DNA from: Bacteroidota bacterium
GTDB taxonomy: Bacteria > Bacteroidota > Rhodothermia > JANXDC01
Assembly (NCBI GenBank): GCA_025059945.1
Contig: JANXDC010000004.1
Coordinates: 124,001-188,000, forward strand
Reading direction: 5' to 3'
DNA: 64,000 nt
Position numbers and translations under genes: made by a program
Part shown: positions 1-64,000 of the stretch, one piece after another
Layout of the letters: every line of letters begins with the position of its first letter
Numbering within the stretch: position 1 is the first letter of the stretch
Notes under the pieces: model-generated
Told to the model about the DNA's origin: nothing
Seen by the model: only the letters and a program-made list of their open reading frames with translations
Database searches by the model: none

Positions 1-1803
1 GGCCGCAGCAGAAGCCCCAGAGTCCAGGCGGAAGCGCTCCACCACGCTCTGCAGTTTAAGCGTGAGTTGGTGCAGCCCATCAGCCGCCTGCGCCACCTGT
101 CGGGTGCTGCCGGCGGTCTGCTGGGAGACGACCGTAATGGCCTCGACGTTGCGGCTGATTGTCTCCGAAACGCGCGATTGCTCCTCTGTGGCTGCGGCGA
201 TCTCCTCTACGCGGGCGCTCATCTGGCCTACGACGCCCACGATGGACTCGATCACCTGTCCGGCCTGCTGTGCCAGCACGATGCCCTGCTGGACTTCCTC
301 TGTGCCGCGCCGGATCGAATCCACCGAGCGGGCCGTTTCGGCCTGAATCTGTTCGATCATGGCCGCGATCTCTTTCGTGGCCACGGTGGTGCGCTCGGCG
401 AGCTTGCGCACCTCGTCGGCCACCACCGCAAAGCCCCGGCCTTGTTCGCCGGCCCGAGCGGCCTCGATGGCGGCGTTTAGGGCGAGCAGGTTGGTCTGAT
501 CGGCGATCTCGTCGATTACGCGCACGATTTTGCCGATTTGCTCGCTAGAGGTCCCCAAGCCTTTGACGGTTTCCGCGGCCTGCCGGACGACCTGCTCGAT
601 TCGCCGCATGCCCTCGACCATGCGGCCAACGGCCTCCCGACCCTCTGCGGCGGTCGAGTTGGCCTGTCGGGCCGTCTCCGTGGCTTGCATGGCATGCCGG
701 GCGTTTTCCGTGATCGCACGCGTCATCTGCTCGATGGCCTGCGCGACCTGACGCGCCTGCTCGGTCTGCTGGTGCATGGCCGCGGCCATCTCCTCGGTGC
801 TCGAGGAGATCTGCACGCTGGCGTCTAAGACGGCCGCCGCTGCGTCGCGCACATGCTGGATCATGCCCCGCAGGTCGGCGACCATTGTGTTCAGGTGCTC
901 GCTTAGGCGGTTCAGTTGGGCGTCCTCAGAGGAGGACTCAAAGCGCGGCGTCAAGTCCCCGGCTGTGATCTGCTCGATCACATCGCCCATGCGGCTTACG
1001 TATTGCTCCAGGTGAGCCTGGCGCGCTTCCAGTTCCATCTGCACGCGTTCCGCGGCGCGCTGGGCCTCTTCGGCTCGTTCGCGCTGCTGGCTGATGGCTT
1101 CCAGGGTTTCGGCCAGGTGCTCGACCATATGGTTGAAGGCGCCCGCTAGCTCACCCAGCTCATCTTGCTGGCGGATCCTGACGCGGGCCTCTAGGTCTCC
1201 CTCCGTAACCCGGCGCGCGGCCTCCTGGAGATGCTGAACAGGACGAACGATCATGCGGCTTAAGAGCAGCAGCACCACTGAGGCCAGCAGCGTGGCCGCG
1301 GCCGAGGCGCTCAGGCCAGCCAAGAGCGCGCTGCGTTGTTCGGCGCGCACCGGGGCGAGCGTTAAGGCCACGCGGGCTAGGCCGATGCGTTCGCCGGCCT
1401 CGTTGTGCACGGGCGTGAGCACGTCCAGTAGCTCCTGCGAACGGGATCGCAGTCGCCCCACCTGGGTCTGTTCCGGGCTTGGGGCTAACTTGGGAAACGT
1501 CTCAGCTTTGAGCCCGCCTAGCAGGGTATTGTCCTTATCGTATACGGCCGCGGCCACGATCTCGGGGTTGGCCTTGGCTAGTTGCTGGGCCAGGCTGCGG
1601 ATCTGCTCCGCGTCCTGGAGCAAAATACTGTAGGCGGAGAGCTGGGCCAGGCTTTGCGCGGCCTGGCGGCCTTTGACCTCAAAGGCGGCTTCGAGCTTGC
1701 GACCCATCCATTGCACATAAAAGGCCGTCAGGGATCCGGCCAGCACCAAGATCATCCCACCCACCGTGGTGGTGATCTTGGCCCGTAGCGTCCAGCGCTG
1801 CAT
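1..1803 (-). CDS. Methyl-accepting chemotaxis protein (C-terminus cut by window edge)
   Basis: Transmembrane chemoreceptor that passes a periplasmic signal to CheA/CheW. The reading frame is open from ATG at 1803 to base 1 (601 codons visible), so the last residues lie outside the window. I translated it by hand: TM1 is about residues 11-32, a periplasmic domain of about 120 residues follows, TM2 is about 159-182, then HAMP at about 183-235 and a second HAMP-like segment. A long coiled-coil signalling domain comes next, with the hairpin tip near residues 425-470 ([38 protein letters not shown]). The family assignment is secure. The periplasmic domain contains [12 protein letters not shown] and [14 protein letters not shown] and looks like a PAS/Cache fold; the ligand is unknown. 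The gene starts 25 bases after a small periplasmic binding-like protein on the same strand, which may present the ligand. Confidence 0.93.
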
Positions 1804-1828
1804 AATCCCAACTCCGTCCGTTTGTTTG

Positions 1829-2377
1829 TTAGTTGGCTACGAAAGTCGCATGCGCCTGGTACTGATCCGGCACCTTTACGTTCAGCGCCTGCGCTACGCG
1901 CTGGTTCAGGTACAGGCGCAGGTTGCCGCCCTCGTTGCTGACGTGCAGCAGGGCCCCTTCGCCGACCATTGTTTTATCTGGGGCCAACAGCGCCAAGTTG
2001 CGCGTTACCGTGTTTTTGTACAGGAAGTCCTTGGCTAACGGGCTTGTTAGCACGTTGTCCTTCTCCAGGATCCAAATGGCTTGCACCTGGTAGCTGCTCA
2101 CCAGCTCCCGGAACTTAGGAGCCAGTTCCGCCACCGAGTTCACCACTGTTACCACTACCTTAACACCCGTGGCGGCCGAGGCCCGGTTGAGCGCCTTCGT
2201 GGTCTCCTCCGACGGCGTCTGGCTCGTCAACACCCCAATGGTCTTGAGTCCGGGGTAGAGCTCCTTGAGCGCAAACAGCTGCTGGGTGGGGGTCTGCGCC
2301 CAGGCTGAGCTCAAGCCCCAAAGGCAGAACCCAAGAATCAGGCCAGAAGCGGTGCGGATGCGATGTCCGATGAACAT
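1829..2377 (-). CDS. Half-size periplasmic binding protein-like (ABC substrate-binding, PF04392-like)
   Basis: Secreted 182-residue protein. Residues 1 to about 26 are a signal peptide ending SSAWAQ. The next part ([20 protein letters not shown], then [19 protein letters not shown]) resembles the first lobe of ABC_sub_bind/TrpX-type binding proteins. The end ([20 protein letters not shown]) resembles the C-terminal strand and helix of the same family. Family members usually run about 300 residues, so roughly one lobe is missing. I chose ATG at 2377 because AAGGAGG lies 6 bases upstream; a TTG six bases earlier overlaps that ribosome site. It probably shares a transcript with the chemoreceptor just downstream, and no permease or ATPase gene is adjacent. 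Inference: a chemotaxis ligand-binding adaptor rather than a transporter component. Exact family is moderately sure. Confidence 0.72.
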
Positions 2378-2455
2378 GACCAACCTCCTTATGTGTGGTT
2401 AGGGGGTTAGGGGGTTACCTTTTGGAATCCCATGGACACATAAACTTCCCCGCTA

Positions 2456-2493
2456 AGCCCGTCTACCCTGGCTTTCGCCTCGTCGGGAGGGCT
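2456..2493. other. Imperfect palindrome in the divergent chemotaxis/flagellar intergenic region
   Basis: The 295-base gap between the binding-protein gene and flgB holds an imperfect hairpin. On the minus strand AGCCC and GGGCT form the outer stem, CCC and GGG the middle stem, and GGC-GAAA-GCC the tip (a GNRA loop). On that strand it would lie in the 5' leader of the binding protein-chemoreceptor pair. It may be a structured leader or simply GC-rich self-complementarity. A direct repeat of GGGGGTTA lies between it and the start codon (about 2402-2418). Confidence 0.3.
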
Positions 2494-2625
2494 CCAGACG
2501 GGACGGTGTACCCGCAGGTCCAAAAGCGTGCCATCGGGGAAGGCCGCGGAAAGGGAGGGGAAAAAAATGCCGGCTTCTGAGGCTGCTATTTGAGGCTTAA
2601 GGGCCGTTTAGAGGACTTAATGGGC

Positions 2626-2641
2626 CGGCACATCCGTTGCG
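2626..2641 (+). promoter_or_regulatory. Sigma-54-type -24/-12 promoter of the flagellar operon
   Basis: CGGCACATCCGTTGCG has the invariant GG at 2627-2628 and GC at 2639-2640, exactly ten bases apart, and matches the consensus TGGCAC-N5-TTGC at all but the first base. Transcription would begin near 2652, about 20 bases before the chosen flgB ATG. That leaves room for the ribosome site CGGAG. Sigma-54 control of flgB-type operons is well known in other phyla; here it is predicted from the motif and its position only. Confidence 0.55.
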
Positions 2642-2672
2642 CGCCCCGGTGGAAAAGGGAACGGAGAACCTC

Positions 2673-3038
2673 ATGGCCATGCGGCTTTTGGAAACTCCAG
2701 CGATTACGGTTCTGCGCCGCGCCATGGACGCCTATGCGCTGCGGCAGCGGACGACCGCTAGCAACGTGGCGAACCTTGACACCCCAGGCTACCGGCGGCT
2801 GGACGTCCAGTTTGAGGAGGCGCTTGCGCGCGCCCGGCGCCGCTACAAGGCCGGCTTTTCGCTACAACCCCCTCAAGCAACGCAAGCGCGGCTTGAGGCG
2901 GCCTACGAGGGTCCGGTCTTAGAAGATGAGCTCATGACGTTGGCCGATACGCAGATGCGCGTGGCGGTTGTGGTGCGCGCGTTGCAGCACACTTTTCGGA
3001 GCCTGCGCATGGCCATCACCGGGCGCACGGCCGGATGA
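2673..3038 (+). CDS. flgB: Flagellar basal-body rod protein FlgB
   Basis: Proximal rod subunit, exported through the flagellar type III apparatus to build the rod above the MS ring. It has 121 residues with the rod/hook N-terminal signature at about residues 30-40 (SNVANLDTPGYRRLD) and a C-terminal helix (TLADTQMRVAVVVRALQ). I chose ATG at 2673, preceded by ACGGAG. An in-frame TTG at 2637 would lie inside the predicted sigma-54 -12 box, so the longer form is unlikely. It is the first gene of a roughly 11.6-kb operon, with flgC starting 25 bases after its stop. Confidence 0.93.
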   Translation: MAMRLLETPAITVLRRAMDAYALRQRTTASNVANLDTPGYRRLDVQFEEALARARRRYKAGFSLQPPQATQARLEAAYEGPVLEDELMTLADTQMRVAVVVRALQHTFRSLRMAITGRTAG

Positions 3039-3063
3039 TACAGCACGGATAGGGAGCTGAGAG

Positions 3064-3552
3064 GTGAAGATCGGTCCTTTCTTTCAGGTTTTCCGCACGG
3101 TGGCGCGCGGTCTGGAGACGTTCCGCCAGGAGCTCTCCGTGGTTTCGGAGAACATGGCCAACGCGCAGACCACGCGCACCCCACAGGGTGGACCGTACGT
3201 ACCCAAACGCGTGCTTCGCGAGGCTCCAGAGCCTCTTTTCTGGGGCGCTATGCGGCGCGTGTCGCTGCCCGTGTTGGTCAAAAACCCTCAGCATCGCCGC
3301 GCAGGCGAGCTGCGTCTGCCCGAAGAGAGCCCGGATCTGGGTCCTCGCTCCCAGGTGCTGCCTAGCCCTCGGTTTCGGCCGGAATACGATCCCACGCACC
3401 CGGATGCGGACGCCAATGGGCTGGTTTGGTATCCGGATGTCAACGTGGTGGAGGAAATGGCCCGCATGATCAGCGCCAACCGTCTCTATGAGGCCAATCT
3501 ATCCGTGTTCAGTTCGGTCAAAGAAATGATCCGCAAGACGTTGGAGATTTAG
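3064..3552 (+). CDS. flgC: Flagellar basal-body rod protein FlgC
   Basis: Proximal rod subunit, 162 residues, GTG start with GGGAGCTGAGAG just upstream. The N-terminal rod motif is VVSENMANAQTTRTPQGG (about residues 26-43). The C-terminal family signature is PDVNVVEEMARMISANRLYE (about 124-143), followed by the terminal export and polymerisation helix. Slightly longer than the typical 135-150 residues. It lies in the usual flgB-flgC order, but a small unknown gene separates it from fliE. Confidence 0.93.
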   Translation: MKIGPFFQVFRTVARGLETFRQELSVVSENMANAQTTRTPQGGPYVPKRVLREAPEPLFWGAMRRVSLPVLVKNPQHRRAGELRLPEESPDLGPRSQVLPSPRFRPEYDPTHPDADANGLVWYPDVNVVEEMARMISANRLYEANLSVFSSVKEMIRKTLEI

Positions 3553-3568
3553 TCCGAGGAGGCTCTGC

Positions 3569-3808
3569 ATGGATCCGATCCGCATTTCCGGCCTGCCCAT
3601 CGAACGCATCCCCGGAGAGCGAGGCCTGTTGCGTGCGCTTGCGCATAGGGCTTCGGGTTCCGATTCCCCCCTAACTCAGGAGGAGCGCGCCCTGATCGCC
3701 CGCTATTTTCCCGAGGCCCCCACGGGCAAGCTCACCGTCTACGGCCCTCGTCAAGTCCAAGAACTGCGTCCAGACGCGCTAGGACGGCATCTTGATCTGA
3801 AGGGATAA
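3569..3808 (+). CDS. Small unknown protein encoded inside the flagellar rod operon
   Basis: A 79-residue protein that I do not recognise, starting 16 bases after flgC with GAGGAGG upstream, and stopping 3 bases before fliE. It is soluble, without signal peptide or membrane segment. Visible features are an N-terminal IRISGLPIERIPGERG, a central acidic LTQEERALIARYFPEAP, and a basic tail with LTVYGPRQVQELRPDALG and HLDLKG. Ribosome site, codon use and tight spacing all argue that it is a real gene. Position between flgC and fliE suggests a role in rod or MS-ring assembly, such as an export chaperone or rod-junction factor; this is inference from context only. Confidence 0.75.
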   Translation: MDPIRISGLPIERIPGERGLLRALAHRASGSDSPLTQEERALIARYFPEAPTGKLTVYGPRQVQELRPDALGRHLDLKG

Positions 3809-3811
3809 GCC

Positions 3812-4114
3812 ATGCTGCCTCTAGGCCGATTGCCCGATGCCCTTGGATCCGTCCGCCCCCCCTCGGAGGTGCCCCGCAGCCCTAGAAGTGCGAAAGAGGA
3901 CTTCAACGCGCTGCTGGGCCGGACGCTAGGCGTTGTTGATGCAGCCCAAAAGCAGGCCGACGAGGGGGTTCAGGCTTTCGTGGCGGGTGAAACGGAGGAC
4001 TTGCACGAGATCATGATTCAGCTGGAGCAGGCGCAGGTGGGCCTACAGCTTATGATCGAGATCCGCAACCGGATCGTCGAGACCTATCAAGAGCTTATGC
4101 GGATGCCGCTATAA
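3812..4114 (+). CDS. fliE: Flagellar MS ring-rod junction protein FliE
   Basis: Adapter between the FliF ring and the rod, and an early type III export substrate. It has 100 residues, the normal length. The conserved core spans about residues 30-100: FNALLGRTLGVVDAAQKQAD, then AGETEDLHEIMIQLEQAQVG and the C-terminal RNRIVETYQELMRM. The ribosome site AAGGGA lies in the last codons of the preceding small gene, so the two are probably translationally linked. fliF follows after 12 bases. Confidence 0.95.
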   Translation: MLPLGRLPDALGSVRPPSEVPRSPRSAKEDFNALLGRTLGVVDAAQKQADEGVQAFVAGETEDLHEIMIQLEQAQVGLQLMIEIRNRIVETYQELMRMPL

Positions 4115-4126
4115 CGGAGGCCGGTT

Positions 4127-5773
4127 GTGGGAAGCTGGTGGGAAGGGCTACGCAGGTTTTGGTTTTCGCTGACCGCGGCTCAGCGTATTTCCCTGTTTGG
4201 GGTGAGTGCGATCGTCCTGGGGGGCCTGATCGCATTAGCCCTCTGGGCAAGTCGTCCGACGTATGCGCTGCTCTTTAGCCGGTTAGAAGCAGCTGAGGCG
4301 AGCCGAATTGTAGAGGAGCTGCAAAAGGAGAAAATCCCCTATCGGCTCCGCGATGGGGGGAGCAGCATCTACGTGCCGTCTGATCGGGTTTATGAGCTGC
4401 GCGTGCGGCTGGCCGGAAAAGGATTGGCCAGCGGCAAATCCTTGGGCTATGAGCTACTGGATGGAAACGGCCTGGGAATGACGGATTTCATGCAGCGCGT
4501 CAACCTTAAGCGGGCCATCGAGGGAGAGCTGTCTCGCACGATCTCCAACCTCGAGCAGGTCGAGATGGCCCGCGTGCACCTGGTTGTGCCGGAGCGCGCT
4601 CCTTTCCAGGCTGCCCAGAACGTCCCCTCCGCCTCCGTGGTGGTCAAGTTGCGGCCCGGAATGGCGCTTTCCCCGGCTCAAATTGAAGGAATCGCTGCGC
4701 TCGTAGCCGGAAGTGTCGAGGGGCTTACCGTGGAAAACGTCACGATCCTGGACACGCGGGGTAACCTGCTTTCCAACACCGCGGCCCGCAATCCGGAGTT
4801 CTCCGCGGCCTCAGCCCAGATCAAATACCAGCAGGAGCTAGAAGCCTATCTCACGCAGAAAGGGCAGTCTATGCTGGACAACGTTCTGGGCCGGGGCAAC
4901 AGTCTTGTGCGCGTATCGGCTGAGGTGGATTTCACTCGGCTGGTCCAGGAGCGCGACCTGATCGACCCGGAATCCCAGACCGTGATCAGCGAGGAGACGC
5001 TCGATGAGCAGCGTGAGGCTCCGACAGGGGGGGCAACAGGGGCCAACGCCGGGGCTGGCGCGCAGCAACGTGTGGCCAATATGGTGCGCAACTACGAATT
5101 ATCCCGCACGCGGGAGCGCATAGAGCACGGGGTGGGGCAGATCAAACGCCTGAGCGTCTCGGTGATCCTCAACTACCGCCGCCTCACCACAGGCGATCCC
5201 AACACGGGGGGCGTGCGCTACGAGCCTTACTCCGCCCAGGAACTGGAGAGCTTCGCCGACCTGGTGCGCAAGGCCGTGGGTTTTCAGAGCGAAAGGGGGG
5301 ATGAGTTAAGTATCCAACAGATCCGATTCGATACCTCCGCAGATGAGCAGCTGGAGAAAGAGCTGCAGGCTTGGCAGCGTCGGCAGCAGCAGCAACAGTA
5401 CCTGCGCTACGGGCTCATCGCCTTAGGACTTGTTTTGGCTTTTCTGCTCGTGTTGCTGCTGGTGCGTCGTCTGGGTCAGCGCGTGGAGCCGTATCCGCTC
5501 TCCAGCGGGGCGCCGCTTCCCCCGGGGCAGACGGTTAATCTGCTCACGGGCCGGCCTGAGCCCGTGCTAGAGGGTCTGGAGTCGGGGGACTATGAGCTAA
5601 GCGAGGATATGTTCATCCAGCGCCTTTCGCCCGAGGCCCGAGCTCGGGTGCGGGCTAAGGAGAAGATGATGGAGGAGATCCGCTCCTTTGTCGAACAAGA
5701 GCCGGATGCGGCCACGAATCTGATTCGGACCTGGCTGGTGGAGGATGAGGTCCATGCTCAACGTGCCCGCTAA
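4127..5773 (+). CDS. fliF: Flagellar MS-ring protein FliF
   Basis: Integral inner-membrane ring that nucleates the basal body and anchors the FliG rotor. It has 548 residues with a GTG start and CGGAGG six bases upstream. TM1 is about residues 22-42. The periplasmic ring-building motifs follow (LLFSRLEAAEASRIVEELQ, then GLGMTDFMQRVNLKRAIEGE, DFTRLVQERDLIDPESQTV). TM2 is about 426-446. The acidic cytoplasmic tail ends ATNLIRTWLVEDE, the FliG-binding segment. The last 20 bases overlap the start of fliG, indicating coupled translation of these stoichiometric partners. Confidence 0.96.
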   Translation: MGSWWEGLRRFWFSLTAAQRISLFGVSAIVLGGLIALALWASRPTYALLFSRLEAAEASRIVEELQKEKIPYRLRDGGSSIYVPSDRVYELRVRLAGKGLASGKSLGYELLDGNGLGMTDFMQRVNLKRAIEGELSRTISNLEQVEMARVHLVVPERAPFQAAQNVPSASVVVKLRPGMALSPAQIEGIAALVAGSVEGLTVENVTILDTRGNLLSNTAARNPEFSAASAQIKYQQELEAYLTQKGQSMLDNVLGRGNSLVRVSAEVDFTRLVQERDLIDPESQTVISEETLDEQREAPTGGATGANAGAGAQQRVANMVRNYELSRTRERIEHGVGQIKRLSVSVILNYRRLTTGDPNTGGVRYEPYSAQELESFADLVRKAVGFQSERGDELSIQQIRFDTSADEQLEKELQAWQRRQQQQQYLRYGLIALGLVLAFLLVLLLVRRLGQRVEPYPLSSGAPLPPGQTVNLLTGRPEPVLEGLESGDYELSEDMFIQRLSPEARARVRAKEKMMEEIRSFVEQEPDAATNLIRTWLVEDEVHAQRAR

Positions 5774-6815
5774 GGCAGTTTCGGAGCTCATGGCGCAGAC
5801 GCCCTCGGAAAGGAGCGACGCCAAGCTCAGCGGGGCGCAAAAGGCGGCCATCATCCTGGTTTCCATGGGGGTCGAGACGGCCGCGCAGATTCTGAAAAAA
5901 CTTTCCGAAGAAGAGGTGGAGCGCATCACGCTGGAGATCGCCCGCATCGCCTCGGTCACCCCGGAGATGATCGACGCGGTCGTAACGGAATACCACCAGA
6001 TGATGACGGCCAAGAAGTACGTGCTGCGGGGCGGGCTAGAGTTCGCTATGGAGGTTCTGGAGCGCATCTGGGGGCGCAAAAAAGCCGAAGAGATCATCAT
6101 GCGCATCGAGGCCGCCACAAAGGTTAGCGCTTTTTACTTGTTGCAGACCGTCGAGACAGCCCAGCTGGTCAACTTCATCCAGAGCGAGCACCCGCAGGTG
6201 GCCGCGCTGATTTTGGCCAAGCTCAATCCGCATAAGGCGGCCGATGTGCTCTCGAATTTGCCCCCGGACCTACAGGGAGAGATCACCTACCGACTGGCTA
6301 CGATGGGCAAGACGCCTCCAGAGCTCATTCACGAGATCGAGGAGGTGATCCGCTCGCAAATGGGCAACATCTTCGGTTCTAAACTTAGCGAAACCGGTGG
6401 CCCACATGCCGCGGCAGCCATTTTGAACCTGGTCAGCCGTCAGGCCGAGCGGCACATCATGGGGGTGCTCTTGCAGCGCGATCCCGAGGTGGCCGAGAAG
6501 ATCAAGAGCCTCATGTTCACCTTCGAAGACATCCTGGGCCTGCCGGATCAGGCTATCCAGCGCATTTTGGCCGAGATCGATACGCGGCAGCTGGCCATCG
6601 CGTTGCGTGGGGCGAGCGAAGATCTGCGGCAGAAGTTCAAATCCAACATGTCCCAGCGTGCAGCGGAGATGCTCGAGGAGGAGATGACCTACTTGGGGCC
6701 GGTGCGGGTGCGCGATGTCGAGGAGGCGCAAAACGCCATCGTGCGCGTCATCCGACAGCTGGAAGAAGCCGAGGAGATCGTGATCTCTCGCGGCGGACAA
6801 GAGGAGTACATCTGA
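5754..6815 (+). CDS. fliG: Flagellar motor switch protein FliG
   Basis: Rotor/switch protein that binds FliF through its N-terminus and carries the torque-generating charged helix at its C-terminus. About 353 residues. Recognisable segments are LSGAQKAAIILVSMG near the N-terminus, SEHPQVAALILAKLNPHKAA in the middle (EHPQ motif), the FEDILGLPDQAIQRIL segment, and the charged C-terminal region LAIALRGASEDLRQKFKSNM. I chose ATG 5754, with GGAGG nine bases upstream; ATG 5745 is the other candidate. It overlaps the end of fliF. No stator genes (motA/motB) are in the window. Confidence 0.95.
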   Translation: MLNVPAKAVSELMAQTPSERSDAKLSGAQKAAIILVSMGVETAAQILKKLSEEEVERITLEIARIASVTPEMIDAVVTEYHQMMTAKKYVLRGGLEFAMEVLERIWGRKKAEEIIMRIEAATKVSAFYLLQTVETAQLVNFIQSEHPQVAALILAKLNPHKAADVLSNLPPDLQGEITYRLATMGKTPPELIHEIEEVIRSQMGNIFGSKLSETGGPHAAAAILNLVSRQAERHIMGVLLQRDPEVAEKIKSLMFTFEDILGLPDQAIQRILAEIDTRQLAIALRGASEDLRQKFKSNMSQRAAEMLEEEMTYLGPVRVRDVEEAQNAIVRVIRQLEEAEEIVISRGGQEEYI

Positions 6816-6830
6816 CAGGGAAGCTTGTCT

Positions 6831-7520
6831 ATGGCCGTGTTTGGAGGCGCTGTGATTCGGCGCGGGGCCTTTCGGATGCAACCCGACGCGGCGCAGGTGC
6901 AAACGTACGGGCCGCTCCTGTTCCCCGAGCTGAGCGGCGAAGCGGTCGAGGGAGGGCGCATCGAATCCCCAGAGGCCCAAACTCCAGCCGCGGCTCCATC
7001 TCCGGAGCCATCCGAGGAAGAGGCGAATCGGCTCGAGCAGGCCCGGGCCGAAGGGTTCTCTGCCGGCTATGAGGCCGCCCGCGCGGAGCTTGAGCTGAGC
7101 TATCGGCAGCAGTTGGGAGCCCTGGAGGAGCGCCTGGCAGCCGAGCTGATTCGTCTGCAGGGGGCCTTTGAGTCCTTCTGCGAGGCCATGGCCCGCACGA
7201 CGGCCGCCCTGGCCCTGCGGCTGGCCGAGAAAATCCTCGACAGCCCCCTGGAGGCCGAAAGCCTGCAGCCAGCCCTGGAGCGCAGGCTGAAGCGGATTGT
7301 GGCCTCCGTGGCCCACGTCCAGCCCATTGAAGTGCGTCTCCCCGTGGGCTGGGTCCAGCGGCTAGGGGCGTGCTCCCCCGCCTTACGGTGTGTGGAGGAC
7401 CCGGAGCTTAAGCCGGGTGAGTTCGTCGTAGAGACTCCGACGGAAAAGTTTGCCCTTCGGTTTCGAGAGGCCTTGCGCAGCCTCGAGGAGGAGCTGCGGT
7501 GGACCCATGAGGTGGGCTGA
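6831..7520 (+). CDS. fliH: Flagellar export apparatus regulator FliH
   Basis: Peripheral stalk-like protein that binds and restrains the FliI ATPase. About 229 residues. The first 60 or so are Pro/Ala/Glu-rich and variable. The coiled coil follows (NRLEQARAEGFSAGYEAARA and on), and the conserved C-terminal domain contains LALRLAEKILDSPLE and the ending LKPGEFVVETPTEK, typical of FliH/V-ATPase E-like domains. ATG 6831 is preferred over TTG 6825. It overlaps fliI by 14 bases, as expected for a FliH-FliI pair. Confidence 0.9.
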   Translation: MAVFGGAVIRRGAFRMQPDAAQVQTYGPLLFPELSGEAVEGGRIESPEAQTPAAAPSPEPSEEEANRLEQARAEGFSAGYEAARAELELSYRQQLGALEERLAAELIRLQGAFESFCEAMARTTAALALRLAEKILDSPLEAESLQPALERRLKRIVASVAHVQPIEVRLPVGWVQRLGACSPALRCVEDPELKPGEFVVETPTEKFALRFREALRSLEEELRWTHEVG

Positions 7521-8841
7521 GCTCCATAGGACGTTGGAGGAAGCCATAGACCGGCTTACGGTGGAGCCCATCCGCTACGGGCGCGTGCGCTCTGTAGTAG
7601 GCCTTCTCATCGAGGCTGTGGGGCTGGATGCGCCCATAGGCGCGCTTTGCCAGATCGAGCTGGGCGGTGAACGGGTCGTATCGGCCGAGGTGGTGGGGAT
7701 TCGTGAGGATGTAACCCTGCTTATGCCGCTTGAGGAGATCGTGGGGCTGCGCCCGGGGGCCTGGGTGCGGCGCAGCGCCGAACCGCTGCGCATCCCCGTT
7801 GGAAGGGAGCTCTTGGGGCGCGTCGTGGATGCAGCCGGCCGACCTCTGGATGGCCAGGGGCCGATTTTCTGCACGGACTTCTACCCGGTACATCGGGATC
7901 CGCCCCCGGCTATGAGCCGGCCCCTGATTCGGGAAGCCCTCTGGACCGGCGTACGGGCCATCGACGGGTTGCTCACGATCGGCAAAGGACAACGGGTGGG
8001 CATTTTCGCCGGAAGCGGCGTGGGCAAAAGCGTGCTCATGGGCATGATCGCGCGTCGTAGCGCCGCACAGGTGAACGTGATCGCGCTCATCGGCGAGCGC
8101 GGCCGGGAGGTGCGCGAATTTATCGAGGACAACTTGGGTCCGGAAGGGCTGGCTCGCTCCGTTGTCGTGGCCGTCACAAGCGATCAGGCCGCTATGAGTC
8201 GGGTAAAAGGCGCTTTTGTGGCCACGGCTATAGCGGAGTACTTCCGCGATCAAGGCCTGGATGTGCTGCTCATGATGGATTCTCTTACGCGCGTGGCCAT
8301 GGCCCAGCGTGAAATCGGGCTGGCCTCCGGCGAGCCTCCCACTACGAAGGGCTACACGCCGAGCGTCTTCGCGTTGCTTCCTCGGCTGCTGGAGCGGGCC
8401 GGAGCTAGCGCCCGGGGTACCATCACGGGGCTTTATACGGTTCTCGTTGAAGGCGATGACTTCAACGACCCCGTCGCCGACGCCGTGCGGGGGATCTTGG
8501 ATGGGCACATCGTGCTTTCGCGGCGGCTGGCGCACCAGGGGCACTATCCGGCTATCGACGTGCTGGCCAGTATCAGCCGCGTTATGCCGCGCATCGTCTC
8601 CCCGGCACACCGGCGCTTGGCCCAAGAGGCCCAAGCCCTGCTGGCCACCTATGCAGAGGCCGAAGACTTGATCAATATCGGAGCCTACGTGAGGGGCTCC
8701 AATCCGCGTATCGATTGGGCCTTAGAGCGAATCGAGGCCCTGCGCGCTTTCCTCCGGCAGGATGTGCTCGCCTCGGCTGAGGAGCGGGCGCTTCTGCCCT
8801 GGCTAGAGCACATCGTACGAGGCGAGGAGCAGGCCTTATGA
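7507..8841 (+). CDS. fliI: Flagellum-specific ATPase FliI
   Basis: ATPase that energises release of export substrates from their chaperones at the flagellar type III gate. 444 residues, the usual family length. Walker A GSGVGKS is at about residue 169, Walker B DVLLMMDSLTR at about 252, and the F1-beta-like signature AQREIGLASGEPPTTKGYTP follows. A longer open frame begins at 7450, but the ATG at 7507 inside the end of fliH fits the family N-terminus. The stop overlaps the ATG of fliJ by four bases (ATGA). Confidence 0.97.
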   Translation: MRWAELHRTLEEAIDRLTVEPIRYGRVRSVVGLLIEAVGLDAPIGALCQIELGGERVVSAEVVGIREDVTLLMPLEEIVGLRPGAWVRRSAEPLRIPVGRELLGRVVDAAGRPLDGQGPIFCTDFYPVHRDPPPAMSRPLIREALWTGVRAIDGLLTIGKGQRVGIFAGSGVGKSVLMGMIARRSAAQVNVIALIGERGREVREFIEDNLGPEGLARSVVVAVTSDQAAMSRVKGAFVATAIAEYFRDQGLDVLLMMDSLTRVAMAQREIGLASGEPPTTKGYTPSVFALLPRLLERAGASARGTITGLYTVLVEGDDFNDPVADAVRGILDGHIVLSRRLAHQGHYPAIDVLASISRVMPRIVSPAHRRLAQEAQALLATYAEAEDLINIGAYVRGSNPRIDWALERIEALRAFLRQDVLASAEERALLPWLEHIVRGEEQAL

Positions 8842-9281
8842 GACGGTTTCGCTTTCCTCTGGAGCCATTGCGGCGTCTGCGGGAGCATCGGGAGCGGCTC
8901 GAACAGGTGCGTGCCGCCCAGGCGCGCCAGGCTCTGGAGGAGGCGCGCGCGCGTCTGGAAGCCGAGGAGCGGGTCTTTCACCAAACCCTTCAGAGAGGGG
9001 TTGCGGGGAGCAAGCTGGCCCTGTGGCAAGCCCTGCACGGGTACATCCTACAGGAGCAACAGCTTTTGCGCCAGCATCGCCAGAGCGCCGCGGAGGCCGA
9101 ATCGCGTCACGCCGAGGCCCAGAGGCGCCTACTATGGGCTCGCCAGGAGCGGCTTGTTCTAGATCGGCTCCGTGAGCGGGCCCTAGCTGCATACCAACAG
9201 GAGCTGGCCCAAAAGGAGGCGCGGCAACTCGGAGAAATCGCCCTAATCCAATACGGGCGACGCCGCAGAAAGGGCCCATGA
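8838..9281 (+). CDS. fliJ: Flagellar export chaperone FliJ
   Basis: Small coiled-coil protein of the export ATPase complex, equivalent to the central stalk. 147 residues beginning RRFRFPLEPLRRLREHRERL, the classic FliJ opening, followed by almost continuous amphipathic helix rich in Glu, Arg, Gln and Ala. It starts in a four-base overlap with fliI, and its own stop overlaps the next start in the same way. Sequence conservation in this family is low, so the assignment rests on the N-terminal motif, length, coiled-coil character and location after fliI. Confidence 0.88.
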   Translation: MRRFRFPLEPLRRLREHRERLEQVRAAQARQALEEARARLEAEERVFHQTLQRGVAGSKLALWQALHGYILQEQQLLRQHRQSAAEAESRHAEAQRRLLWARQERLVLDRLRERALAAYQQELAQKEARQLGEIALIQYGRRRRKGP

Positions 9282-9853
9282 AGCAGCTGCTGCTTTATAT
9301 CGGCCTAGGCTTGGGGGCGCCCCTAACTTTCTTGGGGCTTATCTACGGCATGTACTTGCTCTACCCCCGCCTAAAGGGCTACAACAGCCCCGAGGCTTAC
9401 GTGGCTGCCCTGGATTCCCTGCGGCACAGGCGTGCAGATGAGGACTCCTTGCGGGCAAGCGGACCGAGCTCGCCAGCCGACTCGGCAGATGCCGCGGACT
9501 CCGCTGGGACGTCTTCGCGGGACGATTCCTTGTTCTCCGCGGCGCTCTGGGATTCGCTGGCGCAGCTTCGAGCGCGGCTACTTGCACTTGAGGCCGAGGT
9601 GGCCGAGCTGCGGCGTGCACGATCGTCCACATCTCCGGTCTCAGGAGGACAAGCTCCGCGTCTGCAAGAACTAGCCACGGCGATTGCCAAGCTCAAGGCC
9701 GAAGAGCTGGGTCGCATTTTGGGCCAGCTCGATCACAACACGTTGCGGCAGCTGTTCTGGGAGATCGAAGCTAGCCGACGGCCCGTGCTGCTGCGCGCTC
9801 TTCCCCCGGAGCGGGCCGCGGCGCTTATTCAGGATATCGTAAGGAGCCGTTAA
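9278..9853 (+). CDS. MotE-like flagellar protein (MgtE N-domain-like C-terminus)
   Basis: 191-residue membrane-anchored protein. One N-terminal membrane helix is at about residues 3-27 (LLLYIGLGLGAPLTFLGLIY), followed by a low-complexity Ser/Ala/Asp linker, a coiled coil at about 90-115, and a C-terminal helical domain with IAKLKAEELGRILGQLDHNT and ALPPERAAALIQDI. That last domain resembles the MgtE N-terminal repeat found in MotE-type proteins, which commonly follow fliJ. In some alpha-proteobacteria MotE chaperones a periplasmic motor protein; here function is inferred from architecture and position. Four-base overlap with fliJ. Confidence 0.75.
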   Translation: MKQLLLYIGLGLGAPLTFLGLIYGMYLLYPRLKGYNSPEAYVAALDSLRHRRADEDSLRASGPSSPADSADAADSAGTSSRDDSLFSAALWDSLAQLRARLLALEAEVAELRRARSSTSPVSGGQAPRLQELATAIAKLKAEELGRILGQLDHNTLRQLFWEIEASRRPVLLRALPPERAAALIQDIVRSR

Positions 9854-9855
9854 AC

Positions 9856-11688
9856 ATGGAGCCTCTCTGGGTCGCATCTCCGCTTGCTTGGGGCCTGGCA
9901 TCCGAACCCTCCAGGGCGTTTGAGGCCGATCCGCCTGGGGATTTCTGGGCTGTGTTGGCCCAATGCGCATCCCTCTGCCCGCCTTGCGCGGCTTCAGTTG
10001 GGCCCCCCACACCAGCTGATGTCCCCCTCTGCAGCACATCCGAAGGCGAGCTGCCTGTTCAGGCTCCGGAGGACCCCTCGACCGGCATGCTGGGGGGATC
10101 GCCCCTTGCTGGGGTGAGCCCCGCAGGCGCCTTCTTGCTTAAGGCTCAGTCGGGTGCGGATCGGCTTATCGTAGAAGCTCCGGCTTCCTCTGAGGAGGCC
10201 TCTGGGGGGGCTGAACTGGATCGGATCGAGCCTGTGGCCGTGGACATCTCTTCGGAGGCCGCGCCCAGCTGGCCAAGGACGGTTGAGCTGGAGGCGGCGG
10301 CTACTGCGAGGCAACCTCACCCGCAGCCGACGCAACAGCCCGAGACGGCGAGAGAGCTGCCGTGGGGCGCGCCGCCCGCTTACCAAGGCGAGCCTCTCTT
10401 AAAAACGCCCCCTATCCCAGTGAGCCGTACCGAGACTTGGGGCTTAGCCCCTTCTGAGCCGATGGGGCTTGCACCTGAGCCCGCAAAAATCCGACAGGAA
10501 GCGCCCCCCGCCTTATGGCCACGGCGAGGCGTTAGCCCGCATGAGCCGGTTTCCTCAGGCGGTCCCATCGGATTTGCAGAGGCTTCCGAGGCCTCGACGC
10601 CCCCCCCAGCTGAGCCAAAGCGGCCCACCAAGGGCCCTACTGTGCCCGTAAGCATCGTGTCCGCAGAGCCCGTCGGGGAAAACCGCAGAGCCCCCGCCGA
10701 GGCATCCGTCCTTGTACGGATGCTGGAGCCCGCTATGCCCGCGCACTCTCGTACGGAGACAAAGGCCAACGCGCCTGTTCTTCCCGAGGGGGGGCTATCG
10801 GCTTGGGGCTTTTTAACCATTAAGGAGGACTGGGCCGCCTACTCGGGGCCGACTCTAGAGCGCGGTGCGCTTGCTGCGGAGGCTAGCTCTCCGGTTTCTC
10901 TGGGTCCTCGGGAGCCCTTAACGGATGCGATCGCCCCACCCCAAGCGCCAGATCCCCCTGCGTTTCAGCAGGCCGGCGACGTCCCGGTACCTCAGCAGAC
11001 CCGTCGCGAGGCTTCCCGGGCCGCGCATGAGGAGCACCTGCGCCTAGAGGGCTCAGCACCGGATGCGACGGGAGCAGAGGCGGTATTACCTGAAAAGCCC
11101 CAACCACAAGGTGAGCCGCTTTCGGCGGCTGCGGAGCCCGCTGAGCCCATCCGAGCGCCCGGTTTACCGGCTTTGGAGCGAACCGGTGAAGGACGCGCGC
11201 TTGCAGAGGTTCATGGGGAGCGACACCCGGAGCCGACGGCGACAAATCGGCTGGAGCAGGCCCTGCGCGTAGCGGTCGTGCAGGCGCGGACGCTAGCGCT
11301 TTCCCCCCCGGTGCGCTTTGAGGTCCGGCTTCCGGAATGGGATGCGGGGTTGCTAGTGGAGCTGCAGGAGCATCCGGATCGGCTTGAGCTTCAGCTTTCG
11401 GCTTCGGACGGGAGGCTGCATGAAAGCCTGCGGCACATGCTCGGGGGGCTGCGCGAGGCCCTAGAGCAACGCCTGGGGGTTCGCGTGGAGGTAAACCTGC
11501 AAGAGGGCGGGGGTTTCTACGCGGGTGGAGGCGGTCAAGAGGCCCGCTCAGGATGGGAGCGCTTTTTCCCTCCGCGAATGGCCTCTGCAGGGAGGGCTCC
11601 GTTTGTGGGGCCGGAACCCGGCCCCACCGGGGAAAACGAACATCGGCCGCGCTGGTGGGGATATAACAGTATCGAGTTTTTAGCCTAG
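9856..11688 (+). CDS. fliK: Flagellar hook-length control protein FliK
   Basis: Molecular ruler that sets hook length and switches export specificity to late substrates. 610 residues. About 450 N-terminal residues are Pro/Ala/Glu-rich and variable, as expected for the ruler part. The C-terminal Flg_hook domain is at about 475-560 (LSPPVRFEVRLPEWDAGLLV, LQEHPDRLELQLSASDGRL, LREALEQRLGVRVEVNL). The assignment also rests on the position just before flgD and flgE. Toward the upper end of FliK length, which could mean a long hook. A Gly-rich stretch and basic tail follow the conserved domain. Confidence 0.88.
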   Translation: MEPLWVASPLAWGLASEPSRAFEADPPGDFWAVLAQCASLCPPCAASVGPPTPADVPLCSTSEGELPVQAPEDPSTGMLGGSPLAGVSPAGAFLLKAQSGADRLIVEAPASSEEASGGAELDRIEPVAVDISSEAAPSWPRTVELEAAATARQPHPQPTQQPETARELPWGAPPAYQGEPLLKTPPIPVSRTETWGLAPSEPMGLAPEPAKIRQEAPPALWPRRGVSPHEPVSSGGPIGFAEASEASTPPPAEPKRPTKGPTVPVSIVSAEPVGENRRAPAEASVLVRMLEPAMPAHSRTETKANAPVLPEGGLSAWGFLTIKEDWAAYSGPTLERGALAAEASSPVSLGPREPLTDAIAPPQAPDPPAFQQAGDVPVPQQTRREASRAAHEEHLRLEGSAPDATGAEAVLPEKPQPQGEPLSAAAEPAEPIRAPGLPALERTGEGRALAEVHGERHPEPTATNRLEQALRVAVVQARTLALSPPVRFEVRLPEWDAGLLVELQEHPDRLELQLSASDGRLHESLRHMLGGLREALEQRLGVRVEVNLQEGGGFYAGGGGQEARSGWERFFPPRMASAGRAPFVGPEPGPTGENEHRPRWWGYNSIEFLA

Positions 11689-11701
11689 GAGGGTCGGATC
11701 T

Positions 11702-12412
11702 ATGCCGACTTCAACGACGGTAAGCCCTAACAAGCCCTCAGGAAGCGCCCCCAAGGGGAATGCTTCGCTGGCACAGGCCGCCGCTCAGCGGGCGCAGCTG
11801 AACCGCGATCAGTTTTTGCGGCTGCTTGTGACCCAGTTGCGCAACCAAGATCCCTTCAACCCTTTACAGGGGCAGGAGTTTGCGGCGCAGCTGGCTCAGT
11901 TCTCCTCCGTGGAGCAGCTCATTCAAATCAATCAAGGCCTTGCGCAGCACTTTCAGTCCTCAGGCCTGTGGAGTCAGAGCCTGTATCATTTGCTGGCCGC
12001 CGGGCTAATCGGCAAAGAGGCCAAAGTGCAGGCTTCCGCCGTTTTCTTTGATGGCGAGCGCCCCGCGCCGATCTCCATGAGCCTGTCGGAGAGGGCCGAC
12101 GCCCTTACGCTGCGCCTGAAGGACGCCTCCGGACGCGTGGTGCGCACGCTGCAGCTGGGTCCGCATGCGGCCGGGTCCCATGAGCTGCTCTGGGATGGAA
12201 CCGATGAGCGCGGAAATCGGCTGCCCAGGGGGCTATATCGCATAGAGGTCGAAGCTCAAGCTTCCGGCAAGCCCGTGGACGTCAAGCTCTTTCTTGTGGG
12301 CCTGATCACGAAAGTGCAGTACACCGGAGATGGCGCCAAACTCTGGGTGGGGGACATCCCGGTGGATTGGAGCGCCGTTGAGGAGATCCGCCAACCGCAA
12401 CAAGGGAGGTAG
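11702..12412 (+). CDS. flgD: Flagellar hook assembly (cap) protein FlgD
   Basis: Scaffold that caps the growing hook and guides FlgE polymerisation. 236 residues with AGGAGG upstream of the ATG. The N-terminal FlgD signature is clear: LNRDQFLRLLVTQLRNQDPF followed by NPLQGQEFAAQLAQFSSVEQ (about residues 36-75). The C-terminal half carries the FLN-like/FlgD Ig region, with LKDASGRVVRTLQLGPHAAG and the turn WDGTDERGNRLPRGLYRIEV. Normal length and position between fliK and the hook gene. Confidence 0.95.
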   Translation: MPTSTTVSPNKPSGSAPKGNASLAQAAAQRAQLNRDQFLRLLVTQLRNQDPFNPLQGQEFAAQLAQFSSVEQLIQINQGLAQHFQSSGLWSQSLYHLLAAGLIGKEAKVQASAVFFDGERPAPISMSLSERADALTLRLKDASGRVVRTLQLGPHAAGSHELLWDGTDERGNRLPRGLYRIEVEAQASGKPVDVKLFLVGLITKVQYTGDGAKLWVGDIPVDWSAVEEIRQPQQGR

Positions 12413-12417
12413 CAGCG

Positions 12418-12822
12418 ATGCAAGTCCAAGAGCTACTGCGTCGGGTAGATCCCGGCGCGCTATCCGGATCTGGGGTTCGCTCGCCTACGCCGCAAACGGT
12501 CCCGGGCGCGCAAAGCGCCCCTCCGTTTGCCGAGCTCTTGCGTCGGGCCATGGAAAGTCCTCCCGGGACGGGGGTGCGCTTTTCGGCCCACGCCCTGGAG
12601 CGGCTCTCGGAGCGGGACATCCGGCTCAGCCCAGGCGAGCTGGAGCTTTTAGGTCGTGCTCTGGATCGGCTGGCGCAAAAAGGCGCCCAAGATAGCCTTG
12701 TCGTGCATCCCCGGGCCGCCTTTTTGGTCAACGTGCCCAATCGGACGGTGATAACGGCTGTGGATCTTGATCAGATGCGGGAGCGCGTTTTTACGCAGAT
12801 TGACAGCGCGTTGATTCTGTAA
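12418..12822 (+). CDS. Flagellar operon protein, TIGR02530 family
   Basis: 134-residue protein beginning 5 bases after flgD. The first 50 residues are variable. The conserved part (about 55-134) reads VRFSAHALERLSERDIRLSP, then LAQKGAQDSLVVHPRAAFLV and VPNRTVITAVDL, matching the flagellar operon protein family found between flgD and flgE in Firmicutes, spirochaetes and others. Its biochemical role is not established as far as I know. Location implies hook assembly or regulation. Confidence 0.85.
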   Translation: MQVQELLRRVDPGALSGSGVRSPTPQTVPGAQSAPPFAELLRRAMESPPGTGVRFSAHALERLSERDIRLSPGELELLGRALDRLAQKGAQDSLVVHPRAAFLVNVPNRTVITAVDLDQMRERVFTQIDSALIL

Positions 12823-12851
12823 ACGGGCTGGACCCGAGACGGGAGGCCCGT

Positions 12852-12877
12852 ACACGGCGGAACGACGGAAGCCGTGT
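12852..12877. promoter_or_regulatory. Inverted repeat in the flgE leader
   Basis: ACACGGC at 12852-12858 and GCCGTGT at 12871-12877 form a perfect 7-bp stem with a 12-base loop, inside the 85-base gap before flgE. A second, weaker repeat (CGGGC/GCCCG, about 12824-12850) precedes it. No run of T follows, so it is not a simple terminator. It could tune hook-protein translation or stabilise a processed 5' end. Confidence 0.35.
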
Positions 12878-12907
12878 TTAAACCCTAAACCCAAAGGAGG
12901 TAGCGTC

Positions 12908-14257
12908 ATGATCCGCTCTCTGTACTCGGGCGTTTCGGGCATGCGGTCGCATCAGACTCGTATGGACGTGGTGGGCAGCAACATCGCCAACGTCAACACG
13001 ATCGGCTTTAAAAGCTCACGCGTCACCTTTGCTCAGCTTCTGGGCCAAAGCCTGCTGGGCTCGGGTCGCGGCGCCGTGGGGGGCAGCATCAATCCGGCTC
13101 AGATCGGTCTGGGCGTAGCTGTGGCCTCTATCGACCGGCGCTTTACGCAGGGCTCTTTTGAGTCGACCAACATCGCCTCGGACGTGGCCCTGGATGGTCC
13201 GGGCTTTTTTGTGTTGCGCAAGGACAAGGAGATCGTGCTCACGCGCGCGGGCAACTTCCAGTTCAACAACCGCGGTGAACTCGTAAACGTCAACGGGTTC
13301 AACGTGCAGGGTTGGACCTTCCAGCCCAGGCTGGACGCCTCTGGCAACATACAGCGCGACGCCGACGGGCGCATTATCTACGATCTGAACCGCAAGCTCA
13401 CGGATATACGGCTCACAGATTACGGGGTCTCCGAGCCCAAGGAGACGCAGCTGGTCAGGATAACGGGCAACCTAAACGCCTCCTTGCCGCCGTATTCGCC
13501 CACGCAGCCGGAGGCCCACACCATCTCTACGGTGATCTATGACGCTCAAGGGGTGGCCCGTACGATGATCGTGGAGTTCCGCCGCACAGGCGCCAGCCAG
13601 TGGGACGCTCTGATCCGGGTGCAGGATAACGCAGGCGGTTTCCTCAATATTGGACAACCCACAGGGGCCGTGCCCGCTGACACGGATACCGATGCAGACA
13701 CCGTGACGGTGCCTTTGCAATTCGACGCTCAAGGTCGGCTGATTCCGTTTGGCAGTGGGGATAGCCGCGTGGAGGTGGAGTTCGATCCGGATGGCCCCGG
13801 ACCCCTTGGGAATCAGGTCATCCAGCTCGATTTAGGTAGTCTGGTTCAGTATGAGGGGGCCTCTACGGCCCGGGTGGAATCCCAAGACGGCTTTCCCAAA
13901 GGGGATTTCGTGACGTTTCGGATCGACTCTCACGGTATCCTGGAGGTGCTCTACAGCAACGGACAGAGAAGGCCGATCGCACAGCTGGCCGTAGGGGATG
14001 TGCCCAATCAGCAGGGGCTGGAGCATATCGGGGACGGGATCTTCCGGGCCAATGCCACCTCAGGACCCATCGTCTTTTATAGAGCCAGCGAGGATACGGC
14101 CACAACCATGGTAAGTGGAGCTCTGGAGATGAGTAATGTGGATTTGGCGAGCGAATTTACGGACATGATCGTTACGCAGCGGGGTTTTCAGGCCAGCGCC
14201 CGCATCATCACGACCTCCGATGAGATGCTCCAGGAGACCGTGCAGCTTAAACGCTAG
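12908..14257 (+). CDS. flgE: Flagellar hook protein FlgE
   Basis: Major subunit of the flagellar hook. 449 residues, ATG preceded by AAAGGAGGT six bases upstream, the best ribosome site in the operon, which suits a highly expressed structural protein. The N-terminal export and polymerisation motif is SNIANVNTIGFKSSRVTF (about residues 25-42). The middle holds the DGPGFFVL flgE/F/G signature and variable D1-D2 domains. The C-terminal signature is LEMSNVDLASEFTDMIVTQR followed by GFQASARIITTSDEMLQETV. It is the last gene of the operon, with a strong terminator 22 bases after its stop. Confidence 0.96.
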   Translation: MIRSLYSGVSGMRSHQTRMDVVGSNIANVNTIGFKSSRVTFAQLLGQSLLGSGRGAVGGSINPAQIGLGVAVASIDRRFTQGSFESTNIASDVALDGPGFFVLRKDKEIVLTRAGNFQFNNRGELVNVNGFNVQGWTFQPRLDASGNIQRDADGRIIYDLNRKLTDIRLTDYGVSEPKETQLVRITGNLNASLPPYSPTQPEAHTISTVIYDAQGVARTMIVEFRRTGASQWDALIRVQDNAGGFLNIGQPTGAVPADTDTDADTVTVPLQFDAQGRLIPFGSGDSRVEVEFDPDGPGPLGNQVIQLDLGSLVQYEGASTARVESQDGFPKGDFVTFRIDSHGILEVLYSNGQRRPIAQLAVGDVPNQQGLEHIGDGIFRANATSGPIVFYRASEDTATTMVSGALEMSNVDLASEFTDMIVTQRGFQASARIITTSDEMLQETVQLKR

Positions 14258-14279
14258 TCCCCCTGCAAACGCTTTGCAT

Positions 14280-14308
14280 GGCCCGGCCGATCTGGCCGGG
14301 CCTTTTTT
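14280..14308 (+). terminator. Rho-independent terminator of the flagellar operon
   Basis: GGCCCGGCC (14280-14288), loop GATCT, GGCCGGGCC (14294-14302), then TTTTTT. A perfect 9-bp GC stem with a U-tract directly downstream of flgE; it marks the end of the flagellar operon. Confidence 0.93.
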
Positions 14309-14333
14309 GTGTCCCGCTCGTATTTTAGAACGT

Positions 14334-15371
14334 ATGGATGCGCATTCTATGCTAGATGTTCCCAATCGCCTGCGGGCCGCTCGCTGGTCGCTTGCGGTGG
14401 GCGTTGTGCTGCTGGGGCTCAAGTTTTCAGCCTATCTGCTTACGGGATCGGCTGCGGTCTTGTCCGATGCCCTGGAATCGATCATCAACGTCGTGGCGGC
14501 CTTGCTGGCTTTGGTGGCCGTGCACTTGGCCGCCCGACCTCCGGACGCAACCCATCCTTACGGACATGGAAAGATCGAGTTCTTCTCCGCCGGTTTTGAG
14601 GGCTCCCTGATCATGCTCGCTGGCGGGGCGATTGGCTACAAGGCCGTCGAGGCTCTGCTTGCGGGGATACCGCCGCAGCGCCTGGAGGCCGGTACCGCTC
14701 TTGTAGCCGGAGCCGGACTCGTGAACGCCGCCTTAGGAGGGTATCTTATTCATACAGGGCGTCGGACGCGCTCAGCTACGCTGCGCGCCAGCGGCCATCA
14801 TGTGCTGAGCGACGCCTACACGAGCGCCGGGGTCGTAATGGGGCTTCTGCTCGTGCGCTGGACCGGCCTGTGGTGGCTAGATCCCGCGGTGGCGATCGCC
14901 GTTGGCCTGCACATCCTGCGGGCCGGCTACAAACTGGTGCGTGAGGCCGTAGCGGGGCTCATGGATGAGGCCGATCCCTCCATACTGGAGCGCGTGGCTC
15001 AGATTCTGGAGCAAGGTCGGCAGCCGGGGTGGATCGCCCCCCATCGGCTGCGCCTCTGGCGGAGCGGAGCGACGCTGCATGTGGATTTTCACCTCATTCT
15101 GCCCTACTACTGGACCCTGCAACAGAGCCATGAGGCCGAGCACGCGATCCATGAGCTGTTCCGGGCTCGGTGCCCGGAGCCGACAGACGTGATCGTGCAC
15201 ACTGAGCCCTGCTGGCCAGCCTGTTGCGCCCTGTGCGCTATCGATTCCTGTCCTGTTCGGCAGGCTCCCTTGAAGCGCCTTTTGCCCTGGAATGGGGACT
15301 TGTTGCGCGCCCCTTTAAAGGCCCAATTGGGCGCCGTAGAGGCCCAGACCGAGCTGGAGTACGAGGCCTGA
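14334..15371 (+). CDS. Cation diffusion facilitator family metal transporter
   Basis: Inner-membrane proton-coupled exporter of divalent metals (Zn, Fe, Co, Cd or similar). About 345 residues with six predicted membrane helices in the first 215. The two metal-site motifs are present: SDALES in helix 2 and HHVLSDAYTSAGV in helix 5. The HPYGHGKIEFFSAGFEG segment is typical of the family. The cytoplasmic C-terminal domain ends in a Cys cluster (CWPACCALCAIDSCPVR), probably a metal-sensing or chaperone site. No strong ribosome site precedes ATG 14334; ATG 14349 is an alternative. It lies between two terminators and is probably transcribed alone. Confidence 0.9.
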   Translation: MDAHSMLDVPNRLRAARWSLAVGVVLLGLKFSAYLLTGSAAVLSDALESIINVVAALLALVAVHLAARPPDATHPYGHGKIEFFSAGFEGSLIMLAGGAIGYKAVEALLAGIPPQRLEAGTALVAGAGLVNAALGGYLIHTGRRTRSATLRASGHHVLSDAYTSAGVVMGLLLVRWTGLWWLDPAVAIAVGLHILRAGYKLVREAVAGLMDEADPSILERVAQILEQGRQPGWIAPHRLRLWRSGATLHVDFHLILPYYWTLQQSHEAEHAIHELFRARCPEPTDVIVHTEPCWPACCALCAIDSCPVRQAPLKRLLPWNGDLLRAPLKAQLGAVEAQTELEYEA

Positions 15372-15381
15372 AGTCGCCCCC

Positions 15382-15409
15382 TTGCGCGCCTCTTCGCTGC
15401 GCATATACT
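15382..15409 (+). promoter_or_regulatory. Sigma-70-like promoter of the carA leader
   Basis: TTGCGC (15382-15387), 16-base spacer, TATACT (15404-15409). Predicted start near 15416. It would produce a leader RNA that ends at the terminator at 15557-15580 or reads through into carA. Confidence 0.55.
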
Positions 15410-15415
15410 TTTGTC

Positions 15416-15580
15416 CCCGAATCGTATGGGAGCGTCATCCTCCATAGCAATTAGGCGACGACGAGCCTGGAGTGGCATCCAGCTGCGGGGCTCGCAAGCG
15501 ATCGCAATGCAGAGGTGGCGCGCCGGAACCCGAAGAGCGCAAAGCAACGGATCGCAAGCGGCCCGAGCGCCGCTTTTTTT
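15416..15580 (+). ncRNA. Putative attenuator leader RNA upstream of carAB
   Basis: About 165 bases between a good promoter and an intrinsic terminator, all upstream of carA and without a conventional gene. It contains an internal hairpin (CTGGA/TCCAG, about 15467-15481), a 9-base direct repeat TCGCAAGCG spaced 60 bases apart (15492 and 15552), and an open frame with four successive Arg codons. The arrangement of promoter, leader, terminator and biosynthetic operon is that of transcription attenuation. A free-standing small RNA gene is the alternative. No known riboswitch class could be assigned by eye. Confidence 0.45.
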
Positions 15581-15590
15581 GTATCCGTAG
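15426..15590 (+). CDS. Candidate Arg-rich leader peptide of carAB
   Basis: ATG at 15426 opens a 54-codon frame whose codons 10-13 are AGG CGA CGA CGA (four Arg) followed by Ala-Trp. Six more Arg codons follow, and the frame runs through the terminator to TAG at 15588. Carbamoyl phosphate feeds arginine synthesis, so stalling at an Arg run could control read-through into carA. Weak points: no clear ribosome site, and a longer frame than usual for a leader peptide. High-GC DNA yields Arg-rich chance frames, so this is only a candidate. Confidence 0.3.
   Translation: MGASSSIAIRRRRAWSGIQLRGSQAIAMQRWRAGTRRAQSNGSQAARAPLFLYP
15557..15580 (+). terminator. Intrinsic terminator between the leader and carA
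   Basis: AGCGGC (15557-15562), loop CCGAGC, GCCGCT (15569-15574), followed by an unbroken T run to 15580. It lies 68 bases before the carA start, the expected place for an attenuator. Confidence 0.8.
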
Positions 15591-15648
15591 GCCAGACGCT
15601 GATGCGGTCTGGCTTCTAGAAACAGAACGGTATGTGCGCACGGGGGGA

Positions 15649-16770
15649 ATGATGCCGAAAAAGCGCATGCCCGCCAAGCTGGCCTTAGCCGACGGCGTGG
15701 TCGTATCGGGATGGGCCATCGGCCGTGTAGGGGAGACGGCCGGGGAACTCTGCTTTAACACGAGCATGACGGGCTATCAGGAGATTTTCACCGATCCTTC
15801 GTATTTCGGCCAGCTTATGCTCATGACCTATCCGCACATCGGCAACTACGGGGTCACCGAGGACCACTCTGAAGCCTCCAAGCCGATGGTGCAGGGGGTG
15901 ATCGTGCGCGCCTTTTCCGCGACCCACAGCAACCTGCACGCGGACACCTCACTGGGAGAGTGGCTGGAGCGGCACGGTATCGTGGGCATCACGGGGGTGG
16001 ATACGCGCATGCTCGTGCGGCACCTGCGCGAGAAGGGCTCCATGAACGCCGTTATCTCCGCAGTGGACCTGGACAACGAAAGCCTCATACACAAGGCCCG
16101 AAGCTGGCCCTCCATGAAGGGTCTGGAGCTGGCCACGCGCGTAAGCACCCCGGAGCCCTACGATCTGCCCGCCGATGGGCCGTTTCGGGTCGCTGTCTAT
16201 GACTATGGCGTCAAGCGCAGCATCCTGGAGCAGCTGCGCGCGCGCGGCTGCTCGCTGCGCGTCTTTCCCGCCCAAACGCCCCCTGAGGTGGTGCTGGCCT
16301 GGAATCCGGATGGCGTTTTCTTCTCCAACGGCCCGGGTGATCCGAACGCCATGCCGTACGCCATCGAGACGGTGCGCCTCTTCCTTCAGGAAACCGACCT
16401 GCCCCTTTTTGGGATCTGCCTGGGTCATCAGCTCATGGCCCTGGCTTCGGGCTTTACCGTATACAAAATGCATACGGGACATCGAGGGGCCAATCACCCC
16501 GTCAAGAACCTGCGCACCGGACGGGTGGAGATCACCACGCAAAACCATGGCTTTGCCGTGGCCTGGGAATCCGTTGATCCCGCGATCGCACAGGTGAGCC
16601 ACCTCAATCTGAACGACCGCACCGTGGAGGGGTTGGATTTCGTGGGCCGCAACGCCTTTTGCGTGCAATACCATCCCGAGGCCTGTCCGGGTCCGCACGA
16701 TAGCCGATATCTCTTCGATGAGTTCCGCGCCCGTCTGGAGGCGTACGTACAGCAGAAGGTGATCGCCTAG
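15649..16770 (+). CDS. carA: Carbamoyl-phosphate synthase small subunit (glutamine amidotransferase)
   Basis: Hydrolyses glutamine and channels ammonia to CarB for carbamoyl phosphate, the precursor of arginine and pyrimidines. 373 residues. The N-terminal small-subunit domain includes [20 protein letters not shown]. The class I amidotransferase triad is visible: Cys in [14 protein letters not shown] (about residue 258), and His and Glu in [14 protein letters not shown] near the C-terminus. The open frame continues upstream to 15472, but ATG 15649 fits the family start and lies beyond the leader terminator. carB begins 2 bases after the stop. Confidence 0.96.
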
Positions 16771-16772
16771 CC

Positions 16773-19619
16773 ATGCCCAAACGCGACGACATCCAAAAGG
16801 TGCTCATCATCGGATCCGGGCCGATCATCATCGGCCAGGCCTGTGAGTTCGACTACTCCGGCACCCAGGCCTGTCGGGCGCTGCGCGCCGAGGGGATCGA
16901 GGTGGTGCTCATCAACTCCAACCCGGCCACCATCATGACCGACCCCATGATGGCCGATCGCGTCTACCTGCGTCCTCTTACGGCGGAGAACGTGCGTGAG
17001 GTGGCCCTTCTGGAACGCCCCGATGCGGTGTTGCCCACTATGGGCGGGCAGACGGCCCTGAACCTGGCCGTGGAACTGGAAAACGAGGGCTTCTGGCGCG
17101 AACAGGGCATCGAGATCATCGGGGCCGACATCAACGCCATCCGCATCACGGAGGATCGACAAGCCTTTCGCGACCTCATGCTGCGGATCGGCATCGACAT
17201 CCCCCGCAGCCGGCTGGCTCGTAGCCTATTGGAGGCCAAGGAGATCGCCGAGGAGATCGGCTTTCCGCTCGTGATCCGCCCCTCTTTCACTCTGGGCGGC
17301 ACGGGGGCCGGGATCGTTTGGACGCGCGAGGAATTCGAGCGTAAGGTGCTTCGGGGCCTCCAGATGAGCCCGGTCCACGAGGTGCTCATCGAGGAGTGCA
17401 TCTACGGCTGGAAGGAATTCGAGCTAGAGCTTTTGCGGGATCGCAACGACAACGTCATCATCGTCTGCCCGATCGAAAACGTCGACCCCATGGGCATCCA
17501 TACGGGCGATTCCGTTACGGTGGCCCCGGCGCAGACGCTTACGGACCGGATGTACCAGCGGATGCGCGATATGGCCATCCGCATGATGCGGGCCATCGGG
17601 AACTTCGCCGGCGGCTGCAATGTGCAGTTCGCCGTCGATCCCAAGACCGAGCGCATGGTGGCGATCGAAATCAACCCGCGCGTGAGCCGTTCTTCGGCCC
17701 TGGCCTCCAAGGCTACAGGTTACCCGATAGCCAAGGTCGCCGCCCGGCTCGCCATCGGCTACACCTTAGATGAGCTGCCCAATGACGTAACGGGTACCAC
17801 AAGCGCCTGCTTTGAGCCGGCTATCGACTACGTGGTGGTCAAAATCCCACGCTGGAACTTCGACAAATTCCCGGGGGCCGACGAGGAGCTCGGCATGCAG
17901 ATGAAGGCCGTAGGCGAGGTCATGGCCATCGGCCGAACCTTCGCAGAAGCTCTGCAGAAGGCCTGGCAGTCGCTTGAAGTGGGCCGCGCTGGGCTCGGCA
18001 TGGACGGCCGCGACGTGTTGGATCCGAAGCTCTTGCGTCAGCGCCTGCGCCGCCCTTACTGGGATCGGCTTCTGCAGATCCGCAACGCCTTCGCCTTGGG
18101 CGCCTCCGTAGAGGAGGTGTGGGATATCACGCGTATTGATCCGTGGTTTTTGCACCAGATCCGCTACTTGGTGGAACTGGAACGCGAAGCCCGGCGCCAC
18201 AGCTTGCGCACACTGCCGCGCGATTTGCTCCTGGAGCTCAAGCAGGCGGGCTTCTCCGACGCCCAGATCGCCTATCTGTTGCAGGACAGGCCGAGCGAAG
18301 AGGCGGTGCGGCAGCTACGCCTGTCCATGGGCCTTCGCCCCGTCTTCAAGCTCGTCGATACCTGCGCGGCCGAATTCCCCGCCGAGACCCCGTATTACTA
18401 CTCGACCTATGAGCGCGAAGACGCCTGGGGCAACCCCCCCGAAAACGAGTCCATCCGCACCGAGCGCCCCAAGGTCGTCATCCTGGGCAGCGGCCCCAAC
18501 CGGATCGGCCAGGGCATCGAGTTCGACTATTCCTGCGTGCACGGCGTTTTGGCCGCGCGCGATGAGGGTTATGAGGCCATCATGATCAACTGCAACCCCG
18601 AGACGGTCTCCACGGACTTCGACGTGGCCGATAAGCTCTACTTTGAGCCCCTCTATTGGGAGCGCGTCTGGGATATCCTGGAGCACGAACGGCCCATCGG
18701 GGTGATCGTGCAGCTTGGGGGGCAGACGGCCTTGAAGCTGGCTCAAAAGCTGCACGAACACGGCATCCCGATTCTGGGCACGCGTTTCGAATCGCTCGAT
18801 CTGGCCGAGGACCGGGGTAAGTTCTCTGCGCTGCTTAAAGAGCTTGGTATCCCGTATCCTCCTTATGGGGTGGCCCATTCAGTGGCCGAGGCCATTGAGG
18901 TGGCGCATCAGATCGGCTATCCTGTTCTAGTCCGGCCCAGTTACGTGTTGGGCGGACAGGGGATGCGCATCGCGGTCAACGATGAAGAGCTGGCGGCCTA
19001 CGTGCAGCGCATCTACGAGATGCTGCCCGATAACGTCCTGCTTATCGATCGCTTTCTGGAAAACGGCATCGAGGTCGATGTAGACGCGCTCTTCGACGGC
19101 GAAGAGCTCTACATCGGCGGCATCATGCAGCACATCGAGCCGGCCGGGGTGCATTCCGGCGACTCCACGGCCGTGCTGCCCCCGTTTTCCCTCTCCGAGG
19201 AGGTTCAGGCCGTAATCCGCGACTACACGGAGCGCATCGCGCGACGGCTTGCGGTCGTGGGGGCGATCAACGTGCAGTTCGTCGTGCAGGGGCAGACCGT
19301 CTACGTGATCGAGGCCAATCCGCGCGCCAGCCGGACGGTGCCGTTTGTGGCCAAGGCCACGGGCGTGCCTCTGGCGGACATCGCCACGCGGCTGATGCTG
19401 GGGCGTAAGCTCCGGGAGTTCCGGCATCTGCTGGTGCCTCGTTTGGATGGGTATGCGATCAAGGAGCCCGTCTTCTCCTTCGAGAAGTTCCCCGAAGTGG
19501 AGCGCGAGCTCGGTCCGGAGATGAAATCCACAGGCGAGGCGATCGTCTTCGTGCGCGACCTAAAAGACGAACACTTCCAGCGGCCTTATAAAATACGCTC
19601 TCTGTATTTGAGCCGCTGA
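16773..19619 (+). CDS. carB: Carbamoyl-phosphate synthase large subunit, lacking the MGS allosteric domain
   Basis: Synthesises carbamoyl phosphate from bicarbonate, ATP and CarA-derived ammonia. It has two homologous ATP-grasp halves: the first opens [20 protein letters not shown] (residue about 10), the second [20 protein letters not shown] (about 568). Catalytic motifs such as [18 protein letters not shown] and [18 protein letters not shown] are intact. The protein is 948 residues, against about 1070 in E. coli, and stops just after [12 protein letters not shown]. The C-terminal methylglyoxal-synthase-like domain that binds UMP and ornithine is therefore absent, and no separate gene for it follows. 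The next gene converges with a 1-base gap. Confidence 0.96.
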
Positions 19620-19620
19620 G

Positions 19621-22200
19621 TCAAAAAGCCACGCTAAGGCCCAGCGTGGGCAAGATCGGAAACATCGTCGTGGCCTCCCGCACCAGACGCGGGGGATCTG
19701 CGGGTCGGCTGGGGTCTAGCTCCACCCGATAGCGGTAGGCAAGCACGTTTTTGCGGTTGTAGAGGTTGATCACGTCCAGGTAAAGCTCCCAGCGGCTTGG
19801 ACCCCATGCGGCGCGATAGACCGCGCGCACATCTAGCCGATGGTAGGCGGGCAGACGGGCGCTGTTGTATTGGGATTCCAAACCGAAAACAGGCCGGTAC
19901 CGCACAAGCCCCGTGCGCGCGTTCGTGGCCAGACGCACCTGAGGAGGTTGGCTTGGATCGGCCGCGTTGAGCTCGCTCACCACTAGGGGTTCATATCCGA
20001 TGGCCGGCGTGTAGGGGAAGCCCGAGCCGTAACGCCAGGTGAGGCCCAGTTCCCAGGATCGGTTCAGACGATACTGCAGCACGACGTTGGCTACGTGCCG
20101 ACGGTCGTAGTTAAAGGGGATCGCGTAGCCGTCCCGTTCTCGGTAGGCGCGCGCGTAGGCGTAACTTAGCCAGCCGTTAAGCCGGTCTTGGGAGCCGGCC
20201 CGGCGTTTCTCCAGAAGCAGCTCCACTCCGTAGGCGCGACCGCGACCGGCGTTTACCGGGATGGCTTCGAGCACCTCTTCATAGTTCTGTACGAGCCTAT
20301 ATGCAGCTGGGTCGTTGGGGCGGTCCTGCGTATCGGGCAGGCGCACCGCGCGCCAGACGGGTCGGATGGTTTTGCTTTGCACCAGCAGATCCCGCAGGGC
20401 TTTGTAGTATCCCTCCAGGCGCAGCACCCAACGGGCATCTAGCCAGCGCTCTAGACTCAATACGTAGTGGGCGGCTGTTTCCGCCTGCAGCCGCCTTAGC
20501 GCCTGGGGGTTGGAGAGGTCGAATACCACGCTCTGATCGATGATCTTCTCTAGACCCGGCGATTGCCGAAACAGACCCCAGGCCAGGCGCAGCGTGCTCT
20601 GGGCGTCTAGCTGATAGGAGGCGTTCAGGCGGGGCGAAAGGTAAGCGCGTCCGAGCAGGCCGTAGTAATCCAGCCTCAGCCCGGGTTGCAGGTACAGGCG
20701 CTCCCCGAGTTGTACGCGGTCTTGCACGAACGCATGCCAGCGGCCGTAGGTTGTGCGCTGCTCGATGCGTTCCGGAAACGCGCCTGGTCCGCGCGGCAGG
20801 CGCTGTACGGCTTGGAAAAGGGCGCGCGAGAACTCATTTAAAAACCGCAGCTCATACGTAAGCCCGTTTTGCAGCCAATCCGTGCCGAATCCTGCCTCCA
20901 GAAAATGCCGCCCCCAGCTGCGAAAAAGCCGGGCTGACAGGCTCCACTTGGTAAAACCGAAGGACTGGTCGTATTCGAAGTTAAAGGTGTTCACCGTGTC
21001 GCGCACGACCACTTGAAGGTCGCGGGAGGCGTCTCGGGGTGTGAACTCGCCTCCGAAGTTGCTGCGCCCCCCGTTGCGATACCAAGAGCTAATCCAGCGC
21101 ATCCCCCAACGGCCCGAGGGCGAGTAGGTCCAGCTTAGGCTCAGCACGTCGTTGCGCGTGAGATCCTGAGCCTCCAGGCGCCGAACCGCGCTGCTGCGGG
21201 CTGAGGTGTCCCGGTTGACCGTGTACAGGTCAAACGCATCCCAGCTGAAAATGCCCAGCAGCGACAGCGTATGTCCGGGCCGCGGGCGCAGCACGAGCTT
21301 GCTCTGCAGGTCCGTGAAGTTCGGAAAGGCCACATCGCCCTGAAGCAGGCCGGCGGCTTTCACGATGGGTCCGACGATGAGGTCGTAGTATGTGCGCCGG
21401 GTGGTGAGCAGCCACGAACCGTCCCAGGGCAGTCGGCCCTCGACGACGAGGTTAGCGTTGGCGATGTTGATGTTGAGGTTGCCGGAAAGGGCCGCTGTGC
21501 GCACGCCCTCCCGTTGGGTTACCGCAAGCACGCTAGAAAGCCGGTCCCCGTATCGGGCCGGGAACCCACCCGTTAGCAGCGTGATGTCCTCGACTACGGC
21601 CGGATTGAACATGGAGATCGTGCCATAGAGCCGATAGGGATTGAAGACTTCCACCTCATCGATGAGGATAAGGTTTTGATCTGGCCCCCCGCCCCGAACC
21701 GTGAGCTGGGCGCTAAAATCGGCCGTGGCGATCACGCCGGGTATTACCTGCAGAGCCCGCAGCACGTCCTCCAGGCCTCCGGCGAGCGCCTTGGCCGCGC
21801 GCGGCTCCAGGGAGACGACGCCGGACTCGGTCTGGCGGGCGTCGCGTACGATCTCGGCTGTCACCTCTACGGGGGAGATCTCCAGGCTACGCTCCCGGAG
21901 GGCGAAGGTGATCTGTACCGTCCCTCCCGGCGGCAGCGTGACGGTCTGCTCAGCCGGCTCATAACCCAGCATGCGCGCTTGTAGTCTATAAGTGCCGGGC
22001 CGAAGGCCGGGGAGCCGAAACCGGCCCTGGGCGTCGGTTGCGGTGCCCACGGAGGTGCCCAAAACGAGCACGGAGGCCCCGGCAAGCCCCTCTTGTGTGG
22101 AAAAGTCCACCACGCGCCCCTGTACAGTGGCCGGTTGCGCCGAGGCCGAAAAGGGAAGTAAACAGCCTAGTAGCCCTGCGCGCAGAAGGCAGCTTCTCAT
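19621..22200 (-). CDS. TonB-dependent outer-membrane receptor with N-terminal CarboxypepD_reg-like domain
   Basis: Outer-membrane beta-barrel importer energised by TonB. About 859 residues. Signal peptide residues 1 to about 22 (ends FSASAQ); carboxypeptidase-regulatory-like Ig domain at about 24-105 (VQGRVVDFSTQEGLAGASVL, TDAQGRFRLPGLRPGTYRLQ); plug domain at about 125-240 (VLRALQVIPGV, LTVRGGGPDQNLILIDEVEV); then a barrel ending LPTLGLSVAF with the terminal aromatic residue. I chose ATG 22200 with AGGAG upstream; the frame extends to a TTG at 22227. No SusD or periplasmic binding gene is adjacent, so the substrate is unknown. Confidence 0.93.
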   Translation of the reverse strand: MRSCLLRAGLLGCLLPFSASAQPATVQGRVVDFSTQEGLAGASVLVLGTSVGTATDAQGRFRLPGLRPGTYRLQARMLGYEPAEQTVTLPPGGTVQITFALRERSLEISPVEVTAEIVRDARQTESGVVSLEPRAAKALAGGLEDVLRALQVIPGVIATADFSAQLTVRGGGPDQNLILIDEVEVFNPYRLYGTISMFNPAVVEDITLLTGGFPARYGDRLSSVLAVTQREGVRTAALSGNLNINIANANLVVEGRLPWDGSWLLTTRRTYYDLIVGPIVKAAGLLQGDVAFPNFTDLQSKLVLRPRPGHTLSLLGIFSWDAFDLYTVNRDTSARSSAVRRLEAQDLTRNDVLSLSWTYSPSGRWGMRWISSWYRNGGRSNFGGEFTPRDASRDLQVVVRDTVNTFNFEYDQSFGFTKWSLSARLFRSWGRHFLEAGFGTDWLQNGLTYELRFLNEFSRALFQAVQRLPRGPGAFPERIEQRTTYGRWHAFVQDRVQLGERLYLQPGLRLDYYGLLGRAYLSPRLNASYQLDAQSTLRLAWGLFRQSPGLEKIIDQSVVFDLSNPQALRRLQAETAAHYVLSLERWLDARWVLRLEGYYKALRDLLVQSKTIRPVWRAVRLPDTQDRPNDPAAYRLVQNYEEVLEAIPVNAGRGRAYGVELLLEKRRAGSQDRLNGWLSYAYARAYRERDGYAIPFNYDRRHVANVVLQYRLNRSWELGLTWRYGSGFPYTPAIGYEPLVVSELNAADPSQPPQVRLATNARTGLVRYRPVFGLESQYNSARLPAYHRLDVRAVYRAAWGPSRWELYLDVINLYNRKNVLAYRYRVELDPSRPADPPRLVREATTMFPILPTLGLSVAF

Positions 22201-22268
22201 TCTGGGGGGTCTCCTGTTGGCTTCCAACGGCTAAAACCCCGTTCCCCCCATGTGGGGTTTCCCGACGG

Positions 22269-22297
22269 TTGCGCAGCAGGCTGAAAACGGCCATATT
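22269..22297 (+). promoter_or_regulatory. Sigma-70-like promoter of the DivIVA-domain gene
   Basis: TTGCGC (22269-22274), 17-base spacer, CATATT (22292-22297), 28 bases before the ATG at 22325. A hairpin AAACCCC/GGGGTTT (22234-22240 and 22254-22260) lies just upstream, between this promoter and the divergent TonB receptor start. Confidence 0.45.
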
Positions 22298-22324
22298 AGG
22301 AAAGTGCCACCGGGGGGCGTCCAG

Positions 22325-22987
22325 ATGCGGCTAACGGCTGGTGACATTCGCAAGCAGCGTTTTGCGCGTCGTGTGCGCGGATACGATCCCGGCGAGGTTG
22401 AGGCGTTTCTAGGGGCTCTAGCGACCTACTGGGAGCAGCGGGAGGAGGAGCTGGAGAACCTGCGCCGCCAGGTCCGCGAGCTTCAGGAGCGCCTGGAGCA
22501 TTATCAGAAGGTTGAAGAGGCCCTGCAGCAGACCCTGGCCACCTCACGCGAGATGGCCCGCGAGGCCTTAAGCAACGCCGAGCGCCGCGCTCAGGTTTTG
22601 CTGGAGCAAGCGGAGCTCAAGGCGCGTCAGCTCTTGTTGCGCGTCCACGAAGAGCGGACGCGCCTGCAGACGCAGCTAGCCCGCTTGATCGCGCAGCGGC
22701 AGGAGATCCTGGCGCGGATTCGATCCCTGCTGGAATCTGAGCTGCGGCTTCTGGAGCGTTTCGAAGCTGAGGCATCCGGGGATGTCCCCGAGCTGGAGAG
22801 GGCCTCGCAGCAGGAGATGAAGACCGAGCTAGCGGCTATGGCTTCCGCGCCAGCCTTCCCCGAACCCTCGGCTGAGCCTTCCCCCTCGGATGCGCCCGCT
22901 GCTCTGCAGAAGCTGGAGCCTCGCTCCGCGGTGGCCTCGGAGGAGGAGATCCGGCAGATCCGACGCATTTTGGACCAACTCGAATAG
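22325..22987 (+). CDS. DivIVA-domain coiled-coil protein
   Basis: 220 residues. The N-terminus matches the DivIVA membrane-curvature domain: [20 protein letters not shown] followed by [21 protein letters not shown] long coiled coil covers about residues 38-150 (Glu/Arg/Leu/Gln-rich), then a Pro/Ser/Ala linker and a short C-terminal helix [15 protein letters not shown]. DivIVA proteins gather at curved membrane and organise cell division or polar growth. This member is a DivIVA-initiation-domain protein, not a clear orthologue of Bacillus DivIVA. purine nucleoside phosphorylase follows by 71 bases on the same strand. Confidence 0.85.
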
Positions 22988-23058
22988 ATCTTGCGCCGCC
23001 TTGGGCGGTCCCCTCAACTTCGCTTCCGATGGCGCATCTTAAGTCAAGGGGGTTGCGT

Positions 23059-23910
23059 ATGCCGATTTCAGTAGAGGAGCTGCGCAGGCAGCTTGCGGAG
23101 ACAGTGACGTTGCTACGGGCCCGCACGGCCCTGCGGCCCCGCGTGGGTATCATCCTAGGAACGGGCCTGGGGTCGCTGGCCGAGCATATCGAGCTGGAAC
23201 TTGTTGTGCCCTACGAGCAGATTCCACATTTTCCCCTGTCGACGGTTGAAAGCCACACCGGACGGCTGCTTTTCGGGCATCTGGAGGGACATCCTGTGGT
23301 GGCCATGCAGGGGCGCTTCCATTACTACGAGGGCTACACGATGCAGCAAATCACATATCCGGTCCGGGTCATGAAAAAGCTCGGGGCCGAGATGCTCTTC
23401 GTCTCCAACGCAGCCGGCGGCATGAACCCACTTTTCCGTCGGGGGGACGTGATGCTGATCGTGGACCACATCAACCTGCTCGGGGATAACCCCCTGATCG
23501 GGCCCAACGATCCGGAGCTGGGGCCCCGCTTCCCGGACATGAGCGCCCCATACGATCCGGAGCTCTGCCGCCTCGCGGAGGAGGTGGCCCTGGAGGCCAA
23601 GATCAAGCTACAGCAGGGCGTCTACGTGGCCGTGGCCGGCCCGAACCTGGAGACGCGCGCCGAATACCGGTTTCTGCGGTGGATCGGCGCCGACGCGGTT
23701 GGGATGTCCACCGTGCCGGAGGTGATCGTGGCTCGGCACATGGACATGCGCGTGCTCGGTCTTTCCGTGATCACGGACGAATGCTTTCCGGAGGCCTTAA
23801 GGCCCCTTACGCACGAGGAGGTCGTCGCCGCGGCGCAGGAGGCGGAGCCCAAGCTTACGGAGATCTTCCGGCGCGTGCTGCGCAGGCTGGCCAGCTCGGA
23901 TAGGCCCTGA
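23059..23910 (+). CDS. Purine nucleoside phosphorylase (NP-I trimeric type)
   Basis: Cleaves purine nucleosides with phosphate to the free base and ribose-1-phosphate. About 283 residues. Family motifs: [16 protein letters not shown] (phosphate loop), [58 protein letters not shown] and [15 protein letters not shown]. The residue matching human Asn243 is Asp (VITDECF), which may widen specificity toward 6-amino purines or methylthioadenosine. I chose ATG 23059 with AAGGGGG upstream; an in-frame ATG at 23029 would add ten residues. Confidence 0.93.
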
Positions 23911-23920
23911 AGGCTTTTAT

Positions 23921-25300
23921 TTAGTTGACGTGCAGCCGCAAGAAACCGCCAGCCCCGGCGCGCCAGCCCGGTTCGCGCGGCAGCGGCCGATGCAGGAGGA
24001 ACTCACCTCCAAGCGATACAAACAGCACGCGCACCCCTAAGAGCACATGAAGCTCATAGGTGAAGGCCTCAAAATCGAGAGGGGCGATGCCGTAGCGCAC
24101 CGAGGGCACGAGCACCCAACCGAAAGCCTCGTATGGATCGGTGAAGTTGAGGCCTAAGCTGCCGAAGAGATATCGCCACTCGGGGCCCAGGTCTTGGCTG
24201 TAGCCCAAACCGGCTTGCAGGGGGCTGCGCAAGAGCCGAACCGTAACCTGCGCGCTCCAATACGTCTGCCGGCTCGCCCAGGCGGGTCGCATCCGCAGGG
24301 GGCCTGCAAGTTGAAGCGGCATCCACCAACCGTAGCCGGCCTCTAGCTGCCACCAGAGAAGCTCCTGCTCGTAGCTCTGCCGCAGCGCGCTGGCCGAGCG
24401 CTGAACCGTTTGCCGAAGGTCTTGCTCCAGGGCGCGTTGGCGCATGCGGGCGGCTTGGGCCGGTTGTCCCGCTCGCTCAAAAAGGTCCGCTAAGGCCCGA
24501 TAGGCGGCGGCCGCATCCGCTGTTTTTGCGGCTAGCCCGACGGCCTGGTACAAAGCGGCGCGCGCGGCGGCTACGTCCCCCTGGGCTAGGTGCGCTTCCG
24601 CTAGCCCTGTGAAGGCCTCGAATCCCAACCGGCGTGTGGCGAGCTGAAAGTAGGCCAGAGCCTCTTCCGTACGGCCCAAGGCGAGGTAGCAGCGGCCTAG
24701 CTCAAGGGCCAAAGCCCATTGCAGGCTATCCGGGGCGTTTAACCGCTCCAGCTGCTCACGCCGGGCCTCCAGGACCATACAGAGGGCTTCCCGGTAGGTG
24801 CGATCAGCTCGTAAGGCCAGCAGCCGCTGCAGAGTGGCCGCAGCCTCCGCAGGCTGCCCTAACGCGAGATAGGCCCGAGACAGTAGCTCAAGCCGCTCCG
24901 GCTGATCGGGGGCAAAGCGCTGGACCAACTCCAGGGTCTCGAGCGCATTTCGGGGTTGCTGCGTCTCCAGATAAATGCGCGCCTTGGCTAAATAGGCGGG
25001 GACGTAGCCGACATCCAAGCGCAGGAGCTCGTTGTAGGCCTCCAGGGCCTCCCAAGAGCGGTTGAGCCGCCGCAGGCATTGACCTAAGCTGTCCAAGGCC
25101 ACGGTCGCCGAACGCACCCGTCCGGTTTGCGCAAGCAGGCGCGCGGCGGCGCGGTACAGCAAGGCGGCCTCCGCCAAGCGCCCCCGTCCGCTTGCCTCCA
25201 AGGCGCGTTCCAGATGCCGCTGGGCCTCTTCGACGGCGCCTTGAGCGCGCGCCATCCCCGCAAGCAAGCACGCGCACAGCAAGCAGCTCAGTGGCTTCAG
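23921..25300 (-). CDS. Secreted TPR protein with C-terminal beta-rich domain
   Basis: About 459 residues. An N-terminal signal sequence (LSCLLCACLLAGMARAQG) is followed by roughly eight TPR-like helical repeats to about residue 300, for example ALEAYNELLRLDVGYVPAYL and EALAYFQLATRRLGFEAFTG. The last 145 residues change character to aromatic, alternating beta strands (LEAGYGWWMPLQLAG, QAGLGYSQDLGPEWRYLFGS, LLGVRVLFVSLGGEFLLH), like a small outer-membrane barrel. Start is uncertain. No ATG/GTG precedes the signal sequence near the metF stop; CTG at 25300 overlaps that stop as CTGA, with TTG 25282 and ATG 25255 as alternatives. It probably follows metF on one transcript. Function unknown. Confidence 0.72.
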   Translation of the reverse strand: MKPLSCLLCACLLAGMARAQGAVEEAQRHLERALEASGRGRLAEAALLYRAAARLLAQTGRVRSATVALDSLGQCLRRLNRSWEALEAYNELLRLDVGYVPAYLAKARIYLETQQPRNALETLELVQRFAPDQPERLELLSRAYLALGQPAEAAATLQRLLALRADRTYREALCMVLEARREQLERLNAPDSLQWALALELGRCYLALGRTEEALAYFQLATRRLGFEAFTGLAEAHLAQGDVAAARAALYQAVGLAAKTADAAAAYRALADLFERAGQPAQAARMRQRALEQDLRQTVQRSASALRQSYEQELLWWQLEAGYGWWMPLQLAGPLRMRPAWASRQTYWSAQVTVRLLRSPLQAGLGYSQDLGPEWRYLFGSLGLNFTDPYEAFGWVLVPSVRYGIAPLDFEAFTYELHVLLGVRVLFVSLGGEFLLHRPLPREPGWRAGAGGFLRLHVN

Positions 25301-26256
25301 GCCAGCTTGCGCAAGCTCTCTACGACGCGGATAACGGCTGAGGTGTCCTGCATGATGTAAAAATGGATGCACGGCACCTTATGCTCCATGAGCTCTGCGC
25401 ATTGCCGAACCGCCCACTCCACTCCCACGTCGACGACGCGTTCAGGAGGCGTGCGCTCCACCTCTGCAGCCAGCTCCTCCGGGATCTCCACGTGAAAATG
25501 GCTGGGGATGCTCACAAGGTGTGACTTTTTCGTGATCACCTTCAGGCCCGCTATGATGGGCACGGTGATGCCAATGGCGCGGCAGCGGGCCACGAAGTCG
25601 AAAAACCTCCGGTTATCGAAGAACATCTGCGTGACGATGTAGTGGGCCCCGGCATCGATCTTCTCTTTTAAGTGCTTGAGGTCCCGCTCCAGGTTGGGGG
25701 CCTCGAAGTGCTTCTCCGGATAGCCCGCAACCCCGATGCAAAAATCCGTGGGCGCGGCGTCCAGGAGATCGGGTTCCAGGTAGCGGCCCTGATTCATGTT
25801 TACGATCTGACGCACCAGATCCACGGCGTACTCGTTGCGCGTGCGTCCGTCGGTGAGCATCTTACGATATCCTGGATCGTCCCCTCGCAAGGCCATAACG
25901 TTGTGGATGCCCAGGTAGTGAAGCTCAATTAAGGCGTCTTCGGTTTCCTCGCGGGTGAAACCGTGGCAGAGCAAATGCGCTACGGTATCGATGTTGTAGC
26001 GGTTTTGGATGGCCGCGCATAGGCCGATCGTGCCGGGGCGTTTGCGGATCACGCGACGCCGCCAAGTGCCGTCGGGCAGCTCTTCGTACTCCACCTGGGC
26101 CGCATGGCTGGTGACGTTGATAAAGGGCGGATTTAAGGGCAGCAGGCTCTCCACAAGGGCGAAGATGTGCTGAATGTTTCCCCCCCGCTTGGGCGGAATG
26201 ATTTCGTAGCTCACAAGTGTCTCGCGAGCCCGCTCAAGGTGTTCGATAACCTTCAT
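25297..26256 (-). CDS. metF: Methylenetetrahydrofolate reductase
   Basis: Reduces 5,10-methylenetetrahydrofolate to 5-methyltetrahydrofolate for methionine synthesis, using FAD in a TIM barrel. 319 residues, normal length. Motifs: VSYEIIPPKRGGNIQHIFAL near the N-terminus, PFINVTSHAAQVEYEEL, FTREETEDALIELHYLGIHN then VMALRGDDP (FAD site), GVAGYPEKHFEAPNLERDLK, and YIVTQMFFDNRRFFDFVARC. All are typical. It lies 39 bases downstream of the NUDIX gene and overlaps the probable start of the TPR gene. Confidence 0.96.
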   Translation of the reverse strand: MKVIEHLERARETLVSYEIIPPKRGGNIQHIFALVESLLPLNPPFINVTSHAAQVEYEELPDGTWRRRVIRKRPGTIGLCAAIQNRYNIDTVAHLLCHGFTREETEDALIELHYLGIHNVMALRGDDPGYRKMLTDGRTRNEYAVDLVRQIVNMNQGRYLEPDLLDAAPTDFCIGVAGYPEKHFEAPNLERDLKHLKEKIDAGAHYIVTQMFFDNRRFFDFVARCRAIGITVPIIAGLKVITKKSHLVSIPSHFHVEIPEELAAEVERTPPERVVDVGVEWAVRQCAELMEHKVPCIHFYIMQDTSAVIRVVESLRKLA

Positions 26257-26295
26257 GGCTCCCTTTGGAGGGCTTCAGTGCAACTTCGGAGGGTT

Positions 26296-26937
26296 TTACC
26301 TAAAGTTGCAAAAAGCCGACCTGGAGCTTCGCTGGCGCAGCAGCGCCCGCAGCTCACATAGGATCATAGCCGTGGCCCCCCAAACCGTCTCCCCGCCAAA
26401 CCGGAAACAGCCCACGCGCTGCGGGCGGCCGTGCAGGGTCCAGGTTTCCAATCGAAAGCGGCCCGGATCCAGTAGCGCGCGCGTGGAGACCTCTAGCACC
26501 CGGGCCACTTCGCGCCCATTCGGCCGCAACAGAGGCGGATGCGGTTGCCAGCCCACCACGGGGGTGACGACGAAGCCGGATGCGGGGATGTAGACCGGAC
26601 TTAGGCGGCCTAAGACCTCAACGGCCAACGGATCCAGCCCCAACTCCTCGGCCGCCTCCCGCAAGGCGGTGGCCTCCGGAGAGGGATCGCATGGCTTCTG
26701 GGCCCCACCCGGCAGCCCGATCTGGCCGCGATGCACGGGCAGGTTTTCCGGACGCTTTTCCAAAAGAAAGCACCAACGCCTCGGCCGAGGGTAAAAGAGC
26801 ACCAGCACGGCCGCTGGACGGGCCCCCGGCTCACAGCGAGCCACCCGATCCGGAGCATCGGGAAAGGCTTCGCGCTGCGCCTCGGGTCCGGGTAGAGGGC
26901 CCTTGAGCAACTGGCCAAGCCTTGCGATCCAGCGCAT
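26296..26937 (-). CDS. NUDIX hydrolase, CoA pyrophosphatase-like (NudL family)
   Basis: 213 residues. The Nudix box runs from GGAQKPCDPSPEATALREAA into EELGL (about residues 77-100), with the preceding HRGQIGLPGG typical of the coenzyme A pyrophosphatase branch. That branch has the UPF0035 pattern of QIxFPGG before the box and a downstream VTPVVGW. It likely hydrolyses CoA or related nucleoside diphosphates to limit acyl-CoA or oxidised CoA. First gene of a nudL-metF-TPR run. Substrate is inferred from the subfamily pattern. Confidence 0.85.
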   Translation of the reverse strand: MRWIARLGQLLKGPLPGPEAQREAFPDAPDRVARCEPGARPAAVLVLFYPRPRRWCFLLEKRPENLPVHRGQIGLPGGAQKPCDPSPEATALREAAEELGLDPLAVEVLGRLSPVYIPASGFVVTPVVGWQPHPPLLRPNGREVARVLEVSTRALLDPGRFRLETWTLHGRPQRVGCFRFGGETVWGATAMILCELRALLRQRSSRSAFCNFR

Positions 26938-26944
26938 CGCGCAT

Positions 26945-26974
26945 TTACCTTCCTTTTCAGGCCCCGGTTAATAT
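26945..26974 (+). promoter_or_regulatory. Sigma-70-like promoter of doxX
   Basis: TTACCT (26945-26950), 18-base spacer, TAATAT (26969-26974), 26 bases before the DoxX ATG at 27001. Confidence 0.45.
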
Positions 26975-27000
26975 AGGGGCGAGAAGGACTCGGGGCGTAT

Positions 27001-27441
27001 ATGCGATTTGCTTGTCCGATACTGGAGTCGCTCCCCTCCTACGCATGGGTGCCCCTGCGCGTTTTGGCCGGGCTCGGCATGATGACCCACGGTTGGCCTA
27101 AGCTCTTTGAACCTGGCCGTTGGGAGCGCTTTGTGGATTCCGTAGAACGGATGGGCTTTCCGGTCCCGGAGTTCTTCGCCGCCGCGGCCGCTCTTTCGGA
27201 GCTCATCGGCGGTGCGCTGCTCGCCCTGGGGCTAGCCACGCGTCCGGCCGCGGCCTTTATTCTGATCACGATGACCGTGGCCGCCTTCTGGCGCCACGCC
27301 GGTGATCCGTTTGCGGAGCGCGAATTGGCGTTGCTGTACCTGTTTGTGGCTTTGGGCTTTCTGCTGTACGGAGGGGGAAGGTATTCCCTGGATGCCTGGA
27401 TGGCTAAGCGAAGCCGGTCTAAGGCGAAGGTAGGCGCATAA
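27001..27441 (+). CDS. DoxX family membrane protein
   Basis: 146 residues with four predicted membrane helices. Family features: the first-helix motif VLAGLGMMTHGWPKLFEPG, then VPEFFAAAAALSELIGGALL, LATRPAAAFILITMTVAAFW and the C-terminal ELALLYLFVALGFLLYGGGR. DoxX/DoxD-like proteins are linked to quinone redox chemistry or oxidative stress, but no precise reaction can be given here. Stands alone; the downstream RNAs are on the opposite strand. Confidence 0.88.
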   Translation: MRFACPILESLPSYAWVPLRVLAGLGMMTHGWPKLFEPGRWERFVDSVERMGFPVPEFFAAAAALSELIGGALLALGLATRPAAAFILITMTVAAFWRHAGDPFAERELALLYLFVALGFLLYGGGRYSLDAWMAKRSRSKAKVGA

Positions 27442-27448
27442 AAAATGA

Positions 27449-27546
27449 GGGTAAGCTTCCCTGTATCGCGCCGCTGCGACCGCCTACCGTTGCTCCCTTC
27501 CGGGCCTGGCGGGGTTCAGCGGGAGCTGGCCGTACAGGACTTACCC
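27449..27546 (-). ncRNA. ffs: Signal recognition particle RNA (small bacterial type, 4.5S-like)
   Basis: On the minus strand the sequence folds into a single long hairpin whose ends GGGTAAG (27546-27540) and CTTACCC (27455-27449) pair. The universally conserved SRP tip is present: CCAGGCCCGGAAGGGAGCA with the GGAA tetraloop, the symmetric loop and the asymmetric AGCA side. About 98 bases, the usual size for Gram-negative 4.5S RNA. TCATTTTTT follows the closing helix and would serve as its terminator. It binds Ffh and directs inner-membrane protein targeting. The 5' end lies only 9 bases after tRNA-Ala, implying a shared precursor. Confidence 0.9.
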
Positions 27547-27554
27547 TTCTTGTT

Positions 27555-27629
<75 letters not shown>

Positions 27630-27642
27630 GACGCAGGAATTA

Positions 27643-27672
27643 AATATACGCTTGGGTTTCCGGAAGGCACAA
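27643..27672 (-). promoter_or_regulatory. Promoter of the tRNA-Ala/SRP RNA unit
   Basis: On the minus strand TTGTGC (27672-27667), 18-base spacer, TATATT (27648-27643), 13 bases before the tRNA 5' end. No other clear promoter lies between the tRNA and the SRP RNA. Confidence 0.6.
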
Positions 27673-27676
27673 GTCC

Positions 27677-28786
27677 CTAGGAGACGGCCGCCGGAAGGGA
27701 GCGCTGTACGGGAAAACGCACCCGAAATCGCGCCCCTCCTTCGGTGCGGTTTTCTACACTGATCTGCCCCTGCAGGCGCTCGGTGAGGACCTTGCAGATA
27801 TGCAGACCCAAGCCGGCCCCTTTTCTGGGACCGGCGCGGCTGCCCGTGTAAAAGCGCGTGAAGATCCGCTCCAGCTCCTCTGGGGGTATGCCCGGACCTT
27901 CGTCGGAGATCTCCACGTTCACTTGTTCTGCGCTGTGCTCGAGCCGAATCGTAACCGCTCCGCCGGCGGGGGAGAACTTGATGGCGTTTCCGATCAAGTT
28001 GCTGAAGATCTGGAAAAGCCATGTGCTATCGCCTAAAATCGTAATGGCGGTCTCCGGAGGAGTCCAGAGGAGCCGCACCCCCCGCTCTAGGGCGGCTCCC
28101 CGCAGGGCCTGAACGCTTTCCGATAGCAGCTCCCCGAGCGAAATGGGCTCCCAGTTCGGCTCTTGTTGTCCGGCCTGCAGACGGGCCCAATCCAGCAATT
28201 CGTTTACCAGGCGCAGCAGCCGTTCGCCTGTCTGCGCGATATCTTGAAGCGCCTCCCGCTGAAGCGAGGTGAGCGGTCCCATCTCTTCTGAGAGCAACAG
28301 GCGCGACAGGGCCGCTATGCCCGAAAGCGGAGAGCGCAGGTCATGGGATACCACCGAGAGGATTTCGTCTTTCTCTTGGCTGAGCATGCGCACCTGCTCC
28401 AGGGAGCGGCGCAGGCGGAGCTGGGTCTCGATGCGGGCCTTGAGCACAGGCAGGTTGACGGGCTTGGTCACGTAGTCGTTGGCCCCCAAGCTCAGGCCCT
28501 GGACGATGTCTTCGGTCTCGCCCTTGGCCGAGACCAGGATGATCGGCACCTCCTGGGTGGCCGGCTGCGCGCGCAGTATCGAGATGAGCTCATAGCCGCT
28601 TAGGCCGGGCATCATGATGTCGAGCAGGATGAGATCCGGAACACGCCGGGCAATACATGCCAAGGCCTGTGGGCCGCTTTCGGCCGCTTCCGGCTCGTAG
28701 CCTTCGCGCCGCAGCCGCTGCACAAGCAGGTCGCGGTTGAACTCCTGATCGTCGACGATCAGAATATGGGCGGGTTTATGGGGCAT
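27677..28786 (-). CDS. Response regulator-histidine kinase fusion (REC-HisKA-HATPase)
   Basis: 369 residues, cytoplasmic. Receiver domain at about 1-125 with Asp in LILLDIMMPGLSGYE and Lys in DYVTKPVN. The dimerisation/phosphoacceptor helix has His in ILSVVSHDLRSPLSG (about residue 147). The HATPase domain has the N box LIGNAIKFSPAG and G boxes SDEGPGIPPEELERIF and GAGLGLHICKVL. A kinase controlled by its own receiver domain is typical of phosphorelay intermediates. It starts inside the end of the single-receiver gene (11-base overlap), forming the last member of a three-gene unit. Confidence 0.93.
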   Translation of the reverse strand: MPHKPAHILIVDDQEFNRDLLVQRLRREGYEPEAAESGPQALACIARRVPDLILLDIMMPGLSGYELISILRAQPATQEVPIILVSAKGETEDIVQGLSLGANDYVTKPVNLPVLKARIETQLRLRRSLEQVRMLSQEKDEILSVVSHDLRSPLSGIAALSRLLLSEEMGPLTSLQREALQDIAQTGERLLRLVNELLDWARLQAGQQEPNWEPISLGELLSESVQALRGAALERGVRLLWTPPETAITILGDSTWLFQIFSNLIGNAIKFSPAGGAVTIRLEHSAEQVNVEISDEGPGIPPEELERIFTRFYTGSRAGPRKGAGLGLHICKVLTERLQGQISVENRTEGGARFRVRFPVQRSLPAAVS

Positions 28787-29156
28787 CGGGGCCTCGGCGA
28801 GGATCTAGGCGCTTGATGAGGCCGAGCAGTTCAGGCAGATGCACCGGCTTGGTGGCGTAGGCGTCGGCTCCGCAGGCTAGGGCCCGCTCGCGTTCGGCCG
28901 GCAGCACATGCGCAGAAAGGGCGATGATGGGGATGGAGGCTGTGTCGGGGTCGCTTTTAAGTTGTCGCGTAGCCTCCCAGCCGTCCATGACGGGCAGGCT
29001 CAGGTCCATGAGCACCAGATCGGGCCGCTCTCGGCGAGCCAGCTCCACGCCCTCGGCTCCATCGTGCGCCGTAAGCACGCTAAAGCCCCGCCGCTGAAGC
29101 CGCTGCACGAGCATATCGCGATTCATTTCGTTGTCCTCAACGAGCAAGATCCGCAT
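28776..29156 (-). CDS. Single-domain response regulator (CheY/DivK-like)
   Basis: 126 residues consisting of one receiver domain. Acidic pocket ILLVEDNEMNRDML, phosphoacceptor Asp in LVLMDLSLPVMDGWEATRQL, Thr/Ser switch in IIALSAHVLP, and Lys in DAYATKPVHLPELL. No output domain, so it signals by protein contact, most likely with the two flanking kinases. ATG 29156 is the family start; the open frame continues upstream to 29240 without support. Seven bases after the large hybrid kinase. Confidence 0.92.
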   Translation of the reverse strand: MRILLVEDNEMNRDMLVQRLQRRGFSVLTAHDGAEGVELARRERPDLVLMDLSLPVMDGWEATRQLKSDPDTASIPIIALSAHVLPAERERALACGADAYATKPVHLPELLGLIKRLDPRRGPDAP

Positions 29157-29163
29157 AGCCAGG

Positions 29164-32100
29164 CTAACTGGGATTGAGGATGCGTCTTCCCACGTAACGC
29201 AATATGCGCCGGATTTCCCCCAGCAAGCTAAGCTGGTCATAGAGGCCTTTTTGCAGGATCCAGAGGATGCCCCCGTTTAGGTACTGGATCTCAGCCTGCG
29301 ATAAGGTCTTGGCCGTGACCACCACGACGGGCAACTGCCGCCAATCGGGATGCTGCCGTAGCCGATGCAGGAACGCGAACCCGTCCATCTCGGGCATCAT
29401 GAGATCCAGAAAGATCACATCCGGGCGGCTCTGCGCCAGGGCCTCCAGGGCCTCTCGGCCGTTGGGGGCCGAAGCTACCTGCCATCCCTCGCGGGCGATC
29501 GCCTGCGTCATGAGCTCCGCCAGCGCCTCGTCGTCTTCTACGATCAGCGCCTGGCCCGGTCGGTGTTCAGGGGTGAAGCGGGCCAGGACCCGGTGCAGTT
29601 GCTCCCGGTCCACGGGCTTAAGCAGGTAATCGTCCGCCCCCAAGGCATAGCCCAGATGGCGGTCTTCCAAAAAGCTCAACATCACCACCGGGATGTGGGC
29701 CGTCTGCGGGTCGGTTTTGAGCGTTCGCAGGATCGCCCATCCGTCTTGTTTGGGCAAAAGCACATCCAGCGTGATCAGGATGGGCTTGAGCCTACGGGCC
29801 AGCTCTAGGCCCTCTTCTCCGGAGGCGGCGTAAACGACCCGGTAGCCTTCTCGGCTCAGATAATGCTGGATCAGCTCGCCGACGGAGGGATCGTCGTCGA
29901 TCGTGAGCACTACGGGCCCATCTCCTCCGAGCACAGGGGGATGCGGGGGTGGTTCGGGTTTCGGCAGATCGCCGCCCTCGCGTTTGGGCAGGCATTGCGG
30001 CAAGCAGACGCTAAATACGGAGCCCTTGCCCGGCTCGCTTTCGACGGAGATCTCCCCACCCATCATACGGACCAGTCGGCGCGAGATGGCCAACCCTAAG
30101 CCCGTACCGCCGTACTTGCGCGTGGTGGACATATCGGCTTGCCGGAACTCCTCAAACAAGTGCGGCAGGTGCTCTGGTGCGATCCCGATGCCGGTGTCCG
30201 CCACCTCGAAAACGAGCACGGGCTCCGCCGCCGGAGATCGGCTGCGTCGGACGCGCAGAAGAACGCGCCCGTTTTCCGTGAACTTGGCCGCGTTCGAAAG
30301 CAAATTCAGCAGCACCTGACGCAGTCGGACGGGATCTTGCCGCAGGCGGATTTTGCGCAGGCCGCGGATGGCGAATCGGTTGCCGTTTTTCGCCATAAGC
30401 GGAGCGATCGTGTGCGCAAGTTCCTCCAAAAACGGCTCCAGGTCGAATTCCTCGACGAAAAGCTCCATGCGGCCCGCTTCGATTTTGGAGAAGTCCAAGA
30501 TGTCGTTGATGATGCCGAGCAGGTTGCGCGCGGCCGTGTGGATTTTCTGGAGGTTTTTTACGTGCTCCGTTTGTCCTTCTTCTTCCAGGATCTCCATCAA
30601 CAGCTCCGTGTAGCCGATGATCGCGTTCATGGGGGTGCGCAGCTCATGGCTCATATTGGCCAAGAACTGGCTCTTGGCCAGGCTGGCCTGCTGGGCTTCG
30701 TCCCGAGCGCGGGCCAGTTCCAGAGCCTGCTCTTGCAGCATACGATTGGCTTGCCGAAGGGCGGATTCGTTGCGTTCATGCTGCAGGGCCGATCCGATGA
30801 GGCTTGCGGCGGCCAGAAGCGCGTCGCGTTCGGCTTCGAGCCAGTCATAGGTGTCCTCATGATGCAGGCTGAGTACACCCCAGAGGGTTTCGCCCACGAA
30901 GATAGGCGCAACGGCCAGCGTGTCCGCGTGCAGGCTTTCGAGAAGCTTCAGCATTTCGGGGTCGGATACGCATTCGCGGCAGGCGAAAATCCCTTTTCGA
31001 TGGATGAACACGTTTGCTCTGCAAGCGGCCAATGCGCCCTCCATGGGCAGCGCCTTGGGCAGAGGGGGATCGGGCTGTGCCCCTTCGAATGCCGCGCGCT
31101 CTAGTTTCAGCCAAGCCTCTTCACAGCGCCATAGGGCCGCCCCCCGGGCCTGCGTAATGCGGGCTAAACGTGTCAGGGTATCCGCGATGGCTTCCCCTAT
31201 ATCGGAGCTTCGCAATAATTCATGGGCGCAGTCCGCGATCGTGGCCAAGATCGCATCCCGGCGCCGCAGAGCCTCTTGAGCCTGGCGCTGTTCGGTGATA
31301 TCCCGGTAGCTACTTAGAAACATGGCCTTGCCCTCGTAGGGCACTAGGCACACCGAGACCTGCACCAGGCGCTCGCCGCCGTCCTTGCGTCGGATGCGCG
31401 TTTCGATTTGCTGCGGCTTTCCGGTTCGGAGCAGTTCCAAGAGCGCATCCAGAGCTTGCTGTCGCTCGCTCAGATCGGGATATAGAAGGATGTGCAGGTC
31501 TGTGCTCTGCACCTCCTCCAGGCTGTAGCCCGTTAGCTTCTCCATGGCGGGGTTGTAGATGAGCAGTTGGCCCTCGGGGTCGGACAGCGTAATGCCTTCC
31601 TGCAGAAACGAAAGCGCCAAGCGGAAGCGCCCCTCGCTTTGGCGGAGGCGTTCCTCGGCCTCACGCCTGTCCGTGACGTCCCGCGCCACGCAAGTGAAGG
31701 CGCCGTCCGCCTCCCCGCCGGGCTGGCGCGTGAAGTACAGGCTGAGCCAACGTCGCGCGTGCTGGGAGGTATGCACGGGGACCTCCACGCGCACCTCCCC
31801 GTGTAGGTCAACCAGGTGCGCGCTGAGCGCATAGCAGAGGGGGCGCCGAAAGCCGGGCAGAACCTGCTCGCAGAAATGGCACCCCCGGAGGTGATCCTGG
31901 CTAAGGCCAAAGAAGCGCTCCGCGGCTGGGTTGAGGTAGGTGAGCCGATGCTCGGCGTCCAGGGTGAAGATGATGTCCCCGGAGGATTCCAAGATAGTTT
32001 TGATCCGTCGCTCGGAGGCCTGGAGCTCTAGAAGCGCATAGCGGCGCTCGATCTCGTTCATCGTCTGCTGGGCCATCTCAAGGAAGATGTGCCGCTCGTT

Positions 32101-32514
32101 GTCCGTAAGCGTGCGGGGATGGGGATCGGCCATGGCCAAGACCCCAATCACGAATCCGTCGGGCGTAACAAGGGGCGCCGCCGCATAAAAGCGCACGTAG
32201 GGAGGGCCCGTTACGTAGGGGCTATGCCGAAAACGCGCATCTTGCGTGGCGTCCTCGACGAAGAGCACCTCGCCGGTGCGCACCACTAGATCCGCCAGCG
32301 TGCCCTCTCGGGGCACCTCGCCTCGGTCAAAGCCCACGCAGGCCTTATACCAGATGCGTCGATCGTCGACAAGCTCAACGAAGGCCAGTTGCACATTGAA
32401 AATGCGCGCCGTTAGCTCCGCGATCCGGTTGAACATGGGCTCTGGCGGGGTATCCAAAATCTGATACCGGGCCAGGGCCTCCAGACGACGCGCCTCTTGG
32501 AGAGCTAGGTCCAT
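29164..32514 (-). CDS. Large hybrid histidine kinase (GAF-PAS-PAS-GAF-HisKA-HATPase-REC-REC)
   Basis: 1116 residues, no membrane segment. GAF at about 20-165 ([20 protein letters not shown]), PAS 1 at about 170-290 with [17 protein letters not shown] and a Cys pair (CHFCEQ), PAS 2 at about 300-420 ([20 protein letters not shown]), GAF 2 at about 430-590 containing FACREC. HisKA has His in [19 protein letters not shown] (about 625); HATPase has [13 protein letters not shown] and [18 protein letters not shown]. Two receivers follow, with Asp in [13 protein letters not shown] and [13 protein letters not shown]. It is a cytoplasmic sensor integrating several small-molecule or redox inputs. First gene of the three-gene phosphorelay. 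Confidence 0.94.
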
Positions 32515-32698
32515 TTCGACTACCTTTCTTCCCCTCTTTAGTGAAAAACCTCCTTCGTGCCCCTAGCACACCCTCTAAAAGGGAGGGGACTTTTGTCTAT
32601 TTTATGCCGCCCTTAAAGGGGCTCTATGCTCGGGTTGGGGGACACTTTAGGGCTTGAGCAAAAGTTTTGCCATTTCTGCCAAGGGTCGCCGCACCAGC

Positions 32699-32725
32699 GA
32701 ACTTTTCGGATGCGAGGTCGTCTAA
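32699..32725 (+). promoter_or_regulatory. ECF-type (RpoE-like) promoter of the ECF sigma gene
   Basis: GAACTT (32699-32704), 15-base spacer, GTCTAA (32720-32725): a near-perfect match to the extracytoplasmic-function promoter pattern. Transcription would start near 32732, 14 bases before the chosen ATG. Suggests the sigma factor transcribes its own operon. Confidence 0.65.
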
Positions 32726-32745
32726 AAAACGACCGTACGTTCGCG

Positions 32746-33348
32746 ATGCCCGTGCTCCGATTGGAGGATTGGACCGATAGCGCGCTCGTAGAACGGTTTC
32801 GCCATTCGGAGGCCGATCGGGATCGGGTGTTCACGGTGCTCATGCGTCGGCATTATGGGCGGTTGTACCGGCTTGTGTACTCGGTACTGGGACATCCCGA
32901 GGAAACCGCCGACGCCTTGCAGGAGGTGATGCTCAAACTCTATTGGCATCTACCTTCTTTTCGAGGGCAGGATGCGCAGTTCAGCACATGGGCCTATCAA
33001 GTTGCCTTGAATCATGCGCGGGACGTCCTTCGGCGCCGGCAGGTGCGGCAGCGTCATTGGGCTCCGGAGCCCGATCCGGAGCAGCTTCATCTGATGGGGC
33101 CCAGGACGGAGTCTCCCCATGAGGAGCTGGAGCGCGCCGAGGATCGCGAGCGTCTGTGGCGCTACATTCGGGCCCTGCCGGAGCCGCTGCGCGAGGCGTT
33201 GGTGCTGCGCGATGTAGAGGGATTGGACTACGAAACCATCGCCCGGATTACGGGGGTCTCCTTGGGTACGGTCAAAACCCGTATTTTCCGAGCGCGACGT
33301 AAGATCATACAGTGGTTGCGCACGCATGCGGAGGCTTTTAGGTCATGA
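32746..33348 (+). CDS. ECF RNA polymerase sigma factor (cassette 1)
   Basis: 200 residues. Region 2 at about 20-90 (VLMRRHYGRLYRLVYSVLGH, then EETADALQEVMLKLYWHLPS and FSTWAYQVALNHARDVLRRR); region 4 at about 135-195 (LPEPLREALVLRDVEGLDYE, TIARITGVSLGTVKTRIFRA). The open frame continues upstream, but ATGs there fall in or before the ECF promoter, so ATG 32746 is preferred. The stop overlaps the next start as ATGA. A sigma factor controlled by the membrane protein encoded next is the expected arrangement. Confidence 0.93.
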   Translation: MPVLRLEDWTDSALVERFRHSEADRDRVFTVLMRRHYGRLYRLVYSVLGHPEETADALQEVMLKLYWHLPSFRGQDAQFSTWAYQVALNHARDVLRRRQVRQRHWAPEPDPEQLHLMGPRTESPHEELERAEDRERLWRYIRALPEPLREALVLRDVEGLDYETIARITGVSLGTVKTRIFRARRKIIQWLRTHAEAFRS

Positions 33349-33719
33349 AGCGCACGTTGTGGGCAATACGTTATCGGGCCTTGTTGGAGCAGGCCCGTCA
33401 GTTTCCCGCTCCCTCGGCGCCGGATCAGGCTTTGGAGCGTTTTTGGAGTCAGACCCTACCCAGCAGCGTTGGGCACACGCTCTGGGTTGGCCATTGGGCC
33501 AAGCGCCTTTGGTACTGGGCCGCTGCGGCCGCCGTGGCGTTCTGGGTTTTGGCCTGGATGGCGGCCCGTCAGGGGCATGAGTTCGATTGGAGCTGGAACG
33601 GCTGGGAGAGCTTTACCCGCGTTGAACTGATTATGCTCTCCTCTTCTGAGCCGTTGACGGCAGATGCGGTTGGCCCGATCCTATTAGAGAGCGCTTCCAC
33701 GGAGGAGCCTTCGCCATGA
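33345..33719 (+). CDS. Putative membrane anti-sigma factor (cassette 1)
   Basis: 124 residues. About 50 cytoplasmic residues, then one membrane helix at about 51-73 (KRLWYWAAAAAVAFWVLAWM), then a 50-residue periplasmic tail rich in acidic and Ser residues. Translationally coupled at both ends by four-base overlaps. I find no zinc-binding HxxxCxxC signature. The anti-sigma role is inferred from position behind an ECF gene, single membrane helix and orientation. Confidence 0.65.
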   Translation: MKRTLWAIRYRALLEQARQFPAPSAPDQALERFWSQTLPSSVGHTLWVGHWAKRLWYWAAAAAVAFWVLAWMAARQGHEFDWSWNGWESFTRVELIMLSSSEPLTADAVGPILLESASTEEPSP

Positions 33720-34168
33720 GAGCCCGATGGCTGTGGCCTGTTTTACTGGGAGTGCTCATCTTCGCAGCCGGGATCGGAGCGGGGGTTTTCGTGGATCGCT
33801 TCCTGCTTCATTCGCGCTTCCGGGGTGGTCCGGAGCTGCTTTTGCTAGAGCGCCGCACTTGGGCGAAAGTCCGCCAGGAGCTGGCGCTCACCCCCGAACA
33901 GGCGCGGCGGCTGGAGGAGATCACCCGAGCGCACGCGCAGCAGATGAACGCCCTTCGGCAGCGCTTTCGTCGGGAGCTGCGCGCTATGGCCCAGCGTTAC
34001 CGAGAGGCGATCCGCCCGGTCCTCACAGACGCCCAGTGGGAGCGTCTGGAGCGCCTGCGGCGCGAGCGACGCCTCGGGCTTCGGGAAGAGGAACGGCGCT
34101 TTCGGAGGTGGGATACCCTACGGCCCGCGCCTCCAAAGCCTATGGATACCCTTCCGCAAGAACCCTAA
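33716..34168 (+). CDS. Periplasmic Spy/CpxP-like heavy-metal-sensor family protein (cassette 1)
   Basis: 150 residues. N-terminal membrane anchor or signal at about residues 7-28 (LLGVLIFAAGIGAGVFVDRF), then an all-helical Arg/Glu-rich periplasmic domain with two LTxxQ-type motifs (LTPEQARRLEEI and LTDAQWERLERL) about 46 residues apart, the pattern of Spy/CpxP/CnrX-type proteins. Such proteins bind misfolded envelope proteins or metal and tune sigma or two-component signalling. It overlaps the anti-sigma candidate by four bases. Confidence 0.8.
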   Translation: MRARWLWPVLLGVLIFAAGIGAGVFVDRFLLHSRFRGGPELLLLERRTWAKVRQELALTPEQARRLEEITRAHAQQMNALRQRFRRELRAMAQRYREAIRPVLTDAQWERLERLRRERRLGLREEERRFRRWDTLRPAPPKPMDTLPQEP

Positions 34169-34186
34169 GCGACAGGAGGTTCAGCT

Positions 34187-34633
34187 ATGCGCGCTTTGGG
34201 AATCCTCTTACTTTCTGGGGTGCTGGCGCAGTTGAGCGCTTGGGATGCGCGTGCTCAGACGCTAGAGCCCGATCAGCTGGCGGGCACCTGGAGGCTTGAG
34301 ATTCAAACCCCCGCAAACCCGCCTGCGGGCGGTGGGGGCGGTCGTATGATGGGCGCCATGGGGGAGCGGCAGTTGATCTTTGAGAAAACCGAAGCGGGTC
34401 TTGCCGCCTACTGGTCCACCCCGCAGGGGAAAATGCCCTTCAACAAGGTGGAGATCAAGGGTAGCAAGGTCCTGCTGGAGCAAGTGCGCACCTTTCAGAC
34501 ACCCGACGGACAGGAACGCACCGTGCGCACGCAGCTGGAGTTAGAGCTCAAAAACGGGCAGCTAGTGGGGTCGATGAGCATGGGCATGAGCGGGCGTTCG
34601 ATCTCGGTTGTGCTCACCCGGGTGACCTCCTAG
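34187..34633 (+). CDS. Secreted protein of unknown function, probable last gene of ECF cassette 1
   Basis: 148 residues: signal peptide 1 to about 23 (ends WDARAQ), then LAGTWRLEIQTPANPPAGGG, a Gly-rich patch, and alternating beta strands (QLIFEKTEAGLAAYWST, RTVRTQLELELKNGQLVGSM, SISVVLTRVTS). The LAGTW opening and repeated strands recall lipocalin-like periplasmic proteins. Ribosome site CAGGAGG nine bases upstream. Its stop overlaps the convergent gene's stop by 4 bases. Confidence 0.75.
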   Translation: MRALGILLLSGVLAQLSAWDARAQTLEPDQLAGTWRLEIQTPANPPAGGGGGRMMGAMGERQLIFEKTEAGLAAYWSTPQGKMPFNKVEIKGSKVLLEQVRTFQTPDGQERTVRTQLELELKNGQLVGSMSMGMSGRSISVVLTRVTS

Positions 34634-35889
34634 GGCACAGGGCCCAGGGATCGAGGGGCTTCCTGGTAAGCCCCCGAACGCAGCGCCTCCTGCAGGGTCT
34701 CTATGAAGCGTTCCAGCTCTGGATAGCTATTCCATACAAAGGGGGCTAGGCGCACTCGGCGGTTCCGTCGGCTGTCGAGCAGGATGCCCCGTTGAGCGAG
34801 CCAACGGACCAAGCATTCGGCCTCGGGCACCTCGAGCACCAGCATAGGGCCGCGTCGGTCCGGATCCTCAGGGGATGCGATCCGGACCGAGCGGCCTAGT
34901 ACGTGCGAACGCCGAATAGCCTCCAGCAGCCACTGCGTCTTGGCTGCGTTGTCCGCTTCAACCGCCTCTAGTCCAGCCTCCAGCAGGATCCGCACCCCCT
35001 CCACGGCGTGATACAAAGGGGCGATGGCGGGCGTTCCGCCCAGAAAACGCCGGCGCACACTTGGATGCGGGCGATACGCTTCCTCGAAGGCGAAAGGATC
35101 GGCCTCTCCCACCCAGCCCCCCAGGCGCGGGTTGAGCTCTAATCCGGGCCGTATGTACAGAAAAGCGTTTCCGGTTGAGCCGCACCCCTCCTTAAGCAGC
35201 CCCCCGAGGTAGCAGTCCACGCCCAGCTCCTGAACCCGAATGGGTCGTGAGCCCGCGGCATGATAGCCGTCTAGCGCAAGTAAAGAGCCGGTCTTGCGAC
35301 ACCGATCAACCAACTCCGCGATGACGGCATCCGGCAGGCGCTCTCCCGTCAAAAAGGCCACATGGCTTACGAAGACCAGGGCCGTGTTCGTCGTGATCGC
35401 CTCCAGCAAGGCGTGCAGGGCCTTTGCCGAGCTCGGATATGGGGTTTCTACGGCCTCCCAGCCTTCGGCTTGGGCCCACCGCAGAGCGCTATGCCGCACC
35501 GAAGGAAACTCGGCCTCCGTCCACACCAGGCGTCTGCGGCCCCGAAAGGGCTCGGGGCAGGATAACAAGGCCTGCACGGCCCAATGCACGCTGGGAAGCA
35601 GGATGCAGCTTCCGGGCTGGGCCCCCAGCAGGGGGGCGATGAAGCGGTCGCCCAGGTACTCCGGCAGGTTCCACCAGCCCACCGGAGTAGGATCCCCTGG
35701 ATCCCAATGGTTGGGCACTTGATTCCAGGCGTCCACCCCGCGCAGGGCCCAGTCCTCCGCGAAACGGGCCATCATCTCGGGCACCGTGCAGGGCATAAGC
35801 CCGTGCGTGAAGGCGCGCAGCTCCACAACGCCCTCGGGTACCAAGAAGCGGGATCGAAAGCGTAGGCTGAGGTCTTCCGGCGTGCTCAT
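34630..35889 (-). CDS. PLP-dependent class V aminotransferase, kynureninase-like
   Basis: About 419 residues. The fold-type I core has ALDGYHAAGSRPIRVQELGV, the PLP lysine in GGLLKEGCGSTGNAFLYIRP, and the kynureninase-like downstream block LGGWVGEADPFAFEEAYRPH and FLGGTPAIAPLYHAVEGV. Resemblance is closest to kynureninase and related class V enzymes, but no other tryptophan-catabolism gene is nearby, so substrate is uncertain. I chose ATG 35889, which overlaps the stop of the upstream lipoprotein gene as ATGA. It belongs to a three-gene run with that lipoprotein and aspartate aminotransferase. Confidence 0.8.
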   Translation of the reverse strand: MSTPEDLSLRFRSRFLVPEGVVELRAFTHGLMPCTVPEMMARFAEDWALRGVDAWNQVPNHWDPGDPTPVGWWNLPEYLGDRFIAPLLGAQPGSCILLPSVHWAVQALLSCPEPFRGRRRLVWTEAEFPSVRHSALRWAQAEGWEAVETPYPSSAKALHALLEAITTNTALVFVSHVAFLTGERLPDAVIAELVDRCRKTGSLLALDGYHAAGSRPIRVQELGVDCYLGGLLKEGCGSTGNAFLYIRPGLELNPRLGGWVGEADPFAFEEAYRPHPSVRRRFLGGTPAIAPLYHAVEGVRILLEAGLEAVEADNAAKTQWLLEAIRRSHVLGRSVRIASPEDPDRRGPMLVLEVPEAECLVRWLAQRGILLDSRRNRRVRLAPFVWNSYPELERFIETLQEALRSGAYQEAPRSLGPVP

Positions 35890-36218
35890 GGCGAGGTATC
35901 CGAGCCGAGCTCCAACCACCGCAAGGCGCGCTCCTGAAGCCTTCGCAGCCGCTGCGGGTCCTCTACGGCAGATCGATAAGCTCGGAAAAACCGAGCCGTG
36001 TCCACTCCGTAAGCCCGACAGACGGCGGCGAAAGCGGAATCACGGGCTCGTTTTTCCGTATAACGCGCCTCCACTAGATGCGCTTCCGCAAGCAGCCGAG
36101 CCAGTAGCGCCTCAGTAAGCTTCGGATCGTCCGCGCGGCATCCGCCCAGGATTCCTAGCAGGCCGCAGAAGAGGGCGCCTCTAGCGTATGCGAAGGCCAC
36201 CGTAGATCGCCTGGACAT
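35886..36218 (-). CDS. DUF4296-like lipoprotein
   Basis: 110 residues. Signal sequence with lipobox LLGILGGC (Cys about residue 27), then a short helical domain with LTEALLARLLAEAHLVEARY and FFRAYRSAVEDPQRLRRL. This matches the pattern of DUF4296 lipoproteins common in Bacteroidota: an early LAEAHLxEA motif followed by a helix with a YxxxxxxP turn. Envelope-located; function unknown. Twelve bases downstream of aspartate aminotransferase and coupled to the kynureninase-like gene. Confidence 0.72.
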   Translation of the reverse strand: MSRRSTVAFAYARGALFCGLLGILGGCRADDPKLTEALLARLLAEAHLVEARYTEKRARDSAFAAVCRAYGVDTARFFRAYRSAVEDPQRLRRLQERALRWLELGSDTSP

Positions 36219-36230
36219 CGCTGCGGGCCC

Positions 36231-37439
36231 TCAGTGCAGGGCGCTTAAACCCGATGCGATCCGCCGTGCGGCCTCCTCCAGATCCGGCATGGAGGCGGCA
36301 TACGAGAAGCGCACGCATCGAGGGTCTCCGAAGGCCTCTCCGGGCACGAGGGCCACTAGCTGTCGCTCGAGCAAGTACAGACACAGGTCCTGGGCTGTCT
36401 CGATCCGGCGCCCATCGGGCGCCCTGCGGCCAAAGTAGGCCGATACGTCCGGAAACAGATAAAAGGCCCCCTCGGGCCTAGGGCAAACCAGGCCCGGGAT
36501 CTGGCTAAGGGCTTCATGCAGGAAATCGCGCCGCGCCCGAAAGGCCTCGCGCATACGCCGGACGGGCTCTTGCGGCCCCTCCAAGGCGGCCACCCCGGCC
36601 TTCTGCGCGATCGAGTTGGGAGCTGAGGTCATCTGGCCCTGCAGGTTCTCCATGGCCTCGATTACCGGCCTGGGGCCGGCCGCATAGCCTAGCCGCCAGC
36701 CCGTCATGGCGTAAGCCTTCGAGAAGCCGTTGACGACGATCGTGCGCTCCTGCATGCCGGGCAGGCTGGCTATGCTTACATGGGGTAGCTCGTAGGCCAG
36801 ATGCTCGTAGATCTCATCCGAAAGCACCCAGACCCGTTCGTGTCGACGCAGCACTTCAGCCAAGGCGTTTAGTTCGGCCTCCGTGTAGATCATGCCCGAG
36901 GGATTGGAGGGCGAACAGAGCAAAAGCAGGCGTGTGCGCGTCGTGATGGCGGCCTCTAGCTGCGAAGCCGTGATCTTAAAGCGGCGTTCCGGGCCCGTTT
37001 GCAGGTACACCGGGATCCCGCCAGCGAGCTTAACCATCTCCGGGTATGTGGTCCAGTACGGAGCGGGGATGAGCACCTCCTCTCCCGGATTGACCAAGGC
37101 CAGTATCGCGAGCACTAAGGACTGCTTGGCGCCCGAGGAGCAGAGGATCTGATCGGGTTCGTAGTGGAGGCCGTTTTCACGCGCCAGCTTGCGCGCGATC
37201 GCCTCCCGAAGCTCCGGTATGCCCGGATTGGGGGTGTAATGCGTAAATCCGGCCCGGATCGCCTCGATGGCGGCCTCCCGGATGTGGTCTGGCGTGTCGA
37301 AGTCCGGCTCTCCGGCGCTTAAGCTGATAATCGGCTCTCCACGGCGCTTGAGCTCCATAGCCCGATGCGTCATGGCCAGAGTCTGGGAGGGGGTAAGGCG
37401 CTGCACGCGCTCGGCGATCGGGGCGAGCTGAATCGACAT
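36231..37439 (-). CDS. aspC: Aspartate/aromatic aminotransferase, class I
   Basis: 402 residues, PLP fold type I. Typical blocks: PIISLSAGEPDFDTPDHIRE near residue 37, YTPNPGIPELREAIARKLAR, CSPSNPSGMIYTEAEL, LSDEIYEHLAYE, and the PLP lysine in VNGFSKAYAMTGWRLGYAAG (about residue 240). Arg of FSYAASMP near the C-terminus would bind the substrate carboxylate region. This is the thermophile/Bacillus-type subgroup Ib-like enzyme; aspartate as main substrate is likely but broader use is possible. Confidence 0.92.
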   Translation of the reverse strand: MSIQLAPIAERVQRLTPSQTLAMTHRAMELKRRGEPIISLSAGEPDFDTPDHIREAAIEAIRAGFTHYTPNPGIPELREAIARKLARENGLHYEPDQILCSSGAKQSLVLAILALVNPGEEVLIPAPYWTTYPEMVKLAGGIPVYLQTGPERRFKITASQLEAAITTRTRLLLLCSPSNPSGMIYTEAELNALAEVLRRHERVWVLSDEIYEHLAYELPHVSIASLPGMQERTIVVNGFSKAYAMTGWRLGYAAGPRPVIEAMENLQGQMTSAPNSIAQKAGVAALEGPQEPVRRMREAFRARRDFLHEALSQIPGLVCPRPEGAFYLFPDVSAYFGRRAPDGRRIETAQDLCLYLLERQLVALVPGEAFGDPRCVRFSYAASMPDLEEAARRIASGLSALH

Positions 37440-37471
37440 GGCGAACCCCCGGTGTCTGCAACCGGCTCTTG

Positions 37472-37501
37472 AATATACCGGGAGCCTGCGGCGCTGGGCA
37501 A
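37472..37501 (-). promoter_or_regulatory. Sigma-70-like promoter of the aspC operon
   Basis: On the minus strand TTGCCC (37501-37496), 18-base spacer, TATATT (37477-37472), 32 bases before the aspC ATG. Confidence 0.5.
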
Positions 37502-37571
37502 TCCCGGCCCTTGCTCGGCCTTAAGGCGCGGGCCTACCTTTGGGCCGCACACCAACAGGGGGAGCTACCCT

Positions 37572-38420
37572 ATGCGCCGGAAATTCTACGGGCTATTGGA
37601 AGGTAAGCAGGGGGTCATCTTCGGACCGTTAGATGAGCACTCCATCGCTTGGCATATCGCCTTGGCCGTCTACGGTGAGGGCGGGCGGTTTATCCTTTCC
37701 AACGCCCCCGTTACGCAGCGCTTCGGCAAGGTTGAAGAGCTTGCCCGCCTCTGCGGAGGCGCTCCGGTAGTATACGCCGACGCCACAAACGACGCGGACA
37801 TCCAGGCGGTCTTCGAGCGGGCGCGGGAGCTCTTTGGAGGTGTCGATTTCATTGTGCACTCTATCGGCATGTCGCTTAACATCCGCAAAGGACGTCCCTA
37901 TGAGGCGTTGCACTACGACTGGTACGTGAAGACGCTCGACATCTCGGCCATTTCCTTGCATCGCATCATCCATCACGCCTTGCCTGTGCTCAACGACGGG
38001 GCCAGTATCGTGGCGCTGACCTACATCGGAGCGCAGCGCATCTTTTCGCGCTACTCGGATATGTGCGACGCCAAGGCGCTTCTGGAGTCGATCGCCCGCA
38101 ACTTCGGCTCGCGTCTGGGCAAGCGGGGCATTCGGGTTAACACCGTCAGCCAAAGCCCCACGCGCACCACAGCCGGTACGGGGATCGAGGGTTTCGACGC
38201 GATGTTCGAGTTCGCCAACCGGCTCGCCCCGCTGGGCAACGCCACGGCCGAGGATTGCGCCGATTACGTGGTGACCCTGCTCTCAGACCTCACGCGCAAG
38301 GTCACCATGCAAAACCTCTATCACGACGGGGGCTTTTCCTCGATGGGCATGAGCGACGAGCTCATGCAGCTCTTCCAACGCGCCCTACAGGCCGAGGAGG
38401 CGGAACGGAAAGGGGCTTAA
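37572..38420 (+). CDS. fabI: Enoyl-[acyl-carrier-protein] reductase (NADH)
   Basis: Last reductive step of type II fatty-acid synthesis. 282 residues, short-chain dehydrogenase fold of the FabI class. Opening YGLLEGKQGVIFGPLDEHSI then AWHIALAVYGEGGRFILSNA gives the NAD site (the FabI variant of the glycine motif). VDFIVHSIGMSLNIRKG follows, and the catalytic Tyr-x6-Lys is in RYSDMCDAKALLE. The active-site loop holds TRTTAGTGIEGFDAM. ATG 37572 has GGGGGAGC upstream. Its stop overlaps the convergent glycosyltransferase stop. Confidence 0.93.
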   Translation: MRRKFYGLLEGKQGVIFGPLDEHSIAWHIALAVYGEGGRFILSNAPVTQRFGKVEELARLCGGAPVVYADATNDADIQAVFERARELFGGVDFIVHSIGMSLNIRKGRPYEALHYDWYVKTLDISAISLHRIIHHALPVLNDGASIVALTYIGAQRIFSRYSDMCDAKALLESIARNFGSRLGKRGIRVNTVSQSPTRTTAGTGIEGFDAMFEFANRLAPLGNATAEDCADYVVTLLSDLTRKVTMQNLYHDGGFSSMGMSDELMQLFQRALQAEEAERKGA

Positions 38421-39595
38421 ACCGATCCGGCTTGCGCTAAGGAGACATACAGCTCGGCTAGTCGCCTTCCCTGCTTGATGGCGTCGAACTCCGCCTCTGT
38501 GCGTGCGCGCGCAGCGCGCGCTATAGCCTCCCAGCGCTCCGGATGCCGAAGAAGCCAGCGAATCTGCTCAGCCAGGGCCTCTGGGTCCCGTTCCGGAGCG
38601 AGCAACCCCGTCTCCCCGGCTACGATCACCTCCGGGATATCTGCATGCCAGGTGCTTACCACGGGCATCCCCGTGGCGGCCATTTCAATAAGCACCACGG
38701 GCGCGCCGCCTTCGCTGTCCCCGTCGTGCGCCGTTACGCTCGGGGCCAGAAACACATGATGCCGGTAGGCCTCCTCCAGCAGGGCCCGATGGGACAAAAA
38801 CCCCGGACGCCGCATGATTCGGCCAAGCCCGTAACGGCGTATTACGCGCTCAATGCGGAGCCGTTCGCGTTGGCTGCGCCAGGAGCCGTCTGCGCCGCCC
38901 ACGAGCGTGATCTCTAGGGGAACTTCCCGCTGCAAAAGCCCCAGCGCCTCGAGCGCGTACGGGATGCCCTTTTTTTCGCGAAAGGAGGCGGCGATCAGCA
39001 CCCGCAGCGGCTGTCCCGGATGCCAGCGTCGGGGCGCAAAGGGTAGCCTCTCCAGCGACACCCCCAGATGATGGACGCGGATCTTCCCCAGTGGACATCC
39101 CAACTCCGCGATTCGAGCGGCCATGTGCGGCCCTTCGCAGAGCACCAAGGCGGCCTGGGCGAAAAGCGCCCGATATCGGGCATACCATCGCGCATCGCGC
39201 CGGGGAAGCCAGCCCACATCCCGACCGTAAAAACTCACCACCAACGGAAGCCCGAGCGCGGCTGCCGCTCGGTGATCCTCCCAGGCCACATCGCCGAAGT
39301 GTCCGTGCAGCAGCTGGGCCCTTAAGCGCTTTGCCTGCTCGACCACAAAGGGCCAATACGGGCGCAGGCCCACGGCAAAGGCCAAATGCTCCAAGGCCCA
39401 TCGAAGAGGGCTATCCTGAAAAAGCAGGTAAAGCTCCGGCCACGGAAAAGCCGTGCGATCCCCCTCGGGACGTTCGGCGGCCACCGCGCTGCGGATGCGC
39501 TCTCTGGGCAGGTGCCGAAGCTGCTCGTAGAGCCAAGTCTGGGTTCGGGGCAGCCAAGTGCGCACCCGATGCAGCACGCGGATCGGATCGCTCAT
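38417..39595 (-). CDS. Glycosyltransferase family 4
   Basis: About 392 residues, GT-B fold. N-terminal acceptor half contains LLHGHFGDVAWEDHRAAAAL and VVSFYGRDVGWLPRRD. The C-terminal nucleotide-sugar half has VLIAASFREKKGIPYALEAL, RPGFLSHRALLEEAYRHHVF, and the EX7E-type block EGGAPVVLIEMAATGMPVVS. I chose ATG 39595, overlapping the upstream glycosyltransferase stop as ATGA; the frame extends further without need. Together with the next two genes it forms a small surface-polysaccharide or glycan locus. Sugar and acceptor are not predictable. Confidence 0.9.
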   Translation of the reverse strand: MSDPIRVLHRVRTWLPRTQTWLYEQLRHLPRERIRSAVAAERPEGDRTAFPWPELYLLFQDSPLRWALEHLAFAVGLRPYWPFVVEQAKRLRAQLLHGHFGDVAWEDHRAAAALGLPLVVSFYGRDVGWLPRRDARWYARYRALFAQAALVLCEGPHMAARIAELGCPLGKIRVHHLGVSLERLPFAPRRWHPGQPLRVLIAASFREKKGIPYALEALGLLQREVPLEITLVGGADGSWRSQRERLRIERVIRRYGLGRIMRRPGFLSHRALLEEAYRHHVFLAPSVTAHDGDSEGGAPVVLIEMAATGMPVVSTWHADIPEVIVAGETGLLAPERDPEALAEQIRWLLRHPERWEAIARAARARTEAEFDAIKQGRRLAELYVSLAQAGSV

Positions 39596-40482
39596 GCGCA
39601 CTCCCATGGGACCAGACGCCGCAGGCGCCGTAGCTGGCGCAGCGTTTTCAGAAGAGCCCCCAACACGGACCGGTCTGGCGCGCATCCGGCCCCCAAAGAT
39701 CGACTCACGTATAGCCGACCGATCCCCAGGAGGCGGCGCCGCAGCGGCGCCGAAAGGGCGCGCATAAGCTCCGGATACCAGCTGAGGTACTTGGCGTACG
39801 TGGCGATTTGATAGCGGGCGGCTTCAGTCCGCTTTAGGCTCATGCGGCCGGGATGAAACCGGTATACCGCAACCGGATCCGGGCAAAACAGGACGGGATA
39901 GCGCAGCGCCAGGCGAAACCACAGGTCGTCGTCTTCGTTCCAACGCAGCGCCTCATCAAACCCCCCCACGGACAGGAAGGCCGCCTGGCGCACCGTCACA
40001 GCCGAGGTCCGAATGAAGCTTCGGCGAAGCAGCGCGGGCGCGATCCAGCCCGACGGCAGCGCACGTCCCTTGCCCTGCAGGGGTCGGCTGGTGAGCCGAC
40101 CATCGGGAAACTGGCCGATCAGCTCTCCGTAGACAAAACCCACTTCGGAGTGCGCCTCCAGCAGCTCCGAGTGCCGCTGCAGACGGTGCGGCAAGTAGCG
40201 GTCGTCGCTGTCTAAAAAGGCCAGATATCGTCCCCGGGCTAAGCACGCACCGACGTTGCGCGCCCCAGCAGGGCCGCGGTTTTGAGGGAGCTTATAGAAG
40301 CGCAGGCGTTCGTCTCGAAAGCGCTCAAAGGCCCGGCGAGCCTCTTCGTCCTCGGAACCGTCGTCTACGATCAGAAGCTCCCAGTCTGAGAGATGCTGCT
40401 CCCGAACGCTCGCTATCGCCTCGCAGAGCCACTCGGCTGGGCGTCGGTATACGGGCAGGATGACCGATACAAGGGGCCGCAT
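39592..40482 (-). CDS. Glycosyltransferase family 2
   Basis: 296 residues, GT-A fold. N-terminus VSVILPVYRRPAEWLCEAIA, nucleotide-sugar motifs ELLIVDDGSEDE and ARGRYLAFLDSDDRYLPHRL (DxD-type metal site), and the acceptor-region signature GGFDEALRWNEDDDLWFRLA (ED residues likely catalytic base). A basic C-terminal helix (LRQLRRLRRLVPW) may bind membrane. Last residues overlap the start of the GT4 gene. The DegT aminotransferase gene stops immediately upstream, 4 bases before this ATG. Confidence 0.93.
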   Translation of the reverse strand: MRPLVSVILPVYRRPAEWLCEAIASVREQHLSDWELLIVDDGSEDEEARRAFERFRDERLRFYKLPQNRGPAGARNVGACLARGRYLAFLDSDDRYLPHRLQRHSELLEAHSEVGFVYGELIGQFPDGRLTSRPLQGKGRALPSGWIAPALLRRSFIRTSAVTVRQAAFLSVGGFDEALRWNEDDDLWFRLALRYPVLFCPDPVAVYRFHPGRMSLKRTEAARYQIATYAKYLSWYPELMRALSAPLRRRLLGIGRLYVSRSLGAGCAPDRSVLGALLKTLRQLRRLRRLVPWECA

Positions 40483-40486
40483 CGGC

Positions 40487-41686
40487 CTAAAGCCATCTCG
40501 TATGCAGGCGTGAAAATATGTCGTGCACCGCGGCTATGACGTCTTCGACGTCTTCGTCCGTGAGCTTGGGGGAGAGGGGAAGGCTTACGGTTTGCCTGCC
40601 GATGCGCATGGCCACAGGCCACTGTTCCGGTCGCCAGCCGAGGTGCTCTCGGTAGAACGGATGTTCGGGAATGCTCACGTAATGCACCCCGACGCCGATG
40701 TGATGGGCCGTCATGGCCTGAAGAAACGCATCGCGGCTCAGTCCGGCCCGCTCCTCGTCGATGAGCAGCGTGTACAGATGAAAGGCGTGCCGGGTTTCGG
40801 GTTCGGGGTCTGTGGGCCGGATTACGGGCAAATCGGCGAAGGCTGCGTTGTAGCGTTCCCAGATCGCCTTGCGGCGCGTCCACCAAAGATCGATCTTGGG
40901 CAGCTGATGCAGGCCTATAGCGGCCTGCAGGTCCGTCATGTTGTACTTGAACCCCGCCTCAAGCACCTGATAATGCCGGTAGCCGGAGTCGCCAAAGCGC
41001 CTCCACGCATCGTGCGATAGTCCATGCAGGGATAGCCGTTTGATGCGCGCGGCGTGTTCAGCGGAGCCGGTTACGACCATGCCGCCTTCGCCGGTGGTGA
41101 TATTTTTGGTCACGTAAAAGCTATAGCAGCCAAAAAGACCAAACGTTCCGGTTCTGCGCCCCCGGTATTCGGCCTCGATCGCATGGGCGCAGTCCTCTAG
41201 GAGCAACAGCCCATGACGCTCCGCGATCCGAGTCAAGGCATCCATCGAACAGGGGCGGCCGGCGAAGTGCACGGCCAAAATGGCCGCTGTGCGCCCCGTG
41301 ATGGCGGCCTCGACGGCCGCCGGGTCCAGGTTCATGGTCACCGGATCAACGTCGGCCAACACCGGGCGCGCGCCTGCGTGCAGGATGGCGTTGACCGTAG
41401 CGCAAAACGTAAGGGGCGTGGTGATGACCTCATCGCCGGGCCCGATGCCGGAGGATAACAGACTCAAATGCAGCGCGGCCGTACAAGAGTGCACCGCCAC
41501 CGCATGCGGTGCGCCCACGTAACGACGAAAGGCCTCCTCAAAGCGGGCTACTTTCGGCCCCGTACCCAGCCAGCCCGTTCGGAGGCAGTCGACCACCTCC
41601 TCGATCGCTTCGGGCTCGATCAAAGGAGAACCAAAAACCAAAAACCTGTCGCGGCTGCGCACAGGCCGCGCGATTTTGACCTCCAT
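40487..41686 (-). CDS. DegT/DnrJ/EryC1/StrS-family nucleotide-sugar aminotransferase
   Basis: About 399 residues. PLP-dependent enzyme making amino sugars from keto-sugar nucleotides. Motifs: VFGSPLIEPEAIEEVVDCLR, HAVAVHSCTAALHLSLLSSG, LLLLEDCAHAIEAEYRGRRT, the PLP lysine in CYSFYVTKNITTGEGGMVVT, and FKYNMTDLQAAIGLHQLPKI. I chose ATG 41686; the frame continues upstream to 41839 through AT-rich DNA, giving 51 hydrophobic residues unlike the family. First gene of the locus with GT2 and GT4, suggesting an amino-sugar-containing surface glycan. Confidence 0.92.
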   Translation of the reverse strand: MEVKIARPVRSRDRFLVFGSPLIEPEAIEEVVDCLRTGWLGTGPKVARFEEAFRRYVGAPHAVAVHSCTAALHLSLLSSGIGPGDEVITTPLTFCATVNAILHAGARPVLADVDPVTMNLDPAAVEAAITGRTAAILAVHFAGRPCSMDALTRIAERHGLLLLEDCAHAIEAEYRGRRTGTFGLFGCYSFYVTKNITTGEGGMVVTGSAEHAARIKRLSLHGLSHDAWRRFGDSGYRHYQVLEAGFKYNMTDLQAAIGLHQLPKIDLWWTRRKAIWERYNAAFADLPVIRPTDPEPETRHAFHLYTLLIDEERAGLSRDAFLQAMTAHHIGVGVHYVSIPEHPFYREHLGWRPEQWPVAMRIGRQTVSLPLSPKLTDEDVEDVIAAVHDIFSRLHTRWL

Positions 41687-41867
41687 AACCCAGAGGGCAA
41701 TCGGCCAAAATGCAACAAAGCAGTAAAATGTACTTACTTGATATAACTTAAGACAAGCTGATACGTCTATATCAAATTGTCTTCGCAAAAAACGTTCTTT
41801 CATTTGTTCTACGGCGCACTGCTTTGTACTTTTGTTCACGAAGTCAGGTAGCCCCTAGCTGCTCGCC
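41687..41867. promoter_or_regulatory. AT-rich divergent regulatory region between the sugar locus and alaS
   Basis: This stretch is far richer in A and T than anything around it. It holds two perfect inverted repeats: TTGATATA (41738-41745) with TATATCAA (41768-41775), and AAGACAA (41750-41756) with TTGTCTT (41777-41783). A possible alaS promoter is TTGTTC (41804-41809), 17-base spacer, TACTTT (41827-41832). The repeats are candidate operators for one or both divergent units. Confidence 0.45.
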
Positions 41868-44561
41868 ATGAAACCTGCCCGCGTCATCCGAGAGGAGTTT
41901 TTGGATTTCTTCCGCGCCCGCGGTCATGAGATCGTGCCCTCCTCGCCCGTGGTGCCCAAGGATGACCCGACGCTTCTTTTCACCAACGCCGGCATGAACC
42001 AGTTCAAGGACGTCTTTCTGGGTCTGGGCAAACGCCCCTACAAGCGGGCCGCCAATACGCAGAAATGCATCCGCGTTTCGGGCAAACACAACGACCTCGA
42101 GGAGGTCGGGCACGATACGTATCATCACACCTTCTTCGAGATGCTGGGCAATTGGTCCTTTGGCGATTACTTCAAGCGCGAGGCCATCGCTTGGGCTTGG
42201 GAGCTGCTCACCGAGCGTTGGGCTTTGCCCAAGGATCGCCTGTATGCGACCGTTTTCGCCGGCGATCCGGAGGAGAACTTGGAGCCCGATGAGGAGGCCG
42301 CTCGCCTCTGGATGGAGGTCACGGACATAGACCCCGGTCATGTGTTGCGCTTCGGCAAGCGGGACAACTTCTGGGAGATGGGCGAGACCGGCCCCTGCGG
42401 GCCCTGCTCGGAGATCCACATCGATTTGCGTTCGGATCGGGAACGGCGCCTTGTGCCCGGCTCGGCTCTTGTGAACGCCGGTGATCCGCGCGTGATGGAG
42501 ATCTGGAACCTGGTCTTCATCCAGTTCAACCGCCGTCCGGACGGCCGACTGGAGCCGCTTCCGGCCAAGCACGTGGATACCGGGATGGGTTTTGAGCGCA
42601 TCACGGCTGTGCTGCAGGGCAAGAGTTCCAACTACGATACGGACATTTTCAGGCCGCTTCTGCGGCGTCTAGCCGAACTGGTGCCGCGTCCAGAGGTCGA
42701 GGACTACGATCGGATAGAGCTGCCGGAGCCCGAACGGGAGCGCGTGCAGGTGGCCATGCGCGTGGCCGTTGATCACGTGCGCGCTGTGGCCTTCGCGATA
42801 GCCGACGGGGCTCCGCCCTCCAACGAAGGTCGGGGCTACGTGGTGCGGCGCCTGCTTCGGCGGGCCGTTCGTTATGGCTATCAGGCGTTGGGCTTTCGGG
42901 AGCCCTTCTTGCACGCTCTGTTGCCCGCTCTAGCGGATACTATGGGGGACGTGTTCCCGGAAATCCGCCAGCAGGCCACATACGTGGAACGGGTGATGCG
43001 CGCCGAAGAGGAGGCCTTTTTGCGCACTCTGGGCCGGGGTATTGAGCTCTTCGAAGGACGGGCAGCGGAGCTGCAGGCCAAAGGCGAGCGCGTCTTCGAT
43101 GGAGAGACGGCCTTTCTTTTGCACGACACCTACGGATTCCCCATCGACCTAACGGCGCTCATGGCCCGCGAACGGGGCCTATCCGTGGATACGGCCCGCT
43201 TTGAATTCCTCATGCAGGAGCAGCGGGAGCGAGCTCGCGCAGCCGGTCTCTTCCGCGCCCAACAGTCCCTGGGCCAAGAATGGAGGGTCGTATCCGAGGG
43301 GCCCGATTCGGAGTTCGTAGGCTATGACACGCTCAGAACCCTTTCGCAGGTTCGGGCTTGGCGTCCGCTAGGGGACCGATATGAAGTGTTGCTCGATGTG
43401 ACCCCGTTTTACGCGGAAGCCGGCGGTCAGGTCGCCGACCGCGGCCTGCTTGTGTGGGGTGAGGAGGCGGTGCGCGTGCTGGATGTGCAAAAGCGCGACG
43501 GACGAATCGCGCACGTACTGGAACGCCTCCCCGAAAAGCTCGAGGGCCCCGTGGAGGCCCTAGTGGATCGGGATTGGCGCGAAGGGGCTAAGCGGCATCA
43601 CACGGCCACGCATCTGGTGCACGCCGCCCTGCGTCGGATCCTGGGTGAGCACGTGGTCCAGAAGGGATCGCTAGTGGCTCCGGATCGGCTGCGGTTTGAC
43701 TTCTCGCATTTTGAGCGTCTCTCCGCGCGCGAGCTGGATGCGATCGAACGCCTGGTCAACGAAAAAATCTGGGAGAACATCCCCAAGATCGAGGAGCGCC
43801 AAGTGCCCCTGGAGGAGGCGCTGGCGCGCGGGGCTCGGGCCCTGTTTGGGGAGAAGTACGGCGAGTTTGTACGCATGATCACCTTTGACCCGGATTTTTC
43901 CGTGGAGCTCTGCGGCGGCACCCACGTGGACGCCACGGGCGAACTCGGCTACTTCCGCCTGCTTCACGAAGAGGCCGTGGCCGCGGGCGTGCGACGCCTG
44001 GAGGCCGTCGTGGGCCCAGCCGCCGATGCGGTGCTGCGTCAGGAGAAGGCCGAGCTAGCCGAAATACAGCAGCTTTTCCGCACCGCGTCGCGCTCCGTAG
44101 CCGAGGCCGTGCGGCACCTGGCCGAATCCAAACGCGAGCTGGAGCGGGAGTTGGCCCGCTTGCGGCTGCAGATCGCTCAGACCCAGCTGCAGCATCTGCT
44201 TCAAAGTCAGTTGCAGGCTGTCGGTCCTGTGCGGCTGCTAGTGGGCCGCATCGAGGTGCAGGACGTAGAGACGCTCAAACAGCTGGGCTATTACCTGCGC
44301 GAGCGGCTCGGACCCGGCGCCGTGGGCGTGCTGGGCTCTGTCACAGCAGAGGGCAAGGTGCTGCTCCTGACCACGGTTTCAGAGGACCTAGTGCGCGAAC
44401 GGGGCCTGCACGCGGGTCAGCTCGTCTCGGAGCTGGCCCGTGAGCTCGGCGGGGGCGGCGGCGGACAGCCCACGTTGGCTACGGCCGGGGGGCGCGAGGC
44501 CGGCCGTCTGGATGCCGTTCTGGCCTCGGTGCCGGGCCGCATCGCGGGTGTGCTCGCCTAG
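41868..44561 (+). CDS. alaS: Alanyl-tRNA synthetase
   Basis: Charges tRNA-Ala. 897 residues, normal length. N-terminal catalytic core: FLDFFRARGHEIVPSSPVVP, LLFTNAGMNQFKDVFLG (motif 1 region), HHTFFEMLGNWSFGDYFKRE (motif 2), and VDTGMGFERI-type block HVDTGMGFERITAVLQG (motif 3). The editing domain has the zinc/catalytic HHTATHLVHAAL and CGGTHVDATGELGYF. The C-Ala/DHHA1 domain ends GGGGGGQPTLATAGGREAG. The tRNA-Ala(CGC) it would charge is at 27556-27629. Single-gene transcription unit; the downstream gene converges. Confidence 0.97.
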   Translation: MKPARVIREEFLDFFRARGHEIVPSSPVVPKDDPTLLFTNAGMNQFKDVFLGLGKRPYKRAANTQKCIRVSGKHNDLEEVGHDTYHHTFFEMLGNWSFGDYFKREAIAWAWELLTERWALPKDRLYATVFAGDPEENLEPDEEAARLWMEVTDIDPGHVLRFGKRDNFWEMGETGPCGPCSEIHIDLRSDRERRLVPGSALVNAGDPRVMEIWNLVFIQFNRRPDGRLEPLPAKHVDTGMGFERITAVLQGKSSNYDTDIFRPLLRRLAELVPRPEVEDYDRIELPEPERERVQVAMRVAVDHVRAVAFAIADGAPPSNEGRGYVVRRLLRRAVRYGYQALGFREPFLHALLPALADTMGDVFPEIRQQATYVERVMRAEEEAFLRTLGRGIELFEGRAAELQAKGERVFDGETAFLLHDTYGFPIDLTALMARERGLSVDTARFEFLMQEQRERARAAGLFRAQQSLGQEWRVVSEGPDSEFVGYDTLRTLSQVRAWRPLGDRYEVLLDVTPFYAEAGGQVADRGLLVWGEEAVRVLDVQKRDGRIAHVLERLPEKLEGPVEALVDRDWREGAKRHHTATHLVHAALRRILGEHVVQKGSLVAPDRLRFDFSHFERLSARELDAIERLVNEKIWENIPKIEERQVPLEEALARGARALFGEKYGEFVRMITFDPDFSVELCGGTHVDATGELGYFRLLHEEAVAAGVRRLEAVVGPAADAVLRQEKAELAEIQQLFRTASRSVAEAVRHLAESKRELERELARLRLQIAQTQLQHLLQSQLQAVGPVRLLVGRIEVQDVETLKQLGYYLRERLGPGAVGVLGSVTAEGKVLLLTTVSEDLVRERGLHAGQLVSELARELGGGGGGQPTLATAGGREAGRLDAVLASVPGRIAGVLA

Positions 44562-44569
44562 CAAATGGC

Positions 44570-45745
44570 CTAAGCGAACTCCTTCAGCAACTGCCGCGCG
44601 ATCACCAGGCGCTGGATTTCGCTTGTGCCCTCGTAGATTTCCGTTATCTTTGCATCCCGCAGCATGCGCTCGACGTGGTATTCCCGCACGTACCCGTATC
44701 CCCCATGAATCTGGATGGCCTCCAGGGCTGCTTTCACGGCTACGCGCGAGGCATATAGCTTGGCCATGGAGGCCTCCTTTGTGTAGGGCCGACCCTGGTC
44801 TTTCACCCAGGCCGCTTTGTATGTGAGCAGGCGCGCGGCTTCGATCTCCGTGGCCATATCGGCGAGCTTGAACTGGATGGCCTGCAACTGGGCGATGGGC
44901 TCCCCGAAGGCCTTGCGTTCGCGCGCATAGGCCAGGGCTCGTTCAAAAGCACCCTGGGCGATGCCCAGGGCTTGGGCCGCGATCCCGATGCGCCCTCCGT
45001 CTAGGGTGCTCATGGCGATTTTAAAACCCATGCCCTCCTCGCCTAGGCGGTTGGCTACGGGCACGCGCACGTTTTCGAAGTGCAGCGAGGTCGTGTCGGA
45101 GGCCCGGATGCCCAGTTTTTTCTCTTTTTTCCCGACGGTAAGTCCGGGGGAGCCCTTTTCGACGAGAAAGGCCGAGATACCTCGGTGGCCCAGTTCGCGG
45201 TTGGTTTGGGCGAAGACCAGGTACAGGCCCGCGGTGGCGCCGTTTGTGATCCAGTTTTTGGTGCCGTTGAGCACGTAGTAGTCCCCATCCCGCACAGCCG
45301 TGGTGTGCTGGTTGGAGGCGTCGGATCCGGCCTCGGGTTCCGAGAGGCAGAAAGCGCCCCAGATCTCCCCGGAAGCGAGCCGGGGCAGATAACGCCGTTT
45401 CTGCTCTTCGGTCCCGTATTGCTCAATGGGCCAGCAGACGAGGGAATTGTTCACGGACATGACGACCGACGTCGCCGGATCGATGCGGGAGATCTCCTCC
45501 ATGGCCAGCACGTAGCTCAGCGTATCCAGGCCCGCACCGCCGTACTCCGGGGAGACCATCATACCCATGAAGCCCAACTCGGCCAGCTGGCGGATCTCGT
45601 CATAGGGGAAGCGCTCAGCCTCGTCGCGCTCGATTACGCCCGCCAGCAATACCTGATCGGCGAACTCGCGCGCGGTCTGTCGGATCAGCTTCTGTTCTTC
45701 GGACAGCTCGAAGCTCATCATCTGCGGCAGCACATCGGGCTGCAT
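44570..45745 (-). CDS. Acyl-CoA dehydrogenase
   Basis: FAD enzyme of acyl-CoA beta-oxidation or butyryl-CoA metabolism. 391 residues; ATG 45745 has AGGAGG nine bases upstream. Conserved blocks: GFMGMMVSPEYGGAGLDTLS, WGAFCLSEPEAGSDASN (acyl-CoA/FAD signature 1), NGTKNWITNGATAGLYLVFA, RKAFGEPIAQLQAIQFKLAD, and the catalytic Glu in ITEIYEGTSEIQRLVIARQL. The length and Glu position fit the short-chain subgroup. Lies 16 bases downstream of a 3-hydroxyacyl-CoA dehydrogenase gene. Confidence 0.94.
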   Translation of the reverse strand: MQPDVLPQMMSFELSEEQKLIRQTAREFADQVLLAGVIERDEAERFPYDEIRQLAELGFMGMMVSPEYGGAGLDTLSYVLAMEEISRIDPATSVVMSVNNSLVCWPIEQYGTEEQKRRYLPRLASGEIWGAFCLSEPEAGSDASNQHTTAVRDGDYYVLNGTKNWITNGATAGLYLVFAQTNRELGHRGISAFLVEKGSPGLTVGKKEKKLGIRASDTTSLHFENVRVPVANRLGEEGMGFKIAMSTLDGGRIGIAAQALGIAQGAFERALAYARERKAFGEPIAQLQAIQFKLADMATEIEAARLLTYKAAWVKDQGRPYTKEASMAKLYASRVAVKAALEAIQIHGGYGYVREYHVERMLRDAKITEIYEGTSEIQRLVIARQLLKEFA

Positions 45746-45761
45746 ACCGGCGGTCCTCCTT

Positions 45762-46631
45762 TCATGGCTCCGCTTGCTTGTACTCGTAAAACCCCCGTCC
45801 GGTTTTCTCCCCCAACTGGCCCGCCTCGACCATCTTCACCAGAAGCGGGCAGGGGCGATATTTCGGGTCTTTGAAGCCTTCGTAGAGCACGTTCAAGATG
45901 TGCAGGCACACGTCAAGGCCAATAAGATCGGCTAGCCGCAACGGCCCCATGGGATGGCGCATGCCAAGCCGCATCACCTGATCTATGGCCTCCGCGGTGG
46001 CCACGCCTTCGTAGAGGCACCATATGGCCTCGTTGATCATGGGCATGAGCACCCGGTTGGAGACGAAACCCGGAAAATCCCGCACCGCCACGGGCGTTTT
46101 GCCCAAACGTCGAGCCGTCTCCTCAATAACGCGAAAGGTCTCCTCTGACGTTTGCAGGCCGGAGATGATCTCCACGAGTTCCATCACGGGCACGGGGTTG
46201 AAGAAATGCATGCCGATCACCCGATCCGGACGGCGCGTGGCCGAGGCCAGGCGCGTAATCGAGATCGAGGAGGTATTGCTGGCCAGAATCGCCTCTGGGG
46301 GCGCGAGGGCGTCAAAACGCGCAAATAGCTCAAGCTTAAGCTCCACTTGTTCGGGCGCCGCCTCCACCACCAGTTCGACCTCGGTCAGGGCCGCCTCCAG
46401 ATCCGCGTGCGCCTGGATGCGTCCAAGGGCCGCCTCCTTGTCCCCCTTCGGGATGAGGCCCTTTTGGATCTGCCGATCCAGGTTGCGCTCGATGGTGCGC
46501 AGGGCGCGCGCTATTGCCTCGGGGGCGACGTCGAAGAGCCGCACCGAGAAGCCATGCAGGGCGAAGACGTGCGCGATTCCGTTGCCCATGGTGCCAGCGC
46601 CCACCACGGCGATGGATTTCGGTAATCGCAT
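45762..46631 (-). CDS. 3-hydroxyacyl-CoA (3-hydroxybutyryl-CoA) dehydrogenase
   Basis: 289 residues. The NAD-binding motif is AVVGAGTMGNGIAHVFALHG (residues about 9-28). Active-site regions are ILASNTSSISITRLASATRR (Ser/Asn), VIGMHFFNPVPVMELVEII (catalytic His), and VRDFPGFVSNRVLMPMINEA (start of the C-terminal dimerisation domain, about 185). Length matches single-domain Hbd/PaaH enzymes rather than the FadB fusion. With the acyl-CoA dehydrogenase downstream it supplies two steps of short-chain acyl-CoA oxidation; a thiolase and enoyl-CoA hydratase are not in the window. Confidence 0.95.
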   Translation of the reverse strand: MRLPKSIAVVGAGTMGNGIAHVFALHGFSVRLFDVAPEAIARALRTIERNLDRQIQKGLIPKGDKEAALGRIQAHADLEAALTEVELVVEAAPEQVELKLELFARFDALAPPEAILASNTSSISITRLASATRRPDRVIGMHFFNPVPVMELVEIISGLQTSEETFRVIEETARRLGKTPVAVRDFPGFVSNRVLMPMINEAIWCLYEGVATAEAIDQVMRLGMRHPMGPLRLADLIGLDVCLHILNVLYEGFKDPKYRPCPLLVKMVEAGQLGEKTGRGFYEYKQAEP

Positions 46632-46752
46632 GTCCCCTTTCCTTGTTTCGTTCGTCTAAAAGGCATGCGCCCCCTTTGAGGGAGCAGCAAGCAAGCTCGG
46701 GATTCGCGTAAAGCTACAGGCCAAGCCGGAAAGGCCGCAATGGCGGTGTTCG

Positions 46753-46786
46753 CGGGCCCCCCCGAGGCGGGGCGCCGGTTTTTTGG
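46753..46786 (+). terminator. Terminator-like hairpin upstream of the lipid-export operon
   Basis: CGGGCCCC and GGGGCGCCG can pair (CGG/CCG and CCCC/GGGG with a small internal loop), followed by GTTTTTTGG. No gene lies upstream on this strand, so it would end a short leader or small RNA. On the other strand it would lie in the leader of the 3-hydroxyacyl-CoA dehydrogenase gene. Confidence 0.3.
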
Positions 46787-46812
46787 AACTTCCGGCGAGG
46801 GGCACACGTTAA
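46785..46812 (+). promoter_or_regulatory. Possible ECF-type promoter of the lipid-export operon
   Basis: GGAACTT (46785-46791), 15-base spacer, CGTTAA (46807-46812). The GAACTT box and the final TAA are in the same register as in the ECF gene promoter at 32699-32725. The -10 differs at three bases, so support is partial. Confidence 0.4.
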
Positions 46813-46838
46813 CGCCGCGCGACCCTTCGGTCGGAAGA

Positions 46839-46856
46839 TGACCCGCTGGTCGGTCA
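46839..46856. promoter_or_regulatory. TetR-type operator-like motif upstream of the lipid-export operon
   Basis: TGACC-CGCT-GGTCG (46839-46852) followed by GTCA, one mismatch from the TGACC-N4-GGTCA palindrome found upstream of the TetR gene at 59174-59187. Lies 40 bases before the TolC-like start codon. Confidence 0.4.
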
Positions 46857-46895
46857 AGGTCACGCGGCAGGCGCAAGGAGTCCGCGGAGACACAT

Positions 46896-48236
46896 ATGGT
46901 GCCGGGATGGGTGTGGGGGGTTGGCCTGTTATGGGGGGCCGACTCGCTGGTGCTGACGCTTCCTGGGGCTTTGGAGCGAGCCCTGGAGCGTTCCGCGGAG
47001 TTGCGGGCAACGGCCGTCGAGGTGCGGCTGGCCGAACTCGAACGCGAGCGCGCGCGCGCGTTGCGTTGGCTGCCCGAGCTCAGCTTGCGCGGGTTCTTGA
47101 CCCTCACCCCGTCGGCTCAGGGCGATTACCGAGACCCTGATCTCTCCTGGGATTGGTCGCGCCCCGGTCCTTTCAGCCAATGGGTTCTGGAGGCGCTGCA
47201 GCCCATCTACCTCTGGAACCGCACCGGTGCCCTGTATGAGGCCGCGGCGGCGGCCCAAGAAGCCGCCGAGCAGGGACGTGCGCGCAAAGCCGACGAGATC
47301 GCCTTCCGGGTGGCGCAGCTTTACTACACGAGCCTATACCTGCGGGAGCTCGAAGCACTGCGTCAGGAGGCCGAGGGGCTGCTGCGGCGCGCCCTGCGCC
47401 TGCTGGATAGCTTGTTTGCACAAGGCGAAGAGGGCGTGCGGCAGGCGGACTTGTACAAGGCCCGGTTGCTTCAGGAGCAGTTGCGGTTGCGCGCCCTTGA
47501 GCTAGAGCGGCAGCAGCGGGTCTTGCAGGAAGGGTGGCGGCTACAGCTCGATCTTCCGGAAGGCGTTCGCGTCTACCCGGCCGACTCCGCGCTGCGCCGG
47601 GAACCGTATTTCCTGCGACCTCTGGCCGACTATGTGGCCTTGGCCCTGGATCAGCGGCCCGAACTACGGGGGCTAGGGGCGGCTCTTGCCGCCGCCATGG
47701 CCACGCACCGGGCCACCCAAGCCGAACGCCTGCCCCAAGTCTTTTTCGGCCTGCGCGGCGAGTGGAGCATGGCCCCTCATGTGTCGAGTTTTCGCAATCC
47801 GTTTGTTTACGATCCTCTGAACGCGCGTTACGTGGGCGCGGGCGTGGTGATTCGGCAGAACCTGAACTTCCGGCAAAGCGCGCTTGCGCTAAAGCGAACG
47901 CGGGCGCGCGTAGAGCAGCTGCAGGCGCAGCGGGAGGCGCTGCAACAGGCCATACGGGCCGAGGTGACCCAGGCTTGGGCCGAATTTGCGGCCAAGGATA
48001 GCGCCTGCGCGGCGCTGGAGCGCGCCCTTCAGGTGGCCAACGAATGGCTGCGCACCGAGGAGATCAACTTCGATCTGGCCTTGGGCAGCGCCAAGGATCT
48101 GGTGGAGGCCGTGCAGAGTCAGTTTGAGCTGCGCATGGCGCTATATACCACGCTCTATGAGCGCCAGCTGGCCTGGCTGCGCTTGCAGCAGGTCTCCGGG
48201 CGCCTGCGGGCGGAACTACTGGCGCGAAAGGAGTAA
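46896..48236 (+). CDS. TolC-family outer-membrane protein (lipid-export operon)
   Basis: 446 residues. A short signal peptide (WVWGVGLLWGADS) is followed by two long TolC-type repeats of paired helices and barrel strands: ALERALERSAELRATAVEVR, PELSLRGFLTLTPSAQGDYR, FRVAQLYYTSLYLRELEAL, then QRPELRGLGAALAAAMATHR and NFDLALGSAKDLVEAVQSQF. Outer-membrane efflux channel or periplasmic tunnel. It differs clearly from the second TolC gene at 59857. First of eight same-strand genes ending at 56231; the MlaC-like gene starts 4 bases after its stop. Confidence 0.9.
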   Translation: MVPGWVWGVGLLWGADSLVLTLPGALERALERSAELRATAVEVRLAELERERARALRWLPELSLRGFLTLTPSAQGDYRDPDLSWDWSRPGPFSQWVLEALQPIYLWNRTGALYEAAAAAQEAAEQGRARKADEIAFRVAQLYYTSLYLRELEALRQEAEGLLRRALRLLDSLFAQGEEGVRQADLYKARLLQEQLRLRALELERQQRVLQEGWRLQLDLPEGVRVYPADSALRREPYFLRPLADYVALALDQRPELRGLGAALAAAMATHRATQAERLPQVFFGLRGEWSMAPHVSSFRNPFVYDPLNARYVGAGVVIRQNLNFRQSALALKRTRARVEQLQAQREALQQAIRAEVTQAWAEFAAKDSACAALERALQVANEWLRTEEINFDLALGSAKDLVEAVQSQFELRMALYTTLYERQLAWLRLQQVSGRLRAELLARKE

Positions 48237-48240
48237 AGGA

Positions 48241-48840
48241 ATGCTGCGGTTTGGCTGGGGGTTTCGCACGGCGCTTCTTCTGCTGGGCGCCGTTTCTGTC
48301 GCCAGGGGCCAGGGCGAGGAGGCGCGGGTCCGCGCGCTTCTGGAGGCCCGCGATCGCCAAATCAAAGCCATCCTGGGTCCTCAGGGAGCGAGCTATAGCT
48401 CTGAGCAGCGGGAGCGGCTCAAGGGCGTGCTTACGGAGCTCATGGATTTCGAAGCTATGGCCCGCGTGGCCCTCGGCCCATGGTGGGAGCGGATCAGCGC
48501 AGCCGAGCGAACTCAGTTTGTGAGCGCCTTTCGACGGGTGATAGAGGAAAATTCCCTCAAAAACCTGGATATTTACCGCGCCCGCGTCGCCTACGAGGGT
48601 ATTCGCGTGGTGGGCGATTCCGCCTACGTGCAGACCCGCGCCGCCTTGGAGCGCACGAGCGCGCGCGTCGATTATGTTCTGCGCAAACGCGGGGCCGCGT
48701 GGGTGATCGTGGATTATGTGCTCGATGGGGTCAGCACAGCCCAGAGCTACCGTCGTTCTTTTGAACCCGTGCTTCGATCACGCGGATTTCACTATCTCCT
48801 GGAGCGCCTGCAACGTCGGGCGCGTCCAGCATCCTCTTAG
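48241..48840 (+). CDS. MlaC/Ttg2D-family periplasmic lipid-binding protein
   Basis: 199 residues with a signal peptide (LLLLGAVSVARGQ). The MlaC fold is recognisable by VLTELMDFEAMARVALGPWW, RTQFVSAFRRVIEENSLKNL, and the paired strands YVQTRAALERTSARVDYVLR and AAWVIVDYVLDGVSTAQSYR ending near SFEPVLRSRGFHYLLERL. MlaC shuttles phospholipids across the periplasm; the paralogue HpnM is tied to hopanoid transport with an RND partner. No MlaA, B, D, E or F genes are here, but an MMPL/RND exporter lies later in the same operon, as in HpnM-HpnN systems. Confidence 0.87.
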   Translation: MLRFGWGFRTALLLLGAVSVARGQGEEARVRALLEARDRQIKAILGPQGASYSSEQRERLKGVLTELMDFEAMARVALGPWWERISAAERTQFVSAFRRVIEENSLKNLDIYRARVAYEGIRVVGDSAYVQTRAALERTSARVDYVLRKRGAAWVIVDYVLDGVSTAQSYRRSFEPVLRSRGFHYLLERLQRRARPASS

Positions 48841-48864
48841 GCAAGCCAAAGGAGCCAGGCCAGC

Positions 48865-49893
48865 ATGTCAAGTCGCGATATTCCCCAAGCTTTTGGAGAA
48901 GAGGGCTACTTATACGTCACCTACGGGGACTTACGATACCTACGGCATGCCGTGGCCTCTGTGGTCACGCTGCGCCGTTACGATACATCCCGACCGGTCG
49001 CCCTGGTTTGTTCAGAGGCGCACCGGGAGGCCCTTCGGGCTCGCGCTCTGGAGGGGCTCTTTGATCTCCTGTTGCCGCTGGCCCCCGAGCACGCCTCGGT
49101 CGTAGGGTTTAAGCACAACTTTTATCGGTATCTACCCTTTCAGCGCACCCTGTACGTGGACGCGGATCTGATCTGGTGCCGCGCTCCGGATCCGCTTTGG
49201 CAGCACTTGCGGGCCTATTCTTTTACGATCACCGGCACCCAAGTAGCGGACATCTTCTTCGGGGGGCCCAAGGACGTGCGCGTGCTTTGGGATTGGCTGC
49301 TCAATCGCCGCCAACGCACGCTCAATCGCTTCGGCCTCACCTACCTAAGCCGCGTGCAGGCCGGTATGATGTTTACGCAGGATCGGGATCTGGCCCGTCG
49401 GGTGGGTGATTTGGCCGCCTACTTTCTGCGCCAAATGCCCCAGACGCATTTTCGCAGCCGTCGGCAGGAGGTGGGGCGCTCTGAGGAATCGGCCGAATGG
49501 AGCCTAGCCATGGCGATGGCCAAGCTAAACCTGCCCGTTTTCCCCTGGTTGCAGGGCCAGGAAAGCCCGCAGCTGGATTTCGTGGCGGATTTTACCGAAT
49601 ACGATCCGGATTTTGAGCGCGTCTCTGTACTGTACTACTGTCGGCCCCTGCTGTATGCGCTGCGCAGCTATCGACCCGCTTGGCTGCGCACGCTGCTCAT
49701 GGGTCTACTTAGCCTGCTACCGGGATGGGGGGATTATCTGTATGTGACTCCGTACGCCCTGCATTTTGGCATACTGCCGGAGAAGGGGCCCTTTGACGCC
49801 TTCGCCGACCGGCTGTGGGCAGAGCTGACGCTCACAGCCGCCCCGCTAAACGGAACCTCTGAGGAGCCCGCCCTTTCGGCCCAAGTTCTGTGA
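48865..49893 (+). CDS. Glycosyltransferase-like protein (GT-A fold, GT8-like)
   Basis: 342 residues, weakly similar to nucleotide-sugar transferases. The first 120 residues look like a GT-A domain: GYLYVTYGDLRYLRHAVASV, RPVALVCSEAH, YRYLPFQRTLYVDADLIWCR with a DxD-type metal site (DAD), and FGGPKDVRVLWDWLLNRRQR. The C-terminal third carries a hydrophobic amphipathic stretch (LRTLLMGLLSLLPGW) that may attach it to membrane. Specific family uncertain. Lies 24 bases after the MlaC-like gene and touches the following GT2 gene. Confidence 0.65.
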   Translation: MSSRDIPQAFGEEGYLYVTYGDLRYLRHAVASVVTLRRYDTSRPVALVCSEAHREALRARALEGLFDLLLPLAPEHASVVGFKHNFYRYLPFQRTLYVDADLIWCRAPDPLWQHLRAYSFTITGTQVADIFFGGPKDVRVLWDWLLNRRQRTLNRFGLTYLSRVQAGMMFTQDRDLARRVGDLAAYFLRQMPQTHFRSRRQEVGRSEESAEWSLAMAMAKLNLPVFPWLQGQESPQLDFVADFTEYDPDFERVSVLYYCRPLLYALRSYRPAWLRTLLMGLLSLLPGWGDYLYVTPYALHFGILPEKGPFDAFADRLWAELTLTAAPLNGTSEEPALSAQVL

Positions 49894-49895
49894 CC

Positions 49896-50684
49896 ATGGC
49901 CCTTCCCAAAGTGAGCTGTCTCATGGTAACCGCTGACCGCCCCCTGTGGGTGCGGCGGGCTGTGCGGTGTTTTCAGTGGCAAACCTGGCCTCACCGGGAG
50001 CTCGTCGTGCTCGACGACGGGCAAGAGGACCTAAGCCCGATTTTGGCTGAATTGCCCCCTGAACAAGTCCGATACGAGCGCCTCCGAGGACCCCGCAAGC
50101 CCCTTGGGGCGCTCCGGAACCTGGCCCTGGAGCTCGCCACGGGCGACTACTGCATACAATGGGACGACGACGATTGGTACCACCCCGATAGAATCCGGGT
50201 GCAGATGCGCTACGCCCTCATGGGCTATGAAGCTGTGCTGCTGGGCCACACGCTCATGCATCTGGACGTTCCGTTATGGCGAAAACACCCCTTTCGGGCC
50301 TGGCTGCCCCACGGCACCCCCGGCACGATCCTGCACCGCCGCGACCTGCGCATGCGCTACCCGGAATGGGCTCGTCAGGAGGATACGGCTTATCGGGACC
50401 AATGGCGCTCCCGACGGGTGCGGGTGTTGGGGCGCCGCTATGCGTATCTGTTCATCCGCTGCTACCATGGGCGCAACACCTGGGACCTGGCCCATTTTCT
50501 TGTGCGGCTGCGCAACCATCCCCTTGGATACCTGGCTTACTGGTATGCGCGGCTTCGGGGCAGCTGGGCGCATCACCCCGCCTTCCGCTTAAGCCCTCAG
50601 GAGCAGCTGGCCTTCGCCCAGTTTGAGCGCGACACGCAAATCGTACGACAAGAACATGCCTCCTTTTATGCGGGAGCTTCTTAA
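49896..50684 (+). CDS. Glycosyltransferase family 2 (lipid-export operon)
   Basis: About 262 residues. N-terminus VSCLMVTADRPLWVRRAVRC, then ELVVLDDGQEDLSPILAEL, LELATGDYCIQWDDDDWYHP (DDD metal/sugar site) and LPHGTPGTILHRRDLRMRYP, then an acidic catalytic segment RQEDTAYRDQW. Typical small GT2 with a basic, aromatic tail. A GTG six bases upstream overlaps the previous stop as GTGA and is an alternative start. The end overlaps the next gene by 29 bases. Confidence 0.88.
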   Translation: MALPKVSCLMVTADRPLWVRRAVRCFQWQTWPHRELVVLDDGQEDLSPILAELPPEQVRYERLRGPRKPLGALRNLALELATGDYCIQWDDDDWYHPDRIRVQMRYALMGYEAVLLGHTLMHLDVPLWRKHPFRAWLPHGTPGTILHRRDLRMRYPEWARQEDTAYRDQWRSRRVRVLGRRYAYLFIRCYHGRNTWDLAHFLVRLRNHPLGYLAYWYARLRGSWAHHPAFRLSPQEQLAFAQFERDTQIVRQEHASFYAGAS

Positions 50685-51624
50685 ACGGGTTGCATGCGCT
50701 CTTAAGTCCTCCTCTTGGAGCCGGTGGGCTTCGGCGCTGTTCCTCTGGGGCGCAATCGGGCTTTCCCTCTATCACCTGGGCCAGCTGGGGTGGGAGAAGA
50801 TCGCCGCCAAGCTGCCCACCTCCCCCTGGTTTTATGGCCTTTTTTTAGTGCTTTACCTTTCCTTGCCGCTCTCGGAGCTATGGGTGTACCGCAGGCTCTG
50901 GCGGTTCCCGCTCCGGGAGGGCTTGCGCGCGTTTCTGGTCAAAAAGGTCTATAACCGCGATCTACTGGGCTACTCCGGAGAGGCCTATTTGCTCTTCTGG
51001 GCTCAGCGTGTAGCCGGCGTCTCCCCTCGGCAGGCCTGGTTGGGGGTCAAGGACAACAATCTGCTTTCGGCTCTTATCTCAAGCATCACAGCTGTCGGCA
51101 TTCTGCTGGCGTTGTTGTTAAGCGACGCCACCTTGGCCGGCCGGCTCCTGCCGAGAGCGGACCGCCTCTCCTGGGCCGCATGCGCCTTGGGGTTGCTCTT
51201 ACTTGGCGCGATCGCATACCGGTTTCGGAGGGTTCTTTTCCAGTTGCCCCGTCGCGTGCTGCTGGAGCTAGCCGGGGTGCATACGGGGCGGCTGATCCTG
51301 GTGCACGCGCTCACCGTGTGCATGTGGTGGGCGGGCGCCCCGGAGGTGCCCCTGAGGGGATGGTTGACGTTGCTGGCGCTCGATATCCTGTCGGCCCGCC
51401 TGCCGGCTCTGCCGGGCAAGGACGTGCTGGTAATGAACCTGCAGATCGCCCTGGCCGGGTCGTTGGCCCTGCCGGCTGCGGCGGTGGCGGCGCTGTTTTT
51501 GGCGCAAACCGCTCTGGATAAGCTGCTCAACGTGCTGGTGCTTCTCCTACAGGTCGGCAACCTTAGCCCCCGGGGTGCGTTTAAAGGGGCGCAAGCGTCC
51601 GCATCGGAGACGCATCTTGCCTGA
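50656..51624 (+). CDS. Polytopic membrane protein, YbhN/LPG-synthase-TM-like
   Basis: About 322 residues and at least seven predicted membrane helices, including WASALFLWGAIGLSLYHLGQ, FYGLFLVLYLSLPLSELWVY, LISSITAVGILLALLLSDAT and WAACALGLLLLGAIAYRF. The C-terminal part holds TGRLILVHALTVCMWWAGAP and LPALPGKDVLVMNLQIALAG. The layout recalls the UPF0104/YbhN flippase-like family associated with lipid-modifying enzymes, but the match is only to general pattern. ATG 50656 or 50668 are both possible starts. Likely flips or couples a glycolipid across the inner membrane, by context. Confidence 0.6.
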   Translation: MPPFMRELLKRVACALKSSSWSRWASALFLWGAIGLSLYHLGQLGWEKIAAKLPTSPWFYGLFLVLYLSLPLSELWVYRRLWRFPLREGLRAFLVKKVYNRDLLGYSGEAYLLFWAQRVAGVSPRQAWLGVKDNNLLSALISSITAVGILLALLLSDATLAGRLLPRADRLSWAACALGLLLLGAIAYRFRRVLFQLPRRVLLELAGVHTGRLILVHALTVCMWWAGAPEVPLRGWLTLLALDILSARLPALPGKDVLVMNLQIALAGSLALPAAAVAALFLAQTALDKLLNVLVLLLQVGNLSPRGAFKGAQASASETHLA

Positions 51625-51638
51625 AGCCGGAGGCTATC

Positions 51639-52424
51639 GTGGTCCTTTCGGGTCCTTCTCTGTGGGTGCTAGCGGGTTGGTTGTGGGGCGCTGAGCCCCA
51701 AGGGATGCCCCGCCTCGGGGACTGCCTGCCGCCCTTGAGGAGGCCCCTTCCGGGATCCGCCGTGCTCATCGAGGATTTCGAGCTCGATCCCCCTGGGCAT
51801 TGGCCCCAGGCGTGGGGGGCGCTTGAGGATCGGCGGCTGCGCCCTATTACGGCTCAGGATACGGCGGCCGGCCGATATCCGTTTCGGATCCGACGGGAAT
51901 GCGACAACCAATTCGTGCGCGTGCGCACCGAAGGGATCTGGACCTACGTGCTCTATCCGAACGGCGAGCGCCGGATCTGGAACCTGCACACCCATCCGGT
52001 GCTCTACTGGAACTGGCGCGTGCGCCGGCTCCCCCGGGGCGCGCGCGAAGACCAAAGGGCCATAGACGATTCCGCCGCGGGCCTTATGATCACTTTCTCC
52101 GTCAACGCCCTGGGCGTTCCTCGCACGATCCGATACGTTTGGAGCAGCACGCTTCCCGTGGGCACGGTCCTCTCTAAGGGCGTCTGGGGGAACCTCAAAA
52201 TCGTGGTGGTGGCCAGCGGCCCCGAGGGGCTCAACCGGTGGATGAGTCTCGTCCGGGATGTGCGGCAGGACTACCGCCGCCTCTTCGGGGGTGAGCCTCC
52301 GGCGATTCCGCTTGCCATCGGGCTGTGGTCGGACTCCGACTCCACTCAGGATCAATCAGAGGCGGACTTCGACAACCTGATCGCGCTTCCGAGCGCTGAG
52401 CTGGCCATGCGGCTGCTGCCATGA
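51639..52424 (+). CDS. Secreted DUF3047-family protein
   Basis: 261 residues, GTG start with CGGAGG six bases upstream, and an N-terminal hydrophobic segment (LWVLAGWLWGAEPQG) as signal or anchor. The DUF3047 pattern is clear: VLIEDFELDPPG at the start, the block VLYWNWRVRRLPRGAREDQR, DDSAAGLMITFSVN, RYVWSSTLPVGTVLSKGVWG and NLKIVVVASGPEGLNRWMSL, ending with AIGLWSDSDSTQDQSEADFD. It folds as a beta sandwich that could bind sugar or lipid head group. Function of the family is not established. Its stop overlaps the exporter start as ATGA. Confidence 0.85.
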   Translation: MVLSGPSLWVLAGWLWGAEPQGMPRLGDCLPPLRRPLPGSAVLIEDFELDPPGHWPQAWGALEDRRLRPITAQDTAAGRYPFRIRRECDNQFVRVRTEGIWTYVLYPNGERRIWNLHTHPVLYWNWRVRRLPRGAREDQRAIDDSAAGLMITFSVNALGVPRTIRYVWSSTLPVGTVLSKGVWGNLKIVVVASGPEGLNRWMSLVRDVRQDYRRLFGGEPPAIPLAIGLWSDSDSTQDQSEADFDNLIALPSAELAMRLLP

Positions 52425-55012
52425 ACGCCTTGTTCGCCCGCCTGGCTCCGCATCTGGTGCGCCTGTATCGGCGCTCGGGATGGGTCTTGCTGGCGGCCGG
52501 CTCGCTCAGCCTTCTGGGGGCCTATTACGGTCTTCGGCTGCGCATCGATACGGATCTGGCCAACCTGCTGCCGCGGGAGACCCCCAGCGTGCTCGCCCTG
52601 GAGCGGTTGCGCCAGACCCTAGGCGCGGAATCCAAGGTGCAGGTTATCATCCAGAGCCCCTCTTTTGCGGCGAACTTGGCCTTTGCCCAAAGTCTTATCG
52701 AGGCCGCGCGCTCCCTGCGCGACACCGTAACGGGGGAGCCGTTTTTTCGGCGCATCGACTTTGAGCGCGATCCGGGCCCGTTGCGCACCAAGGCGCTCTA
52801 TCTGGCCACTGAGCAGGAGCTAGAGGCCTTAAAGCGCTTTCTGGAGCGTGAGGCCGAACGGGCTCGGTTGCGCGCCAACCCGTTTTTTTTCGAGCTCGAA
52901 GAAGAGCCCGATAGCGCCGAGCAGGCCGTCTGGATGCGAGAGCGCAGCCTGCTGCAGGACGCCTATAATACAATCCTGCCCAAGCGCTACCCGATCTCGG
53001 AAGACAGTACGGTCATGATCGTCGAGCTCGTCCCCGTGGGGAGCGAAATCGACGTGGGGTACGTGCGCCGGCTCTATGAGCGGTTAGAGCGGTTGGTCGG
53101 GGAGCTAAGGCCGGCGCGCTATCATCCGCAGATGCATGTGGAGCTCGGAGGGCGCATGCGCCGGCGGCTTTTCGAACTAGAGGCCGTCACCCATGACGTC
53201 TTTTCCAGCTTCGCGGCCGGCTTCTCCTCGGTGCTTGCGCTGCTAGCCGGATACTTTTGGCTTAAAGCCGCTCGGGCCCGCATTCGGGCCGGCTTCTCCA
53301 AGCGCCGGGCCTATCTGGAGGAGCTTCTGCGCGTTCCGGTGCCGCTGCTGCTTATCGGGCTTCCCCTGCTGATGGGCCTGAGCTGGACCTTCGGGTTGGC
53401 TTGGTGGCTTTTCGGCAAGCTCAACCTCATGACGGCCGTGCTGTTTGTGATCCTATTCGGTATGGGCATCGACTACGGCATTCACGCCTATGCACGCTAT
53501 ATAGAGCTGCGTACGCGGGGCGACGACGTCTTCGGGGCCCTGGAGCACCTCATCCGTTGGGTGGGGCCCGCCATCGCCACAAGCGCGCTCACCACGGCCG
53601 CCTCCTTATACGTGCTCGTGTTCGCCCGCTTTCGGGGCTTTTCGGAGTTTGGCTTCATAGCGGGCACGGGCGTGCTCTTCGCCCTCGTAGGCGCGCTGCT
53701 TATCTTGCCGGCCCTTCTGGTTTGGGCGGAGCGCTTTCGACTCGTGCACCTCCCCCCGGCGGTGACCCCGCCGAAGCGGGCCGCCTCTCCTGCGGGACGC
53801 TTCCCGGCCCCCCGGTTCGTCTTGGGCCTGGGCTTTGGGCTTTCCGCGATATGCCTTGCGGCTTTGCCCCGTTTGGGATTCGAGTACGACTTCGGCAGGC
53901 TAGAGCCCGAATTCCCCGAGTACGCCCATCTGCGCGAGCTTGAGGTTCGGGTCTTTGGCCTGGTGCAGAAGCGCAACCCGGCCTACGTGATCACCGCTAG
54001 CCCAGAGGACGCCGCCGCCGTGGCCGCAGAGCTGCGCCGTCGCATGGCGGCCGACACGAGCTCGCCTACGATCCTTTCGGTTGAGGCCCTGGCCGAGCGC
54101 TTGCCCGTGGATCCCGAAACGCAGCGGCGCAAGCTCGCCCTGCTGGCCGAGATCCGAACCCTGCTTGAGGACCCTTTTTTGCGAGGCGCGCAGGGCGAGG
54201 AGCAGGCGCTTCTGGATCGGCTGCGGGAGGCGGCCCAGGTTGACCGCCCCCTTCGGGTCGAAGAGGTGCCGGATTACCTCAAGCAGCTTTTCCTTACCCG
54301 GGAGGGGACGCTGGGCAACTTTGTGGTGATCTACCCCGCCGTGGGCCTTTCGGACGCCCGCAACTCCATCGCCTTTAAAGAGGACGTGGGGCGCATCGCG
54401 CTTCCCAACGGCAAGGTTTACTATGCGGCGAGCTCCTCGATTGTCGCCGCTGACATGATCGAGCTCATGCAAGCCGAGGCCCCGTATATGGTGGGGGCGA
54501 CCCTGGGCGTGATCGTGCTCCTTATGTGGATGACCTTTGGCTCGCTGGGCTGGACCTTCATCGCCCTTCTGCCCCTTCTGGTGGGCTTCGGGTGGCTTTT
54601 CGGGCTTATGGGGCTGGCCGGGGTTCTGCTGAACCTGTATAACATCACCGTGCTTCCCGCCGTGCTCGGAATCGGAGAGGACAACGGGGTGCACATCACG
54701 CATCGCTACCAAGAGGAGGGCCCGGGCGGTCTGTTCCGGGTACTGCGCAGTACCGGGCAGCATATTACCATCGGCTCGGCCACGACGATGTTGGGCTTTG
54801 GGGGTCTTTTTACCACCTTCCACCCTGGACTGTGGAGTATGGGCTTTGTGGCCTTCTGGGGCGTGGGCTTGACGCTCCTGAGCGCCTTGTTGCTTCTGCC
54901 CGCTTTGTTGCAGTACTTGGAGGACACAGGCCGACTGCCCCGAAAGGGCTGGCATGTAGGGGGTTCGATCCCAGAAGGCCAGGCGCTCCGGCCTGACGGT
55001 TTGCGAAGCTAA
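52421..55012 (+). CDS. MMPL/RND-superfamily lipid exporter
   Basis: 863 residues and twelve predicted membrane helices with two large periplasmic loops. The first helix is followed by LRIDTDLANLLPRETPSVLA. The proton-relay motifs of the MMPL group are GMGIDYGIHAYARYIE in helix 4 and GIGEDNGVHITHRYQEEGPG in helix 10. It matches the COG1033/HpnN-like branch that carries lipids such as hopanoids or carotenoids, not the drug-exporting AcrB branch. No hopanoid biosynthesis gene is visible in the window. Coupled to the DUF3047 gene; GT4 follows by 16 bases. Confidence 0.9.
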   Translation: MNALFARLAPHLVRLYRRSGWVLLAAGSLSLLGAYYGLRLRIDTDLANLLPRETPSVLALERLRQTLGAESKVQVIIQSPSFAANLAFAQSLIEAARSLRDTVTGEPFFRRIDFERDPGPLRTKALYLATEQELEALKRFLEREAERARLRANPFFFELEEEPDSAEQAVWMRERSLLQDAYNTILPKRYPISEDSTVMIVELVPVGSEIDVGYVRRLYERLERLVGELRPARYHPQMHVELGGRMRRRLFELEAVTHDVFSSFAAGFSSVLALLAGYFWLKAARARIRAGFSKRRAYLEELLRVPVPLLLIGLPLLMGLSWTFGLAWWLFGKLNLMTAVLFVILFGMGIDYGIHAYARYIELRTRGDDVFGALEHLIRWVGPAIATSALTTAASLYVLVFARFRGFSEFGFIAGTGVLFALVGALLILPALLVWAERFRLVHLPPAVTPPKRAASPAGRFPAPRFVLGLGFGLSAICLAALPRLGFEYDFGRLEPEFPEYAHLRELEVRVFGLVQKRNPAYVITASPEDAAAVAAELRRRMAADTSSPTILSVEALAERLPVDPETQRRKLALLAEIRTLLEDPFLRGAQGEEQALLDRLREAAQVDRPLRVEEVPDYLKQLFLTREGTLGNFVVIYPAVGLSDARNSIAFKEDVGRIALPNGKVYYAASSSIVAADMIELMQAEAPYMVGATLGVIVLLMWMTFGSLGWTFIALLPLLVGFGWLFGLMGLAGVLLNLYNITVLPAVLGIGEDNGVHITHRYQEEGPGGLFRVLRSTGQHITIGSATTMLGFGGLFTTFHPGLWSMGFVAFWGVGLTLLSALLLLPALLQYLEDTGRLPRKGWHVGGSIPEGQALRPDGLRS

Positions 55013-55028
55013 CAGGGCCGAGACGACG

Positions 55029-56231
55029 ATGTCGGCTACCGCATTGCGTGTTGCCCTTTTTACGGGCAATTATCATTACATCCCCGACGGGGTGGCGCTC
55101 ACGCTCAACCGGCTGGTGCGGTTTCTGCTGGAGCGGCGCATCCCCGTGCTGGTCTTTAGCCCCACTGCGCCCCGACCTGCTCTGGAGCCAACCGGAGAGC
55201 TGGTACCCGTTCCTTCGGTGCCCGTGCCGGGGCGGGCGGAATATCGGTTCTCGATCCCCTTCTCCCCCCGCCTCTGGCGCCGGCTGCGCGCCTTTGGGCC
55301 CACGCTACTGCACGTGGCTACCCCGGATCTGCTGGGTCTGATGGCGCTTCGCTATGGGCAAGGGCATGGGATCCCGGTCGTGGCCTCCTATCATACCCAC
55401 TTTGCCAGCTACCTCAAGTACTATCGTTTTGACGGCCTGGAGCAGACCAGCTGGCGCTACTTCGTCTGGTTTTACAATCAATGCCAGCACGTATACGTGC
55501 CCACCCCGGAGATGGAGCGGGAGCTGCGCGCCCACGGCGTGGAAACCGAAATCCGACGCTGGGCGCGCGGCGTGGACACGGATCTTTTTCACCCCGCCCG
55601 TCGCTCCGAGGCCTGGCGGCGTATGGTCGGGGTTCAGGATCGGGAGCGGGTCGTGCTTTTCGTCAGCCGTCTCGTGCAGGAGAAGAACCTGCCCACGCTC
55701 AAGGCCGTCTTTCAGCAGCTGCACGCTCTGGAGCCGGAGCTTCGATTTGTCGTCATTGGAGACGGTCCGGAGCGAGAGGAGCTGGCCCGCGCCCTGCCGT
55801 TTGTGCGCTTTCTGGGGCATCAAACAGGAGAGGCGCTCGCCACAGGGTACGCCTCAAGCGATGTGTTCGTATTCCCCTCCGATACGGAGACCTTTGGCAA
55901 CGTTACGCTGGAGGCTATGGCGAGCGGCCTGCCGGCCGTATGCGCCGACGCCGCCGGCAGCCGCTTCTTGGTCCGACATGGACAGACGGGTTTTCTCTGC
56001 CCCCCCTACGAGGTGGAGGCTTACGTGGAGCGAATCCGGCTTCTGTTGCGCGATGAGCCCCTGCGGCGGCGTATGGGGCAGGAGGCCCGCCAGTGGGCGG
56101 AGACTTTCGCCTGGGAGCGCGTCATGGATGAGCTCCTGGGGCATTATCGGGATGTCCTGCAGAGTCAGACGTCCATGGTCCCGGCGCTAGAGGCGGTTGC
56201 ATCCCCGGTAGGGAACGCTAAGTCGCCATAA
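55029..56231 (+). CDS. Glycosyltransferase family 4, MgtA/SqdX-like
   Basis: 400 residues, GT-B fold. N-terminal half: VALFTGNYHYIPDGVALTLN and VASYHTHFASYLKYYRF (the conserved YHTHF). C-terminal half: VVLFVSRLVQEKNLPTLKAV, FVVIGDGPEREELARALP, and SDTETFGNVTLEAMASGLPA, all typical of the branch that glycosylates lipids (MgtA, SqdX, PimB types). A lipid acceptor is inferred from the family and from the neighbouring MlaC and MMPL genes. Final gene of the operon; its end overlaps the convergent monooxygenase gene by 14 bases. Confidence 0.9.
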   Translation: MSATALRVALFTGNYHYIPDGVALTLNRLVRFLLERRIPVLVFSPTAPRPALEPTGELVPVPSVPVPGRAEYRFSIPFSPRLWRRLRAFGPTLLHVATPDLLGLMALRYGQGHGIPVVASYHTHFASYLKYYRFDGLEQTSWRYFVWFYNQCQHVYVPTPEMERELRAHGVETEIRRWARGVDTDLFHPARRSEAWRRMVGVQDRERVVLFVSRLVQEKNLPTLKAVFQQLHALEPELRFVVIGDGPEREELARALPFVRFLGHQTGEALATGYASSDVFVFPSDTETFGNVTLEAMASGLPAVCADAAGSRFLVRHGQTGFLCPPYEVEAYVERIRLLLRDEPLRRRMGQEARQWAETFAWERVMDELLGHYRDVLQSQTSMVPALEAVASPVGNAKSP

Positions 56232-57438
56232 GAGGCGCTTGCCAACGCAGGCCTACTTGGGCTAGCAGGGCCTCCAGCGCTTTTCCCGTGGCGGGCAGGC
56301 TATAGAGCAACTCCAGCCGGTGTGCTCGTGTCCAGGCTGAAGCCGTATCGGTGGCCTCCGGTTGGATCGTCACCCCTAATAGCGCTTCCCAGGCGGCCTG
56401 CGCTCTGGCCCCATAAGCCTCGAGCGACGCCTCCGTGGCGTTGCCCGACAGGATCGCCGCTATGCTCTGGGCTAGCTCCTCGCCCTCTTCAAGCCCCCGG
56501 TTCATGCTCTGCACACCAAAAGGCCAGCTCAGGTGCGCTGCGTCGCCCACCAGCCACATGCGGCCCGAGCCGAATCGATCGGCCAAACGGCGTTCAAAGC
56601 GGGCCTTGGACATCCACACGATTTCGAAGGGGATCTCGGCCCACCACGGGGCGCGGCTGCGCAGGAGTTGCTCGAACCACTCGGGGTTGATAGGCAGGCT
56701 CACCTGTCCGGCGTCGATCTGGAAGCTCCACCGGTACAAGCCGTGACCCATCGGCCAGAGGGCGCTGCCCAAGGATCCGTCAAACTGCAGGCGCAGTTCG
56801 TCGGGCAAAATCGCCGGGGTCCGGAATTCGAAGACCGCGTAATAGGTAGCCTCCCCGAAAGAGGAGTACTCGATTCCAGCCGCCCGACGCACGAAGGAGT
56901 GAAATCCGTCTGCCCCGATCACAAAGCGGCTTTCGAGCTCCCGCACATGGGCTACGCTTTGCACGAGTTCCAGTATAGGGTATCCCTGCATGGTTTGCGT
57001 CAGCGTGGCTATGCGCACCCGCACGCTATCTGGCCCGGAAGTGGCCTCAACTAGCTCATGATACCACTCCACGGGCTGATGCTGGGCGCGCAGGTGATGT
57101 TCCAAAATGGCCTCCAGGGAGCTTTGCGGGAGCACAAGCACGTAGGGATGCCGGCTGGGCAGGCTCGTTAGGTCTAGCTCGGCCTGCAGGGTAGATCCCT
57201 CGTAAAGCCCGATCCGGCTGATGCGGTGGCCGCGCGTTAGTGCGTCCTCGAGCAGGCCCGCAGCCTCTAGGAGCTCCAGGGAACGGCTGTGGAGGGCTAA
57301 GGCGTAACTGTGCAGGTTGGTGCGTTGGGCTCGATCGATGAGCCTTAGTTCGCGCACACCGAGCTGGTGTAGCCGCAGGGCCGTCCATAGCCCCACGGGA
57401 CCGGCCCCCACCACAAGAACATCTAAGCGGGATTTCAT
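56218..57438 (-). CDS. FAD-dependent monooxygenase (PHBH/UbiH fold)
   Basis: 406 residues. Rossmann FAD motif VLVVGAGPVGLWTALRLHQL (residues about 7-26), the DG motif VIGADGFHSFVRRAAGI (about 180), and the GD motif MWLVGDAAHLSWPFGVQSMN (about 293), in the order expected for aromatic or polyene hydroxylases. Substrate unknown; family includes ubiquinone, phenol, tetracycline and lipid-ring hydroxylases. It converges with the lipid operon, so it is not its member. A separate promoter is expected in the 219-base gap upstream, where a short inverted repeat (AATTTGGT/ACCAATT) is the only visible element. Confidence 0.88.
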   Translation of the reverse strand: MKSRLDVLVVGAGPVGLWTALRLHQLGVRELRLIDRAQRTNLHSYALALHSRSLELLEAAGLLEDALTRGHRISRIGLYEGSTLQAELDLTSLPSRHPYVLVLPQSSLEAILEHHLRAQHQPVEWYHELVEATSGPDSVRVRIATLTQTMQGYPILELVQSVAHVRELESRFVIGADGFHSFVRRAAGIEYSSFGEATYYAVFEFRTPAILPDELRLQFDGSLGSALWPMGHGLYRWSFQIDAGQVSLPINPEWFEQLLRSRAPWWAEIPFEIVWMSKARFERRLADRFGSGRMWLVGDAAHLSWPFGVQSMNRGLEEGEELAQSIAAILSGNATEASLEAYGARAQAAWEALLGVTIQPEATDTASAWTRAHRLELLYSLPATGKALEALLAQVGLRWQAPLMAT

Positions 57439-57657
57439 GGTCGCACCTCTTCAGGCGGAGTTCATAAAGATATACGTTTGCGAGGCCCGGAATGCCGAGC
57501 TCCTTAGAAGGCGCTGCGCCTTAAGTAAGCGCAATTTGGTGTGAATTTTACCAATTCTCTTCCGGAAAGCCCCCTGGCTATGGTCGCTTTCCAGAGGGGA
57601 GCCGTGATGAAGGCAGCCGCCACTAGGGCACGGCAGACGGCGACGGGATGGGCGCTG

Positions 57658-58113
57658 TCAAAAACGGGATCGTGCCCGTCTTAAACGGTCCAACTCCAGC
57701 AGAAAATCCTGTTCGCTGATGACCAGGGCGGCCAGTCCCCGTGGGCCCAGCAGTTCGCGGAACCGCTCGTAGTAGCGGCGTTTAAGCTCGGCGATACGCC
57801 CCTCAAAGGTTGCCACCTGCAGGGCCAACTCGGCCAGGCGGGTCTCGTCTGTGCCGAAGTCTCGTTCGCGGCGCAGTTGGCGGTTAAGCCGAATCCGCTC
57901 CTGGCGCAGGTCGTTGAGCTCTCGCGTGTACTGCTGATACAGCGCCCAAAACACTTGCGCGCGCTCTGGAGGCAGGGCCAGGCGATTCTGAAGAAATCGA
58001 CGGTGCATCTGCTCCAGCCGCTCGATAGGAGCAAGCAGCTCTGGGTCCTGAGCCTGAGCCTGCAGCGGACTCAGGGACAGCGCCAACAGGGTCAAGAAGC
58101 AGGACGTGCGCAT
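57658..58113 (-). CDS. Periplasmic Spy-like helical protein (ECF cassette 2)
   Basis: 151 residues. Signal peptide 1 to about 21 (ends LQAQAQ), then an all-helical Arg/Glu/Leu-rich domain: IERLEQMHRRFLQNRLALPP, YQQYTRELNDLRQERIRLNR, IAELKRRYYERFRELLGPRG. Similar in size and composition to the Spy-like protein of cassette 1, with LLGPRGLAALVISEQDF in place of the second LTxxQ motif. Third gene of the ECF cassette; starts 5 bases after the membrane protein gene. Confidence 0.72.
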   Translation of the reverse strand: MRTSCFLTLLALSLSPLQAQAQDPELLAPIERLEQMHRRFLQNRLALPPERAQVFWALYQQYTRELNDLRQERIRLNRQLRRERDFGTDETRLAELALQVATFEGRIAELKRRYYERFRELLGPRGLAALVISEQDFLLELDRLRRARSRF

Positions 58114-58118
58114 CGCGG

Positions 58119-58439
58119 CTACTCCGTGTTCAGTCCGTTCCAGTGGGGAGGTTCAGGAAAGGGGTAATCCGGCTCTGGGTTCGCAAAGGTGGGATCCAGC
58201 CACAGGAGCGCCGCATCATAGCCCGTATGGAGGAGCTGCAGCGCCCAGACGTCCTCTGCAGACCAGGCAGAATCGGTGCGCCACCGGAGCAAGAAAACCA
58301 TGCCAAGGCCTCCCACCAGGAGGGAGGCCACAGCGATCCAGCGGCGCCGGCGCCTTTGCTGTGTCCGCTTCTGGATGCGGGACCAGATCCGAGCCGGCAG
58401 GGATTCGAAGTACCCCTCGGGCACAGCATACGGTCTCAT
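58119..58439 (-). CDS. Putative membrane anti-sigma factor (ECF cassette 2)
   Basis: 106 residues. The N-terminus YAVPEGYFESLPARIWSRIQ is a pattern common in small anti-sigma-like proteins of Bacteroidota. One membrane helix at about 34-52 (WIAVASLLVGGLGMVFLLRW) follows a poly-Arg patch, and an acidic periplasmic tail ends in a Pro-rich segment. It overlaps the sigma gene by four bases. Anti-sigma function is inferred from coupling and topology. Confidence 0.7.
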   Translation of the reverse strand: MRPYAVPEGYFESLPARIWSRIQKRTQQRRRRRWIAVASLLVGGLGMVFLLRWRTDSAWSAEDVWALQLLHTGYDAALLWLDPTFANPEPDYPFPEPPHWNGLNTE

Positions 58440-59035
58440 AGCAGCTCGTTAGGTTTATTGGGGTTTAAGTACCGGCCCAGTTTGGCCACGGCGTGATGGT
58501 AGTTGGCTTTAAGCGCCCCCACGCTGCGACCCAAAAGCTGGCTGATCTCTTCGTAGCGCAGGTTCTCAAAATAACGCAGCATAAAGACCATGCGTTGCTT
58601 GGGCGGGAGCCGCTCTACGGCGCGCTCGAGAGCGCGCTGTCGTTCCTCAAGCTCCAAAACCTCTGCGGGATCTTCGGCGGGATCCACAGGAATCGGCAGG
58701 AGCTCCTCCAGACGTATCCAGCGACGCAGGCGCTGTTTGCGAAAATAGCTCATGGTCACGTTGAGCGCGATGCGATACAGCCATGAGTACAACCGCGCCT
58801 GGCCGCGGAAGCGCCCCAGGCCCTCCCATGCCCGCAAGAACACCTCCTGCGTGAGATCGTCGGCCGTGGCATGGTCGCGAACCAAGCGACGGATCAGGCC
58901 GTAGATCCGCTCCTGATAGCGCCGTACGAGTTCGGTGAACGCCTCCTCGCGGCATCCGTTGCGAAACGCCTCCAATAGCGCGGCCTCTTCCGCCCAAGCT
59001 TCCTCTGCAGTTTTATCCCAGCGTGTTTTTTCCAT
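58436..59035 (-). CDS. ECF RNA polymerase sigma factor (cassette 2)
   Basis: 199 residues. Region 2 at about 35-100 (ELVRRYQERIYGLIRRLVRD, TADDLTQEVFLRAWEGLGRF, YSWLYRIALNVTMSYFRKQR), region 4 at about 140-190 (LPPKQRMVFMLRYFENLRYE, EISQLLGRSVGALKANYHHA). A GTCTAA element (59056-59051 on the minus strand) lies 15 bases before the ATG, the same hexamer as the -10 of cassette 1. The matching -35 is not obvious (an AAAC box 18 bases upstream is the best candidate). Confidence 0.94.
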   Translation of the reverse strand: MEKTRWDKTAEEAWAEEAALLEAFRNGCREEAFTELVRRYQERIYGLIRRLVRDHATADDLTQEVFLRAWEGLGRFRGQARLYSWLYRIALNVTMSYFRKQRLRRWIRLEELLPIPVDPAEDPAEVLELEERQRALERAVERLPPKQRMVFMLRYFENLRYEEISQLLGRSVGALKANYHHAVAKLGRYLNPNKPNELL

Positions 59036-59120
59036 AATGCGGCAGCAAGCTTAGACGGCTCTCCGCGTGGGAGTGTTTAACGGAGTTCCTATGTAACCGA
59101 TCCCCGCTTCGTTTGGTCCG

Positions 59121-59149
59121 GGAACTTATCCCAGGGTGGAGATGTTTAC
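59121..59149 (+). promoter_or_regulatory. Possible ECF-type promoter before the TetR-efflux operon
   Basis: GGAACTT (59121-59127), 16-base spacer, GTTTAC (59144-59149). Only the -35 is convincing. If used, the transcript would begin near 59156 and pass through the TetR operator. Confidence 0.3.
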
Positions 59150-59163
59150 CGCGCTGACCCATT

Positions 59164-59187
59164 GGTCATGAAATGACCGATCGGTCA
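59164..59187. promoter_or_regulatory. TetR-family operator
   Basis: TGACCGATCGGTCA (59174-59187) is a perfect 14-base palindrome. It shares its left half with a second inverted repeat GGTCAT-GAA-ATGACC (59164-59178), so three GGTCA-type half-sites lie side by side. It is 28 bases before the TetR start, the expected site for autorepression. Confidence 0.75.
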
Positions 59188-59214
59188 ACTTTTAGGTGAA
59201 CCGGGAAGGCCGGG

Positions 59215-59841
59215 GTGAGCACACTTGAGCTTTCGCGCCGGGAGCGCGAAAAACAGCAGCGACGCAACGAGCTATTGCAAGCGGCCCGCCAGGTTTTTGC
59301 CGAGCGCGGATACGAGGGCGCTACGCTAGAGGAGATCGCCCAACGAGCCCAGCTCGGCAAGGGGACCGTATACAACTACTTCCCCAGCAAGCAGGAGCTT
59401 TTCTTCAGCATTTTGGACGAGGTCCACGCGCAGGGTCTGGCCTTGGCTAAGGCCGTTATGAGTCGCCCATTGCCCCTTCAGGAGAAGTACCGCCAGTACA
59501 TGCTGGAGGCCATTGGGCTCTTTCAAGACAACCTGGACCTATTCCAGATCCTCATCAAAGACGGTCAGCGGCTGCTGCTGGAGGCGTCTCAGCGCGAGGC
59601 CGGCCGCTACTGGATGCACAAACATCAGGCCCTGGTGGAGGTGCTGCGTCAGCCCTTGGAGCAAGCCATCGCGGAGGGGCAGATTCGGCCCCTTGCCCCT
59701 AGCGGCGTGGTGTACATGATTCTGGGGGCGGTGCACCATTACATGATGCTCACGGCGCGTCAAGAGGAGGCGCCGCGCCCCGAAGAGCTGGCCGATTTCG
59801 TGGTTTCGGTGCTTTTTGAGGGGCTTTTACCGAGAAGCTAA
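59215..59841 (+). CDS. TetR/AcrR-family transcriptional regulator of the RND efflux operon
   Basis: 208 residues. N-terminal helix-turn-helix: RNELLQAARQVFAERGYEGA, TLEEIAQRAQLGKGTVYNYF, PSKQELFFSILDEV (residues about 17-66). The C-terminal ligand-binding domain contains LFQILIKDGQRLLLEASQRE and GVVYMILGAVHHYMMLTARQ. GTG start with GGAAGG upstream. It heads the tetR-tolC-membrane fusion-RND set with gaps of only 13-15 bases, so it most likely represses its own efflux operon through the palindrome upstream. Confidence 0.93.
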   Translation: MSTLELSRREREKQQRRNELLQAARQVFAERGYEGATLEEIAQRAQLGKGTVYNYFPSKQELFFSILDEVHAQGLALAKAVMSRPLPLQEKYRQYMLEAIGLFQDNLDLFQILIKDGQRLLLEASQREAGRYWMHKHQALVEVLRQPLEQAIAEGQIRPLAPSGVVYMILGAVHHYMMLTARQEEAPRPEELADFVVSVLFEGLLPRS

Positions 59842-59856
59842 AGAAGGGAATCCACT

Positions 59857-61227
59857 ATGCGTGTCCTTACCCTGATAGGGCTTTGCTGTTTGGGTCCCAT
59901 ACCGGTCGAAGCCCAAAGCGCAGGGCGGCCGCTTCGATTGGAGGATGCTCTGCAGATAGCCTTGGATCGCAACCGTCAACTGCGGGTGGCCGTGCTCGAG
60001 TGGGAGCGCGCCCAACAGCAGGTGCGCGAATCCTGGGGCAACGTCTACCCTGAGATCACGGCGCAGACGCAGTACACGAACAACGTCAGGCGTCCGGTTT
60101 TCTTCTTCCCGGATTTCACGGCCGAGCCGGGCCCGGATGGCAAGCGTCCCCTGCGGCCCATCACGGTGGGGGCGCTTAACGCCTGGAACACCGTCCTTAC
60201 GGTTCGGCAAGCGCTCTTTCAGGGTCAAGTCTTTGTGGGGCTCGGTGTGGCCCAAGTGTACGAAGAGTTGGCTGAGGAGGCCCTGCGCGGCTCCAGCCTG
60301 CAGGTCGTCACGGCCGTCAAACAAGCTTTCTACGGGGTGCTGCTGGCACAGGAGCAGCTGCGCCTGGTGCAGCAGAGTATAGAGCGGACCGAGGCCGCCC
60401 TGCGGGAAGCCCGGGCCCTGCAGGCCCAGGGGCTGGTTTCCGGCTATGACGTGCTGCGTCTGGAGGTGCAGCTGGCAAACTTGCAGCCCCAGCTGATCCG
60501 GACACAGAACGGGGTAGAGGCAGCCAAAAACGCTCTAAAAGCCCAGATCGGCTTGGATGTGGAGGCTCCGATCGAAGTCTCGGGCGCCTTGGCCTATGCC
60601 GACGCGCGTCCGATACCGAGCCTAGAGGAGGCTTTCGCTATAGCCCAGGAGCGGCGCTCGGATCTGCGTCAGGCGCGGATTCGGGCGCGCCTGGAGGCGC
60701 AGCGCGTGGCGGCCGAGCGCGCCGCTTTGTATCCGAGCTTGTACGCCTTCGCCAGTTGGCAGGGGCAGGCTCAAGGCGAACAATTCCGCTTCTTCGGCAT
60801 GGGGGACCCCCAACAGCGTTTCGTGAGCAGTTTGGCCGTTGGGCTGCAGCTGCAGGTGCCGATTTTTTCGGGCTTTCGCCGCATCGCTCGCATCGAGCAG
60901 GCGCAGCTGGGCTATCGACAGGCGCGGACCCAACAGGAGCAGCTTGAGGAGCTGGCCAAGGCCGAGCTGCGGACTCTGATCGGCAACCTGCGCGAGGCCC
61001 TAGCCCGCGTAGAGGCTCAGAATCGGGCCGTAGAACAGGCGCGAAAAGGCTATGAGATCGCCCGTGCTCGATATCGCGAGGGAACCGGTAGCCAACTAGA
61101 GATCACCGACGCCGAGTTTCTGCTTACACAGGCCGAAGTCAATCGACTGCAGGCCATCTACGATGCCCTCATCGCCCGGGCCGAGCTGGATCGGGCGATG
61201 GGCCATGTGCCCGAAATCGAAAAGTAA
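59857..61227 (+). CDS. TolC-family outer-membrane efflux protein (RND operon)
   Basis: 456 residues, signal peptide 1 to about 17 (ends IPVEAQ). Two TolC repeats: LRLEDALQIALDRNRQLRVA, YPEITAQTQYTNNVRRPVFF, VTAVKQAFYGVLLAQEQLRL and AREARALQAQGLVSGYDVLR-like helix, then EAFAIAQERRSDLRQARIRA, QVPIFSGFRRIARIEQAQLG and EIARARYREGTGSQLEITDA (the family's C-terminal motif). Outer-membrane channel of the tripartite pump whose fusion and pump genes follow. Confidence 0.94.
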   Translation: MRVLTLIGLCCLGPIPVEAQSAGRPLRLEDALQIALDRNRQLRVAVLEWERAQQQVRESWGNVYPEITAQTQYTNNVRRPVFFFPDFTAEPGPDGKRPLRPITVGALNAWNTVLTVRQALFQGQVFVGLGVAQVYEELAEEALRGSSLQVVTAVKQAFYGVLLAQEQLRLVQQSIERTEAALREARALQAQGLVSGYDVLRLEVQLANLQPQLIRTQNGVEAAKNALKAQIGLDVEAPIEVSGALAYADARPIPSLEEAFAIAQERRSDLRQARIRARLEAQRVAAERAALYPSLYAFASWQGQAQGEQFRFFGMGDPQQRFVSSLAVGLQLQVPIFSGFRRIARIEQAQLGYRQARTQQEQLEELAKAELRTLIGNLREALARVEAQNRAVEQARKGYEIARARYREGTGSQLEITDAEFLLTQAEVNRLQAIYDALIARAELDRAMGHVPEIEK

Positions 61228-61240
61228 AGGAGCTAGATCC

Positions 61241-62356
61241 GTGCACACACTGCGGTTGCTTTCCTACGGCATTGGCGCTCTCGTGCTCATCGGATGTCAG
61301 CGCCCCGAGGCGGGCGGCTCTGCGCGCTCACCCCAGGAGACCACGATCCAACTTCAGCCGGCCGCCGCCTCGGAGCGCATCCTGAATGTGGAGGTCACTC
61401 CCCTGCAAGAGAAGCCCTTTGACGCCTTTTTGCGGCTTACGGGCACGGCGGCGGCTTATTACGATCTGCGCCTGGCCGCAGAGGAGGGCGGGCGTGTGGC
61501 CAAGGTATACGCCGACAAGGGCGCCTACGTCTCGGCCGGAGGGGCTATTGTAAAGCTCGATGACACGCTCTTGCGCACGGCTCTCGAAGAGGCCGAGGCG
61601 TCTCATGAACTAGCCAAGGAGACCTACGAGCGGCAGCGGCGCCTGTGGCAGGAGGACTCGATCGGAACCGAGCTTCAGTACCTGCAGGCCCGCTATGCGT
61701 ATGCGGCCGCCCGTTCTAAGCTGGAGACGCTGCGCGCCCGCCTGGAGAAGACCGTCGTGCGCGCCCCGGTCTCGGGGATTGTGGATCGTCTTTTCGTGCA
61801 TGAGGGCGAAATGGCCGCTCCCGGCGCCCCTGTGGCTCGTTTGGTTCACGTGGACCGGATCAAGGTCACGGCCGGGGTGCCGGAGCGCTGGGCTGAAAGG
61901 ATTCGGCCGGGCATGCCTGCGCAGCTGTCCTTCGACGTCCTGCCGGGCAGAACGTTTCGGGGTCGCATTGCTTACGTGGGCCCATCCATCGATGCGCAAA
62001 ACCGCACGCTTCCGATCGAGGTGGAGATCCCCAATCCCGGTCGGCTGATCAAGCCTGAGATGGTGGCCGAGCTCCGAATCTTGCTAACGCGCCTGCCGGC
62101 CGCCCTCGTGGTTCCCAAGGCCGTGCTGGTGCGCACAGAAGCCGGCTTCCAGGTTTTCGTGGCCGCTCGGCAAGCCGATGGCTCTTATCGGGCCGAGGCG
62201 CGCCGGGTGGAGCTGGGCCCTGAAAACGAAACCGAGGTCGTCGTAACCAAGGGTCTTGCTCCCGGAGAGCTGCTTATCACTGTCGGATACGAGAAGCTCA
62301 ATCCCAACGACCGGGTCCGGATCCTGAACCCGGTTCAACCCGTGGCGATCAAGTAA
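61241..62356 (+). CDS. RND efflux membrane-fusion (periplasmic adaptor) lipoprotein
   Basis: 371 residues. GTG start with AAAGGAG eight bases upstream. Lipoprotein signal LVLIGC, with Cys at about residue 19. Barrel-sandwich halves LAAEEGGRVAKVYADKGAYV (about 83-102) and VVRAPVSGIVDRLFVHEGEM, separated by a coiled-coil hairpin (about 120-170). Beta-barrel domain: KVTAGVPERWAERIRPGMPA; C-terminal proximal domain: KAVLVRTEAGFQVFVAARQA. Connects the TolC channel to the RND pump. The open frame extends upstream into tolC without support. Confidence 0.94.
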   Translation: MHTLRLLSYGIGALVLIGCQRPEAGGSARSPQETTIQLQPAAASERILNVEVTPLQEKPFDAFLRLTGTAAAYYDLRLAAEEGGRVAKVYADKGAYVSAGGAIVKLDDTLLRTALEEAEASHELAKETYERQRRLWQEDSIGTELQYLQARYAYAAARSKLETLRARLEKTVVRAPVSGIVDRLFVHEGEMAAPGAPVARLVHVDRIKVTAGVPERWAERIRPGMPAQLSFDVLPGRTFRGRIAYVGPSIDAQNRTLPIEVEIPNPGRLIKPEMVAELRILLTRLPAALVVPKAVLVRTEAGFQVFVAARQADGSYRAEARRVELGPENETEVVVTKGLAPGELLITVGYEKLNPNDRVRILNPVQPVAIK

Positions 62357-62369
62357 GGAGACCCCGATT

Positions 62370-64000
62370 ATGGCCGCTGTGCAGCAGGGTTTTCCGGGAA
62401 ACGGAGCTTCAGGGCCGCGCAGGTTTGGGCTCACGGAATTGGCCGTACGCTATCGAACCGCCGTTTTCGTGCTCGTGGGCCTCATCGTAGTGGCCGGTTT
62501 GATGGCCTACGTGAGCGTGCCCAAGGAGTCCGCCCCCGAAGTCGAGGTGCCGACCATCATCGTCGCCACCCCTTACCTTGGGGTCTCTCCCGGAGACATC
62601 GAGACGCTCGTCACCCGGCCCATCGAGACAGCCCTGAAGGCCATACCCGGGGTGAAGCAGATCACCTCCAAGTCCCGAGAGGGCTACAGCCAGGTCACCG
62701 TCGAATTTGTGGCCGGCACCAACATGGAGGAGGCGCTGCAGAAGGTCCGGGAAAAGGTCGCGCTGGCCAAGACGAAGCTTCCGGCCGACGCCGATGAGCC
62801 CGTCATCCAGGAGATCGATTTCTCCCAGTTCCCGATCCTACAGGTGAACATATCCGGCGACTACAGCCTCGTAGTGCTCAAAAAGATCGCCGACGACCTC
62901 AAGGAGCGTTTTGAGCAGGTCCCGCAGGTGCTCGAGGTGACCGTATCGGGCGGGCTGGACCGAGAAGTGCAGGTCTACGCCAGCCTGAACCGGCTTAAGT
63001 ATTACAACCTCACCTTCACGGATCTGGTGAACGCCATTCGGGCCGAAAACCTCACCATACCGGGCGGGAATATCGACTTCGAAAGCCGTCGCTTTGCGGT
63101 GCGCGTGCCTGGGGAGTTTCGCGACCCCCTGGAAGTCCAGGACTTGGTGGTAAAAACCGTAAACGGCCGGCCCGTGTATGTGCGCGACGTGGCGGTGGTG
63201 GATTTCGGCTTCCGGGAGCGCTCCAGTTACGCCCGCTTAAACGGGCAGCCGGTGGTGACGCTTTCCGTCAAAAAGCGAAGCGGAGAGAACATTATCGCAA
63301 CGGCCGAGCAGATTAAGGCCATCTTGGCCCAGGTCAAGCCCAGTCTGCCGCCCGGGGTGCGGATCGACATCACGGGCGATCAGTCCAAGACGATCGCCGT
63401 CATGGTGCACGACCTGCAAAATCACATCATCGCCGGGCTTATTCTGGTGGTGGCCGTGCTGCTCTTCTTCATGGGCGTGCGCAACGCCGTGCTCGTAGGC
63501 GTGGCGATCCCGATCACGATGCTGCTCACCTTCATCGTGATCTGGGCCCTGGGCTATACCATGAACATGATTGTGCTCTTCAGCCTGGTGCTCGCGCTGG
63601 GGATTTTGGTCGACGACGCGATCGTGGTCGTGGAGAACATCTACCGCTACGTTGAGGAGGGCTACGATCGCGTTACAGCCGCCCGGTTGGCCACGGCCGA
63701 AGTGGCCGTGCCCGTGATCACGGCCACGCTCACGATTTTGGCGGCCTTTTTCCCGCTGCTTTTCTGGCCGGGCATCGTGGGCGAGTTCATGAAGTACCTG
63801 CCCATCACGGTGATCATCGCCCTTACTTGCTCTCTGTTTGTGGCCCTTGTGATCAATCCGGCCATAGCGGCCACGTTTATGCGTCGGGAGGGCGAGCGCG
63901 GCCCCGGCCTGCATCGCAACGCCAAGATTTTGCTCGCCCTGGGTATGGGCCTTTTCGGCCTTCTGGCCCTGCTCGTAAGCTGGGTGACGTTTCTGGTCTT
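62370..64000 (+). CDS. RND-family efflux pump, AcrB/HAE type (3' end outside the window)
   Basis: Starts at ATG 62370 with AAGGAG upstream and is open to the end of the window (about 543 codons visible). First membrane helix AVFVLVGLIVVAGLMAYVSV, then the conserved periplasmic segment PYLGVSPGDIETLVTRPIET. Membrane helices 2-4 include LILVVAVLLFFMGVRNAVL and the proton-relay pair Asp-Asp in LVLALGILVDDAIVVVENIY, then helices 5-6. The motif set matches the multidrug/cation AcrB-like superfamily. Thirteen bases after the adaptor gene. Substrate unknown. Confidence 0.95.
   Translation, partial: MAAVQQGFPGNGASGPRRFGLTELAVRYRTAVFVLVGLIVVAGLMAYVSVPKESAPEVEVPTIIVATPYLGVSPGDIETLVTRPIETALKAIPGVKQITSKSREGYSQVTVEFVAGTNMEEALQKVREKVALAKTKLPADADEPVIQEIDFSQFPILQVNISGDYSLVVLKKIADDLKERFEQVPQVLEVTVSGGLDREVQVYASLNRLKYYNLTFTDLVNAIRAENLTIPGGNIDFESRRFAVRVPGEFRDPLEVQDLVVKTVNGRPVYVRDVAVVDFGFRERSSYARLNGQPVVTLSVKKRSGENIIATAEQIKAILAQVKPSLPPGVRIDITGDQSKTIAVMVHDLQNHIIAGLILVVAVLLFFMGVRNAVLVGVAIPITMLLTFIVIWALGYTMNMIVLFSLVLALGILVDDAIVVVENIYRYVEEGYDRVTAARLATAEVAVPVITATLTILAAFFPLLFWPGIVGEFMKYLPITVIIALTCSLFVALVINPAIAATFMRREGERGPGLHRNAKILLALGMGLFGLLALLVSWVTFLV

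Follow-up and report, generated by a model that had tools for sequence, protein, structure and literature searches.

Eight genes, all on the + strand and either overlapping or separated by gaps of no more than 24 bases, occupy positions 46896-56231 of the window, that is, of the whole 64,000-nucleotide stretch of DNA that was analysed. They are referred to below as A to H.

46896..48236, + strand: A, TolC/OEP-family outer-membrane protein of 446 aa (Pfam OEP, 6.2e-35)
48241..48840, + strand: B, periplasmic lipid carrier of the MlaC/HpnM family with a signal-peptide-like start (Pfam MlaC, 3.3e-29)
48865..49893, + strand: C, putative GT-A (GT8/glycogenin-like) glycosyltransferase with a DxD motif (no Pfam family)
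49890..50684, + strand: D, GT2 glycosyltransferase (Pfam Glycos_transf_2, 2.2e-14)
50656..51624, + strand: E, polytopic membrane protein that may be a flippase or the partner of one (no Pfam match)
51639..52424, + strand: F, DUF3047 protein, predicted to be exported, with a CBM-like beta-sandwich (Pfam DUF3047, 5.8e-30)
52421..55012, + strand: G, HpnN/HAE3-type MMPL exporter of the RND superfamily, 863 aa (Pfam MMPL, 2e-32)
55029..56231, + strand: H, GT4 glycosyltransferase of the putative lipid-acceptor type (Pfam GT4, 1.4e-39)

The earlier note had described a tightly packed, same-strand operon, and all of its open reading frames and junctions were recovered from the sequence. Genes A and B are 4 bases apart, with B starting at the ATG at 48241, and the gaps between B and C, E and F, and G and H measure 24, 14, and 16 bases, respectively. 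The C-D and F-G pairs each overlap by 4 bases, and the overlap of D and E amounts to tens of bases, depending on whether the TTG at 50623 or the ATG at 50656 serves as the start codon of E. Since both flanking genes (45762-46631 and 56218-57438) lie on the - strand, the operon is a bounded unit. The families named in the note (TolC, MlaC, GT2, DUF3047, MMPL, and GT4) were each matched by Pfam, which gave a clear assignment for six of the eight proteins (A, B, D, F, G, and H); C and E matched no Pfam or NCBIfam model. Motifs of the catalytic type were intact in C (DxD), D (DDD), H (EX7E), and the MMPL protein G (GIDY and GED). In the host genome (2.14 Mb, 16 contigs), MlaC, DUF3047, and the full-length HpnN-type MMPL are each present in a single copy, and all three copies lie in the operon. 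The same eight genes were found in identical order in KatS3mg041 (AP024675), a member of the same genus, with 57-82% protein identity (70% for protein A). Thus, the co-location of three single-copy genes and the preserved gene order demonstrate that the operon is real and that its grouping goes beyond chance.

Structure prediction was most informative for C and F. The AF2 model of C was of moderate quality (pLDDT 75), and its best Foldseek match was glycogenin (8.5e-8), with LgtC at 1.4e-6; UGGT and xyloside xylosyltransferase were also matched, and all top matches were GT8-like or GT24-like GT-A enzymes, at a TM score of at most ~0.5. The DxD motif corresponds to D99-A-D101, and both aspartates were invariant in 11 relatives. 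At the level of the fold (TM <=~0.5), the model therefore supports the GT-A-like nature of C proposed in the earlier note, and we do not claim membership in family GT8. The model of the DUF3047 protein F was confident (pLDDT 89) and matched the beta-sandwich of D-glucuronyl C5-epimerase, of CFAP20-type proteins, and of CBM11/CBM30 (E 6e-7 to 7e-4, TM <0.65). Its fold and signal-like start make F likely to be a periplasmic protein of the sugar-binding type. The best NCBIfam model for H was GlcN-PG synthase (180.8 bits against a cut-off of 480), and the alpha-GlcDAG synthase model was matched as well, so that H is nearest, below the cut-off, to phosphatidylglycerol and diacylglycerol glycosyltransferases. 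This proximity and the presence of three glycosyltransferases speak for the glycosylating role that had been suggested for the operon.

Members of the MMPL family export envelope lipids. The best model for G was HpnN (TIGR03480, 227.6 bits), although the score was far below the cut-off of 752, and HAE3 and BstA followed with 165 and 155 bits. The best PDB match was likewise HpnN (6wu0, 8e-24), and the acidic motifs GIDY and GED are located in TM4 and TM10. By its sequence, G is a lipid-type MMPL protein grouping with HpnN and HAE3; affiliation with drug or heavy-metal RND pumps, which would have spoken against the proposal, was checked and not found. Protein B scored 67.5 bits with HpnM (cut-off 160) and 23.5 bits with the E. 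coli-type MlaC model, both under the cut-off. The operon thus resembles the HpnM/HpnN hopanoid transport system in combining a HAE3-type MMPL with an MlaC-family protein nearer to HpnM than to MlaC, but differs from it in containing glycosyltransferases, DUF3047, and TolC in a genome without squalene-hopene cyclase. As both scores are below the model cut-offs and squalene-hopene cyclase, the marker used for hopanoid biosynthesis, was missing, the operon was not assigned to that system, and at most it may work in a similar way. The relationship to the sterol transport system BstABC is limited to the MMPL protein, whose BstA score lies far below the cut-off of 1400, and no sterol context was found. 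The mycobacterial MmpL lipid exporters belong to the same family, with a weaker match of G to MmpL4/5; however, the operon represents a different branch with different partners in a Gram-negative-type cell.

The MMPL family was present in 187 of the 196 class genomes. Counts of C were made in a draw from the phylum, comprising 98 genomes of the class and 297 from the rest of the phylum: C was encoded in 75 of the former and in none of the latter. DUF3047 of any kind occurred in 75 genomes, all of the same class, and fell into two score groups (>~200 bits and ~80-130 bits), the copy in the window belonging to the lower. Around the lower-scoring group, an MMPL gene was found within 20 kb in 25 of 31 loci, and F and G were same-strand neighbours in 22 of the 31. 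In a set of 46 loci that contain C and span at least 15 kb, MlaC comes immediately after TolC in 34 loci, and C immediately after MlaC in 32. Two modules, TolC-MlaC-GT and DUF3047-MMPL, thus recur across Rhodothermia/Balneolia. In Balneolales, the TolC-MlaC-C trio follows the ATP synthase genes, with E, glycosyltransferase genes, DUF3047, and MMPL within ~10 kb; in many Rhodothermales, the trio lies apart from DUF3047-MMPL, beside ftsZ/ftsA/murC (named by sequence inspection). Orthologues scattered without linkage were looked for, and linkage conserved across the class was found instead, which favours the reading of the eight genes as one functional unit.

Several further observations were made in these loci. 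In five loci of Balneolaceae (L069, L073, L074, L076, and L077), the genes next to a high-scoring DUF3047 paralogue encode two RND pumps of the AcrB type and a membrane-fusion protein. DUF3047 is therefore found with RND-superfamily pumps in two different contexts and may be a general RND companion; it was rejected as a marker of the operon system, given that the high-scoring group sits beside AcrB-type pumps or elsewhere. A conserved pair of genes for a ~160 aa exported-type protein and a ~300 aa membrane protein, neither with a Pfam family, recurs with the relatives' loci (L037:10717-12092, L063:10631-12012, and L122:12042-13419), whereas the window operon showed no such pair. In MAGs labelled Saprospiraceae (L122, L132, L137, L155, L159, and L161), C occurs with E and without TolC or MlaC; the labels or the binning of those MAGs may be wrong.

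The loci of relatives additionally contain Wzi capsule-assembly proteins, a Wzx-type flippase, a sulfotransferase, a methyltransferase, and more GT4 enzymes, and some of them Wzz and Wzy/O-antigen ligase-type genes. In one of the MAGs labelled Saprospiraceae, C and E directly follow Wzx-, Wzz-, and Wzy/ligase-type genes. Such gene company is that of a surface glycan pathway and suggests that the product is a glycan or glycolipid of the cell surface. We compared the distribution of E and the flippase in 26 non-duplicate loci containing both C and MMPL. Only E was present in 16 loci and only the Wzx-type flippase in nine, one locus had neither, and none had both (Fisher p 3e-6, kinship ignored); a maximum-likelihood MMPL protein tree shows at least three switches between these two states, with well-supported branches. 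Because E and the flippase replace each other, E is probably the protein that flips the product, or is linked to that step, in agreement with the flippase-like role suggested earlier. However, both travel in larger cassettes, E tending to occur with GT2 and sulfotransferase genes and the flippase always with the methyltransferase, so the exclusion may reflect the type of glycan and not equivalent function. The YbhN-like identity that had been given to E fared less well: E matched no Pfam model, that of the LPG_synthase_TM/YbhN family included, and the hhalign match to E. coli YbhN (E 3e-4, probability 38%), a weak N-terminal one, is suggestive at most. E was accordingly rejected as a firm YbhN homologue.

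LpxC catalyses the committed step of lipid A synthesis. It was absent from all 98 class genomes and present in 290 of the 297 from the rest of the phylum, with control genomes as expected; judged on LpxC, the class therefore seems to lack lipid A made by the known pathway. In the literature searched, with partial journal coverage, we found no paper stating the absence of LpxC in Rhodothermota/Balneolota and no published answer to what occupies the outer leaflet in these groups. Chemotaxonomic studies have reported glycolipids in Fodinibius (PMC12260241) and in Salinibacter, Salinivenus, and Salisaeta (PMC5167729), and Rubricoccaceae (Rubricoccus and Rubrivirga) were reported to be without them (PMC5167729). 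A glycolipid or lipid-linked short glycan fits best as the cargo.

Taken together, we propose, with a probability of about 0.5, that the eight genes serve to synthesise a surface glycolipid or short lipid-linked glycan and to deliver it to the outer membrane in diderm cells lacking LpxC-dependent lipid A. In this scheme, H, D, and the GT8-like C would glycosylate a lipid at the cytoplasmic face, the acceptor probably being diacylglycerol or a phospholipid. E, standing in for the Wzx-type flippase of relatives, would then move the product across the inner membrane, and the HpnN-like G would draw it from that membrane, helped by the exported, carbohydrate-binding-like F as a cargo selector or chaperone. 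In the last and weakest step, B might ferry the product to the outer membrane, with the TolC-family protein A joining at the end. These four steps would be the most economical account of the firm facts, namely gene content and order, linkage, families, fold classes, the mutual exclusion of E and Wzx, and the absence of LpxC and squalene-hopene cyclase.

The separation of the two modules in many Rhodothermales means that the operon may instead hold two systems, in which TolC and MlaC, together with MlaFED encoded elsewhere, would serve phospholipid homeostasis, and DUF3047-MMPL with the glycosyltransferases would handle a glycoconjugate. A complete MlaE-MlaF-MlaD set lies on another contig of this genome (C1, L173:8630-11088) with no MlaC beside it, the MlaC gene being on contig C4, and MlaE was found in 24 of 24 genomes tested; MlaC may thus serve MlaFED. 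The view that MlaC is an orphan necessarily belonging to the MMPL protein is weakened by this finding. The operon also shares an MlaC-family carrier with the Mla system (MlaFEDB-MlaC-MlaA), but here MlaC sits with TolC and glycosyltransferases, apart from MlaFED. The linear RND-MlaC-TolC route put forward in the earlier note consequently finds no support in the gene content, as no membrane-fusion protein is encoded among the eight genes and MlaFED lies on another contig. Against a division into two systems, C mostly follows MlaC even where the modules separate, and all modules stand together in Balneolales and in the present lineage. We estimate the chance that two systems are involved at roughly half that of the single glycolipid pathway.

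A capsule or exopolysaccharide locus, with a long polysaccharide as the product and MMPL, TolC, and MlaC serving indirectly, appears unlikely. The Wzi, Wzx-type, Wzz, and Wzy-type genes and the sulfotransferase in the loci of some relatives recall Wzx/Wzy-type surface polysaccharide loci and would suit such a function; however, the window operon contains none of these genes, nor Wza or an ABC exporter, and has an MMPL exporter instead. Moreover, three glycosyltransferases suit a short glycan, and MMPL and MlaC are families of the lipid type.

Still less probable is that the system delivers a terpenoid, such as a carotenoid glycoside, to the outer membrane. The nearest relatives of the MMPL protein are hopanoid and sterol transporters, and phytoene synthase is encoded in this genome. 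However, squalene-hopene cyclase gave no match in this genome or in KatS3mg041 and was found in only 2 of 27 genomes tested, which contradicts the hopanoid idea of the earlier note and rules out a hopanoid cargo. The carotenoid idea is not favoured either: phytoene synthase occurs class-wide, equally in genomes without DUF3047, it is missing in one holder of the locus (G291), and the gene neighbourhoods of relatives show no recurrent carotenoid gene. Neighbours of 449 and 504 aa in relatives, considered as phytoene desaturases, were rejected, since Pfam identified them as TrkA/TrkH.

Least probable is an ordinary efflux or drug-resistance operon: an RND-superfamily pump does occur with TolC, but glycosyltransferases are present, the operon has no membrane-fusion protein, the HpnN-like pump is near-universal in the class, and a normal AcrB-type tripartite system with its own TolC is encoded shortly after the operon. 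The latter, at 59215-64000 and beyond the end of the window (L087), comprises a TetR-type regulator, the second TolC, a membrane-fusion protein, and the AcrB-type pump, and by its gene families is an ordinary tripartite efflux system.

Returning to the surface glycolipid pathway, a bolder and clearly more tentative form of it would place the locus at the heart of a glycolipid pathway for the outer membrane that is independent of LPS and has replaced lipid A in the whole of Rhodothermia/Balneolia, with the MMPL-DUF3047 exporter and an MlaC-TolC outer branch doing the work of Lpt. The operon is a conserved combination of known families that is undescribed as far as the literature searched shows. 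If the proposal is true, it would name the machinery by which a large diderm lineage without LpxC builds its cell surface, assign DUF3047 and the class-specific glycosyltransferase C their first roles, and make E a new candidate flippase family. The content of the outer leaflet in Rhodothermota/Balneolota thereby becomes a testable question, and the operon is a candidate source of the surface molecules that these cells carry in place of LPS.
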